Positions 1-64,000 of a stretch of 64,000 nucleotides of DNA are shown one piece after another (position 1 is the first letter of the stretch; the number at the start of each line of letters is the position of its first letter). Made by a program: the position numbers and the translations under genes. The notes beneath the pieces were generated by a model that saw nothing but the letters and a program-made list of their open reading frames with translations, did no database searches and was not told the DNA's origin. The stretch comes from Bryobacterales bacterium (GTDB lineage: Bacteria; Acidobacteriota; Terriglobia; Bryobacterales; Bryobacteraceae): positions 1 to 64,000 of the forward strand of contig JADZAF010000249.1 of the NCBI GenBank assembly GCA_020852755.1. Reading direction: 5' to 3'.

Positions 1-399
1 ATCGTGGAGTTCATCGGCTGTACCAGCGAGAACACCGGGCGCGAGGGCGCCAAAGTCTACGACAAATCGGCGGGAGGCGTGCTGGTTCGCTTCACGCGCT
101 GCCGCTGGAAGAGCCCGTGGACCGCCCGGGTGCCCGACCACCGGGGTCCCCGAGTTCCCGTGCTGCTGGAGCTGCGGCGGCCCGAACTGACCGAGCGGCC
201 CGGCGGCATCGAATTCGACGACTGCTACGTGTACGACGCCGTGAACCGGGCCGCCGTGGCGGTGGCCGTCGAACGGCCCGGGCACGGCGTCAGAAACGTG
301 CGCGGGGTGATCCGGTCGCACAATCCGGCAGGCGCGCGGATGGAAGCGGGACCCAGCCCGGTGAATGGAGGATTGCAGGTGGCGCCGGACCGGCCGTAG
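1..399 (+). CDS. C-terminal part of a probable right-handed beta-helix protein (5' truncated)
   Basis: The frame is open from the first base of the window and ends at TAG (397-399), so only the last 132 residues are present and the true start lies upstream. The visible part alternates short beta-strand runs with turns (for example VEFIGCTSENTG, GVLVRFTRCRW, IEFDDCYVYDA), the rung pattern of pectate-lyase-like parallel beta-helix proteins. No catalytic residues can be assigned. It converges with the minus-strand gene at 430. Function unknown; the beta-helix call rests on pattern only. Confidence 0.5.
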   Translation: MVEFIGCTSENTGREGAKVYDKSAGGVLVRFTRCRWKSPWTARVPDHRGPRVPVLLELRRPELTERPGGIEFDDCYVYDAVNRAAVAVAVERPGHGVRNVRGVIRSHNPAGARMEAGPSPVNGGLQVAPDRP

Positions 400-414
400 G
401 GACCCGGGTGCCGC

Positions 415-431
415 AGGCCGGCAACCGGCCT
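415..431. terminator. Hairpin between two convergent genes
   Basis: A perfect 7-bp inverted repeat (AGGCCGG at 415-421, CCGGCCT at 425-431) with a 3-base loop lies between the stop at 399 and the stop codon of the minus gene at 430-432. Its position suits a bidirectional terminator, but neither side has a clear T-tract. Confidence 0.4.
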
Positions 432-1377
432 ACTCGTGGAACCAGGCTTTCAAAAACGCACGCTCCGTCCCCTCGTACACCGCTTCGGCCAGGTGTTCCA
501 CACCCTGCTGGTTGCCCCAGGAGTAGTTGATGATCAGGCGGCCCTTGTATTCGCAGAAATCGATATCGGAGTTGTTGCGATTGACCGCAGCGGCGACGCG
601 CCGCCGGTGCGCCTGGCTCAGCTTCTCACCGGCAATTTTGCGGTCGTCCTGCGAAGCGCGCAAGACGGGGTTGAGCGGGCTGGACTCCCAATGGATCAGG
701 TCCCTGGAGCGCACCACGCGCATCTCGTAGCCTTCGTGCGCTTCCAGGTAAAAGTTGTAGAAGTAACCGTCCAGGTAGCGCAGGCAGTGCGGGGCGGTGT
801 AACGGTCTTTCGAGTAGTTGTTTTCCGACGGGGTGAGGTCCCAGCGCTTCAGGTCGCGCGAAGTCGCGAATCGGGCGGTGAACGGAACGCCGGCCTGCTC
901 TTTCGGCTTGTCGATCTCGAACATCAGGACGTAGCGGTCGCCGGCCTTGCATAGGGAGGTGTTGAAGATGCTGAAGCCGGGCAGGTCGAGGGCCACCCAC
1001 TCCTCCCAGTTCTTCAGGTCCCGCGAGGCGAACATCCACACCAGTTCGGCGCCCCATTTCCTGCCGCGCCCGCCGGTGCCGGTGACGTACATGGTGTCAC
1101 CGTCAACGAAAGCGCTGCCCAGCACGCGGCCCTTGGCGAAGCCCGGAGTGGCCTGGCCGGTCCGGTGGTCGACGAAGCGGAAGTAATCGTCGCCGGTCTG
1201 GTTGGCCCAGTAGTTCTGACGCACGTACTCAAAGCGGTAGAGGCGGCCCTTGAAGACCACCGGCGTGGCTTCGACCAGGTCCACGTCAATGGTCCCGAGC
1301 TTGACGATGGCGGGCCGCTCGGCGGAGACGGCGGACAGGGCCAGAACAGGGAGCAGGATCCACCGGATGCAGGGCAT
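430..1377 (-). CDS. Exported five-bladed beta-propeller protein, GH43/GH32-like
   Basis: A 315-residue protein with an N-terminal signal peptide (hydrophobic stretch within residues 5-18, cleavage near VSA-ERP). The body has repeated propeller-blade phrases such as VWMFASRDLKNWEEW, RFATSRDLKRWDL and VVRSRDLIHWESS, typical of the five-bladed propeller of GH43/GH32-type glycosidases and related proteins. The catalytic acids cannot be fixed by eye, so enzymatic activity is not certain. The ATG at 1377 was chosen because the signal peptide begins there; the frame stays open further upstream over the next gene without protein-like sequence. It diverges from the DUF362 gene. Confidence 0.65.
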   Translation of the reverse strand: MPCIRWILLPVLALSAVSAERPAIVKLGTIDVDLVEATPVVFKGRLYRFEYVRQNYWANQTGDDYFRFVDHRTGQATPGFAKGRVLGSAFVDGDTMYVTGTGGRGRKWGAELVWMFASRDLKNWEEWVALDLPGFSIFNTSLCKAGDRYVLMFEIDKPKEQAGVPFTARFATSRDLKRWDLTPSENNYSKDRYTAPHCLRYLDGYFYNFYLEAHEGYEMRVVRSRDLIHWESSPLNPVLRASQDDRKIAGEKLSQAHRRRVAAAVNRNNSDIDFCEYKGRLIINYSWGNQQGVEHLAEAVYEGTERAFLKAWFHE

Positions 1378-1461
1378 AGGAACGCAACTCGAAGTATACT
1401 GCGCGCGGGCATGCGCCCGGGGGAGAAAGCGACTACAATCGAAAGGCCCGGAGGGCAGGCG
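1378..1461. promoter_or_regulatory. Short divergent promoter region
   Basis: This 84-bp gap separates two divergent genes. It contains the palindrome AGTATACT (1393-1400), which gives a TATACT -10-like box on both strands, and TACAAT (1434-1439), which would place a start site about 15 bases before the rightward gene. No convincing -35 boxes were found. Confidence 0.3.
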
Positions 1462-2556
1462 ATGTTGACAGGACGCAGAGACTTTCTTTCCGCGGCGCTG
1501 GTTTCGGCCGGACAGGCCGGGCGCGCCTCGAAGCCCGGCGGCAGGCTGGGCATTCCCGGACCGTTTCCAGGCCGGGTAGCGGCGGTGCGCCACGCCGGCT
1601 GCATCGTTTCCGACCAATATCAACGGGGGCCGGTGCGGGAGATGATCCGTCGCGGCATGCTCGAGTTGACCGGCGCACCCGGCTGGGTGGATGCCTGGCG
1701 GATGTTCGTCGAGCCCGGCGACGTGGTCGGCATCAAGCTCAACCCCAACGGCGCGCCGCGGGTGATTTCGGCGCCGGAGGTGCTGCACGCGGTGATCGAC
1801 GGGCTCAAAGAAGCGGGAGTGAAGCCGAGCGACATCGTGGTGTTCGACCGCAACCGCTCTTTCTTCCTGGAGGCGGGCTACGACAAGTGGCTCCCGGAGG
1901 GCGTGCGCTGGGCCTGGGCATCGGAGAAGTACGAGCCGATCCAACTGGACATGGAAGGCTACGACCGCGACTGCTACGCCGAGCTGCCGGTCATCCAGCC
2001 CAACCAGGACGTGAATGACCGTCACTTTCGCCGCTCGTACGCGGCCCGGTTCCTCACCAGGGAGATCAGCAAGCTCATCAACATCCCGGTGCTGAAGCAT
2101 CACCAGTCGGCGGGCGTCACCCTGGCGTTGAAAAACATGGCGTATGGCATGGCGAACAACGTGGCGCGCAGCCACCAGAACGCCACCCTGCACTGCACGG
2201 CGGTCTTCATCCCGGCGATTGTCGACCTGCCGCCTTTCCGGCAAAAGGCGGTTCTCCATATCGTGGACGGAGTCAAGGGGGTGTATCACGGGGGGCCGTC
2301 CGCGCGGCCGGGGTACATCTGGGAACACAAGACCATCTATTTCGCCACGGACCCCGTGGCGGTGGACAAGACCGGCTGGAAGGCGCTGGACAGGAAGCGG
2401 GCGGAGATGGGGCTGGCGTCCATAGCGCTGTCCAAGCCGGACAAGGTCAGCCGCCGGTTGAACTGCCAGCCGGAGCACATCGAGATCGCCGGCGTTCTGG
2501 GGCTGGGCGAATTCGACGACAGCAAGATCGACGTGCGCGAGGTCGCGCTGGCCTGA
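1462..2556 (+). CDS. DUF362-domain protein with Tat-like leader
   Basis: A 364-residue protein. Residues 4-9 (GRRDFL) followed by a short apolar run form a twin-arginine leader. A conserved core motif (GDVVGIKLNPNG, about residues 86-97) and a later KLINIPVLKHHQSAGVT segment match the DUF362 family, which often occurs with iron-sulfur or redox proteins but has no firm general reaction. The ATG at 1462 follows a GGAGGGC ribosome site; the frame continues upstream without homology, so that part was excluded. The sulfatase starts 14 bases after its stop, so the two are probably co-transcribed. Exact substrate unknown. Confidence 0.75.
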   Translation: MLTGRRDFLSAALVSAGQAGRASKPGGRLGIPGPFPGRVAAVRHAGCIVSDQYQRGPVREMIRRGMLELTGAPGWVDAWRMFVEPGDVVGIKLNPNGAPRVISAPEVLHAVIDGLKEAGVKPSDIVVFDRNRSFFLEAGYDKWLPEGVRWAWASEKYEPIQLDMEGYDRDCYAELPVIQPNQDVNDRHFRRSYAARFLTREISKLINIPVLKHHQSAGVTLALKNMAYGMANNVARSHQNATLHCTAVFIPAIVDLPPFRQKAVLHIVDGVKGVYHGGPSARPGYIWEHKTIYFATDPVAVDKTGWKALDRKRAEMGLASIALSKPDKVSRRLNCQPEHIEIAGVLGLGEFDDSKIDVREVALA

Positions 2557-2570
2557 AGGAGGCAACAGCA

Positions 2571-4088
2571 ATGCCGGTTGAAACCAGAAGCCGACGAGAG
2601 ATGCTCGGCCTGCTCGGGCTTGGAGCGGCCGGGAGGGCATTGCGGGGCGCGCCGGCGAAGCGGCCCAACATCCTGTTTATCTACACCGACGACCATTCGC
2701 ACCGGACCATCAGTTGTTACCCCGAGGCTTACCCCTGGGTCCGCACTCCGGCCATCGACGGTCTGGCCCGGCGCGGCGTCCGCTTCACCGCGGCATACAA
2801 CGGAGCCTGGTGCATGCCGTCGCGGGCCACCATGCTGACCGGCCATCACCAGTTCGGCGTGCAGTCCATGCGAATGGAAGGCCCCTACCCCGGCTGTACC
2901 TACGACGCGCAACAGTGTCCCTTCTGGCCGAAAGTGTTCCGGGCGAACGGCTACTTCACCGCGCAGATCGGCAAGTGGCACACGGGCACCGACACCGGCT
3001 ACGGGCGGGATTGGGATTTCCAGCTTGTCTGGAACCGGCCCAAGTACACGGAAACCAGCGCGAACTACTACTACAATCAACCGATCACTTACCAGGGCGG
3101 CCGTACCGAGATGCTCAGGCGTTACTCGACCGACCAGTACACGGACTGGGCGGTGGACCTGATCCGCGGCAACGGCCGGGATACGCGCAAGCCCTGGTAC
3201 CTGTGGCTGTGCTACGGAGCGGTTCACGGTCCGTATACGCCGGCCGAGCGGCACCTCAAGGAATACGCGGGAGTGGACTTCGATACACCCGCCGACATCT
3301 TCCCTCCGCGGCCCGGCAAGCCGGACTGGGCGCAGAAGGTGAATCACTGGCGGAAAGGACCGGACGGCCGTGCGGTGGCGGGCGGACGCAGCTTGACCGA
3401 GTGGGTGAGGCAATACCACCAGGGTGTCTTCGCCATCGATGAGGGAGTCAAGCGGCTGATGGATGTTCTGGAAGAGACCGGCCAGCGTGAGAACACGGTG
3501 GTGGTCTTCACCTCGGACCAGGGCCTGGCCTTTGGACAGCACGGATTTCGGGGCACCAAGATCGCCGCCTACGACGCCAATGTCCGGTCCCCGTTGATCG
3601 TCTCCATGCCGGGCCGCATCCCCGAAGGACGGGTTTGCACGACGCCGGTCTCCGGAGTGGACCTGCCGCCGACCTTCTTCCGCTGGGCAGGGATCGCGCT
3701 GCCGTGGGAAATGCACGGGCGCGACCTTGCGCCATTGCTGCGGAACCCCGAGGCCGGCTGGTCCTACCCGGCCATGCTGGCCGCAACCGGGCAGAAGTTC
3801 GGCTCCGACACTGACGTGATCCCCCAGGGCAAGGACACCTTCCACGCCGATGTTCCCTGGTACGTCATGCTGCGCGACCAGCGTTACAAGTACGTCCGGC
3901 CTCTGATCCACGACCTGGAGGAGTTGTACGATCTCCAGGAGGACCCCGAGGAACTGGATAACCTCGCGGTCAAGCCGGCGCACCGGGCGCGGCTGCGGCG
4001 CATGCGCGCGGCGGCCGTCGCGGAATTGCGCCGGACCAGGGCGGGATTCGTGGATCGCATGCCCGCCGTGCGGGAAGCGGCGGGGTGA
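2571..4088 (+). CDS. Tat-exported arylsulfatase-family enzyme
   Basis: A 505-residue class I sulfatase that would hydrolyse a sulfate ester, probably on a polysaccharide or sugar, outside the cytoplasm. The leader has RSRREMLGLLG, a Tat-like motif. NILFIYTDDHS (residues 33-43) supplies the first calcium-ligand aspartates. The C-x-P-S-R motif starts at Cys81, the residue converted to formylglycine by the sulfatase-maturing system, and is followed by ATMLTG. A second metal-site region (VVVFTSDQGLAFGQHG) is present. Length fits the family. A GGAGG site lies 9 bases upstream of ATG. No maturase gene (FGE or anSME) is visible in this window. Confidence 0.9.
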   Translation: MPVETRSRREMLGLLGLGAAGRALRGAPAKRPNILFIYTDDHSHRTISCYPEAYPWVRTPAIDGLARRGVRFTAAYNGAWCMPSRATMLTGHHQFGVQSMRMEGPYPGCTYDAQQCPFWPKVFRANGYFTAQIGKWHTGTDTGYGRDWDFQLVWNRPKYTETSANYYYNQPITYQGGRTEMLRRYSTDQYTDWAVDLIRGNGRDTRKPWYLWLCYGAVHGPYTPAERHLKEYAGVDFDTPADIFPPRPGKPDWAQKVNHWRKGPDGRAVAGGRSLTEWVRQYHQGVFAIDEGVKRLMDVLEETGQRENTVVVFTSDQGLAFGQHGFRGTKIAAYDANVRSPLIVSMPGRIPEGRVCTTPVSGVDLPPTFFRWAGIALPWEMHGRDLAPLLRNPEAGWSYPAMLAATGQKFGSDTDVIPQGKDTFHADVPWYVMLRDQRYKYVRPLIHDLEELYDLQEDPEELDNLAVKPAHRARLRRMRAAAVAELRRTRAGFVDRMPAVREAAG

Positions 4089-4211
4089 GGAACCGCCGCG
4101 CACACCGCTCCGGCGATGTTTTGCGCGCACCTCGCCAGGCGCGGTTCCCGCTCCCGGGGTCCCGGTAGTCCTGGTTCTTCTCATGGCTCGCAGGGATCAC
4201 CTCCTTTCGGA

Positions 4212-4238
4212 TCGACCAGCGGCGGGAGGGTGTATACT
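4212..4238 (+). promoter_or_regulatory. Candidate promoter for the 4298 gene
   Basis: TATACT at 4233-4238 resembles a -10 box, with a weak -35-like TCGACC at 4212-4217 (15-base spacing). The predicted start site would leave a leader of about 50 bases before the ATG at 4298. Weak evidence from sequence alone. Confidence 0.25.
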
Positions 4239-4297
4239 TACGCCGGCCTGATACGGGAACTCCGGCGAGTGCTGCCGGAACCGGGAAAGGAGCGCCG

Positions 4298-5755
4298 ATG
4301 AGGAGGTCATCCGTCGGCTGGTTAGCGCTGTGCGCTCTGGTCTCCGTTCTGCAGGCGGCTCAGCCTGCCTCGCCCGCCCCGGAATGGGCCGCGCAAAAGG
4401 GAGCGGGCTTCTCAGTCGAAACGCCGGCCGGATGGAGCGTCTGGCCGGACGCCCGGAAAGGCTGGGTTCACCTGATGGGAACGCAGGGCGAGGATGTGGT
4501 GGTCTGGCCCGTCTTCCTGCCGGGTGTGGTTTCGGTTCCTGACCTCAAGACGGTCCAGGCCATACACCAGAAGCTGGCCGCCGCGTGTCCCTTCCAGGCC
4601 CAGTGGGAAAGCGCGCAGGCCGCCGGGCCGAACCTGGTGCGGGCCCGGGGAAAGAGCGGGGAAATGACCGCGGTGTCGGCTTTCGCCTGGAAGCCCAGCC
4701 CGCGCGGAGTGGCCGGCTATTTCTACTCGGCCGCGGCACGGAAAGCGGACTTCGCCGGCAAAGCCGCGGATCTGGTGAGAGTCCTGGGAAGCTTCCGGCT
4801 GACGGGCGACGCCGGCGGCGCGGGCGGCGTCCAATGGGCGCTGTTCGCCGACCCTATGGAGGGGGCGTTCACGGCGGAAGTGCCCGCCGGCTGGCAGGCC
4901 AGCGGCGGGCTGATACGCTCCAGTCCCGAAGACCCGCATCTCGTCCTCGGCGTGACCTCCCCGGACGGCCGGACGAGAGTGTCGCTCGGCGATCCGCAGA
5001 TGTCCACTTACTTCATAGATCCAGCTGGAAGCTTGATACCGGAAGGGTCCATGAACGGCGCGGCCATGGTCCTCCGCTACCTGACAGGCGCGTATTTCTG
5101 CCAGTTCTATGTTGCCAGCCGGGCGCCCATGTTCTGCACGGACCTTCAGATCTCGGAGGTGAGAGACAACCCCGAGATGGTCCCGTATGTCCTCTCCAAA
5201 GATCCTACCCTGGCTCAGAGACCGTTCTCGATCGGCTCGGCGGCATTTCAGTGCCGGGAGCAGGGTCAAATGAAAGCCGGGTTCTGCCAGGCGTTGACGA
5301 CCCGGCTGTCGCTGCCGGCGCCGGGTCAGATCGGAATGTGGAACCTCAAAGCCTTGACGGTCTACCTGACACCGCCGGACCGGGCGGAACAGACCAGGGC
5401 CATCATGACCCACATCGGCGACTCCGTGCGGTTCAATCCTCAATGGGGCATGCAGGAGGTCCGCAACGCCGGCGTCCGCTCGGGCATCATCAGCGGCACG
5501 GCCAACCAGATTGCCGGCATGGGGGAGGCCACTCAGCGGAAGGTCGACGCCGTGGAGGAACGGATTGCGCGGATGAGGTCCGACGCGACGCTGGGCATCG
5601 TACGCCTGGAAGACCCGGCCACGGGGCGGCAGACCACCGTGGACAGCGGCGCCAACTTCTACTGGGTGGACCCGCGGGGAGTGATTGTGGGAACGAACGT
5701 GGACACCACCCCCGGCGTGGATTTCCGCAGGATGATCGAATCGCCGGCCCCGTAA
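4298..5755 (+). CDS. Exported protein of unknown function with two PAGW-type modules
   Basis: A 485-residue protein with a clear Sec signal peptide (MRRSSVGWLALCALVSVLQA, cleavage near AQP). Two related segments occur in tandem: FSVETPAGWSVW near residue 38 and FTAEVPAGWQAS near residue 191, each followed by a beta-rich stretch. These look like duplicated PsbP/Mog1-type or similar small alpha/beta modules. The C-terminus carries helical sequence (ATQRKVDAVEERIARM) and a short beta segment. It has no recognised catalytic motif and stands alone between convergent and divergent neighbours. A GGAAAGGAG site precedes the ATG. Function not recognised. Confidence 0.7.
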   Translation: MRRSSVGWLALCALVSVLQAAQPASPAPEWAAQKGAGFSVETPAGWSVWPDARKGWVHLMGTQGEDVVVWPVFLPGVVSVPDLKTVQAIHQKLAAACPFQAQWESAQAAGPNLVRARGKSGEMTAVSAFAWKPSPRGVAGYFYSAAARKADFAGKAADLVRVLGSFRLTGDAGGAGGVQWALFADPMEGAFTAEVPAGWQASGGLIRSSPEDPHLVLGVTSPDGRTRVSLGDPQMSTYFIDPAGSLIPEGSMNGAAMVLRYLTGAYFCQFYVASRAPMFCTDLQISEVRDNPEMVPYVLSKDPTLAQRPFSIGSAAFQCREQGQMKAGFCQALTTRLSLPAPGQIGMWNLKALTVYLTPPDRAEQTRAIMTHIGDSVRFNPQWGMQEVRNAGVRSGIISGTANQIAGMGEATQRKVDAVEERIARMRSDATLGIVRLEDPATGRQTTVDSGANFYWVDPRGVIVGTNVDTTPGVDFRRMIESPAP

Positions 5756-5774
5756 AGCGACTGGATCTCCGTCC

Positions 5775-7778
5775 CTACGGCAGGCTGAACGCGATTACGT
5801 TCGAGCCTGAGGCGATGGCTACATACTGCTTGCCGCCGGCCAGATACGTCATGGGCGAGGCCTTCCAGGTCTGGCTGGTATGGAAGTGCCAGAGCGGCTT
5901 GCCGGTCCTGGCGTCCACGGCTGCAAAGGCCCCGCTGTCGTCCCCAAAGAAGACCAGCCCTCCACCGGTGGAGAGCACGCCGCCCCAGGTGTTGGCGGGA
6001 CCGGTTTGCGGGTACTCCCAAACGGTCTCGCCGGTCTGGATATTCAGCGCGCGCAGATACTTCCTGCCGGGCTCTCCGGGCACATTGCGGGTACCACCGC
6101 CATAGTGGGACTTGCCCGGCTCCCATACCGCCTCTTCCTTAAAGTAAATGTTGCACTTTTCCAGCGCCATGACGTAAAACAAGCCAGTTTCGGGATGGTA
6201 CGCGGTTGACATCCAGTTAGTGGCGCCCTCCACGGCCGGGCAGACTTTGGTCCCTTGCGGCGAGGGGTCGGTGCCCGGCAGCACTTGCGGGCGGCCGTCG
6301 GGTCCGATGCCGCCGGCCCAGGTGAGGCGCTTGACGAACGGCTTGGCGAGCAGCAGTTCTCCGCTCAGGCGGTCGAGAACGTAGAAGAAGCCGTTGCGAT
6401 TCGCCTGCACCAGGAGTTTCCTGGGACGGCCGCGGAAGTCGGCATCCACCAGCATGGGCGTCTGCTGGGCGTCCCAGTCGTGCACGTCGTGGGGAGTGAA
6501 CTGGTAATACCAGCGCCGTTTCCCTGTCGCCACGTCCAGGGCCAGCACGGAACTGGTATAGAGATTGTCGCCTTTGCGCTCGTCGCCGTTATAGTCCGGG
6601 CACGGGTTGCCGGTGGGCCAGTAAAGCATCCCCGTGGAGGGGTCGTAGGTGCCGGTCAGCCATGCGGCGCCGCAGCCATGCTCGAGTGCCTTGCCGATCC
6701 AGGTTTCGGAACCGGGTTCGCCCGGAGCGGGAATGGTCCAGACGCGCCAGGCCTGCTCGCCGGTGGCGGCGTGGTAGGCGGCCAGGAAGCCGCGCACGCC
6801 CTCGTCGCCGCCGGAGGTCCCGGAGATTACCAGATCGCCCGCTACCAGCGGCGCGGAGGTGGCGCCATAGTTCTGGCGATGGTCGGCCATCTCGACGTCC
6901 CAGATCAGCGCGCCGGTGGCGCGATTCAGAGCCAGCAGGCGGGCGTTGTCGGTCACAAAGAACAGGCGGTCTTTCCAGATGGCGGCGCCGCGATTGATGC
7001 CGCCGGCCGCATCGCCGGCGAGGCCGGGAGTGCGCGGGCGCTGGTAGTGCCAGATCTCGCGCCCGGTGCGCGGATCCAGGGCATAGGCCTGGTTCGCGCC
7101 GGTGATGTACATGATGCCGTCAGCCACAATCGGGGTGACTTCCAGGCGCCGCGAATCGGGGATAGTGAAGATCCAGCGGGGAGCCAGCGCAGCCACGTTG
7201 CCGGTGTGAATTTGGCGCAGCGGGCTGTGGCGGTTGCCGCCCGGCACGCCGTGGTAGGTGGGCCACTCTCCCTGGGGGTCGGGCATCACCTGGCGCCAGC
7301 CGGCGCCGGCGCGCTCGAACAGGTACAGGCGGCCATCGGCGCCCTCGAGCTGCAGGTCGTAGTTACTCTCGTTGCGGACTAGGCCACGAATCTCGCGGCC
7401 GCCGGAGAGCGGCAGGGTGATTGCACGCGGGGGCGGTCTCTCCCCCCGGCGGCGGCTCATGGAAAAGACGTAGGCCGCGAGCGGCGCCAGTTGCTGCTCG
7501 GGGAGAGGGAAGGCGGGCATGCCTCCCGAGGTCACCCCCTTCCGGATGACGTCGCGCACCGCCTCGAGCGTGGCCGTGCGGGACGTGCGCCGCAGGAGGC
7601 TGGGGCCGCGCTCTCCGCCCGCGCCATCCAGACCATGGCAGTGAGCGCAGAGCGCCTGAAACTGCTTTCGCGTGCCTTCGAGTTCCTGCGCGGGAACGGC
7701 AGGGACCAGGAGAAACAGCAGGACACACAAAGCGACACGCGCGCCGCCCTGGAGTTCCCGTGCTCCAACAGAAGCCAT
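5775..7778 (-). CDS. Cytochrome c / PQQ-dependent dehydrogenase (quinohemoprotein)
   Basis: A 667-residue periplasmic enzyme. Residues 1-30 form a signal peptide ending VPA. A class I cytochrome c domain follows, with CAHCH at residues 44-48 and a downstream methionine region (TSGGMPAFPL). A small linker beta domain (GREIRGLVRNESNYDLQLEG) comes next, then an eight-bladed PQQ propeller with tryptophan-docking repeats (DPRTGREIWHYQ, NRATGALIWDVE, DVATGKRRWYYQ, NIQTGETVWEYP). It would oxidise an alcohol or sugar and pass electrons to haem. Haem is N-terminal, the reverse of classical quinohemoprotein alcohol dehydrogenases. The ATG at 7778 is chosen because the signal peptide starts there; an in-frame upstream start at 7874 lacks a sensible leader. 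Confidence 0.88.
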   Translation of the reverse strand: MASVGARELQGGARVALCVLLFLLVPAVPAQELEGTRKQFQALCAHCHGLDGAGGERGPSLLRRTSRTATLEAVRDVIRKGVTSGGMPAFPLPEQQLAPLAAYVFSMSRRRGERPPPRAITLPLSGGREIRGLVRNESNYDLQLEGADGRLYLFERAGAGWRQVMPDPQGEWPTYHGVPGGNRHSPLRQIHTGNVAALAPRWIFTIPDSRRLEVTPIVADGIMYITGANQAYALDPRTGREIWHYQRPRTPGLAGDAAGGINRGAAIWKDRLFFVTDNARLLALNRATGALIWDVEMADHRQNYGATSAPLVAGDLVISGTSGGDEGVRGFLAAYHAATGEQAWRVWTIPAPGEPGSETWIGKALEHGCGAAWLTGTYDPSTGMLYWPTGNPCPDYNGDERKGDNLYTSSVLALDVATGKRRWYYQFTPHDVHDWDAQQTPMLVDADFRGRPRKLLVQANRNGFFYVLDRLSGELLLAKPFVKRLTWAGGIGPDGRPQVLPGTDPSPQGTKVCPAVEGATNWMSTAYHPETGLFYVMALEKCNIYFKEEAVWEPGKSHYGGGTRNVPGEPGRKYLRALNIQTGETVWEYPQTGPANTWGGVLSTGGGLVFFGDDSGAFAAVDARTGKPLWHFHTSQTWKASPMTYLAGGKQYVAIASGSNVIAFSLP

Positions 7779-7797
7779 TCCGCCGACCTGGCCGCGG

Positions 7798-8010
7798 ACG
7801 TTCTCAACCTGCCGCGTCCCCGTTCGTGCGGACACGCGGCGGAACTTGAAGGAGACAGGTTTGCCGGTTTGCATGGAAGCCCCAGGGATGGGATCAGTGT
7901 ATCAGGTACAAGCGGGCTTGTGCGCGACGGGCGGCGCCTCGGAGTTGCCTTGCTCCGCCCGGGACCACGCTGTCATCCTGGCGGCGCAGGTTCTCAACAG
8001 CCGTGTCCCC
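7798..8010. repeat. Two imperfect copies of a GTTCTCAAC-containing repeat in the gap upstream of the PQQ gene
   Basis: GTTCTCAACCTGCCGCGTCCCC (7800-7821 region) and GTTCTCAACAGCCGTGTCCCC (7990-8010) are about 190 bases apart in a non-coding gap (7779-8032). A shorter match, GTTCTCAAC, lies at about 58499. The rest of the gap carries a possible minus-strand -10 box (TACACT, complement of 7896-7901) for the PQQ gene. The repeats look like dispersed intergenic elements; origin unknown. Confidence 0.4.
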
Positions 8011-8032
8011 ACTCGCCGGAGCAGGCGGCGGA

Positions 8033-8674
8033 TCAGTTGCCGGCGGGCTTCTGCGCGACTACGCAATAGGTATCCCAGCGCCAGCGCGGGATGATCCCGG
8101 TGATGGAGAAGCCGGCGTCCTCCAGCTCACGAACCAACACCTCGCGCGGGATGCCGTGCCCGCCGCGGTCTTGCGGGACTCCTTTCAAGGGCGCCAGGAG
8201 GGAAAGCCACCAGCGCGGCTCGAAATCGATGACGGCGAGGGTTCCCCCGGGGCGCAGGGCGCGGTGGAGGGCCGCCGTCATGGCCGCCGGGTCGCTGAAG
8301 TGATGGTAGGAACCGCGCAGCAGGATGGCGTCGCAGGCATCCGCCGGCATGCCGCCGCCCGACTGGTCGGTTTCGACCGCAGTCAGGTTTTCGAGACCGC
8401 TGCCCTCGGCTCTGCGACGCACTTTCCGGACCTTGGCAGGCTCAACTTCAGCCGCGTAGACGTGACCCTGCCGGCCAACCCGCCGCCCCGCCTCCACGGC
8501 CAGCGCCCCGCGCCCCGCCCCGACATCCGCCACCACCCGGCCGGGCTCCCACCCCAGGATGCATGCCAAGCGTTCGATTTCCGCACGGCTGGCCCGCCGC
8601 AGGCGCCAGGCGGCATATCCCGCCGCGGCGCCGCCCGCCAGGACCGCCGCTACCGCGACACCCTTTCGACTCAC
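8033..8674 (-). CDS. Membrane-anchored SAM-dependent methyltransferase
   Basis: A 213-residue class I methyltransferase. The N-terminus has one hydrophobic segment (residues 5-21, VAVAAVLAGGAAAGYAA) that could anchor it. The SAM-binding motif VADVGAGRGALAVEAG (about residues 48-63) is followed by acidic AAEVEP and the later LRPGGTLAVIDF motif, all typical of the Methyltransf_11/25 fold. Substrate unknown. It starts at GTG (8674) after a strong AAGGAGGAA site, 15 bases downstream of the anti-sigma gene, so it is probably the last gene of the sigma/anti-sigma operon. Confidence 0.82.
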   Translation of the reverse strand: MSRKGVAVAAVLAGGAAAGYAAWRLRRASRAEIERLACILGWEPGRVVADVGAGRGALAVEAGRRVGRQGHVYAAEVEPAKVRKVRRRAEGSGLENLTAVETDQSGGGMPADACDAILLRGSYHHFSDPAAMTAALHRALRPGGTLAVIDFEPRWWLSLLAPLKGVPQDRGGHGIPREVLVRELEDAGFSITGIIPRWRWDTYCVVAQKPAGN

Positions 8675-8689
8675 AAGCCGGTTCCTCCT

Positions 8690-9451
8690 TCAGCGCGGGC
8701 GCAGCCGGCGCCCGATCCATGCCCCCAGGCCCAGGGCGGCGACGGGCACCGTACTGTGTCCGAGGGAGAAGTGCCCCATTTCGCGGTGAGGACAGAAGAC
8801 GAAAAGCACGGCTACGCCGGCCAGCGCGCTCAAAAGCGCCAGCCCGGAAACCACGGCCGGGCGCGACAGCAGCGCTCCGCGCCGCACCACCCGGTACATC
8901 AGCCCGCACGCCAGAGCGGCGTGGCCCAGCCCGATCGAAAGGCAGGCCATGCCGGTCTGCAGAAAGCGCGTATCGTGAGCGGCCGGGTATAGAAAGGCGC
9001 CCGCGGCCGGAAGCAGGGTCGCCAGCACGGCCGCCACCCGGGGCTGCAGTACCGGCGGCGCGCCCGGAACCATCAGCCGGGATAGATTCACCGAGCCGAC
9101 TGCGATGCCGGCAACCAGGCAGGCGGTGAAGTAGACGCGCTGCGTCAGACTGTCCGCCGTCCAGCCCCGGACGCCCAGGCCCAGGATACCCGCTGCCGCC
9201 GCCACGCCCGCGGCAACCGTAACGCCCAGCACGTACACCCACGCGGGCGCCAGCGGCCGGACGGGCTTCAAATCGGCTGTGATGGCGGCGACGATTCGTC
9301 TTTCGGCCGCGGCCACCCCGGGCAGTTCCCCGCCCTGGCGGCCAAGCGCAGCCAGGGAAGAGCAGACCGGACAGCCGCGCAGATGCCGCAGGGCCTCCTC
9401 GGTCAGAGGAGCCGCAGCAGCCGCCAGCCGGTCGAATTCATCGCAGTTCAT
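8690..9451 (-). CDS. Membrane anti-sigma factor, ZAS-like N-terminus with NrsF/DUF1109-like six-helix domain
   Basis: A 253-residue protein encoded directly after the ECF sigma factor; its ATG overlaps the sigma stop (ATGA). The first 45 residues contain H-x3-C-x2-C (HLRGCPVC), the zinc-binding signature of ZAS anti-sigma domains. The rest is about six hydrophobic helices separated by short loops, ending in a charged RRLRPR tail. The membrane part resembles NrsF/DUF1109 negative regulators in size and helix count. It probably holds the sigma factor at the membrane until a signal arrives. The NrsF assignment is by layout, not by a firm motif. Confidence 0.65.
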   Translation of the reverse strand: MNCDEFDRLAAAAAPLTEEALRHLRGCPVCSSLAALGRQGGELPGVAAAERRIVAAITADLKPVRPLAPAWVYVLGVTVAAGVAAAAGILGLGVRGWTADSLTQRVYFTACLVAGIAVGSVNLSRLMVPGAPPVLQPRVAAVLATLLPAAGAFLYPAAHDTRFLQTGMACLSIGLGHAALACGLMYRVVRRGALLSRPAVVSGLALLSALAGVAVLFVFCPHREMGHFSLGHSTVPVAALGLGAWIGRRLRPR

Positions 9452-10053
9452 GGCCGCCACCCCGCCGCTGTCCGCTTGAGTCCGGCGCGCAGGCGCCGGT
9501 ACGCCCGGTGCGCCTTCTGCTTCACCGCGCCGGCGGTCGAGGAAGTCGCCCGGGCAACCTCCTCGATGGTCATCCCGCACCCTTTCAGCATAACGAGAAC
9601 CTCGCGCTGCGCTTCCGGCAGACCGTTCAGAAGCTCCTGCGCCTGGAAGGCCGGGACCGGAGGCTGGGGTGCGGGCGTTTCGGGCAGGACCTCCACCTGA
9701 AGCTCCCGCGAGCGGAAGCGCTCCCGGCGCCGGCGCGCGTCGAGCCGGGCGTGCCGCGCGATGGCATAAAGCCAGGGAACCGCCGGGGCGCCCGGCCGGA
9801 AGGTGTGCCTCGCCTTGTGCACCCGCAGCCAAATCTCCTGGAGCACGTCCTCCACATCCTGGGCGGAGTCGCCATGGCCGAGGCAGAAGCGAACGAACAG
9901 GGGCGACACGGCGCGCACCAGCTCGGCGGCCGCCGCCGCGTCGCCCTTCTGGTAGGAGCGGAGCAGCTGCTCGAAGCCGCCCGCTCCGGCTTCGGACCCC
10001 TCGTCCCGCGTGGTTCTCTCCTTGAAGTGAAGGCAGACAACGCCTCCATCCAT
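9448..10053 (-). CDS. ECF-family RNA polymerase sigma factor
   Basis: About 201 residues. Sigma region 2 is seen in DVEDVLQEIWLRVHKARHTF and WLYAIARHARLDARRRRER. Region 4 is LPEAQREVLVMLKG followed by the helix-turn-helix MTIEEVARATSSTAGAVKQKAHRAYRRLR. This is the standard two-domain ECF layout. It would direct polymerase to a small regulon, controlled by the membrane anti-sigma encoded next. The start is uncertain: ATG at 10053 is preferred, TTG at 10086 is also in frame, and neither has a good ribosome site. The lactonase gene ends just upstream (10094) on the same strand and may be co-transcribed. Confidence 0.88.
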   Translation of the reverse strand: MDGGVVCLHFKERTTRDEGSEAGAGGFEQLLRSYQKGDAAAAAELVRAVSPLFVRFCLGHGDSAQDVEDVLQEIWLRVHKARHTFRPGAPAVPWLYAIARHARLDARRRRERFRSRELQVEVLPETPAPQPPVPAFQAQELLNGLPEAQREVLVMLKGCGMTIEEVARATSSTAGAVKQKAHRAYRRLRAGLKRTAAGWRP

Positions 10054-10093
10054 GGAACCACAATCCGGGCGCAGGTTTTCGATCAAGCGGGGG

Positions 10094-11194
10094 TCAACGG
10101 ACAGCCAGGCCGGCCGCCGACACCGGGAGCCCGGGAACCACCTGCACGGACATCAGGCTGCCATCATTGTTCACCTGGAACACGGAGATGGTGTCCCCGG
10201 CGAGTCCGTACAGGTACCGGCTGTCCAGGCTGAGCGCCAGGTCGATGGCGGGCGTGCCGGCGGGCGTCCGCCCGGCCGCGGGCTGAAGCAGCGTAAGGGC
10301 GCCCTCTCCGCCCACCGCCAGGCTGCTGATGGAGCTGCTGCCGGTATTGGCCACGTAGGCGTACCTGCCGCTCCGCGTCACGGCAACCCAGCAGGCGGCC
10401 GTCTCTCCGGGGGCCAGGGACGCCGTGATGAGCCGAAGCTCGCCGCTCTCATCGACCCTGTAGCTGGACACCGTGCTCGCTCCCGGGGTCCCGCCTGCCG
10501 CTTCACTCACCACCAGGATGTTCGACCGCGCCACCGCGAAGCCGAACGGGGTCGGGCCGGCCGAGGGATGGCTGAATGGACCATGGATACCCCGGCCATC
10601 CACCGTGTAGACGGTGATGGTGTTGGAGCCTTTCTCGGTCACGACCAGGGTGCTGTTGCCGGCGGCGAACGAGACCTGCGCCGGCGCCTGGCCGGGCAGG
10701 ATGCGCGTGCTGCCGGGAATGGGAACCAGCCGGCCCCGGGCCGTCACCCGGAAGCCCGTGATGCTGGCGTTCGCTCCCCCGTTCAACACGACGGCGATGC
10801 CGTGGGCGAGCGCGACGCTGATAGGCATCACGCCCCCGGACGGCTGCCTGTCGGTTGCGGTCAAGCCGCCGCCATCCGTGGAGAAGACGGTGACGTCGTT
10901 ACTGCCCGCGTTCACCGCGATCAGCCAGTCGCCGCTCTCGCTGAGGGCCAGCGCGCCCTGGGAGCCCAGGCCGGCGCCGCTGCCCAGCCCGCCAGTCGGG
11001 AAGTAGCGGGGCGCACCCAGACGCCCGTCCGGCATCCGGTCGTACATCACCACCGCGTTGCCTCCGGCCGCGTTCGTCATCGTGTAGACCGCATCCGGCG
11101 CGGCGGCTGCCGGAATGGCGAAGTCCAGTACGAGCGCCGCCGTGATAGCAAGAAAGGCGGGCGCGCGAAAATTTCCCATGCTCAGTTGGAACAT
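10094..11194 (-). CDS. Exported lactonase-type seven-bladed beta-propeller protein
   Basis: A 366-residue protein with a signal peptide (apolar residues about 12-32, ending AAAA). Repeated blade sequences (GSNDVTVFSTDGGGL, ANASITGFRVTARGRL, GSNTITVYTVDGRG, GSSSISSLAVGGEGAL, DTISVFQVNNDGSL) match the 6-phosphogluconolactonase/YVTN propeller family. Many members are not proven lactonases, so the reaction is open. The ATG at 11194 is supported by GGAGGTGAT seven bases upstream. It lies upstream of, and on the same strand as, the sigma/anti-sigma/methyltransferase genes. Confidence 0.78.
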   Translation of the reverse strand: MFQLSMGNFRAPAFLAITAALVLDFAIPAAAAPDAVYTMTNAAGGNAVVMYDRMPDGRLGAPRYFPTGGLGSGAGLGSQGALALSESGDWLIAVNAGSNDVTVFSTDGGGLTATDRQPSGGVMPISVALAHGIAVVLNGGANASITGFRVTARGRLVPIPGSTRILPGQAPAQVSFAAGNSTLVVTEKGSNTITVYTVDGRGIHGPFSHPSAGPTPFGFAVARSNILVVSEAAGGTPGASTVSSYRVDESGELRLITASLAPGETAACWVAVTRSGRYAYVANTGSSSISSLAVGGEGALTLLQPAAGRTPAGTPAIDLALSLDSRYLYGLAGDTISVFQVNNDGSLMSVQVVPGLPVSAAGLAVR

Positions 11195-11280
11195 CCAATC
11201 ACCTCCACGGATGTTTTCGCGGCGGGCCAGGGAAAAGTCACGGGCGGTTGAAGCATCCGGTGCGGTTTTTCACTTTGGCG

Positions 11281-11286
11281 TATACT
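11281..11286 (+). promoter_or_regulatory. Candidate -10 box for the 11340 gene
   Basis: TATACT sits about 53 bases before the ATG in an AT-richer stretch (TTTTTCACTTTGGCG just upstream). No good -35 hexamer is seen at 16-18 bases. Confidence 0.25.
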
Positions 11287-11339
11287 TCGTTATTCCTGTA
11301 GCTCATTCGCCAACCAGACGCTCGAAAGGAAGCCCGCTC

Positions 11340-12701
11340 ATGAGACGCACCTCCAGAAGATCCTTTATGGCCGGCGCCGCGGCCGCGGCCGGCGCGTTCC
11401 TGCCCGGCTGTTCGCCCGAGGCGCAACGGGAAGCGGCGGACAAGGCCGGAGTCAGCTATCCATCCGAAGGAATCAAACGCGAGAATATCAAGATCACCGA
11501 CGTCAAGGTCACTCCGCTCTCTTACGTGGATCCGAAGAAGAACCTGTGGCGCACGGGCAGCTACATCGTGTGGAAATCGGACGCGGCGCTCTGCCGGGTT
11601 TTCACCGACCAGGGGATCGTCGGCATCGGCGAAGGGACGCCGTATTCCGGTCCGGACAACATCCAGAAGTACACGGAGGAGAAGATCAAGCCGGCGCTGA
11701 TCGGCCAGAATCCGTTCGACGTGGACTTCATCGCCTGCGCGACCCTGCAGCCGCTCCCGCACGGCGGCCGCGCGGACACGGCCTGGAACAGTCCTTCGAT
11801 CACCGCCTGGGCCGGGGTCAACAACGCCCTCTGGGACATCATCGGCAAGGCCAAGAACATGCCGGTCTATAAGCTGCTGGCCGCGGACGGGAAGGGGGAT
11901 CCGCACATCCGCATCTATGCCAGCGGCGGCGTCGAACACGAGTGGTACAACAAAGGCGACCAGTTCCTGATCGAGGAAGCGCTGCGCTACAAAGAGGCCG
12001 GCTACACGGCCTTCAAGTTTCGCAAGGGCACGGACTGGGCCTTCAGCAAGCTGACGCTCAAGTCGTACATGCCCTTGCTGCGGAAGCTGCGGGAAGCGGT
12101 GGGGCCGGACATGAAACTGATGCACGAGTCGCTCGGCGGCGTCGAGGGCCTGACGGTGGAGGAGGTGGTCCGGGATTTCTGCCCGCTGCTCGAAGAGCTG
12201 AAGTTCCACTGGCTCGAGCAGCCTCTGGGCGGTCTGGAGAACTACGTCAAGATCAACGAAGCGCTGAAGACCGTGATGCTTTCGGGCGGCGAGATGAACT
12301 GGAGCCGTTTCGACATCAAGCCCTGGATCGACAGCGGCGCGCTCGACATCGTCCAGACGGATACCAACAATACGGGGCTCTCCGAAAACTGGCACATCGC
12401 CCGCATGGCGCATCTGAAGGGCAAGTACCACTGCCCGCACAACTGGCATGGAGGCCTCACCACGATCGCCAACGCGCACCTGGTGGCGGCCATTCCCAAC
12501 CGCCACATGCTGGAGTTGAACACCACCTACAACCCGCTTAAGGAGGAGATCTTCAAGGATCCGCTGGTGGTGAAGAAGGGCTACATGGACCTGCACGACA
12601 AGCCCGGCTACGGCGTGGAACTGATACCGGACGTGGAGAAGAAATTCCCCTGGGCGCCCGGATCGTTTCAGCGGCCCAACCCGGTGATCGTGAAGTCCTG
12701 A
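11340..12701 (+). CDS. Tat lipoprotein of the enolase superfamily (mandelate racemase/dehydratase group)
   Basis: A 453-residue protein. The leader has RRSFMAGAA and then lipobox LPGC with Cys24, so it is probably a Tat-exported lipoprotein. An enolase-superfamily capping domain is followed by the barrel. The base motif KFRK (Lys226, Arg228) ends strand 2. The metal-ligand positions read HES (Glu263 where Asp is usual), WLEQP (Glu293) and SGGE (Glu318), followed by a late PHNWHGG histidine. It probably acts on a sugar acid or similar carboxylate. The ATG at 11340 follows AAAGGAAG. It converges tail to tail with the serine hydrolase two bases away. Confidence 0.82.
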   Translation: MRRTSRRSFMAGAAAAAGAFLPGCSPEAQREAADKAGVSYPSEGIKRENIKITDVKVTPLSYVDPKKNLWRTGSYIVWKSDAALCRVFTDQGIVGIGEGTPYSGPDNIQKYTEEKIKPALIGQNPFDVDFIACATLQPLPHGGRADTAWNSPSITAWAGVNNALWDIIGKAKNMPVYKLLAADGKGDPHIRIYASGGVEHEWYNKGDQFLIEEALRYKEAGYTAFKFRKGTDWAFSKLTLKSYMPLLRKLREAVGPDMKLMHESLGGVEGLTVEEVVRDFCPLLEELKFHWLEQPLGGLENYVKINEALKTVMLSGGEMNWSRFDIKPWIDSGALDIVQTDTNNTGLSENWHIARMAHLKGKYHCPHNWHGGLTTIANAHLVAAIPNRHMLELNTTYNPLKEEIFKDPLVVKKGYMDLHDKPGYGVELIPDVEKKFPWAPGSFQRPNPVIVKS

Positions 12702-12703
12702 CG

Positions 12704-14230
12704 CTACCTGGCTTCCAGTTCCTTCAGAGCTTTCAATGCCGTGCCGCTCTTGGGATTCAACTCGAGCGCCCGGCGGTAATTGCGGATGGCCGTCTCCCGC
12801 TCTCCGGCGGCCCGGTAGGCCTCCCCCAGGCTGTCGTAGACGTTGGCCGATTCCGGGTAGGCGCCGGCGTTGAGCTTGAAGATCTCGATCGCCTCGCGAA
12901 ACTGCTTGCGGCCCATGAACAGATAGCCCAACTGGTTGAGGATGGGCTCGCGGAAGTCATACCGGTCCGGCTGCTTCGAGCGCAATTCCCGGTATTGCAC
13001 CACGGCAGCCTCGATGCCCCGCGAACGGATGGTGGGATACAGCAGTTCGGCGATGGACCGCTTCGGCAGCGGCGGGCTGTAGCCATAGAGGATGCCCGCC
13101 ACGCCCCGGGGCGCTTCCCCCCAGTTGACTCCCAGCCGGTTGGAGAGCATCACGACCAGGTGCCCGTCGGAGGGAAAACGCGCGATCTGAGTGCTGAACC
13201 CCGGGATTCCGCCGCCGTGCCAGGTTACACGCACCGGCTTCAGGCCGGGCCATTCCCAGTTGTCGATGAAGAAGCCGAAGCCGTAGTGCGGTCCGGCTGC
13301 CGCGGGTCCTCCGGCCCTGGCGCGCGGCTCGAACAGCATGTCGCGGAACCTGGCGGGGAGCAACTGCTCGGTGTAGAGCGCGCGGTCCCACTTGTAAAGG
13401 TCGTCCACGGTTGAATACATAGCCCCGGCCGAGTAGGGAATCGACATCTCCACGAAGGGCGCGTTCTGCACGCCGTCGGGAGTGGCCTGGTAGCCGGCCG
13501 CGCGGTGCGGCAGCACGGTCTCGCTGTGATCGTAACCGGTGTCAGCCATACCCAGGGGCGCGAGTATGTTCTCCCGCAGCGCCTCTTCCCAGGACCTGCC
13601 GGTTGCTTTCTCCACGAGCATGCCCAGGATGTGGTAGCCGGAATTGCTGTACGCGAACTTCGTGCCCGGCTCGAAATCCAGGTCTCTTTCCCAGAAAGTG
13701 CGGGCGAGTTCCACGGGCGAGTACGGCCTGCGGCTGGAGGTACGCATGAATTCGGGAGTCGTGTAGTTGGGAACCCCGGCCTGGTGCGTGAGCAGTTGTT
13801 CCACCGTGATGCGATTCGCGTTGGCGGCCGGGTACTCGGGCAGGTACTCCGCGATCTTGGCATCCAGGCGGATCCTGCCTTTGGCAGCCTGCTGCAACAC
13901 CAGCACGGCGGTGAACTGCTTGGTGATGGAGCCCAGGCGGAACCTGGTCTGCGGCCCGTTGGGGACCGATAGTTCGAGATTCGCCATCCCGTACCCTTTT
14001 CTGAGGAGCACCTTGCCTCTCCCGGCGACCAGCACGGAGCCCTGGAACTTCCCTGTCTCGTAGTAGGCCTGAAGATACCGGTCGATCAACCTCACGTCGG
14101 CGGCCAGGGCGCGACAGGCCGGCAGCAGCGGCAAGACAAGCAGAGCGAAGGCGGCGAGACCACAGCAAAACAGGCGGCGGCAGGCATGCCGCCGGCCGAT
14201 TCTCCATTGACTCCGGCACAAACCAGGCAT
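12704..14230 (-). CDS. Exported serine beta-lactamase-like hydrolase with C-terminal TPR
   Basis: A 508-residue protein with a signal peptide (residues 19-44). The beta-lactamase/transpeptidase-like fold shows its catalytic SxxK as SITK (Ser101, Lys104), the YxN as YSN (Tyr194-Asn196) and a WHGGG third motif. The last 60-70 residues (ANVYDSLGEAYRAAGERETAIRNYRRALELNP, split here as a description of one to two TPR repeats) form a TPR tail. Such proteins are peptidases or esterases more often than antibiotic-resistance enzymes. The ATG at 14230 has AGGAG just upstream, so the upstream open frame is not used. It diverges from the MFS gene. Confidence 0.83.
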   Translation of the reverse strand: MPGLCRSQWRIGRRHACRRLFCCGLAAFALLVLPLLPACRALAADVRLIDRYLQAYYETGKFQGSVLVAGRGKVLLRKGYGMANLELSVPNGPQTRFRLGSITKQFTAVLVLQQAAKGRIRLDAKIAEYLPEYPAANANRITVEQLLTHQAGVPNYTTPEFMRTSSRRPYSPVELARTFWERDLDFEPGTKFAYSNSGYHILGMLVEKATGRSWEEALRENILAPLGMADTGYDHSETVLPHRAAGYQATPDGVQNAPFVEMSIPYSAGAMYSTVDDLYKWDRALYTEQLLPARFRDMLFEPRARAGGPAAAGPHYGFGFFIDNWEWPGLKPVRVTWHGGGIPGFSTQIARFPSDGHLVVMLSNRLGVNWGEAPRGVAGILYGYSPPLPKRSIAELLYPTIRSRGIEAAVVQYRELRSKQPDRYDFREPILNQLGYLFMGRKQFREAIEIFKLNAGAYPESANVYDSLGEAYRAAGERETAIRNYRRALELNPKSGTALKALKELEAR

Positions 14231-14269
14231 GATCCTCTCCTGGAACCCACGGCAGTTTATCACTTCCGG

Positions 14270-14275
14270 TATACA
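14270..14275 (+). promoter_or_regulatory. Candidate -10 box for the MFS/glucanase genes
   Basis: TATACA (14270-14275) lies 16 bases before the GTG at 14292. A start about seven bases downstream would leave a leader of roughly 10 bases that still includes the GGGAG ribosome site. No clear -35 box. Confidence 0.25.
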
Positions 14276-14291
14276 CTGGGAGTTCGCGCCC

Positions 14292-15527
14292 GTGAATCGA
14301 ATTTCCCTCTGGCTGCCAGTGGCGACCATGCTGTTGGTGTCGCTGATCAGCTACATAGACCGGAACACCCTGGCTCTGCTGGCGCCCACGATCCTCAAGG
14401 AGACGCGCCTGAGCGCCGAGCAATACGGCTACATCATCTCGGCATTCTCCTTCGCCTACACCATCGCCAATCCGCTCTGGGGCCGCTGGCTCGACGTGAT
14501 GGGGGTGCGCTGGGGCATGTCGGCCGCAGTCCTCATCTGGACGGCGGCCTCAACGGCGCACGCCTTCGTGGGCGGCTTCCTGGGCTTCGGCGCGGCGCGC
14601 GCCGCCCTGGGGTTCGGCGAGGGCGCCACCTTCCCCGGCGGCCTGCGAACGGCGGTGCAGACGCTGCCGCCGGATAAGCGCTCGCGGGGCATCGCGGTAG
14701 CCTACAGCGGGGGATCCCTGGGAGCGGTGATCACCCCTTTGATCATCACGCCCATCGCGCATTGGTGGGGCTGGCGCGCGGCCTTTCTGTTTACCGGATT
14801 CATCGGCCTGAGCTGGCTGGCGCTGTGGCAGGCGATCAGCCGGAATCCCGCCCTGCGGGGCAGACCGGAACGCCTGCCGGCGGCGTCGAAGGCAACCCGG
14901 CCGCGATTCTCGGATCCGCGCATCTGGAGTTTCATGTGCGCCTACGCCTGGGGCGCGCTGCCGCTGGCCCTGGTGATCTACGGCGCCGCCATCTTCCTGA
15001 ACCGGTCGCTGGGCACTTCGCAACTCACCATCGGCAAGGTGCTCTGGATTCCGCCGCTCGGTTGGGAGATCGGCTATTTCGTCTGGGGCTGGCTGGCGGA
15101 CCGCAGGGTGGCGGCCGGCCTCCCTCCGGACCGCGCTTTCGGCAGCGTTCTGGCCGTCGCTACGCTTCTTAGCCTGCCGCTCATGGCCGTGCCCTGGCTG
15201 GCCTCCCTGCCGGGGGTGATGGCACTGCTGTTCCTGTCAATGTTCGCAGCTTCCGGTTTCATCATCCTCCCGGTGGCCTGGGCCGCCCGGGTCTACTCTC
15301 CGGACCACGCGGGCCTGATCGCCGGTCTGGGCGCGGGAGCCTGGTCGCTGATGGTCGCCGTAGTGATGCCGGTCTTCGGCCGTTTGTTCGATCTGGCACG
15401 GTTTGATGCCGGTTTTGTCCTGGCTGCCGGTTTCCCGGTGGCGGGATACGTGACCTGGCGAACCATCAACCGCGGCCGCCGCCTGCAGGGTGAGGAAGAT
15501 CGCAGTGTAAGGCAGCCTACGGCATGA
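14292..15527 (+). CDS. MFS transporter, anion:cation symporter/sugar-acid type
   Basis: About 411 residues with 12 predicted membrane helices. SYIDRNTLALLAP near the first helix and GRWLDVMGVRWG in the 2-3 loop are hallmarks of the ACS family (hexuronate, glucarate, galactonate and phthalate transporters). GTG at 14292 is preferred, as it has GGGAG nine bases upstream and starts right before helix 1; an upstream frame adds 21 residues without features. The next gene overlaps its stop (ATGA), so they form an operon. It probably takes up the product of the neighbouring glycosidases or a sugar acid (inference). Confidence 0.83.
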   Translation: MNRISLWLPVATMLLVSLISYIDRNTLALLAPTILKETRLSAEQYGYIISAFSFAYTIANPLWGRWLDVMGVRWGMSAAVLIWTAASTAHAFVGGFLGFGAARAALGFGEGATFPGGLRTAVQTLPPDKRSRGIAVAYSGGSLGAVITPLIITPIAHWWGWRAAFLFTGFIGLSWLALWQAISRNPALRGRPERLPAASKATRPRFSDPRIWSFMCAYAWGALPLALVIYGAAIFLNRSLGTSQLTIGKVLWIPPLGWEIGYFVWGWLADRRVAAGLPPDRAFGSVLAVATLLSLPLMAVPWLASLPGVMALLFLSMFAASGFIILPVAWAARVYSPDHAGLIAGLGAGAWSLMVAVVMPVFGRLFDLARFDAGFVLAAGFPVAGYVTWRTINRGRRLQGEEDRSVRQPTA

Positions 15528-16876
15528 CGAGTGCTCCTGTTACCATCGTGAAGCTGCACATGATCGCGCTGCTTCTCATGATGTTGCCGCCTGTCAAGGG
15601 GTTAGCGGGGCAGGACCGGTATCCCGCGGTTCCCGCCGACGGGGCTTTTCTCGACGACCTGTCGCAGCGCGCCTTCCGGTTTTTCTGGGAGCAGACCGAC
15701 CCCTCTACCGGCCTGACCCGCGACCGCGCCCGCGTGGACGGCTCGCCGCAACTGCCGCATCTTCGGAATGTAAGTAATATCGCGGCCTGCGGTTTCGCGC
15801 TTACGGCCCTGGCGGCCGGCGTGGAACGCGGCTGGGTCAAGCCGGAAGAAGCGCGCGGGCGCGCCCTGGCCACCCTGCGCTTCTTCGCCGAAAGGGCGGA
15901 ACATCAGCGCGGCTGGTTCTACCACTGGCTGGACGCAGCGGCGGGAAAACGCATCTGGCGCAGCGAGATCTCCTCCATCGACACGGCGCTGCTGCTGGGC
16001 GGAATTCTGACGGCGCGCCAGTACTTCAGCCAGGATCCGGAGATCGTCCGGCTGGCTACCCTGATTTACGAGCGCATCGATTTTCCCTGGATGCTGAACG
16101 GCGACCGGGGCCTGATCTCCCACGGCTGGACGCCCGAGGATGGCTTCCTGCCCTATCGCTGGGATCAGTACAGTGAGCATACGCTGCTGTACCTGCTGGC
16201 TATCGCTTCGCCCACGCATCCCGTTCCGGCCGGGGCGTGGCGCGCCTGGCGGCGTGACCCCAACAGTTACGCGGGCCAGTCCTTCATCGGTTCCGCCCCG
16301 CTGTTCACCTTCCAGTACTCGCACGCCTGGGTGGACTTCCGGGGGCGGCAGGAGCAGGGCACCGGGATCGACTACTTCCAGAACTCGGTGACGGCTACCC
16401 TGGCGCACCGCATCTTCTGCCGGGACCTGGCCCGCGACTTCGCCAGCTACGCCGAGGACCTCTGGGGCATCAGCCCGTCCGACAGCCTGAACGGCTATAA
16501 GGCCTGGGGAGGCCCGCCGCGCGACGCGAGCATCGACGGCACCATCGTTCCCAGCGCGGCGGCGGGGTCGCTGATGTTTACGCCCGAGATCTCGCTGGCG
16601 GCGCTGAAGGCCATGCGCCGGCGGTTCGGCGAACGGCTCTACGGGCGCTACGGATTCCGCAACGCCTTCAACCCCGTGACGGGCTGGTTCTCGGAGGACG
16701 TCATCGGGATCGAACTGGGCATCACGCTTTTGAGCGCCGAGAACCTGCGCAGCGGCTTCGTATGGAAGTGGTTCATGAAAAACCCGGAGGCGGCTCGGGC
16801 GCTGGAGCGGGCCGGCCTGCTTCCCTATGAAGGCCCGCTAGCGAACCGTAAACGAGCCGGCAACCCCGCGAACTGA
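15524..16876 (+). CDS. Exported glucoamylase-family (PF10091/GH144-like) enzyme
   Basis: A 450-residue protein with a signal peptide (residues about 10-28). The start of the mature domain, FLDDLSQRAFRFFWEQTDP followed by TGLTRDRA, is the signature of the PF10091 family, which includes GH144 endo-beta-1,2-glucanases. Further matches are IWRSEISSIDTALLLGG, RWDQYSEHTLLYLLA and GRYGFRNAFNP, all in the expected order of an (alpha/alpha)6 barrel. It overlaps the MFS stop by four bases. Its 3' end overlaps the convergent GH3 gene by 39 bp. The substrate is probably a beta-glucan; beta-1,2 linkage is inferred only from the family. Confidence 0.82.
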   Translation: MTSAPVTIVKLHMIALLLMMLPPVKGLAGQDRYPAVPADGAFLDDLSQRAFRFFWEQTDPSTGLTRDRARVDGSPQLPHLRNVSNIAACGFALTALAAGVERGWVKPEEARGRALATLRFFAERAEHQRGWFYHWLDAAAGKRIWRSEISSIDTALLLGGILTARQYFSQDPEIVRLATLIYERIDFPWMLNGDRGLISHGWTPEDGFLPYRWDQYSEHTLLYLLAIASPTHPVPAGAWRAWRRDPNSYAGQSFIGSAPLFTFQYSHAWVDFRGRQEQGTGIDYFQNSVTATLAHRIFCRDLARDFASYAEDLWGISPSDSLNGYKAWGGPPRDASIDGTIVPSAAAGSLMFTPEISLAALKAMRRRFGERLYGRYGFRNAFNPVTGWFSEDVIGIELGITLLSAENLRSGFVWKWFMKNPEAARALERAGLLPYEGPLANRKRAGNPAN

Positions 16877-19063
16877 ATCCGGCGCCACCCATACCTGAAA
16901 GAGCCCCGGCTCCGTCACCCGCTGCATGCGCTCATCGTAGAAGGCCAGTTGCCCGGTGGAGAGGCTGAAACGCAGCGTGCGCTTCTCTCCGGGCTTCAAG
17001 CGGATTCGCTCGAAGCCTTTCAGTTCCCGGACCGGCCGCGCCACGCTGGCGACGGGGTCGCGGACGTACAGTTGCACGACTTCCTCGGCCTCGAGCCGGC
17101 CGGTGTTGGCGATGTCCGCCGAGACGGTGATGGCGGCTCCCCTGGGTACGCCGGCGGCGGATAGCCTGAGGTTGGAGTACTCGAAGGTGGTATAGGAAAG
17201 GCCGAATCCGAAAGGGTACTCCGGAGTGACGTCCACATCCAGGTACTTCGAAGTGAAGCCTTTGGGTTCGACCGGAGTTCCCGTGGGGATGCCGCTTTCG
17301 TCCGGAGCCGGCGGCCTGCCGGTGTGCAGGTGTGAGTAGTAGACCGGAACCTGCCCGGCTGTGCGGGGAAAACTGACGGCCAGTTTGCCGGAGGGAACGG
17401 CATTGCCGAACAGAAGGTCCGCCAGCGCCGGGCCGCCCATGGTTCCCGGGTGCCAGGCATACAGCACCGCCCGCGCCCTGGAGGCCACGGATGAAAACGT
17501 CAGCGGGCGGCCCGCCAGGATGACAGCAATGACCGGGCGGCCGGCCGCGGCCACTTCCTCCACCAGCGCGTCCTGCGCCCCGGGCAACCCCAGAAAGGCG
17601 CGCGAGCGGGCTTCTCCGGAGAGAATCTGCTCCTCGCCGAGAAACAACACCACGGCCTCCGCGGAGCGGGCCGCGCTGGCTGCCGCGGGGAAACCGGCCC
17701 GGCTGCCGTCACGGCTGTTCTTGAGACCCGGCGCCCACAGCACGCGGTCCGGTCCCAGCAGGTTCCGCAGGGCGGCCAGAGGGGTGATGACCTCCTCGGC
17801 GCGGCCATCCATGACCCATGTGCCCATCTGGTCCACGGGGCTGTCGGCCAGCGGCCCGATCACGGCGATCTTTCCGATACCCTTGGGGAGCGGCAGAACG
17901 CCGTCCCGGTTCTTCAGCAGCACCACGCTCTGCGCAGACAGTCTCCGGGCGACTTCGAGCGGCTGGATGGAAGCGGTCGCGGGCGGGGCCTCCGGCTCGA
18001 ACAGGCCCAGGCGGAGCTTGATGCGCAGGATCCGTCTCACCGCTTCGTCGAGCAGTTTCGGATCGGCCTTGCCCGCGCGGACCAGGGCGGGCAGGTGATC
18101 GTAGAAGCTGGTGCTCACCATTTCCATGTCCACGCCCGCGCGCAGCGCCCGCAGGGCGGCCTCCGCCGCGTCCCGGGCGACGCCGTGCCGGACCATCTCG
18201 GTAACCGACTCGTAATCGCTGACTACGAAGCCGTCAAAGCCCCATTCCCCGCGCAGCACCCTGCGCAGGAGGAACTCGTTGCCGGTGGCGGGAATGCCGT
18301 TGAGGGCGTTGAACCCGCTCATGAAGGTGAGCACGCCGGCCTCGCGCGCAGCCTGAAAGGGAGGCAGGTAGACCTCCCGCAACAGGCGTTCCGGGATCCA
18401 GGTGGTGTTGTAGTCCCTGCCGCCCTCGGCGGCCCCGTAGCCGGCATAGTGCTTGGCGCAGGCCGCCAGTCCCTCCTCCTGGAAGCCGCGCACCATGGCC
18501 GCTCCGAGAGTCGCGGTCAGGTAGGGATCCTCGCCGAGGCTTTCGGCGATGCGGCCCCAGCGGGGATCGCGCGTGATATCGATCATGGGTGCGAAGGTCC
18601 AGTGGATTCCATCGGCCGCCGCCTCGCGAGCCGCCGCCCGCGCCGCCTGCCGGATCAACTCGGGGTTCCAGCTGGCCGCCTGACCCAACGGGATGGGAAA
18701 GATGGTGCGGTAGCCGTGGATCACGTCCCGGCCGAAGAGCAGCGGAATGCCCAGGCGGCTCTCCCGGGTCGCGATGCGCTGGGCCTCGGCACGGTCCGCG
18801 GCGCTTCCGGCGTTGAGGAACGATCCCCAGCGGCCCCTGCGGATCTGTTCCTTGATTTCCTCGGAGAGCGGCGAGCGCATGGAAGTGGACTGTGACATCT
18901 GCCCGGCCTTCTCCTCCAGCGTCATGCGGGCCAGCAGGGCGTCGATGCGAGGTTCGCTATCGACCGACTGGGCCTGAAGGTTCATAAAGCACGCCAGCAG
19001 GATGAGAGCGATCCGGCGCCGCAGCCGCCGGGGCCACGAGCCTCCTCTCGGTTGCGCAAGCAT
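16838..19063 (-). CDS. bglX: Exported GH3 beta-glucosidase, BglX-like
   Basis: A 741-residue glycoside hydrolase family 3 enzyme that would release glucose from beta-glucosides outside the cytoplasm. Residues 1-32 form a signal peptide. The N-terminal barrel contains LLFGRDVIHGYRTIFPIP and AKHYAGYGAAEGGRDYN, and the nucleophile is Asp283 in VVSDYESV. The second alpha/beta domain (SVVLLKNRDGVLPLP) and the C-terminal fibronectin-III-like domain follow (PFGFGLSYTTFEY onward). Length and order match BglX. The ATG at 19063 has GGGAAGGG upstream. With the adjacent GH144-like gene it makes a plausible glucan-degrading pair. Confidence 0.93.
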   Translation of the reverse strand: MLAQPRGGSWPRRLRRRIALILLACFMNLQAQSVDSEPRIDALLARMTLEEKAGQMSQSTSMRSPLSEEIKEQIRRGRWGSFLNAGSAADRAEAQRIATRESRLGIPLLFGRDVIHGYRTIFPIPLGQAASWNPELIRQAARAAAREAAADGIHWTFAPMIDITRDPRWGRIAESLGEDPYLTATLGAAMVRGFQEEGLAACAKHYAGYGAAEGGRDYNTTWIPERLLREVYLPPFQAAREAGVLTFMSGFNALNGIPATGNEFLLRRVLRGEWGFDGFVVSDYESVTEMVRHGVARDAAEAALRALRAGVDMEMVSTSFYDHLPALVRAGKADPKLLDEAVRRILRIKLRLGLFEPEAPPATASIQPLEVARRLSAQSVVLLKNRDGVLPLPKGIGKIAVIGPLADSPVDQMGTWVMDGRAEEVITPLAALRNLLGPDRVLWAPGLKNSRDGSRAGFPAAASAARSAEAVVLFLGEEQILSGEARSRAFLGLPGAQDALVEEVAAAGRPVIAVILAGRPLTFSSVASRARAVLYAWHPGTMGGPALADLLFGNAVPSGKLAVSFPRTAGQVPVYYSHLHTGRPPAPDESGIPTGTPVEPKGFTSKYLDVDVTPEYPFGFGLSYTTFEYSNLRLSAAGVPRGAAITVSADIANTGRLEAEEVVQLYVRDPVASVARPVRELKGFERIRLKPGEKRTLRFSLSTGQLAFYDERMQRVTEPGLFQVWVAPDSVRGVAGSFTVR

Positions 19064-19162
19064 CTGCCCTTCCCGGAAATCTGTCCGCCTCTTTCCCTAT
19101 GATGCAAGCCGGCGGCTGGATTGTCGAGCCGGCCAGGCGGGAATGACGCATAATCGAGGGTT

Positions 19163-20017
19163 ATGCCCGCCATGCGGTTCTGCCTGTTCGCCTCTACCCC
19201 GGAGATCGCCGGTCTCGGCTTCATCGTGAAAGTGCTGGCGGGAAGCCTGGACGAGATCGCCGGGCGCGCGGCAGCCTGGGGATACGATGGCATCGAGTTC
19301 ATGCCCGACCCCGAGCGCGTAATCGAGCCTCCGGCGCTGGAGCGCGCGCTGCGCCGGGCCGGAACGGCCATGCCGGTGGTGAACAGCGGCCGAATGATGG
19401 TGCAGGGGCTGGCGCTGCTGGACGGGGACCCGGCGGTGAGGCGGCGGTCGGTGGAGGCGTTCAAGCGCATGATCGACCTGGCCGGCGCGTTTGGCGCCCG
19501 GGTGGGACTGGGAGGCGCGCGCGGCAAGGGCATTCCGGGAGCCTCGCGGGAGGAGATGGATTCGATCGCAGGCGACATTTTCCGCAAGCTCGCCGAGCAT
19601 GCCGAAAAGGCCGGCGCCGTCATTATGCTGGAGCCGGCCGACCCCGGGGTTACGGCCTACATCAACACCGTGGACGAGGCCATGGCCTGGGTGCGGCGGA
19701 TTGCCAGCCCGGCCTTCAGCGTCATGCTGGACACATATGAACTGGCGGAATCCGAGCCGTCTATCGAGCACGGGATCCGTGCCGCGGGCGGGCAGGCGCG
19801 GCACATCCATCTCTACGACCCCAGCCGCTGGCCTCCGGGCGTGCTGCCGGACAAGAACCGGCTGGACTGGCCGCACATCGCGCGGGTGCTCGCCGAGGAA
19901 GGCTTCACTGGTTCCGCTTCGGTGGTGATCGCGCCGGAAGGCGATCCCGAGCCGGCCGCGCGCAGGAGCGCGGCGTTCCTGCGCAGCCTGTTCGCCGGGA
20001 CGGAGAGCGCGCCGTGA
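19163..20017 (+). CDS. Sugar isomerase/epimerase-like TIM barrel (AP endonuclease family 2)
   Basis: A 284-residue xylose-isomerase-like TIM barrel. The metal-site positions are recognisable: MLEPAD (Glu after strand 5), MLDTYEL (Asp), HIHLYD (His) and IAPEG (Glu). No signal peptide is present, so it is cytoplasmic. It probably isomerises or epimerises a keto sugar or cyclitol intermediate. The SDR gene overlaps its stop (GTGA), so the two act together. Possible -10 box CATAAT (19149-19154) lies only eight bases before the ATG, with GAGGG between them. Confidence 0.78.
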   Translation: MPAMRFCLFASTPEIAGLGFIVKVLAGSLDEIAGRAAAWGYDGIEFMPDPERVIEPPALERALRRAGTAMPVVNSGRMMVQGLALLDGDPAVRRRSVEAFKRMIDLAGAFGARVGLGGARGKGIPGASREEMDSIAGDIFRKLAEHAEKAGAVIMLEPADPGVTAYINTVDEAMAWVRRIASPAFSVMLDTYELAESEPSIEHGIRAAGGQARHIHLYDPSRWPPGVLPDKNRLDWPHIARVLAEEGFTGSASVVIAPEGDPEPAARRSAAFLRSLFAGTESAP

Positions 20018-20787
20018 GCCTCGCGGGGAAGGTCGCGCTGGTCACCGGAGCAGGGCGCGGGATCGGACTGGAGATCGGGCGTCTGCTGGCGGCGGGTGGC
20101 ATGGCCGTGGGCCTCAACGACGTGGACGGCGATGCGGCCGCGCGCGCCGGCGCCGAACTGAGCTCCCCGGGAGGACAGTGTCTGGGGCTGCCGGGCGACG
20201 TCACCAGCCGCGCGCAGGTCGATGCGATGTTCGACCGGCTGGAGACCGAACTGGGCCCCGTCTGGCTGCTCGTGAATAACGCGGGTGTGTATCATTCGGC
20301 GCCCGCCTGGGAACTGAGCGAAGAGGCCTGGGACCGCGATTTCGCGGTGGACGCGAAGGGTGCGTTCCTATGCTCCCAGGCTGCCATACGGCGCATGATC
20401 CCGCGTCGCGGGGGCCGCATCGTGAACGTCGCATCGATCGCCGGGCTTATCGTCCGCACCCGCCAGATTTCCTACTGCGCGGCCAAGGCGGCGGTGATCC
20501 ACTTCTCGCGCTGCCTGGCGGTGGAGGTGGCCCCGCACGGCATCACGGTGAATTGCCTGTGCCCCGGGATGACGCGGACCGAAATGCTGATGCGATCGGC
20601 GGCGGAGCGCGGGATGAAACTGGAGGATTACGAGGCGGCCATTCCCGCGGGACATATGGCCCGCCCCGAGGACCATGCCCGCCTGGTCGCGTACCTGGCA
20701 TCGGAAGAGGCGGCCCACGTCACCGGCCAGGTGATCAGCGTGGATGGAGGCCAGAGTCTGAATCTGCCGCTCACCCTGAAGTCCTGA
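20014..20787 (+). CDS. Short-chain dehydrogenase/reductase
   Basis: A 257-residue classical SDR. The NAD(P)-binding TGAGRGIG lies at residues 11-18, NNAG at 88-91, the catalytic Ser141 in NVASIAG and YCAAK with Tyr154 and Lys158. Asp36/Asp38 (LNDVDGD) after strand 2 favours NAD over NADP. The C-terminal SVDGGQS is typical. It starts at GTG 20014, translationally coupled to the isomerase-like gene. Likely reaction: oxidation or reduction of a sugar or cyclitol hydroxyl; substrate unknown. Confidence 0.88.
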   Translation: MSLAGKVALVTGAGRGIGLEIGRLLAAGGMAVGLNDVDGDAAARAGAELSSPGGQCLGLPGDVTSRAQVDAMFDRLETELGPVWLLVNNAGVYHSAPAWELSEEAWDRDFAVDAKGAFLCSQAAIRRMIPRRGGRIVNVASIAGLIVRTRQISYCAAKAAVIHFSRCLAVEVAPHGITVNCLCPGMTRTEMLMRSAAERGMKLEDYEAAIPAGHMARPEDHARLVAYLASEEAAHVTGQVISVDGGQSLNLPLTLKS

Positions 20788-20906
20788 GGGAGTGCGAGCA
20801 GTGATACCGTTCCTTCCGGCCGCGGACCGGTGATGTGCTGTTGTGTCCGGTTCCGGGCCGCAACCAAAGAGAGCGGTTGAAGGTGAGTAAACGGAAAGGG
20901 GATTCG

Positions 20907-21335
20907 ATGAAACGCAGAGTGCTTTTCGGGGTTCTGCCGGCGCTTGCCATTTACGCCGCCGGTTTCTGGAGTGGACGGGAAACCGCCGTGCAAGCCCAGT
21001 CGAAGCGGGTCTACGAGCTGCGCACTTACACGGCGGTGGACGGCAAGCTGGACGCGCTGCATGCGCGTTTCCGCAATCATACGCTCCAGCTGTTCACCAA
21101 ACACGGCATGACCAACATCGGCTACTTCAAGCCCATGGATCCGCCGCTGGCCGGAAACACGCTCATCTACCTACTGGCGCATTCCAGCCGCGAGGCCGCC
21201 CAAAAAAGCTTCGATGCTTTCCGCGCCGACCCTGCCTGGATCAAGGCCCGCGACGAATCCGAAAAGAGCGGCAAGATCGTGGCCAAAGTCGAGTCCGTCT
21301 TCCTGGAACCGGCCGACTACTCGCCCATGAAGTGA
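20907..21335 (+). CDS. Exported NIPSNAP-family protein
   Basis: A 142-residue protein with a signal/anchor segment (residues 5-24) followed by a single NIPSNAP domain: VYELRTYTAVDGKLDALHARFRNHT (described in parts: YELRTYT start, then NIGYF and IYLLAHSSREAAQKSFDAF). The ferredoxin-like domain is of unknown biochemical role. It starts at ATG 20907 after GGAAAGGGGA. The next gene begins eight bases after its stop, so they are one transcript. Confidence 0.82.
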   Translation: MKRRVLFGVLPALAIYAAGFWSGRETAVQAQSKRVYELRTYTAVDGKLDALHARFRNHTLQLFTKHGMTNIGYFKPMDPPLAGNTLIYLLAHSSREAAQKSFDAFRADPAWIKARDESEKSGKIVAKVESVFLEPADYSPMK

Positions 21336-21343
21336 GGACACGA

Positions 21344-22558
21344 ATGAATCGACGAACCTTCCTTTCGACGACGGCGGGCGCGCTGGCTCCCGCCGCCGCG
21401 CCCGCCGCCCCCAGGAAGATCGCGGCGGTCATCACCGTCTATCGCCCGAATTCGCACGCCGACGTCATTGTGGGCAAGTACCTGGAGGGATACAACCAGG
21501 ACGGAAGGGCGCCCCGGCCTGATTCGCGCGTCGTCTCCATGTTCATCTCTCAGTTCCCGAAGAACGACATGGGGCGGGCCATGGCCGCCAAGCACAACGT
21601 CCCCATTTACCGTACGGTTTACGAGGCTCTGACTCTGGGCACGGGAAAGCTGGCCGTGGACGGCGTGCTGCTGATCGGCGAGCACGGCGACTACCCGGTG
21701 AACGACAAGCTCCAGACGCTCTACCCGCGCTTCGAGCTGTTTCTGGAGATCACCGACGTTTTCCGCCAGTCCCGGCGGTCCGTGCCGGTGTTCAACGACA
21801 AGCACCTCTCCTGGAGCTGGATCAAGGCGCGGCGCATGGTGGAGATTTCGAAGGAGCTGAAATTTCCCTTCATGGCGGGCTCCTCGATATCGGCCACCTA
21901 CCGCCAGCCGGATCTGGATTTGCCCTGGGGTGCGCCGGCCCGCAAGGCGGTGGCCATCAGCTACAGCGGGCTGGACATCTACGGATTCCACCTGCTGGAA
22001 AGCCTGCAATGCATGGTGGAACGGCGCAAAGGCGGTGAGACGGGCGTCCGCGCGGTGCAGTGCCTGCAGGGCGGCGCGGTGTGGGATTTCGTGGAGCGCA
22101 CGTCCTGGGTGCAGCGGCTGTTTGACCGGGCCCTCGCGCACAGCCAGACCCGGCGCCCCGGCAACCTGAAGGAACTGGTCAAGGAACCGGCGGTGTTCAT
22201 CGTGGAATACAACGACGGCCTGGAGGCCGCCGCCTTCCTGCTCACCGGCGGGGTGAGCGATTTCACCGTCGCCATCGATGTGGACGGGAGCCCGGAGCCG
22301 GTGTCGACCATGCTGTGGGGCGAGACCAAGGCGCCCTACTGGCACTTCGCCTGCCTGGTGAGGAACATCGAGCGCATGTTCGAGACGGGAGTGGCCACCT
22401 ATCCCGCGGAGCGCACGCAACTGGCCAGCGCGGTTCTCGACTGGGCCCTGGAATCGCGCATCCAGGGGTACAAACGCCTGGAAACACCGCAACTGAACAT
22501 TCGCTATCAGGCGCCCAAGGAATCCACCTACTGCAAGGGACGGCCGCCGAGAGCGTGA
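21344..22558 (+). CDS. Tat-exported protein of unknown function
   Basis: A 404-residue protein with MNRRTFLSTTAGALAPAAA, a clear twin-arginine leader. The mature part has a Rossmann-like opening (KIAAVITVYRPNSHADVIVGKYLEGY) and conserved-looking stretches (VDGVLLIGEHGDY, PVFNDKHLSWSW, GLDIYGFHLLESLQCMVERR). This resembles conserved Acidobacteriota/Planctomycetota secreted proteins without a known reaction, perhaps a distant Gfo/Idh-like NAD domain, but no GxGxxG is seen. The ATG at 21344 has GAGGA upstream. It is coupled to the NIPSNAP gene. Confidence 0.7.
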   Translation: MNRRTFLSTTAGALAPAAAPAAPRKIAAVITVYRPNSHADVIVGKYLEGYNQDGRAPRPDSRVVSMFISQFPKNDMGRAMAAKHNVPIYRTVYEALTLGTGKLAVDGVLLIGEHGDYPVNDKLQTLYPRFELFLEITDVFRQSRRSVPVFNDKHLSWSWIKARRMVEISKELKFPFMAGSSISATYRQPDLDLPWGAPARKAVAISYSGLDIYGFHLLESLQCMVERRKGGETGVRAVQCLQGGAVWDFVERTSWVQRLFDRALAHSQTRRPGNLKELVKEPAVFIVEYNDGLEAAAFLLTGGVSDFTVAIDVDGSPEPVSTMLWGETKAPYWHFACLVRNIERMFETGVATYPAERTQLASAVLDWALESRIQGYKRLETPQLNIRYQAPKESTYCKGRPPRA

Positions 22559-22565
22559 GGCGGCG

Positions 22566-23420
22566 TCAGGCCAGAACGCGCCGCACCCACTCCCGCAATT
22601 GGGCGCGCAGCGGCAGCGGGCGAAGCACCCAGAGGGCGGTGTGCTGCGGATACGGAAGAGGCGCAAACGTGAAATCGCCCTCGACGCTTGTGGATTCTAT
22701 GTAGCGGCGCGTTTCCGCCACCGTCCCGCCCGCATCCTCGTGGCTGATGAACTGCGGCCGGCCCTTGAGGCGCCGCAGGCGGCCCAGGGCGGAGACGCGG
22801 TCCGAGTCGGAGTAAGGCCAGCGGCGCACCCCGTCGTAGTGGCTGTGGCAGAAGAAGGCGCGCCACAGCCCGGCGATCGAGTCATCGCGGAGGCCGATGT
22901 AATTGCAGGCGATGGAGCCCCGGGAGAAGCCGCACAGCAGGATCCGCGTGGGGTCGCCGCCGTAGTCCGCGCATACCGATAGGACCGCGCGGTGGCAATA
23001 GTCCACGGTCGCCTGCGTGTCGCCCCACCAGTTCCGTGCGATGCCGGTCTCGCCGGGTTCGACGAAGGGCAGCGAGACCCACAGGAACCCCCGGCCGGCC
23101 GAGATGCCATAGCCCAGTTTGTTGTCGTCCGGGGTGCCGACGGCGGGGTTGTATCCGGGAATCCGCGGGGTGAGGTACCCGGCATTGCCCGGGTACTCGA
23201 CAACCAGCGGATACGAGCCGCCCGGGCGCCAATCCTCGGGAAGAAACAGGACGTGATAGAGGCCGGGGTTGCCCATTCGTACCCGGACTCCGGGCCGCGG
23301 CGGGCCCGGCACGATGTCAGGCACACTGAGATCCGGCTGCACCCAGGCTACATCGCGCTGCTGCGCAAGCAGCGCGCGAGCGGCTCCGGGCAGGAGCGGG
23401 ACGATAGAACGCCGGGTCAT
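22566..23420 (-). CDS. Alpha/beta-hydrolase (esterase-like), possibly exported
   Basis: A 284-residue alpha/beta hydrolase. The nucleophile elbow is GFSRG with Ser166. An HxxxxxG-type oxyanion region (LVVEYPGNAGY) precedes it, and the late QHTALW supplies a candidate catalytic histidine. The N-terminus (MTRRSIVPLLPGAARALLAQ) is a weak Tat-like leader. The start is ambiguous: ATG 23420 is used here, but GTG 23429 would overlap the upstream stop (GTGA). It follows the aldo/keto reductase-like gene on the same strand. Substrate unknown; possibly a carbohydrate ester. Confidence 0.72.
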   Translation of the reverse strand: MTRRSIVPLLPGAARALLAQQRDVAWVQPDLSVPDIVPGPPRPGVRVRMGNPGLYHVLFLPEDWRPGGSYPLVVEYPGNAGYLTPRIPGYNPAVGTPDDNKLGYGISAGRGFLWVSLPFVEPGETGIARNWWGDTQATVDYCHRAVLSVCADYGGDPTRILLCGFSRGSIACNYIGLRDDSIAGLWRAFFCHSHYDGVRRWPYSDSDRVSALGRLRRLKGRPQFISHEDAGGTVAETRRYIESTSVEGDFTFAPLPYPQHTALWVLRPLPLRAQLREWVRRVLA

Positions 23421-23425
23421 CGGGA

Positions 23426-24235
23426 TCACATGAAGTACTTGTACTGGCGGTATACCCCATCGCCGAAAGCGCGCATGAACTCCATGTCCGCTTGGTCGAG
23501 CGGCCCCTTCCTCACCTCGGCCAGGTTCGCTTCGAACTGCCGAAGGTTGGAGGGGGCGCACAGGCAGACGTTCACACGCGGGTTGGACAAAGCGAAGCGG
23601 TAGCACATCCCGGCGGTCGGGACCCTTCCGCCGGCCGGCAAGGCTTTCGGCCGCCGTAAAAGGCGGCGCCAGCGTGTAGCGGTGTAGCTGACCACCGCCG
23701 GCCCGGGCTCCGGCAGATGCGGGAAGATGTCCTCCTCGGCGCCGCGGTGGGCAGCGTTGTAGCGGATCATGAGGGCATCCAACGCGCCTTGCCTTCCCAG
23801 TTCCGCGGCGAACTTCCGGTTGTGCGATGAAATGCTCACGCCGCGCACCAACCCGCTCTCGCGGATGGACTGGAGCTGATCCCGCACCCGGGGCGTGAAG
23901 TGCTCCGGCCGGGTCACGCCGAGAAAGTGGAAGACGTCGATGTAGTCGGTGCCAAGCTGTTTCAGGCGGCGGTGCAACACCCGGAGCAGATCGCTTTGCC
24001 ACCAGAGGTAGTTGTACCCGCCCGTCGCCACGATGAACCGCTCCCGCCGGGACTTGAGCACATCGCGCAGCACCGCGATCATCTGGGTGTCGATGCCGAA
24101 GTAGAAGAAGTAGTTGACTCCCTCGTCGATGGCTTTGTGGATGGTTTGCCTGCCGGGCCGGTAGGTCGCCGCCAATCCCAGGCGCATGACGCTGCCGCCG
24201 AGCCTGCCGAGCGAAGTATCAAGAAAGGACGGCAT
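23426..24235 (-). CDS. Aldo/keto reductase-like protein with degenerate active site
   Basis: A 269-residue TIM-barrel protein of the aldo/keto reductase superfamily (ERFIVATGG, LGTDYIDVFH, RDQLQSIRESGLVRGVSISSHN, ALMIRYNAAHRG). The usual catalytic tetrad is not seen: the Asp position reads Phe44 (NYFFYFG), the Lys position reads Gly72 (VATGG) and the His position reads Leu105 (FHFLG). This suggests lost or altered catalysis, unless my alignment is shifted. The ATG at 24235 has TATACT only six bases upstream and no ribosome site, so translation may be leaderless. Co-directional with the esterase. Confidence 0.72.
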   Translation of the reverse strand: MPSFLDTSLGRLGGSVMRLGLAATYRPGRQTIHKAIDEGVNYFFYFGIDTQMIAVLRDVLKSRRERFIVATGGYNYLWWQSDLLRVLHRRLKQLGTDYIDVFHFLGVTRPEHFTPRVRDQLQSIRESGLVRGVSISSHNRKFAAELGRQGALDALMIRYNAAHRGAEEDIFPHLPEPGPAVVSYTATRWRRLLRRPKALPAGGRVPTAGMCYRFALSNPRVNVCLCAPSNLRQFEANLAEVRKGPLDQADMEFMRAFGDGVYRQYKYFM

Positions 24236-24278
24236 CCGGCCAGTATAGCCCTGCGGCGAGGCCGGACTGCTGGTTCTT

Positions 24279-24413
24279 GCGAACACGGCGCCTGGGAATT
24301 CGACCGCTCCCTTTGGTCGCGGCTCAGAAACGGCGCTCCACGCAGCAACCGCTGCATTGACACCGCGCCTGCCGAGCCGCGACCGGAGGGAGCGGTTTTC
24401 GCGAACACGGCGC
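24279..24413. repeat. Non-coding repeat element with long inverted repeat and flanking direct repeats
   Basis: CCGCTCCCTTTGGTCGCGGCTC (24304-24325) is an imperfect inverted copy (20 of 22 bases) of GAGCCGCGACCGGAGGGAGCGG (24374-24395). A 13-base direct repeat, GCGAACACGGCGC, flanks the structure (24279-24291 and 24401-24413). A 14-base match to one arm recurs at 50091-50104. It has no open reading frame of note and looks like a dispersed hairpin element, perhaps a MITE or REP-like unit. Confidence 0.55.
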
Positions 24414-24495
24414 TCCCGTTGTCACCACCTTTTGGCGGGCAGCGCGATTCCATGCCGCAGTGAGGAAGTTCGCCCTGTGAGAAAATGGTTGTCTC

Positions 24496-24654
24496 ATGAA
24501 ACCGCGCTTGTGGACGGCCATGGGCTGCTATGCGGTGCTCGGCGGCCTGTCAGCCGTTAGCCTGAACGGCCTGTTCCTGACCGTAGTCCTTATCTTCCTG
24601 GCCGGGCTGGCCATCAAGACCGCGATCTCAGCCAGGATGCAGTCGCCGGAATAG
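24496..24654 (+). CDS. Small two-helix membrane protein, hypothetical
   Basis: ATG 24496 to TAG 24654 encodes 52 residues: MKPRLW, a hydrophobic helix (about residues 9-22), a short turn, a second strongly hydrophobic helix (FLTVVLIFLAGLAI), then a charged tail. It converges with the glycolate-oxidase-like operon seven bases away. There is no close ribosome site. Length and composition support a small membrane protein, but coding status is uncertain. Function unknown. Confidence 0.45.
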   Translation: MKPRLWTAMGCYAVLGGLSAVSLNGLFLTVVLIFLAGLAIKTAISARMQSPE

Positions 24655-24661
24655 GCAGCCC

Positions 24662-25984
24662 TCATCCTTTGTAGTTGCGGTACGCCTCGTCCAGGATCTC
24701 CACCACATGCGCCACGCGCTGTTTCCTGCCGAACAGGCGGGTACCCGCCTGCAACTGCAGCAGACAGCCCGGATTGGCGGTGGCAATTACCTCGGCCCCG
24801 GTGGCGTTCACCATGTCCATCTTGCGGCGCAGGATTTCGGTGGCCATCTCGTTCTGGACCACGTTGTAGATCCCGGCGCTGCCACAGCACAGGTCCGAGA
24901 GCGGCATCTCGCGAAAGACCAGTCCGGGCACTCCGCGCAGCAACTGCCGGGGCGGGATGCGCACCCGCTGTCCGTGAGCGAGGTGGCAGGAATCCTGGTA
25001 GGTGACCGTGGCGTTCACAGGCCCCAGGTTGCGGTTCAACTCGATGGAGGCGAGGAACTCGTTTACATCTTTCATCAGGGCGACGAAACGCCGGGCCTTC
25101 CCGGCGTAGGCCCCGTCGTGCTCCAGCAGTTCGTGATACTCCTTCAGCGTCGAGCCGCATCCCGCCGCATTGGTGATGACGGCGTCGAAGTTGCCCGGCA
25201 GCACCGCATCGATGTTCCGGCGGGCCAGGACGCGGGCCTCCTCCTTCAAGCCGGAATGCACGTGCAGGGCGCCACAGCAGGTCTGTTCACCCGGGATCAC
25301 CACCTCGCATCCGTTCTTCTGGAGCACGCGCACGGTGGCCTCGTTGAGCCGCGCGAAGCAGATGTTGGCGATGCAGCCCGCCAGGAAGGCCACCCGGTAG
25401 CGCCGCGCGCCTTCCGCCGGATAAGTCTTCCCGATCTTGCCGAAAAAGAAGGGCGGCTCGGCGGTGGGAGCCAGTGCCTCCAGGTCGCCGAGTTTGCCGA
25501 ACCAGCGCAGCAGGCCCGAGGAGCGCACCAGCCCCTGCAGGCCGCTCGCCTGGTAGAACCACAGCAGGGCTCCGGCCACGGTCAGCAGGCCGTGCGAGGT
25601 CAGCAGGCGGCCGAAGATCAAATGCCGGAAGCAGCGGTCCAAGACTCCGCGCTCGACGCGGCTTTCGATCCCGGCGCGCGCGGCTTCCACCAGGCGCCCG
25701 TACTGGACCCCGGAAGGACAAGCGGTCTCGCAGGCCCGGCAGGCCAGGCACAGCCCGATGTGCTCCACATACGAAGGCGTGACGGGAGCGCCCTCGCTCA
25801 CCTGCACCATCTGGTAGATGCGTCCGCGCGGCGAATCCATCTCCAGGCCCAGCACGCGGTAAGTCGGACAGGCGTTCAGGCACAGCCCGCAGTGCACGCA
25901 CCGGTCCAGGTCCCACTGGCGCGGGCCTTCGGCGGGCGGGTCTTGCAGAGGTTTGGATTCAGATGCGGTTGTAGAGCCGGCCAC
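24662..25984 (-). CDS. glcF: Glycolate oxidase-like iron-sulfur subunit
   Basis: A 440-residue protein. Two 4Fe-4S motifs are clear: CVHCGLCLNACP (about residue 29) and CLACRACETACP (about residue 79). Two cysteine-rich CCG domains follow (TCCGALHVHSG and DLCCGSAGIY), as in GlcF and related heterodisulfide-reductase-like subunits. It would pass electrons from a FAD dehydrogenase to the quinone pool at the inner membrane. It starts at GTG 25984, overlapping the end of the GlcE-like gene by 26 bases. The FMN/FAD catalytic subunit GlcD is not adjacent. Confidence 0.88.
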   Translation of the reverse strand: MAGSTTASESKPLQDPPAEGPRQWDLDRCVHCGLCLNACPTYRVLGLEMDSPRGRIYQMVQVSEGAPVTPSYVEHIGLCLACRACETACPSGVQYGRLVEAARAGIESRVERGVLDRCFRHLIFGRLLTSHGLLTVAGALLWFYQASGLQGLVRSSGLLRWFGKLGDLEALAPTAEPPFFFGKIGKTYPAEGARRYRVAFLAGCIANICFARLNEATVRVLQKNGCEVVIPGEQTCCGALHVHSGLKEEARVLARRNIDAVLPGNFDAVITNAAGCGSTLKEYHELLEHDGAYAGKARRFVALMKDVNEFLASIELNRNLGPVNATVTYQDSCHLAHGQRVRIPPRQLLRGVPGLVFREMPLSDLCCGSAGIYNVVQNEMATEILRRKMDMVNATGAEVIATANPGCLLQLQAGTRLFGRKQRVAHVVEILDEAYRNYKG

Positions 25985-27110
25985 GATTTACCAGTCCATG
26001 CGGATCGAACAGCCTCTTGATCCGCTCGAATGTCTCCAGATCGTTGCCGGGCTGGGGCCACAGTTCGAGATGGGCCCGGTTTTCCGGAGCGAACTCCATT
26101 ATAGCTTTCCAGCTGCGTTTTCCGGCTTGGGCCAGCCAGGCGGACGCGGCAGCGGCGTCGGTGAAGTAGCCGTAGCAGACTCCGGATCCGGCCCGGGCCA
26201 GCGCGGGCGCCGGCATGGCTTCGACGACTTCCCGGAGCTGCGAGAGGGTGGTGGAAAGCCGCACCACGGCGCCCTCCGGATGGGATTCCAGAAACCGAGG
26301 GGTGAAGTCGCGGACCTGCTGCCAGAAGGAGGAGTGCTCCGGTTCGTCCAGCGCGGTCCAGCGCCCGACGTTGCGCAGTTCCCTCGCGTACCGCTCGAGG
26401 ACGGCGGCATTGCCGCCCACGTCCAGAGCCAGCACCCAGCCCTGCTGTTCCACCCGGGAAGCCGCTGCGGGATTCAGCAGGTCCAGCGCGGCCGGTTGCA
26501 GGGCGCCGGCGAGGATGCGGTCCCGCGCCTTCACCGCTTCCGGGGCCGAGTGGAAGGACAGCAGGAAGGTGCGTTCGCGAGGCGGCATGGGTACGGTTTT
26601 GAAGTTGACCACCGCGATGGCGGCGAGGGTGCCGAACGAGCCGATCAGCAGCTTGGCCATGTCGAGCCCCGCCACGTTCTTCACCACCATTCCGCCGGAC
26701 TGCACCAGCTTGCCTTCGAGGGAGGCAAACTGCATTCCAATAACGAAATCGCGGGCCGTGCCGTAAAGGCGGCGGCGCGGGCCGCTGGTGTTGGCGGCAA
26801 CCACCCCGCCCACGGTGGCTTCGGCGAAGAACGGCGGATCGAGCGGAATCATCTGCCGGTTGTCCGCCAGCGTGCTCGCCAGCCGGCACCAAGGCATACC
26901 GGATTGAACACTGATGGTGAGGTCCTGCGGCTCGTAGACCAGCACGCGGTCCATAGCGGAGGTGCTGATGGTGAGGTCGGACGGCGCCACAGCCCCAGCC
27001 ATGCGGCGCTTGCTGCAGCGCCCGCCCAGCGCGACGCTCTGGCGTTGCGATGCCGCGCCGCCCAGCAGAGCGGCCAGTTCTTCGGGGCTGGAGGGAGTGA
27101 GGACGCTCAT
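25959..27110 (-). CDS. glcE: Glycolate oxidase-like FAD-binding subunit
   Basis: A 383-residue FAD-binding (PCMH/FAD_binding_4) protein. LALGGRCSKRR-type nucleotide loop, then EATVGGVVAANTSGPRRRLYGTARDFVIGM and GLDMAKLLIGSFGTLAAIAVVNFKTVP match GlcE. With GlcF it forms part of a glycolate or D-2-hydroxyacid dehydrogenase. The ATG at 27110 is chosen because homology starts immediately; the frame continues upstream without family features and no ribosome site is strong. It diverges from the PIG-L operon. The GlcD catalytic partner must lie elsewhere. Confidence 0.85.
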   Translation of the reverse strand: MSVLTPSSPEELAALLGGAASQRQSVALGGRCSKRRMAGAVAPSDLTISTSAMDRVLVYEPQDLTISVQSGMPWCRLASTLADNRQMIPLDPPFFAEATVGGVVAANTSGPRRRLYGTARDFVIGMQFASLEGKLVQSGGMVVKNVAGLDMAKLLIGSFGTLAAIAVVNFKTVPMPPRERTFLLSFHSAPEAVKARDRILAGALQPAALDLLNPAAASRVEQQGWVLALDVGGNAAVLERYARELRNVGRWTALDEPEHSSFWQQVRDFTPRFLESHPEGAVVRLSTTLSQLREVVEAMPAPALARAGSGVCYGYFTDAAAASAWLAQAGKRSWKAIMEFAPENRAHLELWPQPGNDLETFERIKRLFDPHGLVNRGRLYNRI

Positions 27111-27195
27111 GACACCAGGAACCACTTTACGCTGTGGGCGGGCGGGGGCGCAAAACGGCTTCATGCCTGCGGTCGCGGCAAGGTGAAAACTCGGA

Positions 27196-27201
27196 TATAG
27201 T
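27196..27201 (+). promoter_or_regulatory. Candidate -10 box for the PIG-L/racemase operon
   Basis: TATAGT (27196-27201) lies 28 bases before the ATG at 27230 in the divergent gap. The implied leader includes the AGGAGGAA ribosome site. No strong -35 hexamer. Confidence 0.3.
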
Positions 27202-27229
27202 CGAGATTTCCGGATCAGGAGGAATCCGA

Positions 27230-28294
27230 ATGAAACGACGCAGATTTCTGGGAGGATCGGCGGCCGGAATGGCATTCGGGGGAGCGGGTATGCCGGCTGC
27301 TCCGGAGGCATTCGCGGCGCAAACAGGCAGTTCCGCCCTGCCCGCCGGGATGACGCCTGCAGCCTACCCGACGCGGCGGTCGGCTTACAGTCCCTTCACC
27401 ACCCCGGACTATTTCACCTACGCCAGCGACCTGGAGGTGGAGCGCGAACGGCCGGGCAAGCCGCACCGGGGCAAGGTCCTGGCGGCCATACAGGCACACT
27501 CCGACGACGTACCGCTCTATTGCGGCGGCACGGTGGCCAAGCTGATCGACGAAGGCTATACCGGCTACCTGATCCGCATCTCCAACGACGAGGCGGCCGG
27601 GAAGACGCTGGGATACGGAGTGGTGCAGAACGAGATCGACAACCAGGCGGTGGCCCAGGCGCTGGGCTGTAAGAAGGCTTTCTCCTTCTACTACCGCAAC
27701 CACCGTATGGATGACTGCGCGGAGATCGAAATCCGCGCACGGCTGATTTTCCTTTTCCGGCTGCTGCGGGTGGACACCATCCTGGCCATGGACCCCTACA
27801 ACCATTACGAGGAAAACCCGGATCACGTGATCGCCTGCCGGGCGGCCGAAGCGGCCTGCTGGATGGCGGGCGGCTCGCGCGACTATCCGGAGCATTTCAA
27901 GGCCGGGTTGAAACCCAAGAGCGTGCGCGAGAAGTACTACCACGCCCGCTCCCCTCAGGGCCACAACCTGACCAACCGGATCGTGGACATCAGCTCCTAC
28001 ATCGACACCAAGGTGCGTTCCAACGTAGCCAACAAGGGGAAGGGCCCGGCCGGCGAGGCGGGGTCGCGAATGCGGCAGGAACTGGCCCGGCGCGGCCGCA
28101 AGCTGCCTCTGCTGGGAAACGACGACGAAACCGCCAATTTCGCCTACGTGAAGCACTTCCTGATGGACGATTTCCGCCTGCTGGGCGAGCAGTTCGGACT
28201 GAAATACGCGGAGGCCTTCCGCTACATCGGCCCGGAGCCCGACTACCGCGCCAACATCCGCAAGTACGCGGAAGAGAACTCCGTTCCGCTGTAG
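27230..28294 (+). CDS. Tat-exported PIG-L-family deacetylase
   Basis: A 354-residue protein with a twin-arginine leader (KRRRFLGGSAAG). The PIG-L/LmbE zinc motif appears as AHSDD (His90, Asp92, Asp93), with the later EENPDH supplying another ligand histidine. These enzymes remove N-acyl groups from sugars or sugar-like amines. ATG 27230 follows a near-perfect AGGAGGAA. It is the first of three co-directional genes and is paralogous to the next one, from which it differs by the export signal and an about 75-residue N-terminal extension. Confidence 0.85.
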   Translation: MKRRRFLGGSAAGMAFGGAGMPAAPEAFAAQTGSSALPAGMTPAAYPTRRSAYSPFTTPDYFTYASDLEVERERPGKPHRGKVLAAIQAHSDDVPLYCGGTVAKLIDEGYTGYLIRISNDEAAGKTLGYGVVQNEIDNQAVAQALGCKKAFSFYYRNHRMDDCAEIEIRARLIFLFRLLRVDTILAMDPYNHYEENPDHVIACRAAEAACWMAGGSRDYPEHFKAGLKPKSVREKYYHARSPQGHNLTNRIVDISSYIDTKVRSNVANKGKGPAGEAGSRMRQELARRGRKLPLLGNDDETANFAYVKHFLMDDFRLLGEQFGLKYAEAFRYIGPEPDYRANIRKYAEENSVPL

Positions 28295-28304
28295 GAGAGT
28301 GGCC

Positions 28305-29174
28305 ATGGCAAGCAACATCGTGATCGAACGGGAGCAGGCCGGCCGGCCGCACAAGGGCAAGGTGTTCGCCGCGGTGCACGCGCATCTGGACGACATACCC
28401 TACTACGCCTCGGGCCTCTGCGCCAAGCTGATGCGCGAGGGATACACCGGCTACATCATCCGCACCACCAACGACGAAAAGTGCGGCGGGCGGAGCACGG
28501 CCGAGAACATCCTGAGCAACGAACAGGAGCACTTCCGGATGGCCGAAGTGCTGGGCTTCAAGGACGTGTACGACCTCTACTACCAGAACCACGAGATGGA
28601 CGGCATCTCGTCCATCGAGGTCCGGGCGCGGCTGGTGCTGATCTTCCGGCTGCTGAAGGTGGACACCGTCATCACCTTCAATCCCTACGGCGACTGGGAG
28701 GAGAACCCCGACCACTGGGTAACCGGACGCGCGGCGGAGGAAGCCTGCTGGATGGCCGGCATGCCGAACGATTTTCCCGAACACATGGAGGCGGGTATCC
28801 AGCCCCACAAGGTGCAGGAGCGCTATTACTTCTACGGGCGGGCGGGACAGCCGTTCAACCGGGTGGTGGACATCGCGCCCTACATCGAGAAGAAGATCGA
28901 CGCGATCGTGGAGTGCCGGTCGCAGGGGGGTGGCAATTGGGGCTCGCAGCTGCGGGCCCGGCTGGCGAAACAGGGCAGGCGGCTGCCCCTGCTCGGCAGC
29001 GACGACCGCACGGCCGACCGCGAGTACGTGCGGCAATTCCTGCTGGACGACGACCGCGAATACGGACGCGAGCACGGCTTGAAATTCGCCGAGCGTTTCT
29101 ACTACCGGGATCAGAGGCCGCCCGTGCGGTCGAAAGTCGAGGAATACATCACGAAGAACGCGGTAGCGATCTGA
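28305..29174 (+). CDS. Cytoplasmic PIG-L-family deacetylase
   Basis: A 289-residue paralogue of the preceding gene without a signal peptide. The zinc motif is AHLDD (His27, Asp29, Asp30) and the second site is EENPDHWV. Shared segments with the upstream copy include EGYTGY, RARL..FRLL..DT and AEEACWMAG. ATG 28305 is favoured over GTG 28299 because AGGAG sits seven bases upstream of the ATG. Probable role: deacylation of an amino-sugar-like substrate inside the cell. It is ten bases after the first copy and seven before the racemase-family gene. Confidence 0.85.
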   Translation: MASNIVIEREQAGRPHKGKVFAAVHAHLDDIPYYASGLCAKLMREGYTGYIIRTTNDEKCGGRSTAENILSNEQEHFRMAEVLGFKDVYDLYYQNHEMDGISSIEVRARLVLIFRLLKVDTVITFNPYGDWEENPDHWVTGRAAEEACWMAGMPNDFPEHMEAGIQPHKVQERYYFYGRAGQPFNRVVDIAPYIEKKIDAIVECRSQGGGNWGSQLRARLAKQGRRLPLLGSDDRTADREYVRQFLLDDDREYGREHGLKFAERFYYRDQRPPVRSKVEEYITKNAVAI

Positions 29175-29181
29175 GGTGCCT

Positions 29182-30438
29182 ATGACCACACGAAGAGACT
29201 TTCTGAAGCGGGCGGCCGGCGCGGGGGCCTGCGCCGCCCTTCCACCCGCGCTGCTGGCGGCCGCGGACAAGGTGGAGCCGATGCGGATCACCCGGATCGA
29301 CGCCGTCACCTTCCGCAAGGACATCAGGATCGGCGGCGGGTCGGGAGGCTCCGACGGCGCGGAGTTCTGCTGGGTGCGGCTGCACACCGACCGCGGCCTC
29401 ATCGGAACCGGCGAAACCTATCCGTTCAACCAGGGCGAGCGGGGCGCGCTGCGGGACTACGCCCGGCGCATCATCAAGCGCGACCCGCGGGATATTGACG
29501 GCGTCTGGCGCGCCTACTACCACGACATGGCCATGCGCAACGCGGGCGGAGCCGACATGCGCATCCTGAGCGCGATCAACATGGCGCAGTTGGACATCCT
29601 GGGCCAGGCCTCCGGACTCCCGCTCTACCGCCTGCTGGGCGGGAAGACGCGGCAGAGCGTGCGGGTGTACAACACGACCACCGACTACTGGGCCATCAAC
29701 GAGATGAAGATGGGCCCGGACACCCTGAAGATCACACGCTTTCTGCTGGACCGCGGCATCACCGCCATGAAACTGTACCCGTTCAGCGCCGCGGACAACT
29801 ATCTCTCGAACCAGGCCATGGAGCGCGGCATGCGCTGGATCCGCGAGATCCGAGACAGCGCCGGGCAGGAAATGGATATCTGCGTGGACCTGTGGGGGCG
29901 CTTCGACCTGCCCAGCGCGCAGCGCATCGCCAAGGCCCTGGAGCCGTACAACATCATGTACCTGGAGGACGCCATGCTGATGAACAACGCCCAGGCTTAC
30001 GCGCAACTGGCGCGCGAGACCAGCGTTCCCATCTGCATGAGCGAGACCCTGGCGACCCGCTATGAATACCGCGAGTTTCTGGAACTCAAAGCCTGCGACG
30101 TGGTGATGTTCGACCTGACCTGGTGCGGCGGGCCGTCGGAAGCGAAGAAGATCGCGGACCTGGCCGACACGTACTTCATCCCCATCTCTCCCCATACCTG
30201 CGGAGGACCGCTGCTGTACATGTGTTCGGCGCACGTCTGCGCCGCGGCTCCGAACTTCCTGATCATGGAGAGTAACTACTGGAAGTACACGCACCAGTTC
30301 CCGTATTTCGTCAATAACGTTCCGGTTCCGGAGAAAGGACAGGTGAAGCCGCCGGAACTGCCGGGCATCGGCGCGGAGATCAAGCCGGAGTTATTCCGCA
30401 ACGGAGACGCGATTGTGGAGACAGTCGCGCAAGTGTAG
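29182..30438 (+). CDS. Tat-exported enolase-superfamily enzyme (mandelate racemase/dehydratase group)
   Basis: A 418-residue protein with a twin-arginine leader (TRRDFLKRAAGAG). The enolase-superfamily barrel has MKLYP (Lys197 region), metal ligands Asp236 (CVDLWG), Glu262 (YLEDAM) and Glu288 (MSETLA), and a late PHTCGG histidine. The three acidic ligands are intact, unlike the gene at 11340. Likely a sugar-acid dehydratase or epimerase in the periplasm. ATG 29182 follows GAGGTG. It is the third gene in the PIG-L operon, so the substrate may be linked to the deacetylases. Confidence 0.85.
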   Translation: MTTRRDFLKRAAGAGACAALPPALLAAADKVEPMRITRIDAVTFRKDIRIGGGSGGSDGAEFCWVRLHTDRGLIGTGETYPFNQGERGALRDYARRIIKRDPRDIDGVWRAYYHDMAMRNAGGADMRILSAINMAQLDILGQASGLPLYRLLGGKTRQSVRVYNTTTDYWAINEMKMGPDTLKITRFLLDRGITAMKLYPFSAADNYLSNQAMERGMRWIREIRDSAGQEMDICVDLWGRFDLPSAQRIAKALEPYNIMYLEDAMLMNNAQAYAQLARETSVPICMSETLATRYEYREFLELKACDVVMFDLTWCGGPSEAKKIADLADTYFIPISPHTCGGPLLYMCSAHVCAAAPNFLIMESNYWKYTHQFPYFVNNVPVPEKGQVKPPELPGIGAEIKPELFRNGDAIVETVAQV

Positions 30439-30486
30439 GCAGCCCGCGCCCGGCCTCCCGCGGCGGCCCTACTGCCGCCGCAAACA

Positions 30487-30516
30487 GGAAGCGGTCCGAA
30501 GCCCAGAGCCGCTTCC
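30487..30516. terminator. Hairpin between convergent genes
   Basis: GGAAGCGG (30487-30494) pairs with CCGCTTCC (30509-30516), an 8-bp stem with a 14-base loop, located between the stop at 30438 and the stop of the minus gene at 30522. It probably ends both transcripts; only a weak T-rich stretch (CCGTTTC) follows. Confidence 0.45.
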
Positions 30517-30521
30517 CCGTT

Positions 30522-31001
30522 TCACGCGCCTTTTCCGCTCTCCCGCCGCCGGGCCGGCTGATACTTGCCCGCTTCGGTTCTGGCTGCAACGTTAAGACGG
30601 TTCCAGGCATTGATGGTGGCGACGGCCAGGGTGAGGTCGGCCAGTTCCTTCTCCGAAAAATGCTCGCGTGCCGATTCGTAGATGTCGTCCGGAACGTGCG
30701 TCTCACGCACCTTGGTTACCGCCTCGGTCCAGGCGAACGCGGCACGCTCGCGGTCGGTGTAGTAGGGCGATTCCTCCCAGGCGTCAAGCCCGTACAGGCG
30801 CTGCTCCGTCTCGCCGATTGCCCGCAGGTCTTTCCAGTGCATGTCGATGCAGAAGGCGCACCCGTTGATCTGTGAAGCCCGCAGCTTGATGAGGTGCATC
30901 AGGGATTCTTCCAGGCCGCATTGATGCAGGTATTTCTCCAGGCCCAGCATCGCCTCGTAGACGCCCCGCCCGACCGTGAGATAGTTTATTCTGGCTTTCA
31001 T
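30522..31001 (-). CDS. AhpD-like / carboxymuconolactone decarboxylase-family protein
   Basis: A 159-residue all-helical protein. CAFCIDMH (Cys48, Cys51, His55) is the redox-active CxxC-x3-H motif of AhpD-like peroxidase-linked proteins, preceded by LIKLRASQING. It probably functions in peroxide reduction or in handling alkyl hydroperoxides, in the cytoplasm. The ATG at 31001 is supported by GGAGGGTGACG directly upstream, so the GTG at 31007 is rejected. It stands alone. Confidence 0.88.
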   Translation of the reverse strand: MKARINYLTVGRGVYEAMLGLEKYLHQCGLEESLMHLIKLRASQINGCAFCIDMHWKDLRAIGETEQRLYGLDAWEESPYYTDRERAAFAWTEAVTKVRETHVPDDIYESAREHFSEKELADLTLAVATINAWNRLNVAARTEAGKYQPARRRESGKGA

Positions 31002-31170
31002 CGTCACCCTCCATAAGATTCCCGGGCCCTTTCAGGAACTGGCTCCGGAAGTCCCTCTATAAAAAACGATAGCGTATCAACGGGGCCCAGACCAAACCCG
31101 GTCCTCCACTGCGCGGGGGCGCCGCACCATCCCCGTGCGCTTCGGGCCAGCGTCGCGCGGCCGGGAACTA

Positions 31171-31176
31171 TATAAT
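31171..31176 (+). promoter_or_regulatory. Candidate -10 box upstream of the sialidase-like gene
   Basis: A perfect TATAAT (31171-31176) lies 49 bases before the ATG at 31226. No good -35 hexamer is seen. The minus-strand AT-rich stretch around 31050-31080 may hold the promoter of the AhpD-like gene. Confidence 0.35.
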
Positions 31177-31225
31177 GGGGCTTCATTGCAGACTGTCTTG
31201 TCCCGATTCATCTTGAGACCACTCC

Positions 31226-33445
31226 ATGAGACTCGTCCTCGCTTTCCTGGTTCCCTTCATCCCCTTGCTCGCCCAACCGCCCGCGGACCTGCTGCGCACC
31301 TGGCAGGGCATCCCGGGTCTGGAACGCACGCCTCAAGGCAGGGTATACATCTCCTGGTTTTCTGGCGGCGCCAAGGAACCGGCGCAGGAGAATACCGCCT
31401 ACCTCTCCTACAGCGACGACAACGGCAGGACTTTCAAACCGCCCGTGCCGATGGCCAGGCCGCGCGACGGCAGCCGCACCTTCGATCCGACGCTCTGGAT
31501 CGACCCGCAGCGCAGGCTCTGGTATATCTTCAACCGAGGCGACCGGGAGCGCGGGGCGCACGGGGTCTACGCGCGTCTCTGCGAACGGCCTGACGCCCGC
31601 GCGCCGGTCTGGGGCGAGGAATTCCGCCTGGGCTACGACGAGGCGCCGTTCAGCTTCCGGATGAACAAACCCACCGTACTCTCGACCGGCGAGTGGATCA
31701 TGCCGGTCACCCACGCGGCCGAGCCGACCTACGAGTGGTTCGCAGGGGCCAGACAATTGCAGGGTGTGGGCATCTCAACAGACCACGGCAGGACATGGAA
31801 GCTGCACGGTGCGCTGAAAGCGCCCGAATGGGCGTTGGAGAACATGATCGTGGAGCTGCGCGACCGCCGCCTCTGGATGCTGATCCGCACCGGCAGCGGC
31901 GTGTTGTGGCAGAGCTTTTCGAGGGACCGCGGCAGGACCTGGTCGGACCCGGAAGCGAGCGCCATCGCGAATCCCGGTTCGCGTTTCTTCATACGGCGCC
32001 TGGCATCGGGCAACCTCCTGCTCGTGAATCACCACAGGTTCACCGGCCGGAGCCACCTCACCGCGCGCCTCTCGACTGACGACGGCAGGACCTGGAACGA
32101 AGGGCTGCTGCTGGACGAGCGCTCGGGCATCTCGTATCCCGACGGCGTCCAGGCCCGGAACGGGCTGATCTGGATTGTCTATGACCGCGACCGCCAGGGC
32201 GCCGGGGAAATCCTCCTGGCCGTCTTTCGCGAGAAAGACGTAGCGGCCGGCAGAAACGTGTCCGGCGACGTGGTGCTGAAGCGGGTCATCAACCGCCTGG
32301 AGAAGCCCCTCAACCGGGAAGGGCGCAAGCTTCTGCCGCCGGACTGGGATCCGAAGAAAGCCGCGGACAGGGTGATGGACAAGCTCATCCGGGTGACCGC
32401 GCCGGAGGTGAAGGGCGCGCACGATGCCGACATGGTCCTGGCCGGCAACCGGGCGTACATTATCGCCATGGCCAATGATGTCCAGCCCGGCGAAAGCCCG
32501 CAGTGGCCATTCATCTACGTGACGCTGTCAGTGGTGGATCTGAGGGACCTGTCCGTGGAGAAGATCATCCCGGTGGCGCGGGGAGGGCAGGTCTTCGAGA
32601 ACGAGACGCTGCCCCAGGGCGCCTGTTTTGTCCCCCGCATCATCCGCAAGGACGCGAAAACCCTGCGCTGCTTTTTCGCCAGCGAACTGCCTGGGCAACG
32701 CCAGTCGCAGACCTATTACCTCGATTTCGACACCGGCAGTCTCAGCTTCGAGGGCCGGATCCACAGGGCGAGCATCAGGACTGCGGCCGGGGTATTCGAC
32801 ATGCAGCCGCGGCCCTTCTACGAGGATGCCCTGGTCCATGGGTTCAGCCGTAAGCCCGTCGATTACGGTCTCTACATGATCGACTCGTTCAAGACGTTCG
32901 ACGGCGCAACTTTCGCGGTCCTCAACAATTTCGCCGGCGGGCAGAACGCGCTGGCGTCAGTGAACGCCGGCCTCGATACTTTCGAAGTGCTCGGGCATTT
33001 CAACCAGCCACCGGAATGGAAACTGACCGAGGCGGCGGTGAACCGCCTGCCGGACGGAACCTGGATGGCCATCTGCCGGCAGGAGGCAGGCAGCCGGAAC
33101 TACACCTTCACCACCAGCAAAGACGGGAAGACCTGGAGCGCGAACGAGCACCGCACGTTCGTGCCGAACGGAACCAACTCCAAGCCGCTGTTCGAGAAGT
33201 TTTTCGGCATCTACTACCTGGGATGGCAGGAGGCCACGCGGGTCAACGGCGTCTCCCGTTCGGTGTTCAATGTCGAGATATCCGTGGATGGCGCAAACTG
33301 GGAGCGGAAGTACCGTTTCGAGAGTGAGAAATCGTTCCAGTATCCCGGTTTCCGCCAGCTCGGCGGGACCATCTACCTGTTTGCCACCCAGGGCGACGCC
33401 TCCGACAGCCGCAAGGAGCGCATCATGTTCGGCCGCCTGGAGTAA
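31226..33445 (+). CDS. Exported double sialidase-type (BNR/Asp-box) propeller protein
   Basis: A 739-residue protein with a short signal peptide (MRLVLAFLVPFIPLLAQ). Asp-box motifs recur along the chain: SDDNGRTF, STDHGRTW, SRDRGRTW and STDDGRTW in the first half, then TSKDGKTW and a weaker one in the second. This suggests two consecutive six-bladed propellers, the first about residues 20-350, the second about 380-739. Sialidase, trehalose-ester or other glycan activity is possible; the arginine triad of true sialidases could not be assigned. Ribosome site weak. Stands alone. Confidence 0.72.
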   Translation: MRLVLAFLVPFIPLLAQPPADLLRTWQGIPGLERTPQGRVYISWFSGGAKEPAQENTAYLSYSDDNGRTFKPPVPMARPRDGSRTFDPTLWIDPQRRLWYIFNRGDRERGAHGVYARLCERPDARAPVWGEEFRLGYDEAPFSFRMNKPTVLSTGEWIMPVTHAAEPTYEWFAGARQLQGVGISTDHGRTWKLHGALKAPEWALENMIVELRDRRLWMLIRTGSGVLWQSFSRDRGRTWSDPEASAIANPGSRFFIRRLASGNLLLVNHHRFTGRSHLTARLSTDDGRTWNEGLLLDERSGISYPDGVQARNGLIWIVYDRDRQGAGEILLAVFREKDVAAGRNVSGDVVLKRVINRLEKPLNREGRKLLPPDWDPKKAADRVMDKLIRVTAPEVKGAHDADMVLAGNRAYIIAMANDVQPGESPQWPFIYVTLSVVDLRDLSVEKIIPVARGGQVFENETLPQGACFVPRIIRKDAKTLRCFFASELPGQRQSQTYYLDFDTGSLSFEGRIHRASIRTAAGVFDMQPRPFYEDALVHGFSRKPVDYGLYMIDSFKTFDGATFAVLNNFAGGQNALASVNAGLDTFEVLGHFNQPPEWKLTEAAVNRLPDGTWMAICRQEAGSRNYTFTTSKDGKTWSANEHRTFVPNGTNSKPLFEKFFGIYYLGWQEATRVNGVSRSVFNVEISVDGANWERKYRFESEKSFQYPGFRQLGGTIYLFATQGDASDSRKERIMFGRLE

Positions 33446-33561
33446 AGGCCCGATGACGGCGCATGCCGAGCCTCCGCCGGAGGGAACAACCCAAGAGCCT
33501 GCGACCCACCCAGGATGATGAAGCTCGGGAAGCGCCGCGCGGCCGGCTGCGCCGGATCGCC

Positions 33562-33591
33562 TTGCAGCCGCCATGCGGAGCGCAGTATTCT
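33562..33591 (+). promoter_or_regulatory. Candidate sigma70-type promoter for the TonB-like gene
   Basis: TTGCAG (33562-33567) and TATTCT (33586-33591) are separated by 18 bases, with the gene's ATG 16 bases downstream of the -10 box. Confidence 0.35.
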
Positions 33592-33606
33592 TTGAACAAA
33601 GGCCCC

Positions 33607-34743
33607 ATGAAACCGTCGGTGAAAAAGTTCATGGGCCGCTCCAGGCAGGCCCCGTTCGCAAACATCGGTCTTGGTAAGGCGGACTCCGGAAGAAAGCGTT
33701 CATCCGGCGGAGGCGCCGTGCCATGGCTCATGCTGACCGTGGTGGCCCTCATCGTTCTGGGAGCGCTCTTCTTCTATTGGTCCCGCCCGCGCGGCATCAC
33801 CAGCCAGGAATCGCCGCTGTCTTTAAGAGTCAGCAGTACGCAGGACGGCTTACGGATTTCCTGGAACCCGAATTCCTCCGAAATCCAGGGAGCCACCGAA
33901 GGGACAATCACGATTACGGACAGCACGGGGATCAAGCACATTCGCCTGGACGCCGGGAAACTCAAGCTCGGGCAAACCACCTGCACGGCCGCGGCCGGGG
34001 ACGTCTATTTTCGGATGGAGGTATCGCCTCCCGGACGCCTGGTCACGGACTCCGCGCATGTGGTTGTGTTGAACCAGCCATCGGGAGAGCAGCCGGCTGC
34101 GCCGCCCGCGGAAAGGCCGTCGGTCTTCGGCAACGTCAAAACGCCGGAGCCAGGACCAACGGGCCGCGAACGGAAGGAACCGCCGCCCGCGCAGAAGGCG
34201 GGCGCTCCCAAGGAGGCGGAGGAGCCCAAGCAGGTGAGAGCGTTCTCCTGGACTCCGCCGGGCGAAACGGAGACCCGGCCGCGGGAACTCCCTCCGGCGC
34301 CGGCTCTGCCGTCCACTCCGCCGCCGAAGGTCCCACCGCATCTGCCCTCCAATCCCAAGCTCTCACAAACCGCTACAGCGGTCTGCGAGCCGGTGGCGCC
34401 CTCCGGTTTCCGCCGTTTCATCGGCAGGATCCCCGTGGTGAACAAGCTGCAGTCGCAAGCGCCGGGCGGAAAGGGATTCGAGGCGGCCCGGCCCGCGCAA
34501 CCGGTCACCATGACGTTGCCACCCGACGGGAGCGGCCGGCCCGGGCGCCCCAGGAAGCTGGAGGTGAGGGCCAGGGTGAACGAGTCCGGACGGGTGGTGC
34601 AGGTGGAAGTGCCCACGGACAACGCGGCTCTGATCGACGTGGCGGCTTACGCTTCACAAAGCTGGCGGTTCACACCCGCCCGCCTGAACGGGAAGGCCGT
34701 AGCCAGCGACGTGATCCTGCGTTTCGATTTCGGCAACAACTGA
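33607..34743 (+). CDS. TonB-like energy-transducing protein
   Basis: A 378-residue protein. A cytoplasmic basic N-terminus is followed by one membrane helix (about residues 39-58), a folded beta segment (about residues 70-140), a long proline-rich linker (about 150-260), and a C-terminal domain with VRARVNESGRVVQVEV and AAYASQSWRFTPARLNG, the TonB C-terminal signature. This is the layout of TonB, which drives outer-membrane receptors. The segment between helix and linker is unusual for TonB. ExbB and ExbD are not nearby. ATG 33607 follows AAAGG; the frame extends upstream without features. It could energise the receptor at 44788-48348. Confidence 0.75.
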   Translation: MKPSVKKFMGRSRQAPFANIGLGKADSGRKRSSGGGAVPWLMLTVVALIVLGALFFYWSRPRGITSQESPLSLRVSSTQDGLRISWNPNSSEIQGATEGTITITDSTGIKHIRLDAGKLKLGQTTCTAAAGDVYFRMEVSPPGRLVTDSAHVVVLNQPSGEQPAAPPAERPSVFGNVKTPEPGPTGRERKEPPPAQKAGAPKEAEEPKQVRAFSWTPPGETETRPRELPPAPALPSTPPPKVPPHLPSNPKLSQTATAVCEPVAPSGFRRFIGRIPVVNKLQSQAPGGKGFEAARPAQPVTMTLPPDGSGRPGRPRKLEVRARVNESGRVVQVEVPTDNAALIDVAAYASQSWRFTPARLNGKAVASDVILRFDFGNN

Positions 34744-34754
34744 AGGGACCCGGC

Positions 34755-35540
34755 TTACCCTCCCGCCAGTCCCAGCCAGCGTTCGGCATTCTTCGAACGG
34801 ATCTTCTCCTTCACCGCGTCGGGCGCCCGCAGCATCTCCAGTTTGACCAGCGCGGGTCCGGGATAGTGAAAGGGAATTCCGGTGCCGAACAGCAGCCGGT
34901 CCTCGCCCAGAACGGTCAGCAGGCGGCCGATCTCATTGCCGAATTCAACGCTCAGCCGCCCGAGATCGACGGCGTAGTTTTCCGGCAGACCGCCGTCCTT
35001 GCGCCCGAGCGCCGAACCGGAGAGGCCTCCGGCATTCTGGACGATGAACCGGGCCTTCGGGCAGGCGCGGATGAGGCCGGCGATCTCATCCGGGTCGACA
35101 TCCGGGATGTCCACCAGCCAGCCCTGCTGGCGCCGGTCCTCCACGCGGACGGGAATCGAGACGACCATGCCGCGAGCCGCGGCCGCGTTGACCAGGTCGC
35201 GGCAGCGCGGGTCCGAAAGCTTGAAATTGTGCCAGCCCGGATAGAGCCGCACACCGCGCATCCCGAACTGCTCGCTGCAGATCTTCAGATCGTCCTCCCA
35301 GCCCGCGTAGACCGGGCTGAGCACCGCGAAGGGGATCAGCCGCGAGCGCTGCGCCTCCACCTCGGAGGCCACCTCTTCGTTGCCGGACTGCGGGTTGCGG
35401 TAGGTGATCGAGGCCGCGCTCGCGACCACGGCGCGCGAGATCCCGAAACGGTCCATCAGCCGGACCAGGCCGGCGGCGGTATTGTGCCGCAGGCGGCGGA
35501 ACGCGTAATGCCCGAGATGAGCGCTGACGTCGATCATCAT
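34755..35540 (-). CDS. Cytoplasmic amidohydrolase-2 family protein
   Basis: A 261-residue metal-dependent hydrolase of the amidohydrolase_2 type. The opening DVSAHLGHY gives a short HxxxH-like site, then GMRGVRLYPGWHNF, FIVQNAGGL and DRLLFGTGIPFHYPG, all in family order. No signal peptide. It overlaps the stop of the upstream paralogue (ATGA). The second ATG (35537) has better spacing to GGAGG than 35540. Likely reaction: hydrolysis or decarboxylation of a cyclic or lactone substrate; substrate unknown. Confidence 0.75.
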   Translation of the reverse strand: MMIDVSAHLGHYAFRRLRHNTAAGLVRLMDRFGISRAVVASAASITYRNPQSGNEEVASEVEAQRSRLIPFAVLSPVYAGWEDDLKICSEQFGMRGVRLYPGWHNFKLSDPRCRDLVNAAAARGMVVSIPVRVEDRRQQGWLVDIPDVDPDEIAGLIRACPKARFIVQNAGGLSGSALGRKDGGLPENYAVDLGRLSVEFGNEIGRLLTVLGEDRLLFGTGIPFHYPGPALVKLEMLRAPDAVKEKIRSKNAERWLGLAGG

Positions 35541-36406
35541 GCCCTCCGCCGCGCGAGGATTCGCTCGATGTTGCCGCTGAGAATCTTCGCGCGGTCCGTC
35601 TCGCTGATATCGGCCGAGCGGATGCGTCCGACGCTGGCCGTCATCGACATGTCGCAGCCGAACAGAACGCGGTCGGCGCCCATGATCCGCACGGCCATCT
35701 CGACCGTGCCTTCGTCCACGACGCTCCCGCTGATGTCGATGCAGACGTTGGGGGCGTTTCGCAGGGCTTTCACCGTCCACTCCCAATCGCCGCCGCCGGC
35801 GATGTGAGCGCAGATGATTATGGCTTCCGGGTAGCGCCGGGCCAGCTCGGCGAACGTTCCTCCGTCGCTGATGCGGGGCTGCGGCGGGCTCAGCCAGTAA
35901 GTGTGCCCGGCGTGGTGCAGGATGGGGACCCGCAACTGAATGGCCTGTTCCACAACCGGCCAGACAACCGGCTCGCTGGCCAGGTAATCGTTGTACAGCT
36001 TGATGCCCACGAAGCCCAGCTTCTCAATGCAGCGGGCGATCTCCTCGCGCGCCTCTTTCGCGTAGCCCGGATTGACGAAGCAGTAGCCGAGAATCCGGCC
36101 CGGGTAGCGCCGCGCGGCTTCCGCCACCCAATCGTTCGACTGGCGGAAATCCTCCGGCACGGCGGGACGCCGGGGACCGAGAATCGAGCAGATGAGCTGA
36201 TCGATGCCCAGCGCGTCGGCGGCGTCGATCAGCTGGCGGTCCCGCTCGGCCCAGCGCGGACTGCTGTGATGACTCAGGTGCGAATGCGCGTCAATCACCT
36301 TCACCTTGCCCGATTGCCGGCCGAAGCCGCGCAGCGCCGCGCCGGCGCCGCCGAGCGCGGCGTTGAAGGAGCGGCGCGAAATCAATCCCGGGCCCAACAC
36401 GCCCAT
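35537..36406 (-). CDS. Tat-exported amidohydrolase-2 family protein
   Basis: A 289-residue amidohydrolase. SRRSFNAALGG is a twin-arginine leader. The metal site DAHSHLSHH is followed by GFVGIKLYNDY, ILHHAGHTYW, IICAHIAGGGDWEW and DRVLFGCDMS, matching the amidohydrolase_2 family. The ATG at 36406 is fixed by GGAGGATGG; a longer frame to 36436 has no such site. It is paralogous to the downstream gene, which lacks the leader. Both are probably transcribed from the promoter at 36449-36478. Confidence 0.83.
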   Translation of the reverse strand: MGVLGPGLISRRSFNAALGGAGAALRGFGRQSGKVKVIDAHSHLSHHSSPRWAERDRQLIDAADALGIDQLICSILGPRRPAVPEDFRQSNDWVAEAARRYPGRILGYCFVNPGYAKEAREEIARCIEKLGFVGIKLYNDYLASEPVVWPVVEQAIQLRVPILHHAGHTYWLSPPQPRISDGGTFAELARRYPEAIIICAHIAGGGDWEWTVKALRNAPNVCIDISGSVVDEGTVEMAVRIMGADRVLFGCDMSMTASVGRIRSADISETDRAKILSGNIERILARRRA

Positions 36407-36448
36407 TCCATCCTCCCTTCCATGATCTGGAGCCAAACCGCAGGCTGT

Positions 36449-36478
36449 ACCTTACCCAGCCGGCTCACGGCATGTCAA
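36449..36478 (-). promoter_or_regulatory. Sigma70-type promoter for the amidohydrolase pair
   Basis: On the minus strand TTGACA (complement of 36473-36478) is 18 bases from TAAGGT (complement of 36449-36454). The -35 hexamer matches consensus, and the predicted leader is about 35 bases. Confidence 0.5.
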
Positions 36479-36529
36479 GCCGCCCGCCGGCCTTTCCTTC
36501 CGCCCTGCAAAAAACCGCGGCGCAGTGCA

Positions 36530-37741
36530 TCACTCCCTGCCGGAAAACCGCGCGTTCAGAGCGCGCTCCGCTTCCGCTTCCGCGGCCAGCAAGGCGCACC
36601 CGATCGCCGAGACGTCCTTCTTGGGGCGAGCCAGCCGTATCTCCACGCTGCGGGCGGCGGTCTCCACGCACTGCGCGCGAACCGCGCGGCGCACGCCCGC
36701 CAGCATCTCCGCCCCGGCCGCCCGCGCCAGTTGGCCGCACACCACCACCAGCGACGGGTTCAGCACCTGCACGAGATTCGCAACCGCGGTTCCCAGGGCG
36801 TGCACCGCCCGCTCGATTGCCAGTGATGCCACCGCATCCCCCTGGCGCGCCGCCGCGGCGACGGTACGGATGCTCAGCTCGGAGTCGGGCACCGCGCGCA
36901 GAGAGGATGGCGTTCCGGAAGCCAGGGCGCCCCGCACCTGTTGGAGAATGGCCACCGACCCCGCGAACGCTTCCACGCAGCCCCGGTTGCCGCAGCGGCA
37001 CATGGGGCCGTTCGAGTCGATGACCGTATGACCGATCTCACCCCCGCCCAGGCTGGCGCCCCGGTAGAGTCTCCCGTCCACGAAAAACCCCATGCCGATA
37101 CCGGAGGCGCAGACGATATACAGCGCGTCGGGGTAATCCCAGTCCTCCGGCGAGGTCCGCCTTTCAGCCAGCGCCAGGGCCCGCGAACGGTCGTCGATGG
37201 TCACGCCCATGCCGAAAGCGGACTCGAGCATGGCGCGAATGGGAACCGAGCGCCAGCTCGCCGCATTCGCCCAGGAGACGCAGACTCCGTTCTTGATGTC
37301 CAGATCGCCCGAGTGACCCACGCCGATGTGGCCGATTTCCGAGCGGTCGATCTCGGCGTCTTCCAGCGCCGCGCCGGCCGCCGCCAGGCTGGCCGTCAGA
37401 ACCGCCTCTGCTCCTTCCTGCGCGTCGCACGGCGCCGCGCCCCGGCCCAGAAGCGTGCCTGCCATGTCGGTGACCACCGCCAGGACGCCGTCCAGCTGAA
37501 TGTCCAGGCCGAGCAGCACGGCGATCTCGGGGTTGATGCGGAGCGACTGCGGCTTGCGGCCGGTGGAGGCGACTTCTGCCGAAGTCTCGATGAGCAGGCC
37601 ATCGTTGACCAGGGCGGAGACGGCGCGGGAGACCGTCGCCGGGCTGATTCCGAACTGACGGCCGAGGTCGTTTCTCACGCAGAAGGGACGGTCGAACACA
37701 TACCAGAAGATCAACTCTTCCAGGCGGTGGGCTCTGCGCAT
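36530..37741 (-). CDS. ROK-family transcriptional regulator
   Basis: A 403-residue NagC/XylR-like ROK protein. An N-terminal winged helix-turn-helix (about residues 8-52, with GISPATVSRAVSALVNDGL) is joined to a ROK sugar-binding domain. The ROK zinc motif is CRCGNRGC (Cys249, Cys251, Cys256), with EIGHT at 236-240. The DxGxTK-type phosphate motif is absent (GLDIQLDG), so it is a regulator rather than a kinase. It probably responds to a sugar or sugar amine and controls the surrounding genes. ATG 37741 lacks a clear ribosome site. Confidence 0.88.
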   Translation of the reverse strand: MRRAHRLEELIFWYVFDRPFCVRNDLGRQFGISPATVSRAVSALVNDGLLIETSAEVASTGRKPQSLRINPEIAVLLGLDIQLDGVLAVVTDMAGTLLGRGAAPCDAQEGAEAVLTASLAAAGAALEDAEIDRSEIGHIGVGHSGDLDIKNGVCVSWANAASWRSVPIRAMLESAFGMGVTIDDRSRALALAERRTSPEDWDYPDALYIVCASGIGMGFFVDGRLYRGASLGGGEIGHTVIDSNGPMCRCGNRGCVEAFAGSVAILQQVRGALASGTPSSLRAVPDSELSIRTVAAAARQGDAVASLAIERAVHALGTAVANLVQVLNPSLVVVCGQLARAAGAEMLAGVRRAVRAQCVETAARSVEIRLARPKKDVSAIGCALLAAEAEAERALNARFSGRE

Positions 37742-37765
37742 GGTGATCGGCTCGCGGGTAGACTC

Positions 37766-37771
37766 ATTATA
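37766..37771 (-). promoter_or_regulatory. Candidate -10 box for the ROK gene
   Basis: TATAAT on the minus strand (complement of 37766-37771) lies 24 bases upstream of the ROK start, without a clear -35 box. Confidence 0.35.
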
Positions 37772-37798
37772 AGCCCCGTCCGGCGAGCGCCCGGCGGC

Positions 37799-37827
37799 TT
37801 GACAGCCGCGGCGTGGCGCCATGGAAT
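37799..37827 (+). promoter_or_regulatory. Candidate promoter for the first ceramidase-like gene
   Basis: TTGACA (37799-37804) matches the -35 consensus and is 17 bases from TGGAAT (37822-37827). It diverges from the ROK gene's promoter; both would be close enough for control by the ROK protein. Confidence 0.4.
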
Positions 37828-37879
37828 GGGGAAGGCGCGCTTCGCAGGAAGAGCGCACCCACTGGTGAGGTGAAGGTTG

Positions 37880-39229
37880 ATGCGTTTCGGAATTCGCGCG
37901 GTACTCCTTTCGGCCGGCTTCTGTCTGTTGCTGCCGGCGCAGACGGAATTCCAGGCAGGTGTCGCCTCGGTCGACATCACTCCCCGCGAATCGGTCTGGA
38001 TGGCCGGTTTCGCCAGCCGCAAGAAGCCCTCGGAATCGGTCGAGGCGCCGCTTCACGCCAAGGCCCTGGCGCTGCGCGACCGGAGCGGCCAGCTATTCGT
38101 GATCGTAAGCGCCGACCTGATCGGTTTCCGCCGCGCTCTCTCCGACGTGATCGCCGAACGCTGCCTTTCCCGGTACGGCCTGGCGCGCGACCGCCTGCTG
38201 TTGAACGCCTCGCACGTCCACAGCGGACCGGAACTCGGCCTGGGCGGAGGCAATGTCCCGCCGGAGCGCGTCAAGCGACAGCAGGTGACCGTGAAGTACA
38301 CCCGGGAGCTGCTGGACCGGGTGGTCGAACTGGTCGGAAAGTCCATAGAGAACCTGGCGCCGGCGCGACTGGAATTCGGCCAGGGCCTGGCGGGGTTTGC
38401 CGTCAACCGGCGGCGCAGCCGGCCCAACACCCGGCAGCTTCCCGGGCCCGTGGATCACGACGTTCCGGTGCTGGCCGTGCGCGCGCCGGATGGCGGAATG
38501 CGAGCCATTCTCTTCGGATACGCCTGCCATCCCACTACCAACGCCGCCTATTTCATCACCGCCGACTATCCCGGCTACGCCCAGGCGGAGCTGGAAAAAA
38601 TGTACCCGGGGGCGGTGGCCCTGTTCGTGCAAGGCTGCGGCGCGGACTCCAACCCCCTGCCCCGCTTCCACAGCGACGATCCCGCCCTGGTCCGCCGCTC
38701 CCTGGAGCTTTCCAAGCTCTACGGCAAGGTGCTGTCGGAGGCCGTGGACCTGACGCTGCGCGGGAAACTGGCGCCGCTCACGGGCCCGGTTCGCACGGTC
38801 TTCGAGTACGTCGAGATCCCGTATGAGACCCAACCCTCGCGCGAGGAACTCGAACAGCGGCGAACCAGCAAGGAACCGGAGCGCCGGAGCCAGGCCGAAC
38901 GCCTCCTGAAGGCGCTGGACTCCGGCTCCAAGCCTCCGGAGCGGCAGCCTTACGCCATCCAGATCGTCCGGTTCGGCGGCATGAAGATCATCGCGCTGGC
39001 CGGCGAGGTGGTGGTGGATTACGCGCTGCGGCTGAAAGCCGCCTACGGATGGGAGGACACCTGGATGGCCGCCTATTCGAACGATATTCCCGGTTACATT
39101 CCCTCCCGGCGGGTACTGTCGGAGGGCGGCTACGAGACCGGCGGCGGCGCGGGCGGGGCCTATTCGACCGCGGTGGAGGAGATCATCGTCGAAAAGGTCG
39201 ATGCTCTCATGCGCCGGGTCGGCCCCTGA
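37880..39229 (+). CDS. Exported neutral ceramidase-like hydrolase, copy 1
   Basis: A 449-residue protein with a signal peptide (residues 1-21). Motifs match the neutral/alkaline ceramidase N-terminal family: VDITPRESVWMAGF at the mature start, SHVHSGP (His112, His114), YACHP (His217) and GCGADSNPLPR, in which Ser257 is the likely counterpart of the ceramidase nucleophile. The typical C-terminal ceramidase domain is reduced. It would hydrolyse an amide bond, but the substrate may be an N-acyl sugar amine rather than ceramide (inference). GAGGTGAAGG precedes ATG 37880. It shares high identity in motifs with the copy at 43441. Confidence 0.75.
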   Translation: MRFGIRAVLLSAGFCLLLPAQTEFQAGVASVDITPRESVWMAGFASRKKPSESVEAPLHAKALALRDRSGQLFVIVSADLIGFRRALSDVIAERCLSRYGLARDRLLLNASHVHSGPELGLGGGNVPPERVKRQQVTVKYTRELLDRVVELVGKSIENLAPARLEFGQGLAGFAVNRRRSRPNTRQLPGPVDHDVPVLAVRAPDGGMRAILFGYACHPTTNAAYFITADYPGYAQAELEKMYPGAVALFVQGCGADSNPLPRFHSDDPALVRRSLELSKLYGKVLSEAVDLTLRGKLAPLTGPVRTVFEYVEIPYETQPSREELEQRRTSKEPERRSQAERLLKALDSGSKPPERQPYAIQIVRFGGMKIIALAGEVVVDYALRLKAAYGWEDTWMAAYSNDIPGYIPSRRVLSEGGYETGGGAGGAYSTAVEEIIVEKVDALMRRVGP

Positions 39230-39273
39230 CCCCGCATTCCTTCCAAACTGCAAGCAAGCGGCCCGCCGGACTC

Positions 39274-39302
39274 TTGACTGCCCGGGCCCCCTGACCCAAC
39301 AT
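39274..39302 (+). promoter_or_regulatory. Candidate promoter for the Gfo/Idh/MocA gene
   Basis: TTGACT (39274-39279) is 17 bases from CAACAT (39297-39302), about 45 bases before the ATG at 39347. Moderate -35, weak -10. Confidence 0.28.
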
Positions 39303-39346
39303 GGACACGGAACCGGGCGGAGTGCACCCGTCCGGCCGGAGGCGTG

Positions 39347-40642
39347 ATGGATCGAAGGAGCTTTTTATGGGGCGCTGCCGGCGCCGGGGCGTGGCCGCTG
39401 CACGCCAGGAGTGCGAACGACGCAATCAACGTAGGAATCATCGGCCTGGGGGGGCGCGGCCGGGAGCTTCTGGGGGTGTTCGCGGCGCAGCCGGGCTGCC
39501 GGGTGACGGCGGTCTGTGACATCGACCAAAGCCGCCTGGAGAGGGGCGTTCAACTGGCCGGGCAGGCCGGCGGGGGCCCTCCCAGGGCTTTTCAGGACAT
39601 TCGCAGGCTGCTCGAAGATCCGGCTGTGAACGCCGTAGCCGTAGCTACCTGCAATCACTGGCACGCGCTGGCCACCGTCTGGGCCTGCCAGGCCGGCAAG
39701 GATGTCTACGTGGAGAAGCCCGCCAGCCACAATGTGTGGGAAGGCCGGCGGATGGTCGAAGCGGCGGAGCGCTACCAGCGGGTGGTGCAGGTCGGCATGC
39801 AGGGCCGCAGCATCGTTCACAAGCGGCGCGCCATCGAACTGCTGCGCCGCGGCGCGATCGGGAAGCTCTACATGGCCAAGGGCCTGTGCTTCAAACGGCG
39901 CCTGTCCATCGGCCGCAAGGCGGCCGCTCCGGCGCCGGCGGGCGTGGACTACGATCAATGGCTGGGCCCCGCACCCTGGCGCGAGTTCAACCCCAACCGC
40001 TTCCACTACAACTGGCACTGGTTCTGGGACACGGGAAACGGCGACATCGGCAACCAGGGCCCGCACCAGATGGACCTGGCGCGCTGGGGTCTCGGCCTGA
40101 AGGGGCTTCCCAACCTGGTGTACTCCAGCGGCGCCAAGTTCATCTACGACGACGACCAGGAGACTCCCAACACGCAACTGGCCGTCTTCAGCTATCCCGG
40201 CTCCCAGATCGTCTTCGAAGTGCGCGGACTGGTCACAACCGGCGAGGGCGCCATCGTCCTGGACGGCGGCAACTTCATCGGCAACCTGTTTTTCGGCAGT
40301 GAGGGCGTGATGGCCCTGGACGCCCGCGGCTTCCGCATCTTCGCGGGCGAGAAGCGCGAACTGGTTCAGGAGATGAAACTGGTGGAGCCGCAGCCGGACA
40401 CCCCGGCCCCCCACGTGGCGAATTTTCTGAGCGCGGTTCGCAGCCGGAACATGCGGGACCTGGCAGCTCCCATCCAGGAGGGCCACATCTCGGCGGCCAT
40501 GTGCCACCTGGCGAACATCAGCTACCGGGTGGGCAGGAACCTGGACTTTGACCCGGGCCGCGAGACTTTCAACAGCGAGGACGCCAACGCGCTGCTCTCG
40601 CGGAACTACCGCAAGCCCTACGCCGTCCCTGACAAGGTGTGA
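39347..40642 (+). CDS. Tat-exported Gfo/Idh/MocA-family oxidoreductase
   Basis: A 431-residue protein with DRRSFLWGAAGAG, a twin-arginine leader, as used to export folded, cofactor-loaded enzymes. The Rossmann motif is GIIGLGGRG (about residues 30-38), followed by CDID, the NHWH stretch and EKPASHN (Glu123, Lys124, Pro125), the signature of glucose-fructose oxidoreductase-like enzymes. The C-terminal domain has DTGNGDIGNQGPHQMDLARW. It probably oxidises or reduces a sugar, for example at C3, with tightly bound NAD(P), in the periplasm. ATG 39347 is preferred over GTG 39344 by spacing to GGAGG. Confidence 0.88.
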   Translation: MDRRSFLWGAAGAGAWPLHARSANDAINVGIIGLGGRGRELLGVFAAQPGCRVTAVCDIDQSRLERGVQLAGQAGGGPPRAFQDIRRLLEDPAVNAVAVATCNHWHALATVWACQAGKDVYVEKPASHNVWEGRRMVEAAERYQRVVQVGMQGRSIVHKRRAIELLRRGAIGKLYMAKGLCFKRRLSIGRKAAAPAPAGVDYDQWLGPAPWREFNPNRFHYNWHWFWDTGNGDIGNQGPHQMDLARWGLGLKGLPNLVYSSGAKFIYDDDQETPNTQLAVFSYPGSQIVFEVRGLVTTGEGAIVLDGGNFIGNLFFGSEGVMALDARGFRIFAGEKRELVQEMKLVEPQPDTPAPHVANFLSAVRSRNMRDLAAPIQEGHISAAMCHLANISYRVGRNLDFDPGRETFNSEDANALLSRNYRKPYAVPDKV

Positions 40643-40648
40643 CCGCCG

Positions 40649-41884
40649 CTACGCCACCGGCTCGACGCGGCGAATGACCAACAGCAGCACGAGAACGCCG
40701 CACAGGGGCATCAGTCCCGCGGCCAGGAAGACCGGCAGGTAGCTGAAGCGGTCCACCACGATCCCGGTCGAGAGCATCAGGATCATGTTCACCACACCCT
40801 CGCCGGCGCCGGTGAATCCGCTGAGGCTTGCCAGGACCTTCTCGGAGAACAGGTCGGTGATGGTTCCGATGTAGACCGCCGAATAGGCTGTCGCTCCGAA
40901 GGTGGCCAGCGAGATCAAGGCGATGGCTGCCCATTCGCCGGGAACCAGCGGCACCAGCATGCTGGAGAGGCAGAAGCCGGCAGCGATCAGGAAGGTGAGT
41001 TTGCGGGAGGAGTCCGCGCTCCAGCCGCGCCTCATCAGCCAGCCGGAAAACCAGCCGCCCGCGACGTTGCCCAGTCCCGCGAAGAAGAACGGCACGCCGG
41101 CCAGCAGCCCGAGTCTCTCGATGCTGAAATGCCGCGCGTGTTTCAGATATTCGGGCAGCCAGTACCAGTAGAAGTGGATCACCGGCCCGCCCATCAGCCG
41201 CATCAGGATGACGCCCCACACCTGGCGGGAACCCAGCAGCCCCGGCACGTTCAGCCGCTCGGATGGTCCCGGCCGGACCGTTCCCTCCATCCGGTACGAG
41301 ACCAGCCAGGGGATGACCCACAACAGCCCGAGCAGGCTGGGCAGCAGGAAGCCGTGGCGCCATCCGAATCGCAGGCTGATGCCCACCACCAGCGGGGGCG
41401 CCACGAACGCTCCCAGCAAGGTCCCGCTGTTGAAGATGCCGCCCGCCAGGGCCCGCTGGCTGGCGGGAAACAGCCGCGAGATGGCTTTGATGCCCGCCGA
41501 GTAGTTGCCGCACTCGCCTACGCCGAGAAGCAAGCGGAAGAGGCAGAACTGGAAGACACTGCTCGCCGTGGCGTGCAGGGCGTTGGCGGCGGACCAGAAC
41601 AGCATCAACAGGGGCAGCACCCGCCGCACGCCCCAGCGGTCCAGCAGAACGCCGGCGGGCACCTGGAACAGCGTCATGCCCAACAGGAAACTGAAGACGA
41701 CGTACGAATACTGGGTGTTGGTCAGCCGCAACTCGTCCCGGATCACCGGGGCAAGCACGGAGAGCACTTGCCGGTCGAGCAGGTTTACGGCCAGCGAGAG
41801 CAGCAGCAGGATGAGGGCCCACCAGCGTGCGAGCGGGGCCCGTGCGCGAGGCTGCGGGGCGGGACGGCCGGCCGTGTGCGACAC
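40649..41884 (-). CDS. MFS transporter, sugar-acid type
   Basis: About 411 residues with 12 membrane helices. VNLLDRQVLSVLAP near helix 1 and DRWGVRRVLP in the 2-3 loop are ACS-family hallmarks. GVGECGNYSAGIKAISRLFP resembles the hexuronate transporter group. The start is uncertain: GTG at 41884 is the only suitable start before helix 1, with AGGA immediately before it and TAGAAT seven bases upstream, compatible with leaderless translation. It converges with the Gfo/Idh/MocA gene and is co-directional with the aminotransferase. Likely importer of a sugar or sugar acid. Confidence 0.8.
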   Translation of the reverse strand: MSHTAGRPAPQPRARAPLARWWALILLLLSLAVNLLDRQVLSVLAPVIRDELRLTNTQYSYVVFSFLLGMTLFQVPAGVLLDRWGVRRVLPLLMLFWSAANALHATASSVFQFCLFRLLLGVGECGNYSAGIKAISRLFPASQRALAGGIFNSGTLLGAFVAPPLVVGISLRFGWRHGFLLPSLLGLLWVIPWLVSYRMEGTVRPGPSERLNVPGLLGSRQVWGVILMRLMGGPVIHFYWYWLPEYLKHARHFSIERLGLLAGVPFFFAGLGNVAGGWFSGWLMRRGWSADSSRKLTFLIAAGFCLSSMLVPLVPGEWAAIALISLATFGATAYSAVYIGTITDLFSEKVLASLSGFTGAGEGVVNMILMLSTGIVVDRFSYLPVFLAAGLMPLCGVLVLLLVIRRVEPVA

Positions 41885-41891
41885 TCCTGCA

Positions 41892-41897
41892 ATTCTA
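41892..41897 (-). promoter_or_regulatory. Candidate -10 box directly before the MFS start
   Basis: TAGAAT on the minus strand (complement of 41892-41897) ends seven bases before the GTG at 41884, the spacing expected for a leaderless transcript. Confidence 0.3.
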
Positions 41898-41943
41898 GTG
41901 GATCGGCCCTTCCCACCCGGCCTGTCGAGCCCGCACGCGGTTC

Positions 41944-43275
41944 TCAAGCGCGCGCGATTTCCGCGGCGTGCTTCTGGACTTTGAGGATGCCCTCGGCGAT
42001 CTGCTCCATGGTGCTGCGCTCGGCCAGCAGGCAGTTCTGCGAGAACCAGCAGCCCTCCCGCGTCATGCGGTCGTTGACCGGCGTCTGGTTCTGCTCTTCC
42101 CACCGGGCAATCCGCTCGGCGGAGAACAGCCTCCGGAATCCGCGGCTTTGGAGCGTGGTCTTCAGGAAGGCCGAGCGGTTCAGCGGCCCGTACCCCGCCG
42201 AGAGCGGCACGCCTTCCGCGTGCAGCGCCTTCAGAAACTGCGCGCGCGTCATGCCCGCGAACTTCTCCGGCTCGAAGCGCAGCATGTACAGGTGGTAGGC
42301 GTTGCGCGTGCAGCCGTCGTACATCCTGGCCGGCACGATGCCCGGAATCTCGCGAAGCAGGCTGGTAAGATAGGCGGCATTGTCTTCGCGCTTCTTCGAG
42401 TGCGCCTCCAGGCGGTTCAACTGCGCCAGCAGCACGGCGGCCTGGAACTCGGTCATCCGCAGGTTGGTGGCGCTCATCGAGTAGCTGAACTCGGCCGAAC
42501 CCTTGCGCATGCGGCCCTGGGTGTGAAAGCCGTAGCAGCGCTCGATGAACTCCCCGTCGTCCGAGATGATCGCGCCGCCCTCACCCGAGTTGATGTTCTT
42601 GGAGGCCTGGAAGCTGAAGCAGCCGCAGTTGCCCAGGCGTCCCACGTTGCGGCCGCGCCACTGCGCCACCCACGCCTGGCAGGCATCCTCGATGACCACC
42701 AGCTTGTGCTTGCGCGCCACGGCCATCACCGCGTCCATGTCCGCGGTGCTGCCTCCCAGGTGGACCGGGATGATGGCCTTGGTGCGCTCATTCACCAGGG
42801 GCTCGATCTTGCGCGCGTCGATCTGGAAAGTGTCCAGGTCGCTGTCGACGAATACCGGCAGGGCGTGCTGCCGCAGCACCACGTTCACCGTAGCCACGAA
42901 GGTGAAGGGCGGAACCAGCACTTCATCGCCCGGCTCGATACCGAGCGCGTTCAGCGATATGTACAGCGCGTTGGTTCCGTTGACGGTAGTGAGACAGCCG
43001 TGCGCGCCGGTGAAACGTGCGTAGGCCGCCTCGAACCGGTTGACCTGCTCCCCGTTTCCCCGCCCCCACTTTCCGCTGCGAACCACGTTGATGAGAGCGT
43101 CTTCCTCGCTGCGGTCGAAGACCGGCCAGGACGGAATCGCGTCGGTCCTCGCCGGCTTGCCCCCGAGCAGGGCGGGTTTGTCGTCTCGTGTGAAAGCGAG
43201 CGGCGGCGCGAGCGCCGCTCCCGCTGCAGGAAGCGCGGCCAACAAGTCCCGGCGGGACATCCGATCTGTCTTCAC
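41944..43275 (-). CDS. Tat-leader DegT/DnrJ/EryC1-family aminotransferase
   Basis: A 443-residue PLP-dependent sugar aminotransferase. The start is GTG 43275, seven bases after GGAGG; the ATG at 43302 overlaps that site and is rejected. SRRDLLAALPAAG is a twin-arginine leader, unusual for this family. The fold is intact: VNGTNALYISLNAL, PPFTFVATVNVV, Asp197 in VIEDACQA, and Lys226 in SFQASKNINSGEGG, the PLP-binding lysine. It would transaminate a keto sugar or cyclitol, or run in the deaminating direction. A cofactor-loaded enzyme is a sensible Tat passenger. Confidence 0.88.
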   Translation of the reverse strand: MKTDRMSRRDLLAALPAAGAALAPPLAFTRDDKPALLGGKPARTDAIPSWPVFDRSEEDALINVVRSGKWGRGNGEQVNRFEAAYARFTGAHGCLTTVNGTNALYISLNALGIEPGDEVLVPPFTFVATVNVVLRQHALPVFVDSDLDTFQIDARKIEPLVNERTKAIIPVHLGGSTADMDAVMAVARKHKLVVIEDACQAWVAQWRGRNVGRLGNCGCFSFQASKNINSGEGGAIISDDGEFIERCYGFHTQGRMRKGSAEFSYSMSATNLRMTEFQAAVLLAQLNRLEAHSKKREDNAAYLTSLLREIPGIVPARMYDGCTRNAYHLYMLRFEPEKFAGMTRAQFLKALHAEGVPLSAGYGPLNRSAFLKTTLQSRGFRRLFSAERIARWEEQNQTPVNDRMTREGCWFSQNCLLAERSTMEQIAEGILKVQKHAAEIARA

Positions 43276-43440
43276 AAAATCCCTCCTGCCCTTCAATATC
43301 ATCCAAATTCATCGCCAGGGAAAGGCCCTGCCGGCGGCTTATTTTCAAAACCAAACGAACTGCTGCGGGGGAAAGGCTGCCGGCCGCCCGCGGTTTTGCC
43401 CGGGCCCGGGCGCAGTCGCTTAAGATGGTCGCATACATCC

Positions 43441-44766
43441 ATGACACGCAGAGCCGCGCTTCTCTCGTTTGTTGCCGCGCTGCCGCTGGCCGCCCAAGGC
43501 GGCTGGAAAGCCGGCGTGGCCAAGGCGGAAATCACTCCCGGCGAGCCCATCTGGATGGCGGGCTTCGCCTCACGGACCAAGCCCTCGGAGGGCGTGCGCC
43601 AGGAGATTCACGTTCGCAGCCTGGCATTACAGGACGAGAGCGGCAAACCGGTCGCGCTGGCCACGCTGGACCTGGTCATGATCGACCGCCGGACGGCGGA
43701 CGAGGTGGCCGCGCAGTGCCTGCGCCGTTACGGACTCACGCGCGACCGCCTGGTGCTGAACGTCTCCCACACCCACAGCGGCCCCGTAGCCGGCCTTACG
43801 GTCATGCCGCTGTACGACCTCACACCGGAGCAGAGAGCAGCCATCGGCCGCTACACGGGCGAGTTGATCCGGAAGACCGTGGACACCATCGGCGCTTCAT
43901 TGCAGAACCTCCAGCCGGCCACGGTCTGGTTCGAGCAGGGGCTGGCGGGGATCGCCGTGAACCGCCGCCGGGTGGGGCGAAGGTCGCTGCCCGGCCCGGT
44001 GGATCACGATGTGCCCATCCTCGCGGTGCGGGACGGCGCCGGAACGCTGCGTGCGGCCGTGGTGGGCTACGCCTGCCATGCCACCGCGCTGAACGATTAC
44101 CTGATCAGCAACGACTGGCCCGGCTATGCCGTGGAAGCGATCGAGAAGGCTCATCCCGGTGCGACGGCTCTCTTCGTGCAAGGCTGCGGGGCGGATTCCA
44201 ACCCGCTGCCTCGCGCGGGTGAGGACCTGGCGCGCAAACGGGGCGAGATCCTGGCGGCGGCGTTCGAGCAGGTATTTGCGGGCAAGATGAGACCGGTCGC
44301 CGGGCCTCTGAAGAGCGCCTTCACCCTCGTGGACCTGCCCATGGTGGACATCTGGACCCGGGAGGCCCTGCAGGAGCGTTTGAAGGACAAACTGGCCATG
44401 TACCGCACCACCGCGCGGCACCTGCTCCAGGTGCTCGACCGGGAGGGCAAGCTGCCCGACCGCTATCCCTACCCCATCCAGGTCTGGCAGTTCGGGAGCA
44501 GCCTGAAGTTCATCGCCCTGGGAGGCGAGGTGGTGGTGGACTATGGACTGCGGCTCAAGACGCAACACGGTTTCGAGGACACCTGGGTGGCCGGCTACTC
44601 CAATGACGTGCCGGCCTACATTCCTTCCCGCCGGGTGCTGGAAGAGGGCGGCTACGAAGGCCGCGACGCCATGGTCCTGTTCGGACGCTCCGGCCGCTTC
44701 AGCCCGGCCGTGGAGGACATCATCCTCAAAGAAGCGGCGGAACTGGTCCGCCGCACCGCTCCCTGA
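43441..44766 (+). CDS. Exported neutral ceramidase-like hydrolase, copy 2
   Basis: A 441-residue paralogue of the gene at 37880. A short signal peptide (MTRRAALLSFVAALPLAAQ) is followed by the same family motifs: AEITPGEPIWMAGFASRTKPSEG, SHTHSGP, YACHAT and GCGADSNPLPR with the probable nucleophile serine. It diverges from the aminotransferase. No strong ribosome site; TAAGAT 14 bases before ATG may be the -10 box. It would cleave an amide or similar bond outside the cytoplasm; ceramide itself is not expected to be the only substrate. Confidence 0.75.
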   Translation: MTRRAALLSFVAALPLAAQGGWKAGVAKAEITPGEPIWMAGFASRTKPSEGVRQEIHVRSLALQDESGKPVALATLDLVMIDRRTADEVAAQCLRRYGLTRDRLVLNVSHTHSGPVAGLTVMPLYDLTPEQRAAIGRYTGELIRKTVDTIGASLQNLQPATVWFEQGLAGIAVNRRRVGRRSLPGPVDHDVPILAVRDGAGTLRAAVVGYACHATALNDYLISNDWPGYAVEAIEKAHPGATALFVQGCGADSNPLPRAGEDLARKRGEILAAAFEQVFAGKMRPVAGPLKSAFTLVDLPMVDIWTREALQERLKDKLAMYRTTARHLLQVLDREGKLPDRYPYPIQVWQFGSSLKFIALGGEVVVDYGLRLKTQHGFEDTWVAGYSNDVPAYIPSRRVLEEGGYEGRDAMVLFGRSGRFSPAVEDIILKEAAELVRRTAP

Positions 44767-44788
44767 GCGCCTTACGAGCCGCGGCGCT
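44766..44788. terminator. Small hairpin spanning two convergent stops
   Basis: AGCGCC (44766-44771) pairs with GGCGCT (44783-44788) across an 11-base loop, exactly between the stop of the plus gene and that of the TonB-receptor gene. There is no T-tract, so the call is weak. Confidence 0.3.
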
Positions 44789-47700
44789 TAGAAGTACAGC
44801 TTCATCGCGAACTGAATGATGCGCGGGTTGAAGAGCACGCCCTCATCCTGGCCGGGCGAGTAGAGCTTCCCGAAGTTGGCCGTGCCGAAGAAATAGCCCG
44901 GGTAGACCATCGAGTAGAAGTGGCCTGAGAAGGCGTTGAAGAACTCCGCCCGGAACTGCAGGTTGTAGCGTTCCTTGATTCGGTTGTTCTTCACCATGGA
45001 GAAATCCAAGGCCCGCTGGCCGGGAGTCCGCAGCGGGTTGCGAGGCGAAGTCCCCAGGGTGCCGAGTTCCGGCAGCGAGAACACGGAGGCGTCAAACCAG
45101 TTGAAGTAGCTGCGCTGAAAACCGGAGGGCAGCGGGTTGCCGTTCACGTTGGGGCGCAGGCCGGCGCCGTAAGGACTGCCGGGGTAGAAGCCGATCTGGG
45201 AACGGTCGCCGCAGGTCAGGCAGGAGACGTTGAACGGGCTGCCGTCGGACAGGGTCAGAATGCCGTTGGCCTGCCACCCGCCGATAACATAGTGCAGCGG
45301 GCCGCCGCTGTTGCCGATCGCCTTTCCTTTGCCGAAGGGAAGCTCGTAGACCCAGCTGGTGACCAGGCGGCGCGTCTGGTCGAAGCTCGCCACGCCGCGC
45401 TCGGCCGACAGATCGTACGAGTACTGGGGATACCAGTTGTAGGAGCCGCCGTGAAGGCTCTGCTCGGAACCCTGGTCGATCGCCCGGCTCCACGTGAAAG
45501 CAACCAGCGCCTGCAGGCCGTGCGAGAAGCGCTTGTCCACCTTGACCGTCATGGCGTGGTAGACCGACTGCGCGATGTTGGAGTACTCGTTGGACGTCGG
45601 GCTGAAGTTCCGGAAAGGAACGCGCTCCTGGTAGGGCGAACATTTGTCCGGGTAGGTGCCGGGAGGGCACTGCGAGATGAAGCAGACGCTGTTGGTCGGG
45701 TTGCCTTTCTCAGCCGGGAGGACAGCCTGGTTAAACACCCAGCGGATGGGAACGCGCAAGCCGTGCGAACCCTGGTAGCCGACTTCCAACAGCAGGTTGC
45801 GAACGGGTTCGTACTGGAGGTTCACGCCCCACTGCTGAATGTAGGGGTCCTTGTTATTCGGGTTCATGCCGCCGCCCGAGTAGCACCGGTTGAGGACTTC
45901 CAGGGTCGCGCCGGTCAGCGGGTCCCTCCGGTATTCCGCCGGGGCGGTGCAGTAAGGTCCGGGATACTTCGTCTGCGCGATGTTGTACGGAGCCGGGAAC
46001 AGGTTCCGGATATCCAGCGGCGGGGTGCTCTCCACCAGGGTCGGCGTGGGCGTGGCGGCATCGGCGAGCAGCTGGTTCTGGCCGTTGCTCAGCGTCGGGT
46101 AATACGCCTGCCAGACGTCGTAGAAGATGCCGTAACCCGCCCGGACCACGAAGGCGTTGTTGTTGCCGAAAGGACGCCAGGCGATACCGATCCGCGGGGC
46201 CCAGCTCCGGTAACTGGTATTGACCAGCCCGTCTTTCGCACAGCAGGCCACGCCGATCGGGTCGTTGACCTGCTCGGCGAACTTCCTGTCGCGATACAAC
46301 TGCCGCCCGCCGGGGAAGCTGTGGTCGAAGATGGAACCCCCGCCGAACTTGTCCTTGTATGGAGTGTGGATCTCCCAGCGGACGCCGAGGTTCAGGGTCA
46401 GCTGCGGCGTCACCCGGAAATCGTCCTGAAAATAGAATCCCGCGTCTACGTTGCGCAGCCGGGCGAAAGACTGGTCGAAGCCGGTGTGGCCTTCCGAGGA
46501 GGCAAAGCCCAGGAGGAAGTCGGCAAAGGCGTTCCCGGCATCCCGCACCGCGGGCGATTGCGAGCCGAGCGGGTTACGCGCCGTGTAGGCGCCGGTGAAG
46601 GTGAGCAGGCCATTTCCCTGGAAGCCGTTCTGGTTCATGTTGTGGCCCCTGCGCACCTCCCCGCCGATCTTGAGGCTGTGGCGGCCCCGCGTCAGAGTGA
46701 GGGCCTCCACAAAGTGGTAGATGTTCGAGATGTTGTAGAACGGCACCGATCCTCCGCTGCCCAGCTGGGTGTACTGGCTGGTGGCCATGTTGATGGCGGG
46801 CAGTGCGTAGTAGGCGGCGTTGTCGTTGAGGTTTTTCAGACCGGCCTCTTTCCAGTAGTTGATGGAGCCGAAGGCGGTCTCGAAGCCGGAAAGAAAGTAG
46901 AGCCGGTTGTAGCCCGCGCGCACTTCGTTGATGGTTGAGGGATTGATGATATGCGACCATTGGAGGCCCACCAGCCGGCCCCTCTGCGCGACCTTGGTTC
47001 CCGATAGAGGCATCAGCGCCGGGCTGGGAGCCGTCTCGTTCTGGTACAGCACCTGGCCGAAAATGCGGTCCGAAGCGCCGATGTTGTGGTCCACGCGCGT
47101 GCTGAACTGCGCGGCATCGACCGGATAGACCAGGTTGCGCTGGTAGTTCATGCATGGCGGCAGGCAATTGTTCGTGGCGGACGGAAAGTAAGCCAGCAGG
47201 ATCTTGCTGACCGGGGCGAAGCGGTCCGCCGGGATCCGGTTGCCGGGAAACACCGACTTGACGACGGGCGGAGTCCCGCCCGGATTCGGCGCCGCGCTGA
47301 GGGGGTCGAAGAGCTGGGTGCCCCAGTCGGAAAAATCGCCGCTGCGCTGCTTCTCGGTGGGCACCTGCCCCGCGGCCGTCGTGCCGCTGCGGCGCTTGGA
47401 GCCCTGGTAACTCGCGAACCAGAAGGTCTTATCCTTGCCGTTGTACAGCTTGGGCAGGAAGACAGGACCGCCGGCGGTGAAGCCAAACTGGTTCTGCTTG
47501 AGAGGCGACTTGGTGTGATAAAAGGGATGCCGGGGCTGCAGCGCGTCGTTGCGCAGGAAGTTCCACGCCGATCCGTGCAGGCTGTTGGTGCCGGACTTGA
47601 GCGCGATGTTGACCTGAGCCGCGCCCATTCCGAACTCCGCCGAGTACAGGCTGTTCTGCAGCTTGAACTCCTGGATGGCGTCCGGCGGCGGTATGTTGGA

Positions 47701-48348
47701 AGCCTGCTGGAACAGCGCTTCGTTGGTGCTCACGCCGTCGATCAGGTAGCTGGTGGACGACGGCCGGGCGCCGTTGACGCTGATGCTGCGAAAGTTGTCG
47801 TTCAAGCCGTGGCGCCGGATGGTGCCGGCCGTGGCGATGCCGCCCGTCAGTTCACCCGTTCCCACGTTCAGGCGGATCAGGTTGGTGAAGTCGCGCCCGT
47901 TCAGCGGCAGTTCCTCGACCTGGCGCGTCCCGATCACCTGTCCAAGAGTAGTCGTGTCGGTCTGCACCAGTTGGGCCGCCGCCGATACCTCGACTGCTTC
48001 GGCCAGCTGGCCGACCTGCAGGTTCAGGTCCACGCGCACCGTCTGGTTGACTTCCACCGTAACCGGCGCTACTTCCAGCTTGCGGAAACCTTCTTTCGAC
48101 GCTTCCACCTTGTATGGTCCCGGTATCAGCGAAGGCACGTAGTAATTGCCCGTGTCGTCGGTTTCAAACCGGAACGAAACGTTGGTTCCGAGATTGGTGA
48201 CTACCACCGCGGCGCCGGGTATGACCGCGCCGGAAGCATCCCGCACCAGCCCTACGATGGCGCCGCGGGACGACTGCGCCTGGACCGCGGGTGCGGCAGC
48301 CAGAAGAAAAGCGGCTGCGCCCAGAAGGCGAGCGTACTTCAGCATCAT
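44788..48348 (-). CDS. Oar-like TonB-dependent receptor
   Basis: A 1186-residue outer-membrane protein. Residues 1-24 form a signal peptide. Residues about 27-110 are a carboxypeptidase-regulatory-like beta domain (GAIVGLVRDASGAVIPGA, GNYYVPSLIPGPYKVEA). A plug domain follows (EELPLNGRDFTNLIRL, SYLIDGVSTNEALF). The rest is a beta-barrel with many aromatic strand ends, closing with a terminal phenylalanine (FAMKLYF), as needed for outer-membrane insertion. It would import a glycan, oligosaccharide or other large ligand, using TonB energy. The promoter at 48466-48495 fits it well. Confidence 0.93.
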   Translation of the reverse strand: MMLKYARLLGAAAFLLAAAPAVQAQSSRGAIVGLVRDASGAVIPGAAVVVTNLGTNVSFRFETDDTGNYYVPSLIPGPYKVEASKEGFRKLEVAPVTVEVNQTVRVDLNLQVGQLAEAVEVSAAAQLVQTDTTTLGQVIGTRQVEELPLNGRDFTNLIRLNVGTGELTGGIATAGTIRRHGLNDNFRSISVNGARPSSTSYLIDGVSTNEALFQQASNIPPPDAIQEFKLQNSLYSAEFGMGAAQVNIALKSGTNSLHGSAWNFLRNDALQPRHPFYHTKSPLKQNQFGFTAGGPVFLPKLYNGKDKTFWFASYQGSKRRSGTTAAGQVPTEKQRSGDFSDWGTQLFDPLSAAPNPGGTPPVVKSVFPGNRIPADRFAPVSKILLAYFPSATNNCLPPCMNYQRNLVYPVDAAQFSTRVDHNIGASDRIFGQVLYQNETAPSPALMPLSGTKVAQRGRLVGLQWSHIINPSTINEVRAGYNRLYFLSGFETAFGSINYWKEAGLKNLNDNAAYYALPAINMATSQYTQLGSGGSVPFYNISNIYHFVEALTLTRGRHSLKIGGEVRRGHNMNQNGFQGNGLLTFTGAYTARNPLGSQSPAVRDAGNAFADFLLGFASSEGHTGFDQSFARLRNVDAGFYFQDDFRVTPQLTLNLGVRWEIHTPYKDKFGGGSIFDHSFPGGRQLYRDRKFAEQVNDPIGVACCAKDGLVNTSYRSWAPRIGIAWRPFGNNNAFVVRAGYGIFYDVWQAYYPTLSNGQNQLLADAATPTPTLVESTPPLDIRNLFPAPYNIAQTKYPGPYCTAPAEYRRDPLTGATLEVLNRCYSGGGMNPNNKDPYIQQWGVNLQYEPVRNLLLEVGYQGSHGLRVPIRWVFNQAVLPAEKGNPTNSVCFISQCPPGTYPDKCSPYQERVPFRNFSPTSNEYSNIAQSVYHAMTVKVDKRFSHGLQALVAFTWSRAIDQGSEQSLHGGSYNWYPQYSYDLSAERGVASFDQTRRLVTSWVYELPFGKGKAIGNSGGPLHYVIGGWQANGILTLSDGSPFNVSCLTCGDRSQIGFYPGSPYGAGLRPNVNGNPLPSGFQRSYFNWFDASVFSLPELGTLGTSPRNPLRTPGQRALDFSMVKNNRIKERYNLQFRAEFFNAFSGHFYSMVYPGYFFGTANFGKLYSPGQDEGVLFNPRIIQFAMKLYF

Positions 48349-48465
48349 CCATTCCCTCTTGTTTTCGGAGTGTCCGAAGCCGGCGGTTTGCCCTTGGCAA
48401 GCGCCTCACGCCAAATGTGTGAGATAAGTGATCGGGACGTAGAGCTTCGGAGTCTTCTTAACAGG

Positions 48466-48495
48466 ATCTTATCGACTATGTTACTGAGTCGTCAA
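48466..48495 (-). promoter_or_regulatory. Sigma70-type promoter for the TonB-dependent receptor gene
   Basis: TTGACG (complement of 48490-48495) is separated by 18 bases from TAAGAT (complement of 48466-48471), followed by a leader of about 110 bases that ends with GAGGGAATGG before the ATG. The gap is AT-richer than its surroundings. Confidence 0.5.
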
Positions 48496-48501
48496 GTTTG
48501 C

Positions 48502-49965
48502 TCACGCGAATTTATAGGAAATTACTACCCGGGATTCGGTCCCTTTCGGCAAAGTTATGTAACCTGTCTCGCGGTCGATGCTTTTCCACGGCTTGCCGTC
48601 CACCCAGGCAGCCGCGATGCGAACGTCCGGCTGGTCGAACGGAACCACGACTCGCGGCCCTCCGCCGGCCAGGCGGAACGTAAGCTGCGGCTCATGCCCG
48701 GACGGCAGAGAGAGATAGAGGTAATTCACGAGAGCGTGCTCCATCTCATGATAGGAAGCGCGCCAGGCCGTGTCCCAGGCCTTGCGCCCCTCTCCGAGCG
48801 GCCTGCCGTCTCCGCCGATGCCCGTGAAGAATCCTCCCTGCTCCCGATCGGTAAAGCGGCTTACGAAGAAACGCTCCGACCGCCCGAAGTTGTCCAGGTA
48901 ACACTGCTCGCGGGTTCGCGCATAGAGACGCAGCTGCAGCATCGCGCCGTAGATTTGCGTCCACCACCACATCCCGTCTCCGCGCGACCGGGCGGTCGTC
49001 TCGAACCAGCCGCCCGATCCGGCGTCCCAGGCTTCGCGCTCGACCTGCCGGGCGAATTCGATCGCGGTCCGGGCGTACCGGCCGCCGGTTTGATCGGCCA
49101 GGCGGAGCAGCGCCAGCCCGGCCGTCAACTGCGCTCCGCCGGAGGCGGGACGGTCCGGCGCCGGATCCGTGCGCCGCCATTGGCGGTCGAAGGTGTTCTT
49201 GAAACCGTGGAACCAGCCCGCGCCGTCGCGCATCCGTTCCAGTGACAGGTCCATCAATTCGCGGGAGAACGCCAGGATCCGGGCATCCCGGGTGGCCAGG
49301 TACAGGTTCAGAAGAAGCGAGCCGGTGTAGCCGTAGTGGGCATGCTTGTTCTTGCCGTAGTCCGCCACCGCCAGGTCGCGCCTCAGCGTCTGTGCGTAGC
49401 CTCCAAATTCCCGGTCGCGTGCCCGTTCCCGATGGATCTCGACCGATTCGATCACCTTTTCCAGCACCCTGGCGCAGCCCGTGGTGAAGTAGTACATGGT
49501 CAACCCGACATTGGTGTAGAGCTGGCGGGATACGGTCTTGGCGCGGCTCAAGGGCTTCCCTTCCGGAGTCAGCAGATCATGCCAGCCGCCGTACTCCTTG
49601 TCCCAGGCGCGATCGAGCAGGTATTCGACGCCCTGTTTCGCGCAGGCCAGGTACTCTTCGCGGCCGGAGAGCAGGTAGGCGGCGCTGAAACCGTACACCT
49701 GGCGGCCGATCAAAAGCGGGACTTTGTATGCCGGAGGGATGGGCCGCCAGCGGCGGTCGAGGTTCGTGTGATAGGCGCCCTGGCCGGGATCGGGAGCATG
49801 CCGCAGCCAGAGCGGAGCCAGCTCTCTGACGCCCTGTGTCCGCCAGTATTCGCCTGCCGTCACCGGCAACTCCGGCGCCCGTTCGCGCCCCCAGGCCCGC
49901 ACTGCGGGCATCAAAGAAAGCATGCAGAAACGCCGCCTGGTCTGTCCTCCCGCTCCGACCCCCAT
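48502..49965 (-). CDS. Tat-exported N-acylglucosamine 2-epimerase (AGE) family protein
   Basis: A 487-residue (alpha/alpha)6-barrel protein. TRRRFCMLSL near residue 9 is a Tat-like motif. Barrel segments (VYGFSAAYLLSGREEYLACAKQGVEYLL, DKEYGGWHDLL, YTNVGLTMYYF, GSGGWFETT, WWWTQIYGAMLQLRLYARTRE) match AGE/cellobiose 2-epimerase-like proteins. The last about 80 residues form an extra beta-rich domain ending VVISYKFA. It would epimerise or isomerise a sugar. Start uncertain: ATG 49965 is chosen; TTG 49974 is possible and neither has a good ribosome site. Confidence 0.75.
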   Translation of the reverse strand: MGVGAGGQTRRRFCMLSLMPAVRAWGRERAPELPVTAGEYWRTQGVRELAPLWLRHAPDPGQGAYHTNLDRRWRPIPPAYKVPLLIGRQVYGFSAAYLLSGREEYLACAKQGVEYLLDRAWDKEYGGWHDLLTPEGKPLSRAKTVSRQLYTNVGLTMYYFTTGCARVLEKVIESVEIHRERARDREFGGYAQTLRRDLAVADYGKNKHAHYGYTGSLLLNLYLATRDARILAFSRELMDLSLERMRDGAGWFHGFKNTFDRQWRRTDPAPDRPASGGAQLTAGLALLRLADQTGGRYARTAIEFARQVEREAWDAGSGGWFETTARSRGDGMWWWTQIYGAMLQLRLYARTREQCYLDNFGRSERFFVSRFTDREQGGFFTGIGGDGRPLGEGRKAWDTAWRASYHEMEHALVNYLYLSLPSGHEPQLTFRLAGGGPRVVVPFDQPDVRIAAAWVDGKPWKSIDRETGYITLPKGTESRVVISYKFA

Positions 49966-50320
49966 TGAGGGCAAGTTACTCCACTCTTCGCAGCCGGGTC
50001 AACTTGCCGCCCGCGGAGGGCACAGACGTGGAGTTGTTCGAAATTCAGCGCCCCCTGGGCCTGCGGCCCAAGCCCTGGAGGGCAGTGCGACCGCTCCCTC
50101 CGGTGTGCACGGTCTTCCCGTTTCTGGACCGAATACGGGAACGGCAAAGGCCGGTGCCGCAAACCCGCTGGAGGCCCATCTTGACGCGGACCGGCGCTTC
50201 TCCCGACAATCGGGGAGCCGCATCGCTACGCTCCGATGCCTGTTCGCCTCCGCCCGGAAGGCTGTCCGGTTTCCCTCCGGAAGCGAGTTCGACCTCGGAA
50301 TCCGCAGCGGGAGACCGAAA
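49966..50320. other. 355-bp divergent intergenic region with promoter and repeat fragment
   Basis: No convincing gene. A 14-base exact match (CCGCTCCCTCCGGT, 50091-50104) to the arm of the 24.3-kb repeat is present. TTGACG (50180-50185) and GACAAT (50204-50209), 18 bases apart, may be the promoter of the membrane-protein gene at 50321, leaving a leader of about 105 bases. The rest shows nothing recognisable. Confidence 0.4.
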
Positions 50321-51877
50321 ATGAAAAGCGCCCGATCCCTCCTTCCCGTTGCCTTCCTGGCAGCCGGGGCCGTTGCCGCCTACTACGCCGTGACCCTCTG
50401 CGCCGCTGCCCTGCGCCCGTATGCCTGGGAGCAGGTCCGTGGGGAAATCCTGTCGGCCGAAAGCAGCGTAAGCCAGGCCGGCGGCGCCGGTCCGCCGTTC
50501 ACCTACAGGATCGCCTACCGCTATGCCTACAAGGGGCAGACGCACCGCTCCGAGGATTCGGGCGCCACCCGCGACTGGCTGGAGATCGCCGTCCGGCTGC
50601 GGAAGTACCCGGAGGGCGGGCAGGCGGCGGTCTATGTCGATCCGGGCGAGCCGGGGCGCAGCCGTCTCCAGCAGCCCGATCCGCGAATTCTCCTGTGGCT
50701 GCTCCTCCCCTTTGCGCTTTGGGCGGCCGCAGCCGGGTGCCGCGCCCCCCGGCACGCGGGACTCCTGCTCGCCTGGGGCAGCCTGGTGATCGGCGGCGGC
50801 ATCTTCTTCGCCCTGGTCCTGGAGCCCGCGATCCGCGCGTTGAGCGCCTCGCGCTGGCTCCCGGCGGTTTGCACGGTTGAGTTCAGCCGCATGAGCGCCT
50901 ATCCCTCCAGCGGCGGCGGGCAAGTCCAGGCCGGCGACGTGCTGTTTTCTCACCGCCTCAAGGGAGTCCGCTACCGGTCTTCGCGCTACAGCCTGGAGAG
51001 CCCGGATGCCAGAGACAGCGACGACGAGCAGGCGGTAGTGCAGGCGCTCCAGCCGGGTTCGCAGACCGCCTGCTATTACGATCCCCATCAGCCGGAGTGG
51101 GTCGTGATCGACCGCAGCTTCCCCGCCGCGCTCCTGCCAGGGCTGGCTCCGCTGTCCCTGTTCGTGATTGGAGCATGGGTCCTGTTGCGCCGCTTCCTGC
51201 GCCGGATGCGGACGGAATCTCCGCCCCTGGAGTGGCCGCCCGCAAGCCCTTCCTCCAGGCTGCTGGAGCCATCCGTGACCTCAGCCGGGATGTTCGCGGG
51301 TTGCCTTCTCGTGGCGGTCATCTGGAATGCCGTGGTGGCCTTCGCCGTGTCCAGGGTCGTCGCCTCGTGGAAAAGCGGCGATCCGGACCTCACCCTCGCC
51401 ATCCTGGTGGCCCTTTTCGGCGCCGTGGGCCTGGTGCTTGCAGCCGGAGTCCCATATTACCTGCTCGGCGTGTTCACCCCCCGGCCGCGCATCGTGCTGA
51501 CGCCGCCTGCCATCCGGTTAGGGGAATCGACCACCATGCAATGGCAGTTCACCGGCCGGGCCGGCAAGCTCCGCCGCGCGCGAATCTACATCGAGGGCAG
51601 CGAATGGGCTTTCTGGAAGGAAAAGAAGAACCGGCAATCTCACCGCAGGGAACTCTTCCGCCGGATTGAACTGCTGGACACGGGGGGGCCCGTTTTTCAG
51701 GGGATCGCCTCCATCCAGATCCCCGGCGACACCATGCCCACGTTCGAAGGGCGGAACTTCCGGATCGTCTGGGAACTCAAAGTCCACGGTGAGATCCCGT
51801 TTTGGACCGACGTCAACGAAACTCACCGGCTGGAGGTCCTGCCGGCCGGAGAAAACCGGGAGGAGCGGGAGCTGTGA
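50321..51877 (+). CDS. Membrane protein with two DUF3592 domains and a C-terminal arrestin-like domain
   Basis: A 518-residue protein. Two DUF3592-type modules are visible: the first with YRIAYRYAYKGQTHRSED and GGQAAVYVDPGEPGRSRL, the second with VLFSHRLKGVRYRSSRYS and GSQTACYYDPHQPEWVVID. Roughly six membrane helices flank or separate them. After the last helix, PRIVLTPPAIRLGESTTMQWQF to about residue 510 is an arrestin-like beta-sandwich. Role unknown. ATG 50321 follows GGGAGA. The next gene starts within its stop (GTGA), so both are translated together. Confidence 0.75.
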   Translation: MKSARSLLPVAFLAAGAVAAYYAVTLCAAALRPYAWEQVRGEILSAESSVSQAGGAGPPFTYRIAYRYAYKGQTHRSEDSGATRDWLEIAVRLRKYPEGGQAAVYVDPGEPGRSRLQQPDPRILLWLLLPFALWAAAAGCRAPRHAGLLLAWGSLVIGGGIFFALVLEPAIRALSASRWLPAVCTVEFSRMSAYPSSGGGQVQAGDVLFSHRLKGVRYRSSRYSLESPDARDSDDEQAVVQALQPGSQTACYYDPHQPEWVVIDRSFPAALLPGLAPLSLFVIGAWVLLRRFLRRMRTESPPLEWPPASPSSRLLEPSVTSAGMFAGCLLVAVIWNAVVAFAVSRVVASWKSGDPDLTLAILVALFGAVGLVLAAGVPYYLLGVFTPRPRIVLTPPAIRLGESTTMQWQFTGRAGKLRRARIYIEGSEWAFWKEKKNRQSHRRELFRRIELLDTGGPVFQGIASIQIPGDTMPTFEGRNFRIVWELKVHGEIPFWTDVNETHRLEVLPAGENREEREL

Positions 51878-52275
51878 TTCGCATTCAGTTCAGCGACGGC
51901 CGGAGGCAATTCCGGTCCCGGGAGCAGGTCAGCGGCATTGTGGAGTGGGACGGCGGCCGCCCGCCCGAACGGATCAAGGTCCGTCTCGTCTGGCTCACCG
52001 AGGGTGTCGCCACACCCGAACTCGAGGTGGTCGATGAGTGCGAAGTGAACGTCCTGGGAGTGTGGGGGCGCGCGGAATTCTCCTTCCTCCTCCCCGAGAC
52101 TCCCTACAGCTTTTCCGGGAAACTCGTCCGGCTGATCTGGGCGGTCGAAGCGTTCGCCGGCGAGGGAGCGGACTTTGTGAGGGAGGAGATCCTCGTCTCT
52201 CCCACCGGAAGGGAGATCAGGCTCTTCCCGGAGTCCTCCGTCCGCGGGGATCGGGACGACCGGGAACCGCTGTAG
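51874..52275 (+). CDS. Small arrestin-like beta-sandwich protein
   Basis: A 133-residue soluble protein starting at GTG 51874, overlapping the previous stop. IRIQFSDGRRQFRSREQVSGIVEWDGG and the later YSFSGKLVRLIWAVEAFA look like an arrestin/Spo0M-like N-terminal sandwich, and resemble the C-terminal domain of the preceding membrane protein. No signal peptide, so probably cytoplasmic and bound to the membrane partner (inference). Function unknown. Confidence 0.65.
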   Translation: MIRIQFSDGRRQFRSREQVSGIVEWDGGRPPERIKVRLVWLTEGVATPELEVVDECEVNVLGVWGRAEFSFLLPETPYSFSGKLVRLIWAVEAFAGEGADFVREEILVSPTGREIRLFPESSVRGDRDDREPL

Positions 52276-52341
52276 ACGGCTCTCAGGCCTGCGGACCCGG
52301 CCGTGACCGCGGGAGTGCCGCCGCACGTTCGCCCCGGATCA

Positions 52342-53739
52342 TCACACCCCTCCTCCCAGCACCTTGTACAGCGTCACCAGGTTGGCCAGGCGCGCGAGGC
52401 GAAGGTTGATGAGAACCTGCTGGGCGCCGTACAACGAACGCTGCGCCACCAGCACGCTCAGGTAGCTGTCCACCCCCGCCTTGTAGCGGGCGTCGGCAAG
52501 ACGGTAAGTGTCGTCCAGCGTCTTCACCAGCGCTTGTTGGGCCTCCTGCTGCTCCAGCAGCCTGGTTCGCAGGCTCAAAGAGTCGCTGACTTCCTGAAAG
52601 GCGGTTTGAATCGCTTTCTCGTATTCGGCCACGGCCATGTCCCGCTCCACCTGCGTGAGTTTCAGGTTGGCTCTGCGGGCGCCGGCATCGAAAATCGGAA
52701 GCCCCGCCTGCGGGGCAAAATTCCAGGTCCGGGAACCGGCCTTGAACAGTTCGGTCAGGTCGCCGCTCATCAAGCCGAGACCGGCGGTCAGCGAGATTCG
52801 CGGAAAGAAGAGCGCCCGGGCCGCGTCGATGTTGGCGTAGGCCGATCTCAACCGGTGCTCCGCGGCGAGAATGTCCGGCCGCCGCAGCAACACTTCGGAG
52901 GTAACGCCGGCGCTGATTTCCTTCAGCTGGCGATCCGTCCCCAACTCGGCGGGCAGCAGGTTGGCCGGAACCGTGGTTCCCGCCAGGAGGGTCAACGTGT
53001 TTTCGTCCAGCGCCACCCGGCCCGTGTACCGGGCGATATCCACGCGGGCCGCTTCCACCTGGCTCTGCGCCTGCCGCACCTCCAGGTCGGAAACGATACC
53101 CGCCTCCCGCGTCTTCAGAATCAGTTCGTAGGTAGCCTGCTGGGTCTCCAGCGTCTCCTCCGCCAGGCGCAGGTTGTCACGGTCGGCGGCCAGGGCGAGG
53201 TAGCTGTTGGCCACCGCCGCTACCAGCCCGATCTGCGCCGCGGAGCGCGCCTGCTCGCTCGCCAGGTACTGCTCCAAAACCGCGCTCTTCAAACTGCGGA
53301 TGCGTCCGAACAGATCGAGTTCCCAGGAGGCCACGCCCCCGCCCACGAGGTACTTTCCAATGGTCTCCGCCTCGCCCCCGCTCGTCATCGCGGCCGGCAT
53401 CCGGTAGGCATCTCCGCTCGCGGACGCGCTGACGGTCGGGAACTGCTCGGCGCGCTGGATGCGGTACAGGGCCTGGACCCGCTCGATGTTGAGCGCGGCC
53501 GCGCGCAGGTCGCGGTTGTTCCCGAGGGCCAGTTCGATCACCGATTGCAGCCGCTCGTCGGTGAAGAATTCCTGCCACTTCACGCCGGCCGCCTCGGGCG
53601 CCCCGGGGCTCGCGGCCGGACCGGCAGCGCTGGCCGGCCAGGCGCTGGGAACCGGCGGCTCGGGACGCTGGTACGCTCCCGGGCGCATGCAGCCGGTCAG
53701 AATGACGGCCAAACTCAACAGGAGAGGTTTGCGCGGCAT
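52342..53739 (-). CDS. Outer-membrane efflux lipoprotein, NodT/OprM type
   Basis: A 465-residue TolC-family protein. The lipobox LTGC puts Cys17 as the lipidated residue. Two repeats of the outer-membrane efflux domain are seen (LRAAALNIERVQALYRIQRAEQ and LRSAYANIDAARALFFPRISLTAGLG), each with long coiled helices. It forms the exit channel of the tripartite pump. It begins one base after the pump gene ends, so the three genes are one operon. Confidence 0.93.
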   Translation of the reverse strand: MPRKPLLLSLAVILTGCMRPGAYQRPEPPVPSAWPASAAGPAASPGAPEAAGVKWQEFFTDERLQSVIELALGNNRDLRAAALNIERVQALYRIQRAEQFPTVSASASGDAYRMPAAMTSGGEAETIGKYLVGGGVASWELDLFGRIRSLKSAVLEQYLASEQARSAAQIGLVAAVANSYLALAADRDNLRLAEETLETQQATYELILKTREAGIVSDLEVRQAQSQVEAARVDIARYTGRVALDENTLTLLAGTTVPANLLPAELGTDRQLKEISAGVTSEVLLRRPDILAAEHRLRSAYANIDAARALFFPRISLTAGLGLMSGDLTELFKAGSRTWNFAPQAGLPIFDAGARRANLKLTQVERDMAVAEYEKAIQTAFQEVSDSLSLRTRLLEQQEAQQALVKTLDDTYRLADARYKAGVDSYLSVLVAQRSLYGAQQVLINLRLARLANLVTLYKVLGGGV

Positions 53740-53740
53740 C

Positions 53741-56700
53741 CTATTTCGCCTCCACCGGGCCGATTGCGCCCCTTCCGGGTTGTGCGGGACCGCGGCCCTT
53801 TCCCCCCGAGAACAGCCGCACGATCATGACGTAGAACAAGGGGATGAAGAAGATCGCCAGGAAGGTGGCGGTGATCATGCCGCCCAGCACGCTGGTGCCA
53901 ATGGCCTGCTGGGCGCCGGCTCCCGCCCCGGTGGCGATGGCCAGGGGCAGAACGCCGAAGCCGAAGGCCAGCGAGGTCATCACGATGGGGCGCAGCCGCA
54001 GCTTGGACGCCTCCAGCGTGGCCTGAATCAAGCCCTCGCCCTGCTCCAGGCGGATCTTGGCGAACTGCACGATCAGAATGGCGTTCTTGGTAGTCAAGCC
54101 CAGCACGGTCAGCAGCCCGATCTGGAAATAGACGTCGTTGGGCAGCCCGCGGCCGGAAGAAGCCAGCACACCGCCGATGACTCCCAGGGGAAGAGCCAGC
54201 ATGATGGAGATCGGCACCGACCAGCTTTCGTACAGCGCTGCCAGCACCAGGAAGATGACCAGGATCGAGAAGCCATACAGCAGTCCGGTCCGGGCCGAGG
54301 CCATGCGCTCCTGGTAGGAAAGCCCGGTCCACTCATGGCCGATGCCCTGGGGCAGCCTGGCGATGATCTCCTCCATGGCCTGCATCGCCTCTCCGGAGCT
54401 TCTGCCCGGAGCCGGCTCGCCCAGGAAGTTGAGCGCCGGGAAGGCGTTGTACCGCACCAGGCGCGGAGAGCTGTAGACCCAGTGCGGCTCGGTCAACGCC
54501 GAAACCGGGACCATCCCGCCCTTGATATTCCGGACATACAACTTGTCCAGATCGGAGGGCAGCATGCGGTGCGGCGCATCGGCCTGGACGTACACACGCT
54601 TGACCCGCCCGGCGTGGATGAAATCGTTGACATAGGCGCTGCCGAATGCGGCCGAGATCGTGCTGTGGACGGAACTGATGGGCACGCCCCAGACGCCGGC
54701 TTTCTCCCAATCCACTTCGCTGCGGTATTCGGGAACGTCCTGCAAGCCGTTGTGGCGAACCCGGGTCAGCCTGGGGTCCTTCATGGCCATGCCGAGGATC
54801 TGCCGCTCGGCTTCCATCAGCTTCTCGTGCCCCAGCCCGCTCCGGTCCTGCACCATGACGTCAAAGCCCGTCGATTGTCCCAGTTCGACAATAGCCGGAG
54901 GCGGGAAAGCATACACGATCGCATTTCGGATACCCGCAAACGCCATCATGGCTCTGCCGGCCACCGCCTTCACGCGAAGATCCGGCCGGTCCCGCAATTC
55001 CCAGTCCTTCAGCATCACAAAAACCAGTCCCTGGTTCTGACCCATGCCGGCCGGGCTGGCCCCGGCGATGTACATAACCGATTCCACGGCCTCCTTCTGG
55101 TCTTCCAGGAAATGGCGGCGGACTTTTTCCATCACCTCCACGGTCTGCTCCAGGGTCGCACCCGGAGGCAGCTGCACCATCCCCATGAGAGTTCCCTGGT
55201 CCTCGTCCGGCAGGTAAGCCGTGGGCATCCGCACGAAGAGATAACCCAGAGCCCCGACGATCAGGACGTAGACCAGCATGGCCGGAGCCTTAGCGCCAAG
55301 GATGCCTCCCACCACCGAGACGTACTTGCTCCGCAGGTAGTAGAAGGCGCGGTCGAAGGCCAGAAAGAACGGCCGGAACAGCCGGAATCCGGTCTCCGCG
55401 GCCTCATGCCCTTTGGCCACCGGCTTGAGCAAGGAAGCGCACAGCACCGGTGTCAGAATCAAAGCCACCAGCACGGACAGCAGCATGGAGGCGATCACGG
55501 TCGCGGAGAACTGGCGGTAGATGATGCCGGTCGAACCCGGAAAGAAGATCATCGGAGCGAAGACTGCGGAGAGCACGAAGCCGATGCCGATGAGCGCACC
55601 GGTAATTTCGTCCATGGACTTCCGGGTGGCCTCCATGGGCGGGAGGCCCTCCTCGCTCATCACGCGCTCCACGTTCTCCACCACCACGATGGCGTCGTCG
55701 ACCAGGAGGCCGATGGCCAGCACCATGGCGAACATGGTGAGCATGTTGATGGAGAACCCCAGCACCGCCAGCACGCCGAAGGTGCCCAGGATAACCACCG
55801 GCACGGCGATGGTCGGTACCAGGGTGGCCCGCATGTTGCCCAGGAACAGGTACATGATCAGGAACACCAGGATGATGGCCTCGATGAGCGTGCGGACCAC
55901 CTCGCCGATGGCCACGCGGACAAAGGGAGTGGTGTCGTAGGGGTAGACCACCCGCATGCCCGGGGGAAAGTACTGCGACAAGTCCTCCATCTTGGCCCTG
56001 ACGGCCTCTGAGGTGGCCAGGGCGTTCGCGCCGGGCTCCTGGCGAACCGCCAGCGCCGATGAGGGCCTGCCGTTGAAGGTTGCGACGATGCTGGCGAACT
56101 CGGCCGCCAGTTCGGTGCGCGCCACATCCCGAACACGGACCACCGAGCCGTCGGGATTGGTGCGAAGGGGGATGAGGCCGAACTCCTCCGGCGTTTTCAG
56201 CAGGGACTGCACCACGATGGAGGCGTTCAGCCGCTGGCCGGGAACGGACGGCGACCCGCCCAGCTGACCGGCCGAGACTTCGACGTTGTAGGAACGTACT
56301 CCGGCGACCACGTCCGCGGTCGTCATGGCGTACTGGGTGAGCTTGCCGGGATCCAGCCAGACCCGCATCGAGTACTGCGATCCGAAGGCCTCAACCTCGC
56401 CGACGCCCGGCACGCGCGCCAGGGACGGCTGGATCTGCGATACCGAGTAGTCGGTCAGATCGTCCTGGTTCAGCGTCGAGCCTTCGGTCGTGGTCAGGCC
56501 GACAATCATCAGGTAGTTGCGGGTGGACTTGGCCACCATGACGCCCTGCCGCTGCACTACCTCGGGCAGCATCGGCATGGCGAGTTGAAGCTTGTTCTGC
56601 ACCTTGGCCCAGGCCAGGTCGGGATCTACGCTCGGGGCGAAGGTCAGTTCGATTCTCCCGCCTCCGGACGAGTCGCTGGTGGCGCTCATGTAGAGCATGC

Positions 56701-56923
56701 GGTCCAGTCCCGTCATTCTCTGTTCTATGATCTGGACCACGCTGTCTTCCACCGTTTTGGCCGAAGCGCCGGGGTAGCGCGCCGTAATGGCGATCGACGG
56801 CGGAGCGATGTTGGGGTACTGCGAAACCGGCAGGTTGTAGATCGCCAGGATGCCTCCCAGCATCATGGCGATAGCGATGACCCAGGCGAAGACCGGACGC
56901 TCGAGGAAGAACCGCGACAGCAT
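53741..56923 (-). CDS. RND-family multidrug efflux transporter, HAE1 type
   Basis: A 1060-residue inner-membrane pump with about 12 helices and two large periplasmic loops. FLERPVFAWVIAIAMMLGG opens the protein, DRMLYM and the GxxxDD of helix 4 (LLVDDAIVVVENVER) carry the proton-relay aspartates, and LTPVLCASLLKPV and the late TKNAILIVQFAK are typical of AcrB/MexB. It would extrude toxic or hydrophobic compounds using the proton gradient. Its ATG directly follows the adaptor's stop. Confidence 0.96.
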   Translation of the reverse strand: MLSRFFLERPVFAWVIAIAMMLGGILAIYNLPVSQYPNIAPPSIAITARYPGASAKTVEDSVVQIIEQRMTGLDRMLYMSATSDSSGGGRIELTFAPSVDPDLAWAKVQNKLQLAMPMLPEVVQRQGVMVAKSTRNYLMIVGLTTTEGSTLNQDDLTDYSVSQIQPSLARVPGVGEVEAFGSQYSMRVWLDPGKLTQYAMTTADVVAGVRSYNVEVSAGQLGGSPSVPGQRLNASIVVQSLLKTPEEFGLIPLRTNPDGSVVRVRDVARTELAAEFASIVATFNGRPSSALAVRQEPGANALATSEAVRAKMEDLSQYFPPGMRVVYPYDTTPFVRVAIGEVVRTLIEAIILVFLIMYLFLGNMRATLVPTIAVPVVILGTFGVLAVLGFSINMLTMFAMVLAIGLLVDDAIVVVENVERVMSEEGLPPMEATRKSMDEITGALIGIGFVLSAVFAPMIFFPGSTGIIYRQFSATVIASMLLSVLVALILTPVLCASLLKPVAKGHEAAETGFRLFRPFFLAFDRAFYYLRSKYVSVVGGILGAKAPAMLVYVLIVGALGYLFVRMPTAYLPDEDQGTLMGMVQLPPGATLEQTVEVMEKVRRHFLEDQKEAVESVMYIAGASPAGMGQNQGLVFVMLKDWELRDRPDLRVKAVAGRAMMAFAGIRNAIVYAFPPPAIVELGQSTGFDVMVQDRSGLGHEKLMEAERQILGMAMKDPRLTRVRHNGLQDVPEYRSEVDWEKAGVWGVPISSVHSTISAAFGSAYVNDFIHAGRVKRVYVQADAPHRMLPSDLDKLYVRNIKGGMVPVSALTEPHWVYSSPRLVRYNAFPALNFLGEPAPGRSSGEAMQAMEEIIARLPQGIGHEWTGLSYQERMASARTGLLYGFSILVIFLVLAALYESWSVPISIMLALPLGVIGGVLASSGRGLPNDVYFQIGLLTVLGLTTKNAILIVQFAKIRLEQGEGLIQATLEASKLRLRPIVMTSLAFGFGVLPLAIATGAGAGAQQAIGTSVLGGMITATFLAIFFIPLFYVMIVRLFSGGKGRGPAQPGRGAIGPVEAK

Positions 56924-58156
56924 CTACAGGCCCCCTTCTGCCTTGCGCTGGCCCGCGCCCGGCGCCGGACCTCCCGCTGCTGCAAAGGGAACCGCCCGGA
57001 CCGGGAAGCCGGGCCGTACTCTCTGGGATCCCTCCACGATCACCCGGTCGCCCGGAGCCAGCCCGCCCGTCACCAGCCACTTGTCTCCCATGGCCCGTTC
57101 CAACTCCAGGACCCGCTGTTCCACTTTCTCGTCCTGGTTCACCACCCAGGCAATCGGGGTGCCCCTCACGTCGCGGGTGACGCCTTGCTGGGGAACCAGG
57201 AGCGCCTGTTCGCTCACGCCCTCCTGGACCACCGCGCGCACGAACATACCCGGCAGCAAAACCTGCCTGGGGTTGCGGAAGACCATGCGCAGGGTCACCG
57301 AAGCCGTGGTTGGATCCACCGTGACATCGCGAAACTGCAGTGTGCCCTCCAGCGGGTACGTGGAACTGTCTTCCAGGATCAGCTTCACCCGGTTCGCCCC
57401 GCTCCGGCTGAGACGGCCGCTCTCCAGACGCTGCCGCAGGCGCAGCACATCGGCGTTGGCCTGAACCACGTCCACGTAGATCGGATCCAACTGCTGGATC
57501 ACCGCCATGGGCGCGGGCTGGTAAGCGGTAGCCATCGCCCCGACTGTCACATTGGATATGCCGATCCGGCCCGAAATGGGCGCGTGGATGGGCGTGTAGG
57601 ACAGGTTGATGCGAGCGCTCTCCACGGCCGCCCGGTTGATCTCCACACCCGCCTTGCGCGCCGCCAGGTTGGCTTCGGCCTGGCGCAGCGCCGCGGCTGC
57701 ATCGTCGTAGTCCTGCTTGGAAACGGCGTTGATGGATACCAGCCCTTTGAAACGCTCCGCTCGGGACCGTATGGCCGGAAGGTTCGCCTCCGCCGTCACG
57801 AGTTCCGCTTCAGCAGTCAACAGGGCCGCTCTGGCCTGATCGTAGGCAGCCTTATAGGGAGCCGGGTCGATCTGGTACAGCACAGCACCCGCCTTCACGT
57901 TCGAGCCCTCCTGGAAGAGGCGGCTTTGGATCAGCCCGCTCACCTGGGGGCGAATTTCCGCCACCAGGTAGGCGCTGGTCCGTCCGGGGAGTTCAGTCGT
58001 CAGCAGAACCCGTTCGGGGGCGAGGGTGACGACGCCAACCTCAGGAGGCCCCGCCGGCGGCGGGGCACTCGCCGTCTTCTTACAGCCGGACCAGACCAGG
58101 ACCGCCAGAACGAGCCCGGCCACAACCAGGCACTTGGGCCAGTTACCGAAGGACAT
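56924..58156 (-). CDS. RND efflux periplasmic adaptor lipoprotein, AcrA type
   Basis: A 410-residue membrane-fusion protein. VWSGC places the lipidated cysteine at residue 25. The lipoyl half-motifs VSGLIQSRLFQEGSNVKAGAVLYQID and YTPIHAPISGRIG flank an alpha-hairpin (about residues 95-175), with the beta-barrel and proximal domains after it. It links the pump and the outer-membrane channel. First gene of the operon; GGAG lies about 12 bases before the ATG. Its promoter is somewhere in 58157-58536. Confidence 0.94.
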   Translation of the reverse strand: MSFGNWPKCLVVAGLVLAVLVWSGCKKTASAPPPAGPPEVGVVTLAPERVLLTTELPGRTSAYLVAEIRPQVSGLIQSRLFQEGSNVKAGAVLYQIDPAPYKAAYDQARAALLTAEAELVTAEANLPAIRSRAERFKGLVSINAVSKQDYDDAAAALRQAEANLAARKAGVEINRAAVESARINLSYTPIHAPISGRIGISNVTVGAMATAYQPAPMAVIQQLDPIYVDVVQANADVLRLRQRLESGRLSRSGANRVKLILEDSSTYPLEGTLQFRDVTVDPTTASVTLRMVFRNPRQVLLPGMFVRAVVQEGVSEQALLVPQQGVTRDVRGTPIAWVVNQDEKVEQRVLELERAMGDKWLVTGGLAPGDRVIVEGSQRVRPGFPVRAVPFAAAGGPAPGAGQRKAEGGL

Positions 58157-58536
58157 AGATTAGGAAAACTCCTTTTGGCTTCCTTGGGGGGATCTCATGA
58201 AACCTTGTCTGCGCTTCCGGCTGCCCCCGCGACGAAGGGTACTCGTGGCTTCGCCTTCTGGGCGCCGGAGGAAGCAACCGCAACCCGGCAGCCACACCGC
58301 AGCGAAGCGAAATGAACGAGTTCGGGGCCCGCCGCCGAAGAGCCGGCTCGGCAGCTTCGGCAACTGCCGGTCAAGTGCCGAATCCATCGAACTCTGACGT
58401 CATGCGCCGGAGACCTCGACCAGCGGCCGGACCCATTTCAGACTCTGGGGTCTCCATTTATTCTATGTTACCATCAGCGTCCGACCCTGGCGGCGACCGT
58501 TCTCAACATCCATAACCAGGGAAGGAGAGGATCCCC
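58157..58536. other. 380-bp divergent intergenic region
   Basis: No supported gene. It is rich in short GC palindromes and includes one more GTTCTCAAC match (about 58499-58507). An AT-rich stretch at about 58455-58470 (TTTATTCTATGTTA) provides TATTCT on the plus strand and TAGAAT on the minus strand and could hold promoters in both directions. No clear -35 hexamers and no regulator-binding palindrome were identified. Confidence 0.35.
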
Positions 58537-60720
58537 ATGAACCGGCGTCAATTCGGACTGGCCATGGCCGGCCTCACTACTGTTCCGCCGGTCCCGGTCC
58601 AGGCGCCGGCGGCCCTCCGCGAGCCCTCCTACGGCGAGCAATATCCCGACATGCTGCTCTCGCATCTGGCCGGAAAGCTCAACCGGCTCTCGGAGAAGTG
58701 GGACGCCGCGCGGGCCGCCATCCGGTCGGCGGCGGAGATGGAGAACCGGAACCGGTTCGTGCGCCGGAAGTTTCTGGAGATGATCCACGGCTTCCCACCC
58801 CGAACGCCGCTGCACCCGAAGACCGTCCGCCGCCTGGAGCGCGACGGTTACCGCGTGGAAAACGTCATCTTCGAAAGCCGGCCGGGATTTCCGGTCACCG
58901 GCAACCTCTACCTGCCCACCGCCGGCCCCGGCCCCTATCCCGGCATCATCTCGCCCTGCGGGCACTATCCGCTGGCTCGCATGCAGCCGGACTACCAGTT
59001 CGTCTATCTGAACCTGGTCAGGGCCGGCTTCGTCGTCCTGGCCTACGACCCGATCGGGCAAGGCGAGCGGCGGCAATACTGGAACCCGCAAAGCGGCCAG
59101 ACCGAATCCGGCCTCAGCGCCATCTACGAGCACTCCATGCCCGGCCAAGTGCTGCTCCTGCTGGGCGAGGACCTCACCCACTACCGCATCTGGGACGGCA
59201 TCCGCGCCATCGACTACCTGGAAACCCGGCCGGAGGTTGACCCCAGGCGGATCGGGTGCGCCGGCCACTCCGGCGGCGGAACGCTGACCCTGTTCATCAC
59301 GCCGCTGGACGAACGGGTGCGCTGCGCGGTGGTCAACGAGGGCGGAACCGGACGGCTCTGGCCGCTGCGGATCCGGCCGGAGAGCCGCATCGGGCCGTCT
59401 GACGTGGAGCAGAACCTGTTCCCGGCGGCCGTCCACGGGATCGACCGCGCGGACCTGCACGCGGCGATCGCGCCCCGGCCGCTGCTGGCTCTGATTGAGG
59501 ATTTCAACCCTAACTTCAATGAGGCCGCGCGGCAGATTCAAACCTGCTACCGGCTGCTGGGCGTGCCGGACCGGTTCGCCACCGGCGAAGCCACCGACCC
59601 GCACGCCTGGACGGTAAAGCTCCGGCTGGCGACCACGGACTGGTTCTCGCGGTGGTTCTACAACCGGCCCGGGCCGGAGCGCGAGCCGGAATTCGAACCC
59701 GAGCCTCCGGACAACCTGTACTGCACGCCGAACGGCTCCGTCCGCTACTCCCGGCAGGGCGAAACCGTCTTTTCGCTGATCGTGAAGAAGGGTGAGAGCA
59801 TCCCCGCGCGCAGGGCCCCCCGTGACACCCGGGAGTTGGAGTCCTTTCGCAGTGAGCTTACCGGCGAGATCGCCAGGCTGTTGCGCTTCCGCCCGGCCGA
59901 ACACCCGCTGGGCGTGCGGCGCCTGGTGACCACCCCGCGCAAGGGCTATTCCATCGAAAAGCTGGAGTTCCTCTCCGAGCCCGGCATCTACATCCCCGCC
60001 TGGGTTTTTGTCCCGGAAGGCGCCCGCGGCCGGCTCCCCGCCATTCTGTGGGTGAACGATGCCGGCAAGCAGGCCGACGGCATGGAGTTCGGACCGCTGG
60101 AAGCCCTCGCGCGCAAAGGCCGGCTGGTGGTGGCGGTGGACGTGCGCGGCATCGGCGACACCCGGCCGCCGCACACTCCCTCCATCGACAGCCCCGCCGG
60201 GTTCGCCCACCTTTTCAGCGTGGAAACCGCCATGACGTACATGGCCTGGTTCATGGACGAGTCGCTGCTCGGAATGCGCGTGCGGGACGTGATGCGGAGC
60301 GTGGACTACGTGCTTTCGCGGCCGGACGTCGATCCCCCGGCCCTGCGCGTGGTGGGCAAGGGGCGCGGGGCGTTGTGGGCCCTCTACGCCGCCGCTCTCG
60401 ACCCGCGCATCCCGGCGCTGATCTGCGAGGGCGGGCTGATCTCCTACCGGAGCCTCACCCGGACGGACCGCTACCTGCACAGCTCCGACGTCTTCGTCCG
60501 CGATGTCCTGAAATCCTTCGATCTGCCGCAGGTGGCGGCGGCGGTGTGCGGCCGCCGCCTGGCGCTGCTTTCGCTTTCGGATCCCATGGGCCGCCCGGTG
60601 GACGCGGAGACCGCCCGCGAGGCCTACAGGTTCACTACCGAAACGTTCTCCAATGCCGGCGCCGCGGCCCGCTTCCGGCTCCTTCCCGATGGTTTTGACA
60701 CTGCTCTCCTGGAGGTGTGA
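58537..60720 (+). CDS. Exported tandem alpha/beta-hydrolase (acetyl-xylan-esterase-like), second domain degenerate
   Basis: A 727-residue protein with a Tat-like leader (MNRRQFGLAMAGL). Two related alpha/beta-hydrolase modules follow. The first has GHSGGG with a nucleophile serine (about residue 247) and CGHYPLARM upstream. The second, from about residue 465, has the elbow GKGRG, where the serine is replaced by glycine, so it is probably not catalytic. The family includes acetyl xylan esterases and peptidase-like hydrolases. GGAGAGGATCC precedes ATG 58537. First of three co-directional genes. Confidence 0.8.
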   Translation: MNRRQFGLAMAGLTTVPPVPVQAPAALREPSYGEQYPDMLLSHLAGKLNRLSEKWDAARAAIRSAAEMENRNRFVRRKFLEMIHGFPPRTPLHPKTVRRLERDGYRVENVIFESRPGFPVTGNLYLPTAGPGPYPGIISPCGHYPLARMQPDYQFVYLNLVRAGFVVLAYDPIGQGERRQYWNPQSGQTESGLSAIYEHSMPGQVLLLLGEDLTHYRIWDGIRAIDYLETRPEVDPRRIGCAGHSGGGTLTLFITPLDERVRCAVVNEGGTGRLWPLRIRPESRIGPSDVEQNLFPAAVHGIDRADLHAAIAPRPLLALIEDFNPNFNEAARQIQTCYRLLGVPDRFATGEATDPHAWTVKLRLATTDWFSRWFYNRPGPEREPEFEPEPPDNLYCTPNGSVRYSRQGETVFSLIVKKGESIPARRAPRDTRELESFRSELTGEIARLLRFRPAEHPLGVRRLVTTPRKGYSIEKLEFLSEPGIYIPAWVFVPEGARGRLPAILWVNDAGKQADGMEFGPLEALARKGRLVVAVDVRGIGDTRPPHTPSIDSPAGFAHLFSVETAMTYMAWFMDESLLGMRVRDVMRSVDYVLSRPDVDPPALRVVGKGRGALWALYAAALDPRIPALICEGGLISYRSLTRTDRYLHSSDVFVRDVLKSFDLPQVAAAVCGRRLALLSLSDPMGRPVDAETAREAYRFTTETFSNAGAAARFRLLPDGFDTALLEV

Positions 60721-62831
60721 TGCGTAAACGCGGTTTCTCTTTTCGACCTGGCGGTTCGATTCTTCTCCTGCTTGGCCTGCTCGCGGCGGCCGGCTGCAGT
60801 GAAAAGCCGCGCACCGCTGCCACCCGGCCATCCTCCGGCGCTCCTCTGCCCCGGCCCGCATGGCTCAAGGCGGAGCCGCTGATCATCGCCGGCAACTGGG
60901 ACAGCATGGCCATCTTCCGCCGCCGCGCAGGAGGGAACCCGGTCTGGCAGGAGGAGGACTACGCCCGCGAGCACACCGAGGAGACGGTCCGGAAGCTGAA
61001 GGACCTCGGCGTCACCATGGCCGTGATTCATTTCTACAAGGCGTACGGCCTGGAAGCGGAGAAGGAACAGCTCGAAGACTCCCGCAAGCTGGCCGCACTC
61101 TGTAAGAAACACGGAATCCGGGTAGGCGTGTACGTGGGCAGCACGGTCGCCTACGAGACCTTCCTGGCCGAGAAGCCCGAAGCCGAGCAGTGGTTCGTGC
61201 CGGCTCACCTGGGCCGGCCTGTCTACTATCCCGGTCACAGCTTCCGCAAGCGCGTGTACTTCATGCATCCCGGCTACCGGGAGTACATGAAGCGCGTCCT
61301 CGAACTCGCGGTGAAGGACCTCAAGGTGGACCTGATCCACTTTGACAATACCAGCCTCCAGGCGCAGGCGCCGGTGTTCTACCACCCGCAGGCCGTTACC
61401 GATTTCCGGACCTTCCTCCAGTCCAAGTACACCCCGGAGATGCGCAAGAAGCGGCTCGGATTCTCCGACGTTCGCTTCGTGGAACCGCCCGTGTGGGAAG
61501 GCCAGCCGAGCTACCTGAACGACCCGCTGATCCAGGAATGGGTGGACTTCCGCTGCAAGCAGCTGGCGGACTACTACGCCGAGATGGAGGCCTTCATCCG
61601 GGGAATGAATCCGGAAGTGGCGGTCGAGAATAACCCGCATTCCGGTATTTCCGGCCGCAATACCGCCTGGCTGCAGGGAGTCGACTACCCGCGCCTGCTG
61701 GCCCACACCGACGTAGTGTGGACCGAGGAGGGGAACCAGGCGGGCGTCACTCCCGAGGGCGTCCTGATTTCGAAGATCCGCAGCTACAAGATGGCTACCG
61801 CTCTGGGTAACAGCGTCTTCACCTATACCGGCGGCGAGCGCGGCTCCACGCTTCAGATGGCGGAAGCCATGGCCTACAACCGCCGCAATCTGGGCATGGT
61901 GGGCGGCGTTCTGGCCGGATACGAGACCGCCCCGGCCCAGCGCGGCTACATCCGCTTCTACCGCGACAATTTCAGCTACTACCGCGACGTGAAGAGCCGG
62001 GCGGACGTGGCCGTGCTTCACTCCTACGCGTCGCTGGCCTACAACAGCGACCTGCCCTGGCAAAGCACCATGCTGTTCGAGCAGGTCCTGATCCAGGGCA
62101 AGGTTCCCTTCGATATCGTCTTCGACGATCAGCTTGCGGACCTCTCCAGGTACCGCGTGCTGGTTCTCGCCGATCAGGAGTGCCTGAGCGACCGCCAGTT
62201 GCAGCAGATCCGCGAGTACGTCGAAAACGGCGGCAGCGTGGTGGCCACCGGGAACACCTCGCTGTACACCGAGTGGCGGCAGCGGCGGCGCGATTTCGGG
62301 CTCGCGGATTTGTTCCAGGTGAAGGCGCCCGCGTGGCAGGGCGCCCGCGAAGCCGAAGAGTTGCTGAACATGCCTCCGGCAAGGAAGACCGCCGGGAAGG
62401 GACGCGTCGTGTATCTCGCCGCGGTGAAGCCCGCCATTGAGAAGCCGCCTGCCGATGCCATGACCAGCGAATACTGGAAGCTGCCGGTGAACTCCAGCGA
62501 GCTTCTCGATGCCGTCCGGTGGGCCGCCGGCGGAAGCCTCTCGCTGGACGTGGCGGCGCCTTCCACGGTCACCGCCGAGGTCCAGGAGGATAATTCCAGC
62601 AAGCGCCTGCTCATTCACCTGGTGAATTACGATTCTGTGAGGAAGCCGGCCGTGGGCAGAGTCGGGATCGGCTTGCGCCTTCCGGAAAGCGCCGCGGTCG
62701 AGCGTGTGTCCGTGCTTTCCCCGGACGGCACGGGATCCGCTTCCCTGCCCTTCGCAATGGACGGCGGCAAAGCCAGGTTTACGGTGCCCAAACTGATGAC
62801 GTATAGTCTGGTAGTCGTTCAAATGAAGTAG
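60720..62831 (+). CDS. Glycosidase-like lipoprotein (GH42/beta-galactosidase-like barrel and class-I GAT-like domain)
   Basis: A 703-residue lipoprotein; the lipobox AAGC puts Cys26 as the lipidated residue. A TIM-barrel region follows (VTMAVIHFYKAYGLEAEKEQL, GIRVGVYVGSTVAYETF, VDLIHFDNTSLQAQ, VAVENNPHSGIS, DVVWTEEGNQ). A beta-galactosidase-trimerisation-like domain comes after it (VAVLHSYASLAYN, YRVLVLADQECLSDRQLQQIREYVENGGSVV). Candidate acids are not certain. It could be a glycosidase or an inactive relative. ATG 60720 overlaps the upstream stop (TGATG). Confidence 0.72.
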   Translation: MRKRGFSFRPGGSILLLLGLLAAAGCSEKPRTAATRPSSGAPLPRPAWLKAEPLIIAGNWDSMAIFRRRAGGNPVWQEEDYAREHTEETVRKLKDLGVTMAVIHFYKAYGLEAEKEQLEDSRKLAALCKKHGIRVGVYVGSTVAYETFLAEKPEAEQWFVPAHLGRPVYYPGHSFRKRVYFMHPGYREYMKRVLELAVKDLKVDLIHFDNTSLQAQAPVFYHPQAVTDFRTFLQSKYTPEMRKKRLGFSDVRFVEPPVWEGQPSYLNDPLIQEWVDFRCKQLADYYAEMEAFIRGMNPEVAVENNPHSGISGRNTAWLQGVDYPRLLAHTDVVWTEEGNQAGVTPEGVLISKIRSYKMATALGNSVFTYTGGERGSTLQMAEAMAYNRRNLGMVGGVLAGYETAPAQRGYIRFYRDNFSYYRDVKSRADVAVLHSYASLAYNSDLPWQSTMLFEQVLIQGKVPFDIVFDDQLADLSRYRVLVLADQECLSDRQLQQIREYVENGGSVVATGNTSLYTEWRQRRRDFGLADLFQVKAPAWQGAREAEELLNMPPARKTAGKGRVVYLAAVKPAIEKPPADAMTSEYWKLPVNSSELLDAVRWAAGGSLSLDVAAPSTVTAEVQEDNSSKRLLIHLVNYDSVRKPAVGRVGIGLRLPESAAVERVSVLSPDGTGSASLPFAMDGGKARFTVPKLMTYSLVVVQMK

Positions 62832-62871
62832 CTGCGGTGTGCGAACAGCGCTCCGCACTGGAGGTCTGGCA

Positions 62872-64000
62872 ATGTGGCGATTTCGGAATGCCCGGCTTTT
62901 TTCGTTGCTGCGTGCGGCGTCGTGTCTGGCGGCGGGAAGCCTGTTGGCCGCACCGGTACAGGTCGATCATCGTATCTTCCCCGGACTGCACCTGATGGAC
63001 GGCCACTGGGCGGCGCTGCTGGCGGCCAGCGACGGAAAGGTGTACGCGGGCCTCGCGTATCACGGAAGCGACGGCCACCTGGTCTATTACGATTCCAAGG
63101 CGGACCGCGTGGTGGACGTGGGCAACCTGACCGAACTCACCGGCGAATCGCACCTGAAGCGGGGGCCGCAATCCAAGATCCACTCCAAGTTCGGCGAAGG
63201 CAAGGACGGCCGCATCTACTATGGCACGCACGCCGGCTGGTGGTGGAATTACTCGCGCTTCGCCACCAGGGAAGGCTACCCCGGCGGGCACTGGATGGCC
63301 TTCGACCCCAGGACCGGACGGGTGGAGGATTTCGGGCTCGGGGTGCCCAACGAGGGCGTCAACACCGGTAATTACGATCCGCTGTTCAACCGCATCTACG
63401 GCATGACGCATCCGCGCGGGCATTTCGTCTACTACGACGTGGCCAAACGCAAGGCCGTGGATAAAGGCCGGGTCAACAACTGGGAGTCCATCTGCCGCAC
63501 GCTCGCCATTGACGACCGGGGCAACGTGTACGGCAGCTTCGGCGAGGGCCGCATATTCAAATACGATCCGGAGGCCGATTCCATCAGCGAGCTTTCCGCG
63601 AAGCTTCCCATCCGGGAGAAGGGAGTCTCTCTCGGGCGCGACTACAACAAGTCCGAGACAGCCTTCCGCACCATGGTATGGGACCCGAAGACACGGCTGT
63701 TCTACGGTGTGGAGGAGAGCGCCACCATCCTGTTCTCCTTCGATCCCAACGCCGGCTCCGGCGGCGAAGTGCGGCGCCTCGGGCAATTGGCCATCCCCAG
63801 TATGGCCGGCGAGCGGGAGGTGCCTTACGCGACCTTGTCGCTGACCTTGGGCCGGGACCGCAAACTCTACTACGGCGCGGCCGGCCGGGAGTTCGATTAC
63901 GGCGGCAGCGCAGGGGCCGCGGCCGCCCACCTGATCACTTACGATCTCAACACCGGAAAGATGGAGGACCTGGGCGAGATGCTGCTTCAGGACGGCCGCC
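62872..64000 (+). CDS. Exported beta-propeller protein, 3' end cut by the window
   Basis: At least 376 residues from ATG 62872, seven bases after GGAGG; the frame is open to the window's last base. A signal peptide (about residues 8-27) is followed by repeated propeller blades: KVYAGLAYHGSDGHLVYYD, GRIYYGTHAGWWW, NRIYGMTHPRGHFVYYDV, GNVYGSFGEGRIFKYD, KLYYGAAGREFDYGG. This resembles YVTN/Kelch-like propellers. Third gene of the operon. Reaction, if any, unknown. Confidence 0.75.
   Translation, partial: MWRFRNARLFSLLRAASCLAAGSLLAAPVQVDHRIFPGLHLMDGHWAALLAASDGKVYAGLAYHGSDGHLVYYDSKADRVVDVGNLTELTGESHLKRGPQSKIHSKFGEGKDGRIYYGTHAGWWWNYSRFATREGYPGGHWMAFDPRTGRVEDFGLGVPNEGVNTGNYDPLFNRIYGMTHPRGHFVYYDVAKRKAVDKGRVNNWESICRTLAIDDRGNVYGSFGEGRIFKYDPEADSISELSAKLPIREKGVSLGRDYNKSETAFRTMVWDPKTRLFYGVEESATILFSFDPNAGSGGEVRRLGQLAIPSMAGEREVPYATLSLTLGRDRKLYYGAAGREFDYGGSAGAAAAHLITYDLNTGKMEDLGEMLLQDGR

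Follow-up and report, generated by a model that had tools for sequence, protein, structure and literature searches.

Locus and gene layout

The window is the whole stretch of DNA analysed here, 64,000 nucleotides in length (positions 1 to 64,000 of the forward strand of contig JADZAF010000249.1, Bryobacterales bacterium, GCA_020852755.1). The genome it belongs to comprises 398 contigs, with a listed completeness of 100% and a contamination of 3.23%. Two genes, termed A and B here, form the locus of interest (Table 1). The stretch given for the pair in the original prediction (50321-52275) was recovered unchanged; both genes are on the + strand and have GTGA in common. Upstream of A one sigma-70-like site was found, compared with 0.1 expected in shuffles. 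According to the list of open reading frames the pair is flanked by a divergent gene (48502-49974) and a convergent gene (52342-53739). The distance from B to the convergent gene is 66 bases, hence there is no room for a third gene at this side. The G+C content of the pair (0.65-0.69) lies within the range of its flanks (0.61-0.69).

Table 1. Features of the A-B locus, in positions of the window.
Feature	Position	Strand	Description
Sigma-70-like promoter match 5' of gene A	50181..50210	+	Consensus match only, 9/12 bases
Gene A	50321..51877	+	518 aa; six-helix membrane protein with two DUF3592 domains and an arrestin-like tail predicted to be cytoplasmic
First DUF3592 domain	50435..50674	+	A residues 39-118, predicted extracytoplasmic; Pfam PF12158 and model
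Second DUF3592 domain	50858..51106	+	A residues 180-262, predicted extracytoplasmic; boundaries from model
Strand 313-315 and transmembrane hairpin TM5-TM6 (321-384)	51257..51472	+	Model
Arrestin C-lobe-like sandwich	51482..51832	+	A residues 388-504
C-lobe signature loop position	51614..51643	+	A residues 432-441; Y-R-R-G-T-x-T-x-T-D in most relatives, degenerate here
GTGA	51874..51877	+	B start codon overlaps A stop codon; 4 bases in common
Gene B	51874..52275	+	133 aa; free arrestin N-lobe-like sandwich (sequence profile, model)
N-lobe signature loop position	51997..52020	+	B residues 42-49; T-x-G-K-G-T/D-x-D in most relatives, degenerate here

Domains and topology of A

A was scanned with Pfam and modelled with AF2 (34 sequences, mean pLDDT 87.2, pTM 0.67). 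The scan found nothing but DUF3592 (PF12158), which matched in two stretches with E=2.5e-18 and 67 bits at a cut-off of 25.3. The two stretches and the two domains of the model bear out the two DUF3592 modules originally predicted for this protein. All 34 aligned A proteins scanned with Pfam likewise contain DUF3592. In the model A starts with a transmembrane helix (TM1, 2-35), followed by the first DUF3592 domain (37-106 in the model), two helices (TM2, 121-138; TM3, 143-176), the second DUF3592 domain, a single helix (TM4, 273-298), a helical pair (TM5, 321-351; TM6, 357-384) and finally the sandwich. Alignments of A to VPS26 structures start at residues 307-311 and thus upstream of the TM5-TM6 hairpin. 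Judged from the model, this hairpin is apparently inserted behind the first strand of the C-lobe.

Positively charged segments of membrane proteins tend to face the cytoplasm (positive-inside rule). Net charges were averaged over the 34 aligned A proteins, with fewer rows where a protein misses a segment. They amount to +3.4 for the N-terminus, +3.9 for loop 2-3 and +3.4 for linker 4-5, and to -1.1 and -1.8 for the two DUF3592 domains and -0.1 for loop 5-6. By the charge rule, the positive N-terminus, loop 2-3 and linker 4-5 predict a topology with outward DUF3592 domains and a cytoplasmic tail.

Two further observations concern the DUF3592 region. Pfam CaKB (calcium-activated potassium channel beta subunit) was matched by 5/34 A proteins (best 8.3e-5), and a Foldseek search with the window A model gave chains of Slo1-beta4 complexes for the DUF3592 region (50435-51106) with E values of 3e-5 to 8e-5. 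DUF3592 with its two helices may have the same TM-ectodomain-TM fold as the CaKB subunit. At one locus (L039, 7165-8922) A has no DUF3592 match but does have the tail, followed by B and by N, the third gene described below. The module may thus be built around its arrestin part.

The tail of A and B resemble the two lobes of an arrestin

B was modelled with AF2 from 36 sequences (pLDDT 91.9, pTM 0.83) as a seven-stranded beta-sandwich. The Foldseek list for A is headed by beta-arrestin 1, ARRDC3, VPS26C/VPS26 and Spo0M and contains some channel chains further down; the list for B is headed by ARRDC3, TXNIP, VPS26 and Spo0M. Structural re-alignment with VIA-align covered the first 1000 Foldseek chains, and families outside this list are not excluded. 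The tail of A aligned to VPS26B residues 160-297, i.e. the C-lobe, with Z 12.1 (131 aligned, 2.8 A). All 50 rows listed for it are arrestin-clan by title, including those of Rgp1, which we take to be a member of this clan. For B the best row is VPS26 with Z 12.8 (126 residues aligned over 13-282), and on the N-lobe of VPS26A (13-153) it reaches Z 12.7 (110 aligned, 2.6 A). These lobe matches are not exclusive: the tail of A also aligns to the N-lobe of ARRDC3 (Z 11.4) and B to arrestin C-lobes (up to 11.8), the other pairings scoring nearly equal because the two arrestin lobes resemble each other. Moreover, unrelated sandwiches come within about 1 Z of the best rows of B (glycoside hydrolase, Z 11.6; complement C3, Z 11.5).

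The relationship was also evaluated by sequence. A profile of B (36 proteins) matched 19 PDB sequences at E<=10, all of the arrestin clan. The best of them is VPS26B with a whole-sequence E=2.6e-5, and its best stretch, on the N-lobe, has E 0.0036. The A-tail profile matched 7 PDB sequences (best E 0.06), none of them an arrestin by name. Compared with each other, the B and A-tail profiles match with E 4.1e-5 (probability 70). Among 33 single A tails, Pfam Arrestin_C was matched by 2 (best 1.7e-4), Rgp1 by 3 (best 4.6e-4), Spo0M by 3 (best 0.0013) and Arrestin_N by 1 (0.011). Among 36 single B members Arrestin_N was matched by 3 (best 0.0019) and Arrestin_C by 1 (0.054), while Spo0M (PF07070) was matched by 0/36 at E<=0.1. 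For the window's own A, A tail and B no arrestin-clan Pfam match was obtained, B having nothing above a Pfam cut-off. The arrestin claim for the window proteins is hence one of fold and not of Pfam membership.

Modelled alone, A and B each give a beta-sandwich. The arrestin-like tail of A that had been predicted is confirmed by a confident sandwich with arrestin-clan structures as its best fold matches. The same holds for the free arrestin-like sandwich B, by its model, the fold search and an arrestin-only sequence profile. What the prediction had missed is that the tail of A and B look like the C- and the N-lobe of one arrestin.

Two single-chain relatives carry both lobes. In L040 the B profile matches residues 4-124 (E 4e-15) and the A-tail profile residues 237-362 (E 5e-14), with helices in between. 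This protein also exceeds the Pfam cut-off for Arrestin_N (27 vs 24.9 bits) and is the sole relative seen to pass an arrestin-clan cut-off. L106 is the second single chain with the B lobe followed by the A lobe. It is 41% identical to L040, which suggests helices between the lobes here as well. The Acidobacteriota genome with L040 (G127) contains a split A-B-N locus (L035) together with this single-chain form.

The A-B pair is conserved in several phyla

Of the 396 phylum genomes searched, 10 had a B match and 12 an A-tail match at E<=0.01. Strong matches of both fall in the same 9 genomes, the window's included, and A and B are adjacent in each. A search of 60 related genomes yielded DUF3592-level matches at most, and these in 5 only, so that within its family the pair seems to stand alone. 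With full-length A as a single query of genome contigs no relative was found. A scan of these contigs with the A-tail profile revealed 55 loci, mostly from metagenome assemblies, labelled Acidobacteria, Planctomycetota, Verrucomicrobia, Victivallis, Desulfobacteraceae, Sumerlaeota, Pseudomonadota, Bdellovibrionales and Omnitrophota, among others. Together with L035 and L037-L040 they make up a set of 60 loci, 57 of which have an A-tail match of 60 bits; such a match is absent from L101-L103. L017, L028/L041 (presumably an outer-membrane assembly protein), L029 and L030 gave weak matches and were dropped as unrelated. The window's A and B are themselves matched by the profiles of their relatives at E 4.4e-51 and 2.6e-34.

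B adjoins A in 51 of the 53 loci with room for it (46/48 in the scan loci alone) and is missing in L089 and L104. The neighbourhood search, a check proposed with the original prediction, thus shows a pair conserved across several phyla. The gap between both genes was measurable in 46 loci. Some overlap was seen in 33 of them and an exact 4-base overlap in 24, in line with the proposed translational coupling. None of the gene clusters other than A, B and N occurs in more than 5/56 loci (crude gene calls, BLASTP 1e-6). Since there are no recurrent neighbours, flanking genes were not used for inferring function.

In L037 A and B are fused in one frame. The same is seen twice in tandem in a Verrucomicrobiota assembly (L097, 2616-6080), where the two fusion genes are 57% identical and N is absent. 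Within these fusions the C-lobe comes first and the N-lobe second, opposite to the order in an arrestin.

These arrangements bear on whether A and B belong together at all. They might be two independent arrestin-like modules, the tail of A being that of a sensor with its own partner and B a soluble adaptor for something else, with the operon serving dosage. The reversed order in L037 and L097 fits this idea, docking of A and B being a proposal. Against it, fusions of A and B do exist, the single chains L040 and L106 run from N-lobe to C-lobe, the two genes co-occur almost throughout the loci with room, and their best matches are complementary halves of VPS26. We therefore regard independent modules as unlikely.

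A third gene, N, accompanies the pair in most relatives

The reading of the locus as a two-gene system proved incomplete, as it missed a small AAA-type ATPase gene (N) in most relatives. N lies beside the pair in 40/52 loci with room (35/47 in the scan loci alone) and is absent from the other 12/52. It is located 3' of the pair except in L040 and L106, where it is upstream. An alignment of 26 N proteins shows a P-loop protein of ~190-230 aa with N-P-F near the start; it also has a Walker A motif and, late in the sequence, an arginine that is invariant. N-P-F and the P-loop are shared with ExeA/GspA-like AAA ATPases, from which N differs by its size and by its position beside A-B. Pfam AAA_22 was matched by 25/26 N proteins at E<=0.01. 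Weak matches were obtained to NACHT (20/26, best 4.3e-5) and nSTAND_NTPase5 (17/26, best 1.7e-6), and in NCBIfam none of 3 N proteins reaches a cut-off among the matches listed. Searched against the PDB, the N profile gave 897 sequences at E<=1, and the 60 listed are P-loop proteins of many families.

In the window N was not found by profile search. In the window's genome no full-length match was obtained among the 150/189 candidates scored. The genome search gave 44 matches, mostly short and around the P-loop, the longest covering 34-137 of 202 positions. With the first N profile, the highest-scoring match of this genome was a 332-residue frame (E 7e-4), presumably an ExeA/GspA-like ATPase. 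On a rescan of four of the matched loci with an extended profile it was outscored by another frame, which we take to be an ABC ATPase.

N-less pairs are scattered on a tree of A tail and B, and parsimony requires 7 changes of the N state. In one of them (L087, 5858-7814, Rubritalea profundi SAORIC-165) what looks like the first DUF3592 segment of A has a frame of its own; this is perhaps a decaying N-less copy.

Alternatively, A, B and N might form a stand-alone defence or conflict cassette, in which B or A would be the sensor, N the motor and the membrane protein the effector. The spread over just 9/396 phylum genomes, the lack of recurrent neighbours and the weak NACHT and nSTAND_NTPase5 matches of N point in this direction, and one N weakly matches the defence protein mads_8 (4.8e-6). 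However, the weak PADLOC matches of the 3 N proteins, of which 4.8e-6 is the best, centre on the P-loop, and PADLOC gave no match at E<=1 for 4 A and 3 B proteins, the window's included. Moreover, a search of 72,556 plasmid and 50,697 phage records gave no match to the A tail of L055. A defence cassette is in our view highly improbable.

Signature loops in both lobes and their relation to N

Each lobe carries a signature loop (Table 1). With few exceptions, rows with N have the A-tail motif Y-x-x-G-T-x-T-x-T-D and the B motif T-x-G-K-G. In the window the A loop keeps 0/7 conserved positions, compared with 65% outside the loop, and the B loop 2/5, compared with 85% outside.

Both loops are intact in 37/39 rows with N versus 1/12 without (A loop, 38/39 versus 5/12; B loop, 38/39 versus 4/12). 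A scan of 87 conserved columns, 12 of them in the loops, for association with N ranked B K45, A T122 and A Y118 highest (numbering of the L050 slices), all of which are loop positions. Enrichment of loop columns gave hypergeometric p values of 0.002, 0.018, 0.001 and 0.004 for the top 3, 5, 8 and 10, respectively, for an idea that is post hoc, i.e. drawn from the same data that tested it. Once relatedness is taken into account, five independent contrasts with support remain, four of them in favour, none opposed and one neutral (p 0.125), and with only five of these the link between loops and N is unable to reach significance.

The conserved fraction of the A loop drops from 0.92 to 0.61 in N-less rows, that of the rest of the A tail from 0.88 to 0.80. 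For B the values are 0.98 to 0.83 in the loop and 0.88 to 0.72 in the rest. The loss in the B loop is no greater than in the rest of B, hence the B signal is essentially one lysine. Taken together, residues of the signature loops tend to be lost where N is absent, a tendency in the aligned sequences that is not significant with relatedness counted. In L039 the A loop is degenerate despite the presence of N.

The window copy could also be viewed as a relic that has been decaying since the scaffold lost its purpose with the ATPase gene. N was not found in the window, nor in full length among the candidates scored in its genome, and both loops are degenerate. Among other N-less loci, B is only 80 aa long in L087 and A is split over two frames in L075. 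On the other hand, the frames in the window are open over 518 and 133 codons with intact coupling, most conserved positions outside the loops are kept in both proteins, and N-less L062, L070, L074, L078, L085 and L095 retain full-length A and B matches. A mere relic is thus quite unlikely.

A proposed membrane-fixed, two-chain arrestin scaffold

On balance we favour a membrane-fixed arrestin scaffold of two chains with outward DUF3592 domains, which is normally worked by an ATPase and of which the window copy is an ATPase-free or decaying derivative. A would cross the membrane six times, exposing its two DUF3592 domains outside and holding in the cytoplasm a sandwich equivalent to the C-lobe of VPS26/arrestin. 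B would be the N-lobe, supplied in trans, and translational coupling would yield both lobes together. The tail of A and B may then dock edge to edge like the lobes of VPS26, giving a cup at the membrane to which a client protein or peptide would be recruited. Most relatives also have N in their operon, and it would act on this scaffold, possibly via one signature loop per lobe. It might respond to a signal sensed by the DUF3592 domains, loading or releasing B or its client. As the window copy is without N and both loops, it would work ATPase-free, as a static adaptor, or be in decay. The membrane scaffold suggested in the original prediction is compatible with this scheme.

A broader version is conceivable, which we put forward tentatively. 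Several phyla might possess a transmembrane arrestin machine with a receptor-borne C-lobe, an N-lobe in trans and an AAA-type ATPase gripping both loops, and some lineages, the window's among them, would have dropped motor and loops. If true, bacteria would thereby have an ATP-driven counterpart of the receptor-arrestin or retromer adaptors, with receptor and arrestin on one polypeptide.

Relation to known systems

Arrestins are scaffold proteins described chiefly in animals and yeast, and retromer is known from eukaryotes. The retromer subunit VPS26, of the arrestin clan, shows the same fold as our proteins, the N-lobe resembling B and the C-lobe the tail of A. Spo0M is bacterial, has an arrestin fold and was a Foldseek match for both A and B, with Pfam matches in some A tails as given above. 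In contrast to the A-B pair it is a single chain (5cl2, 246 residues), and no B member matched its Pfam family. To our knowledge, Spo0M has neither DUF3592 nor a membrane domain. The Pfam model of DUF3592 has 84 positions and spans the predicted outward domains only; hairpin, tail and partners lie outside it.

The arrestin fold of VPS26 is described in PMC2699828, where VPS26 forms a single chain of a trafficking coat; here there are two chains, one of them within a membrane protein with outward domains. The arrestin clan comprises Spo0M, arrestin and Vps26 according to PMC2515105. The mechanism of Spo0M is little known, as stated in its own study (PMC5325327). In the papers cited here, Spo0M is the sole bacterial arrestin-clan family named.

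No description of bacterial, split or membrane-anchored arrestins was found in the literature searched (preprints and most subscription papers lie outside it), and NCBIfam gave no match for 4 A and 3 B proteins. Judging by title and abstract, the related papers that came up dealt with Spo0M, VPS26 and eukaryotic arrestins or mentioned the terms together by chance. The earlier statement that no two-gene system of this form has been described therefore stands within this literature, neither NCBIfam nor PADLOC having a match for A or B. The folds are known; the arrangement, an arrestin-clan scaffold split over two chains of which one is built into the membrane, is the part for which no description was found. 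A conserved operon with a membrane-tied arrestin, split lobes and usually an ATPase would offer a concrete system for arrestin roles outside eukaryotes. Moreover, the module gives a first context to DUF3592, which occurs in a single paper of the literature searched.

A complete A-B-N set is located in Planctomycetales bacterium ZRK34 (L057, 5858-8556), whose record is titled complete genome (CP050848.1). With all three genes in the record of a complete chromosome, the system may be testable there.
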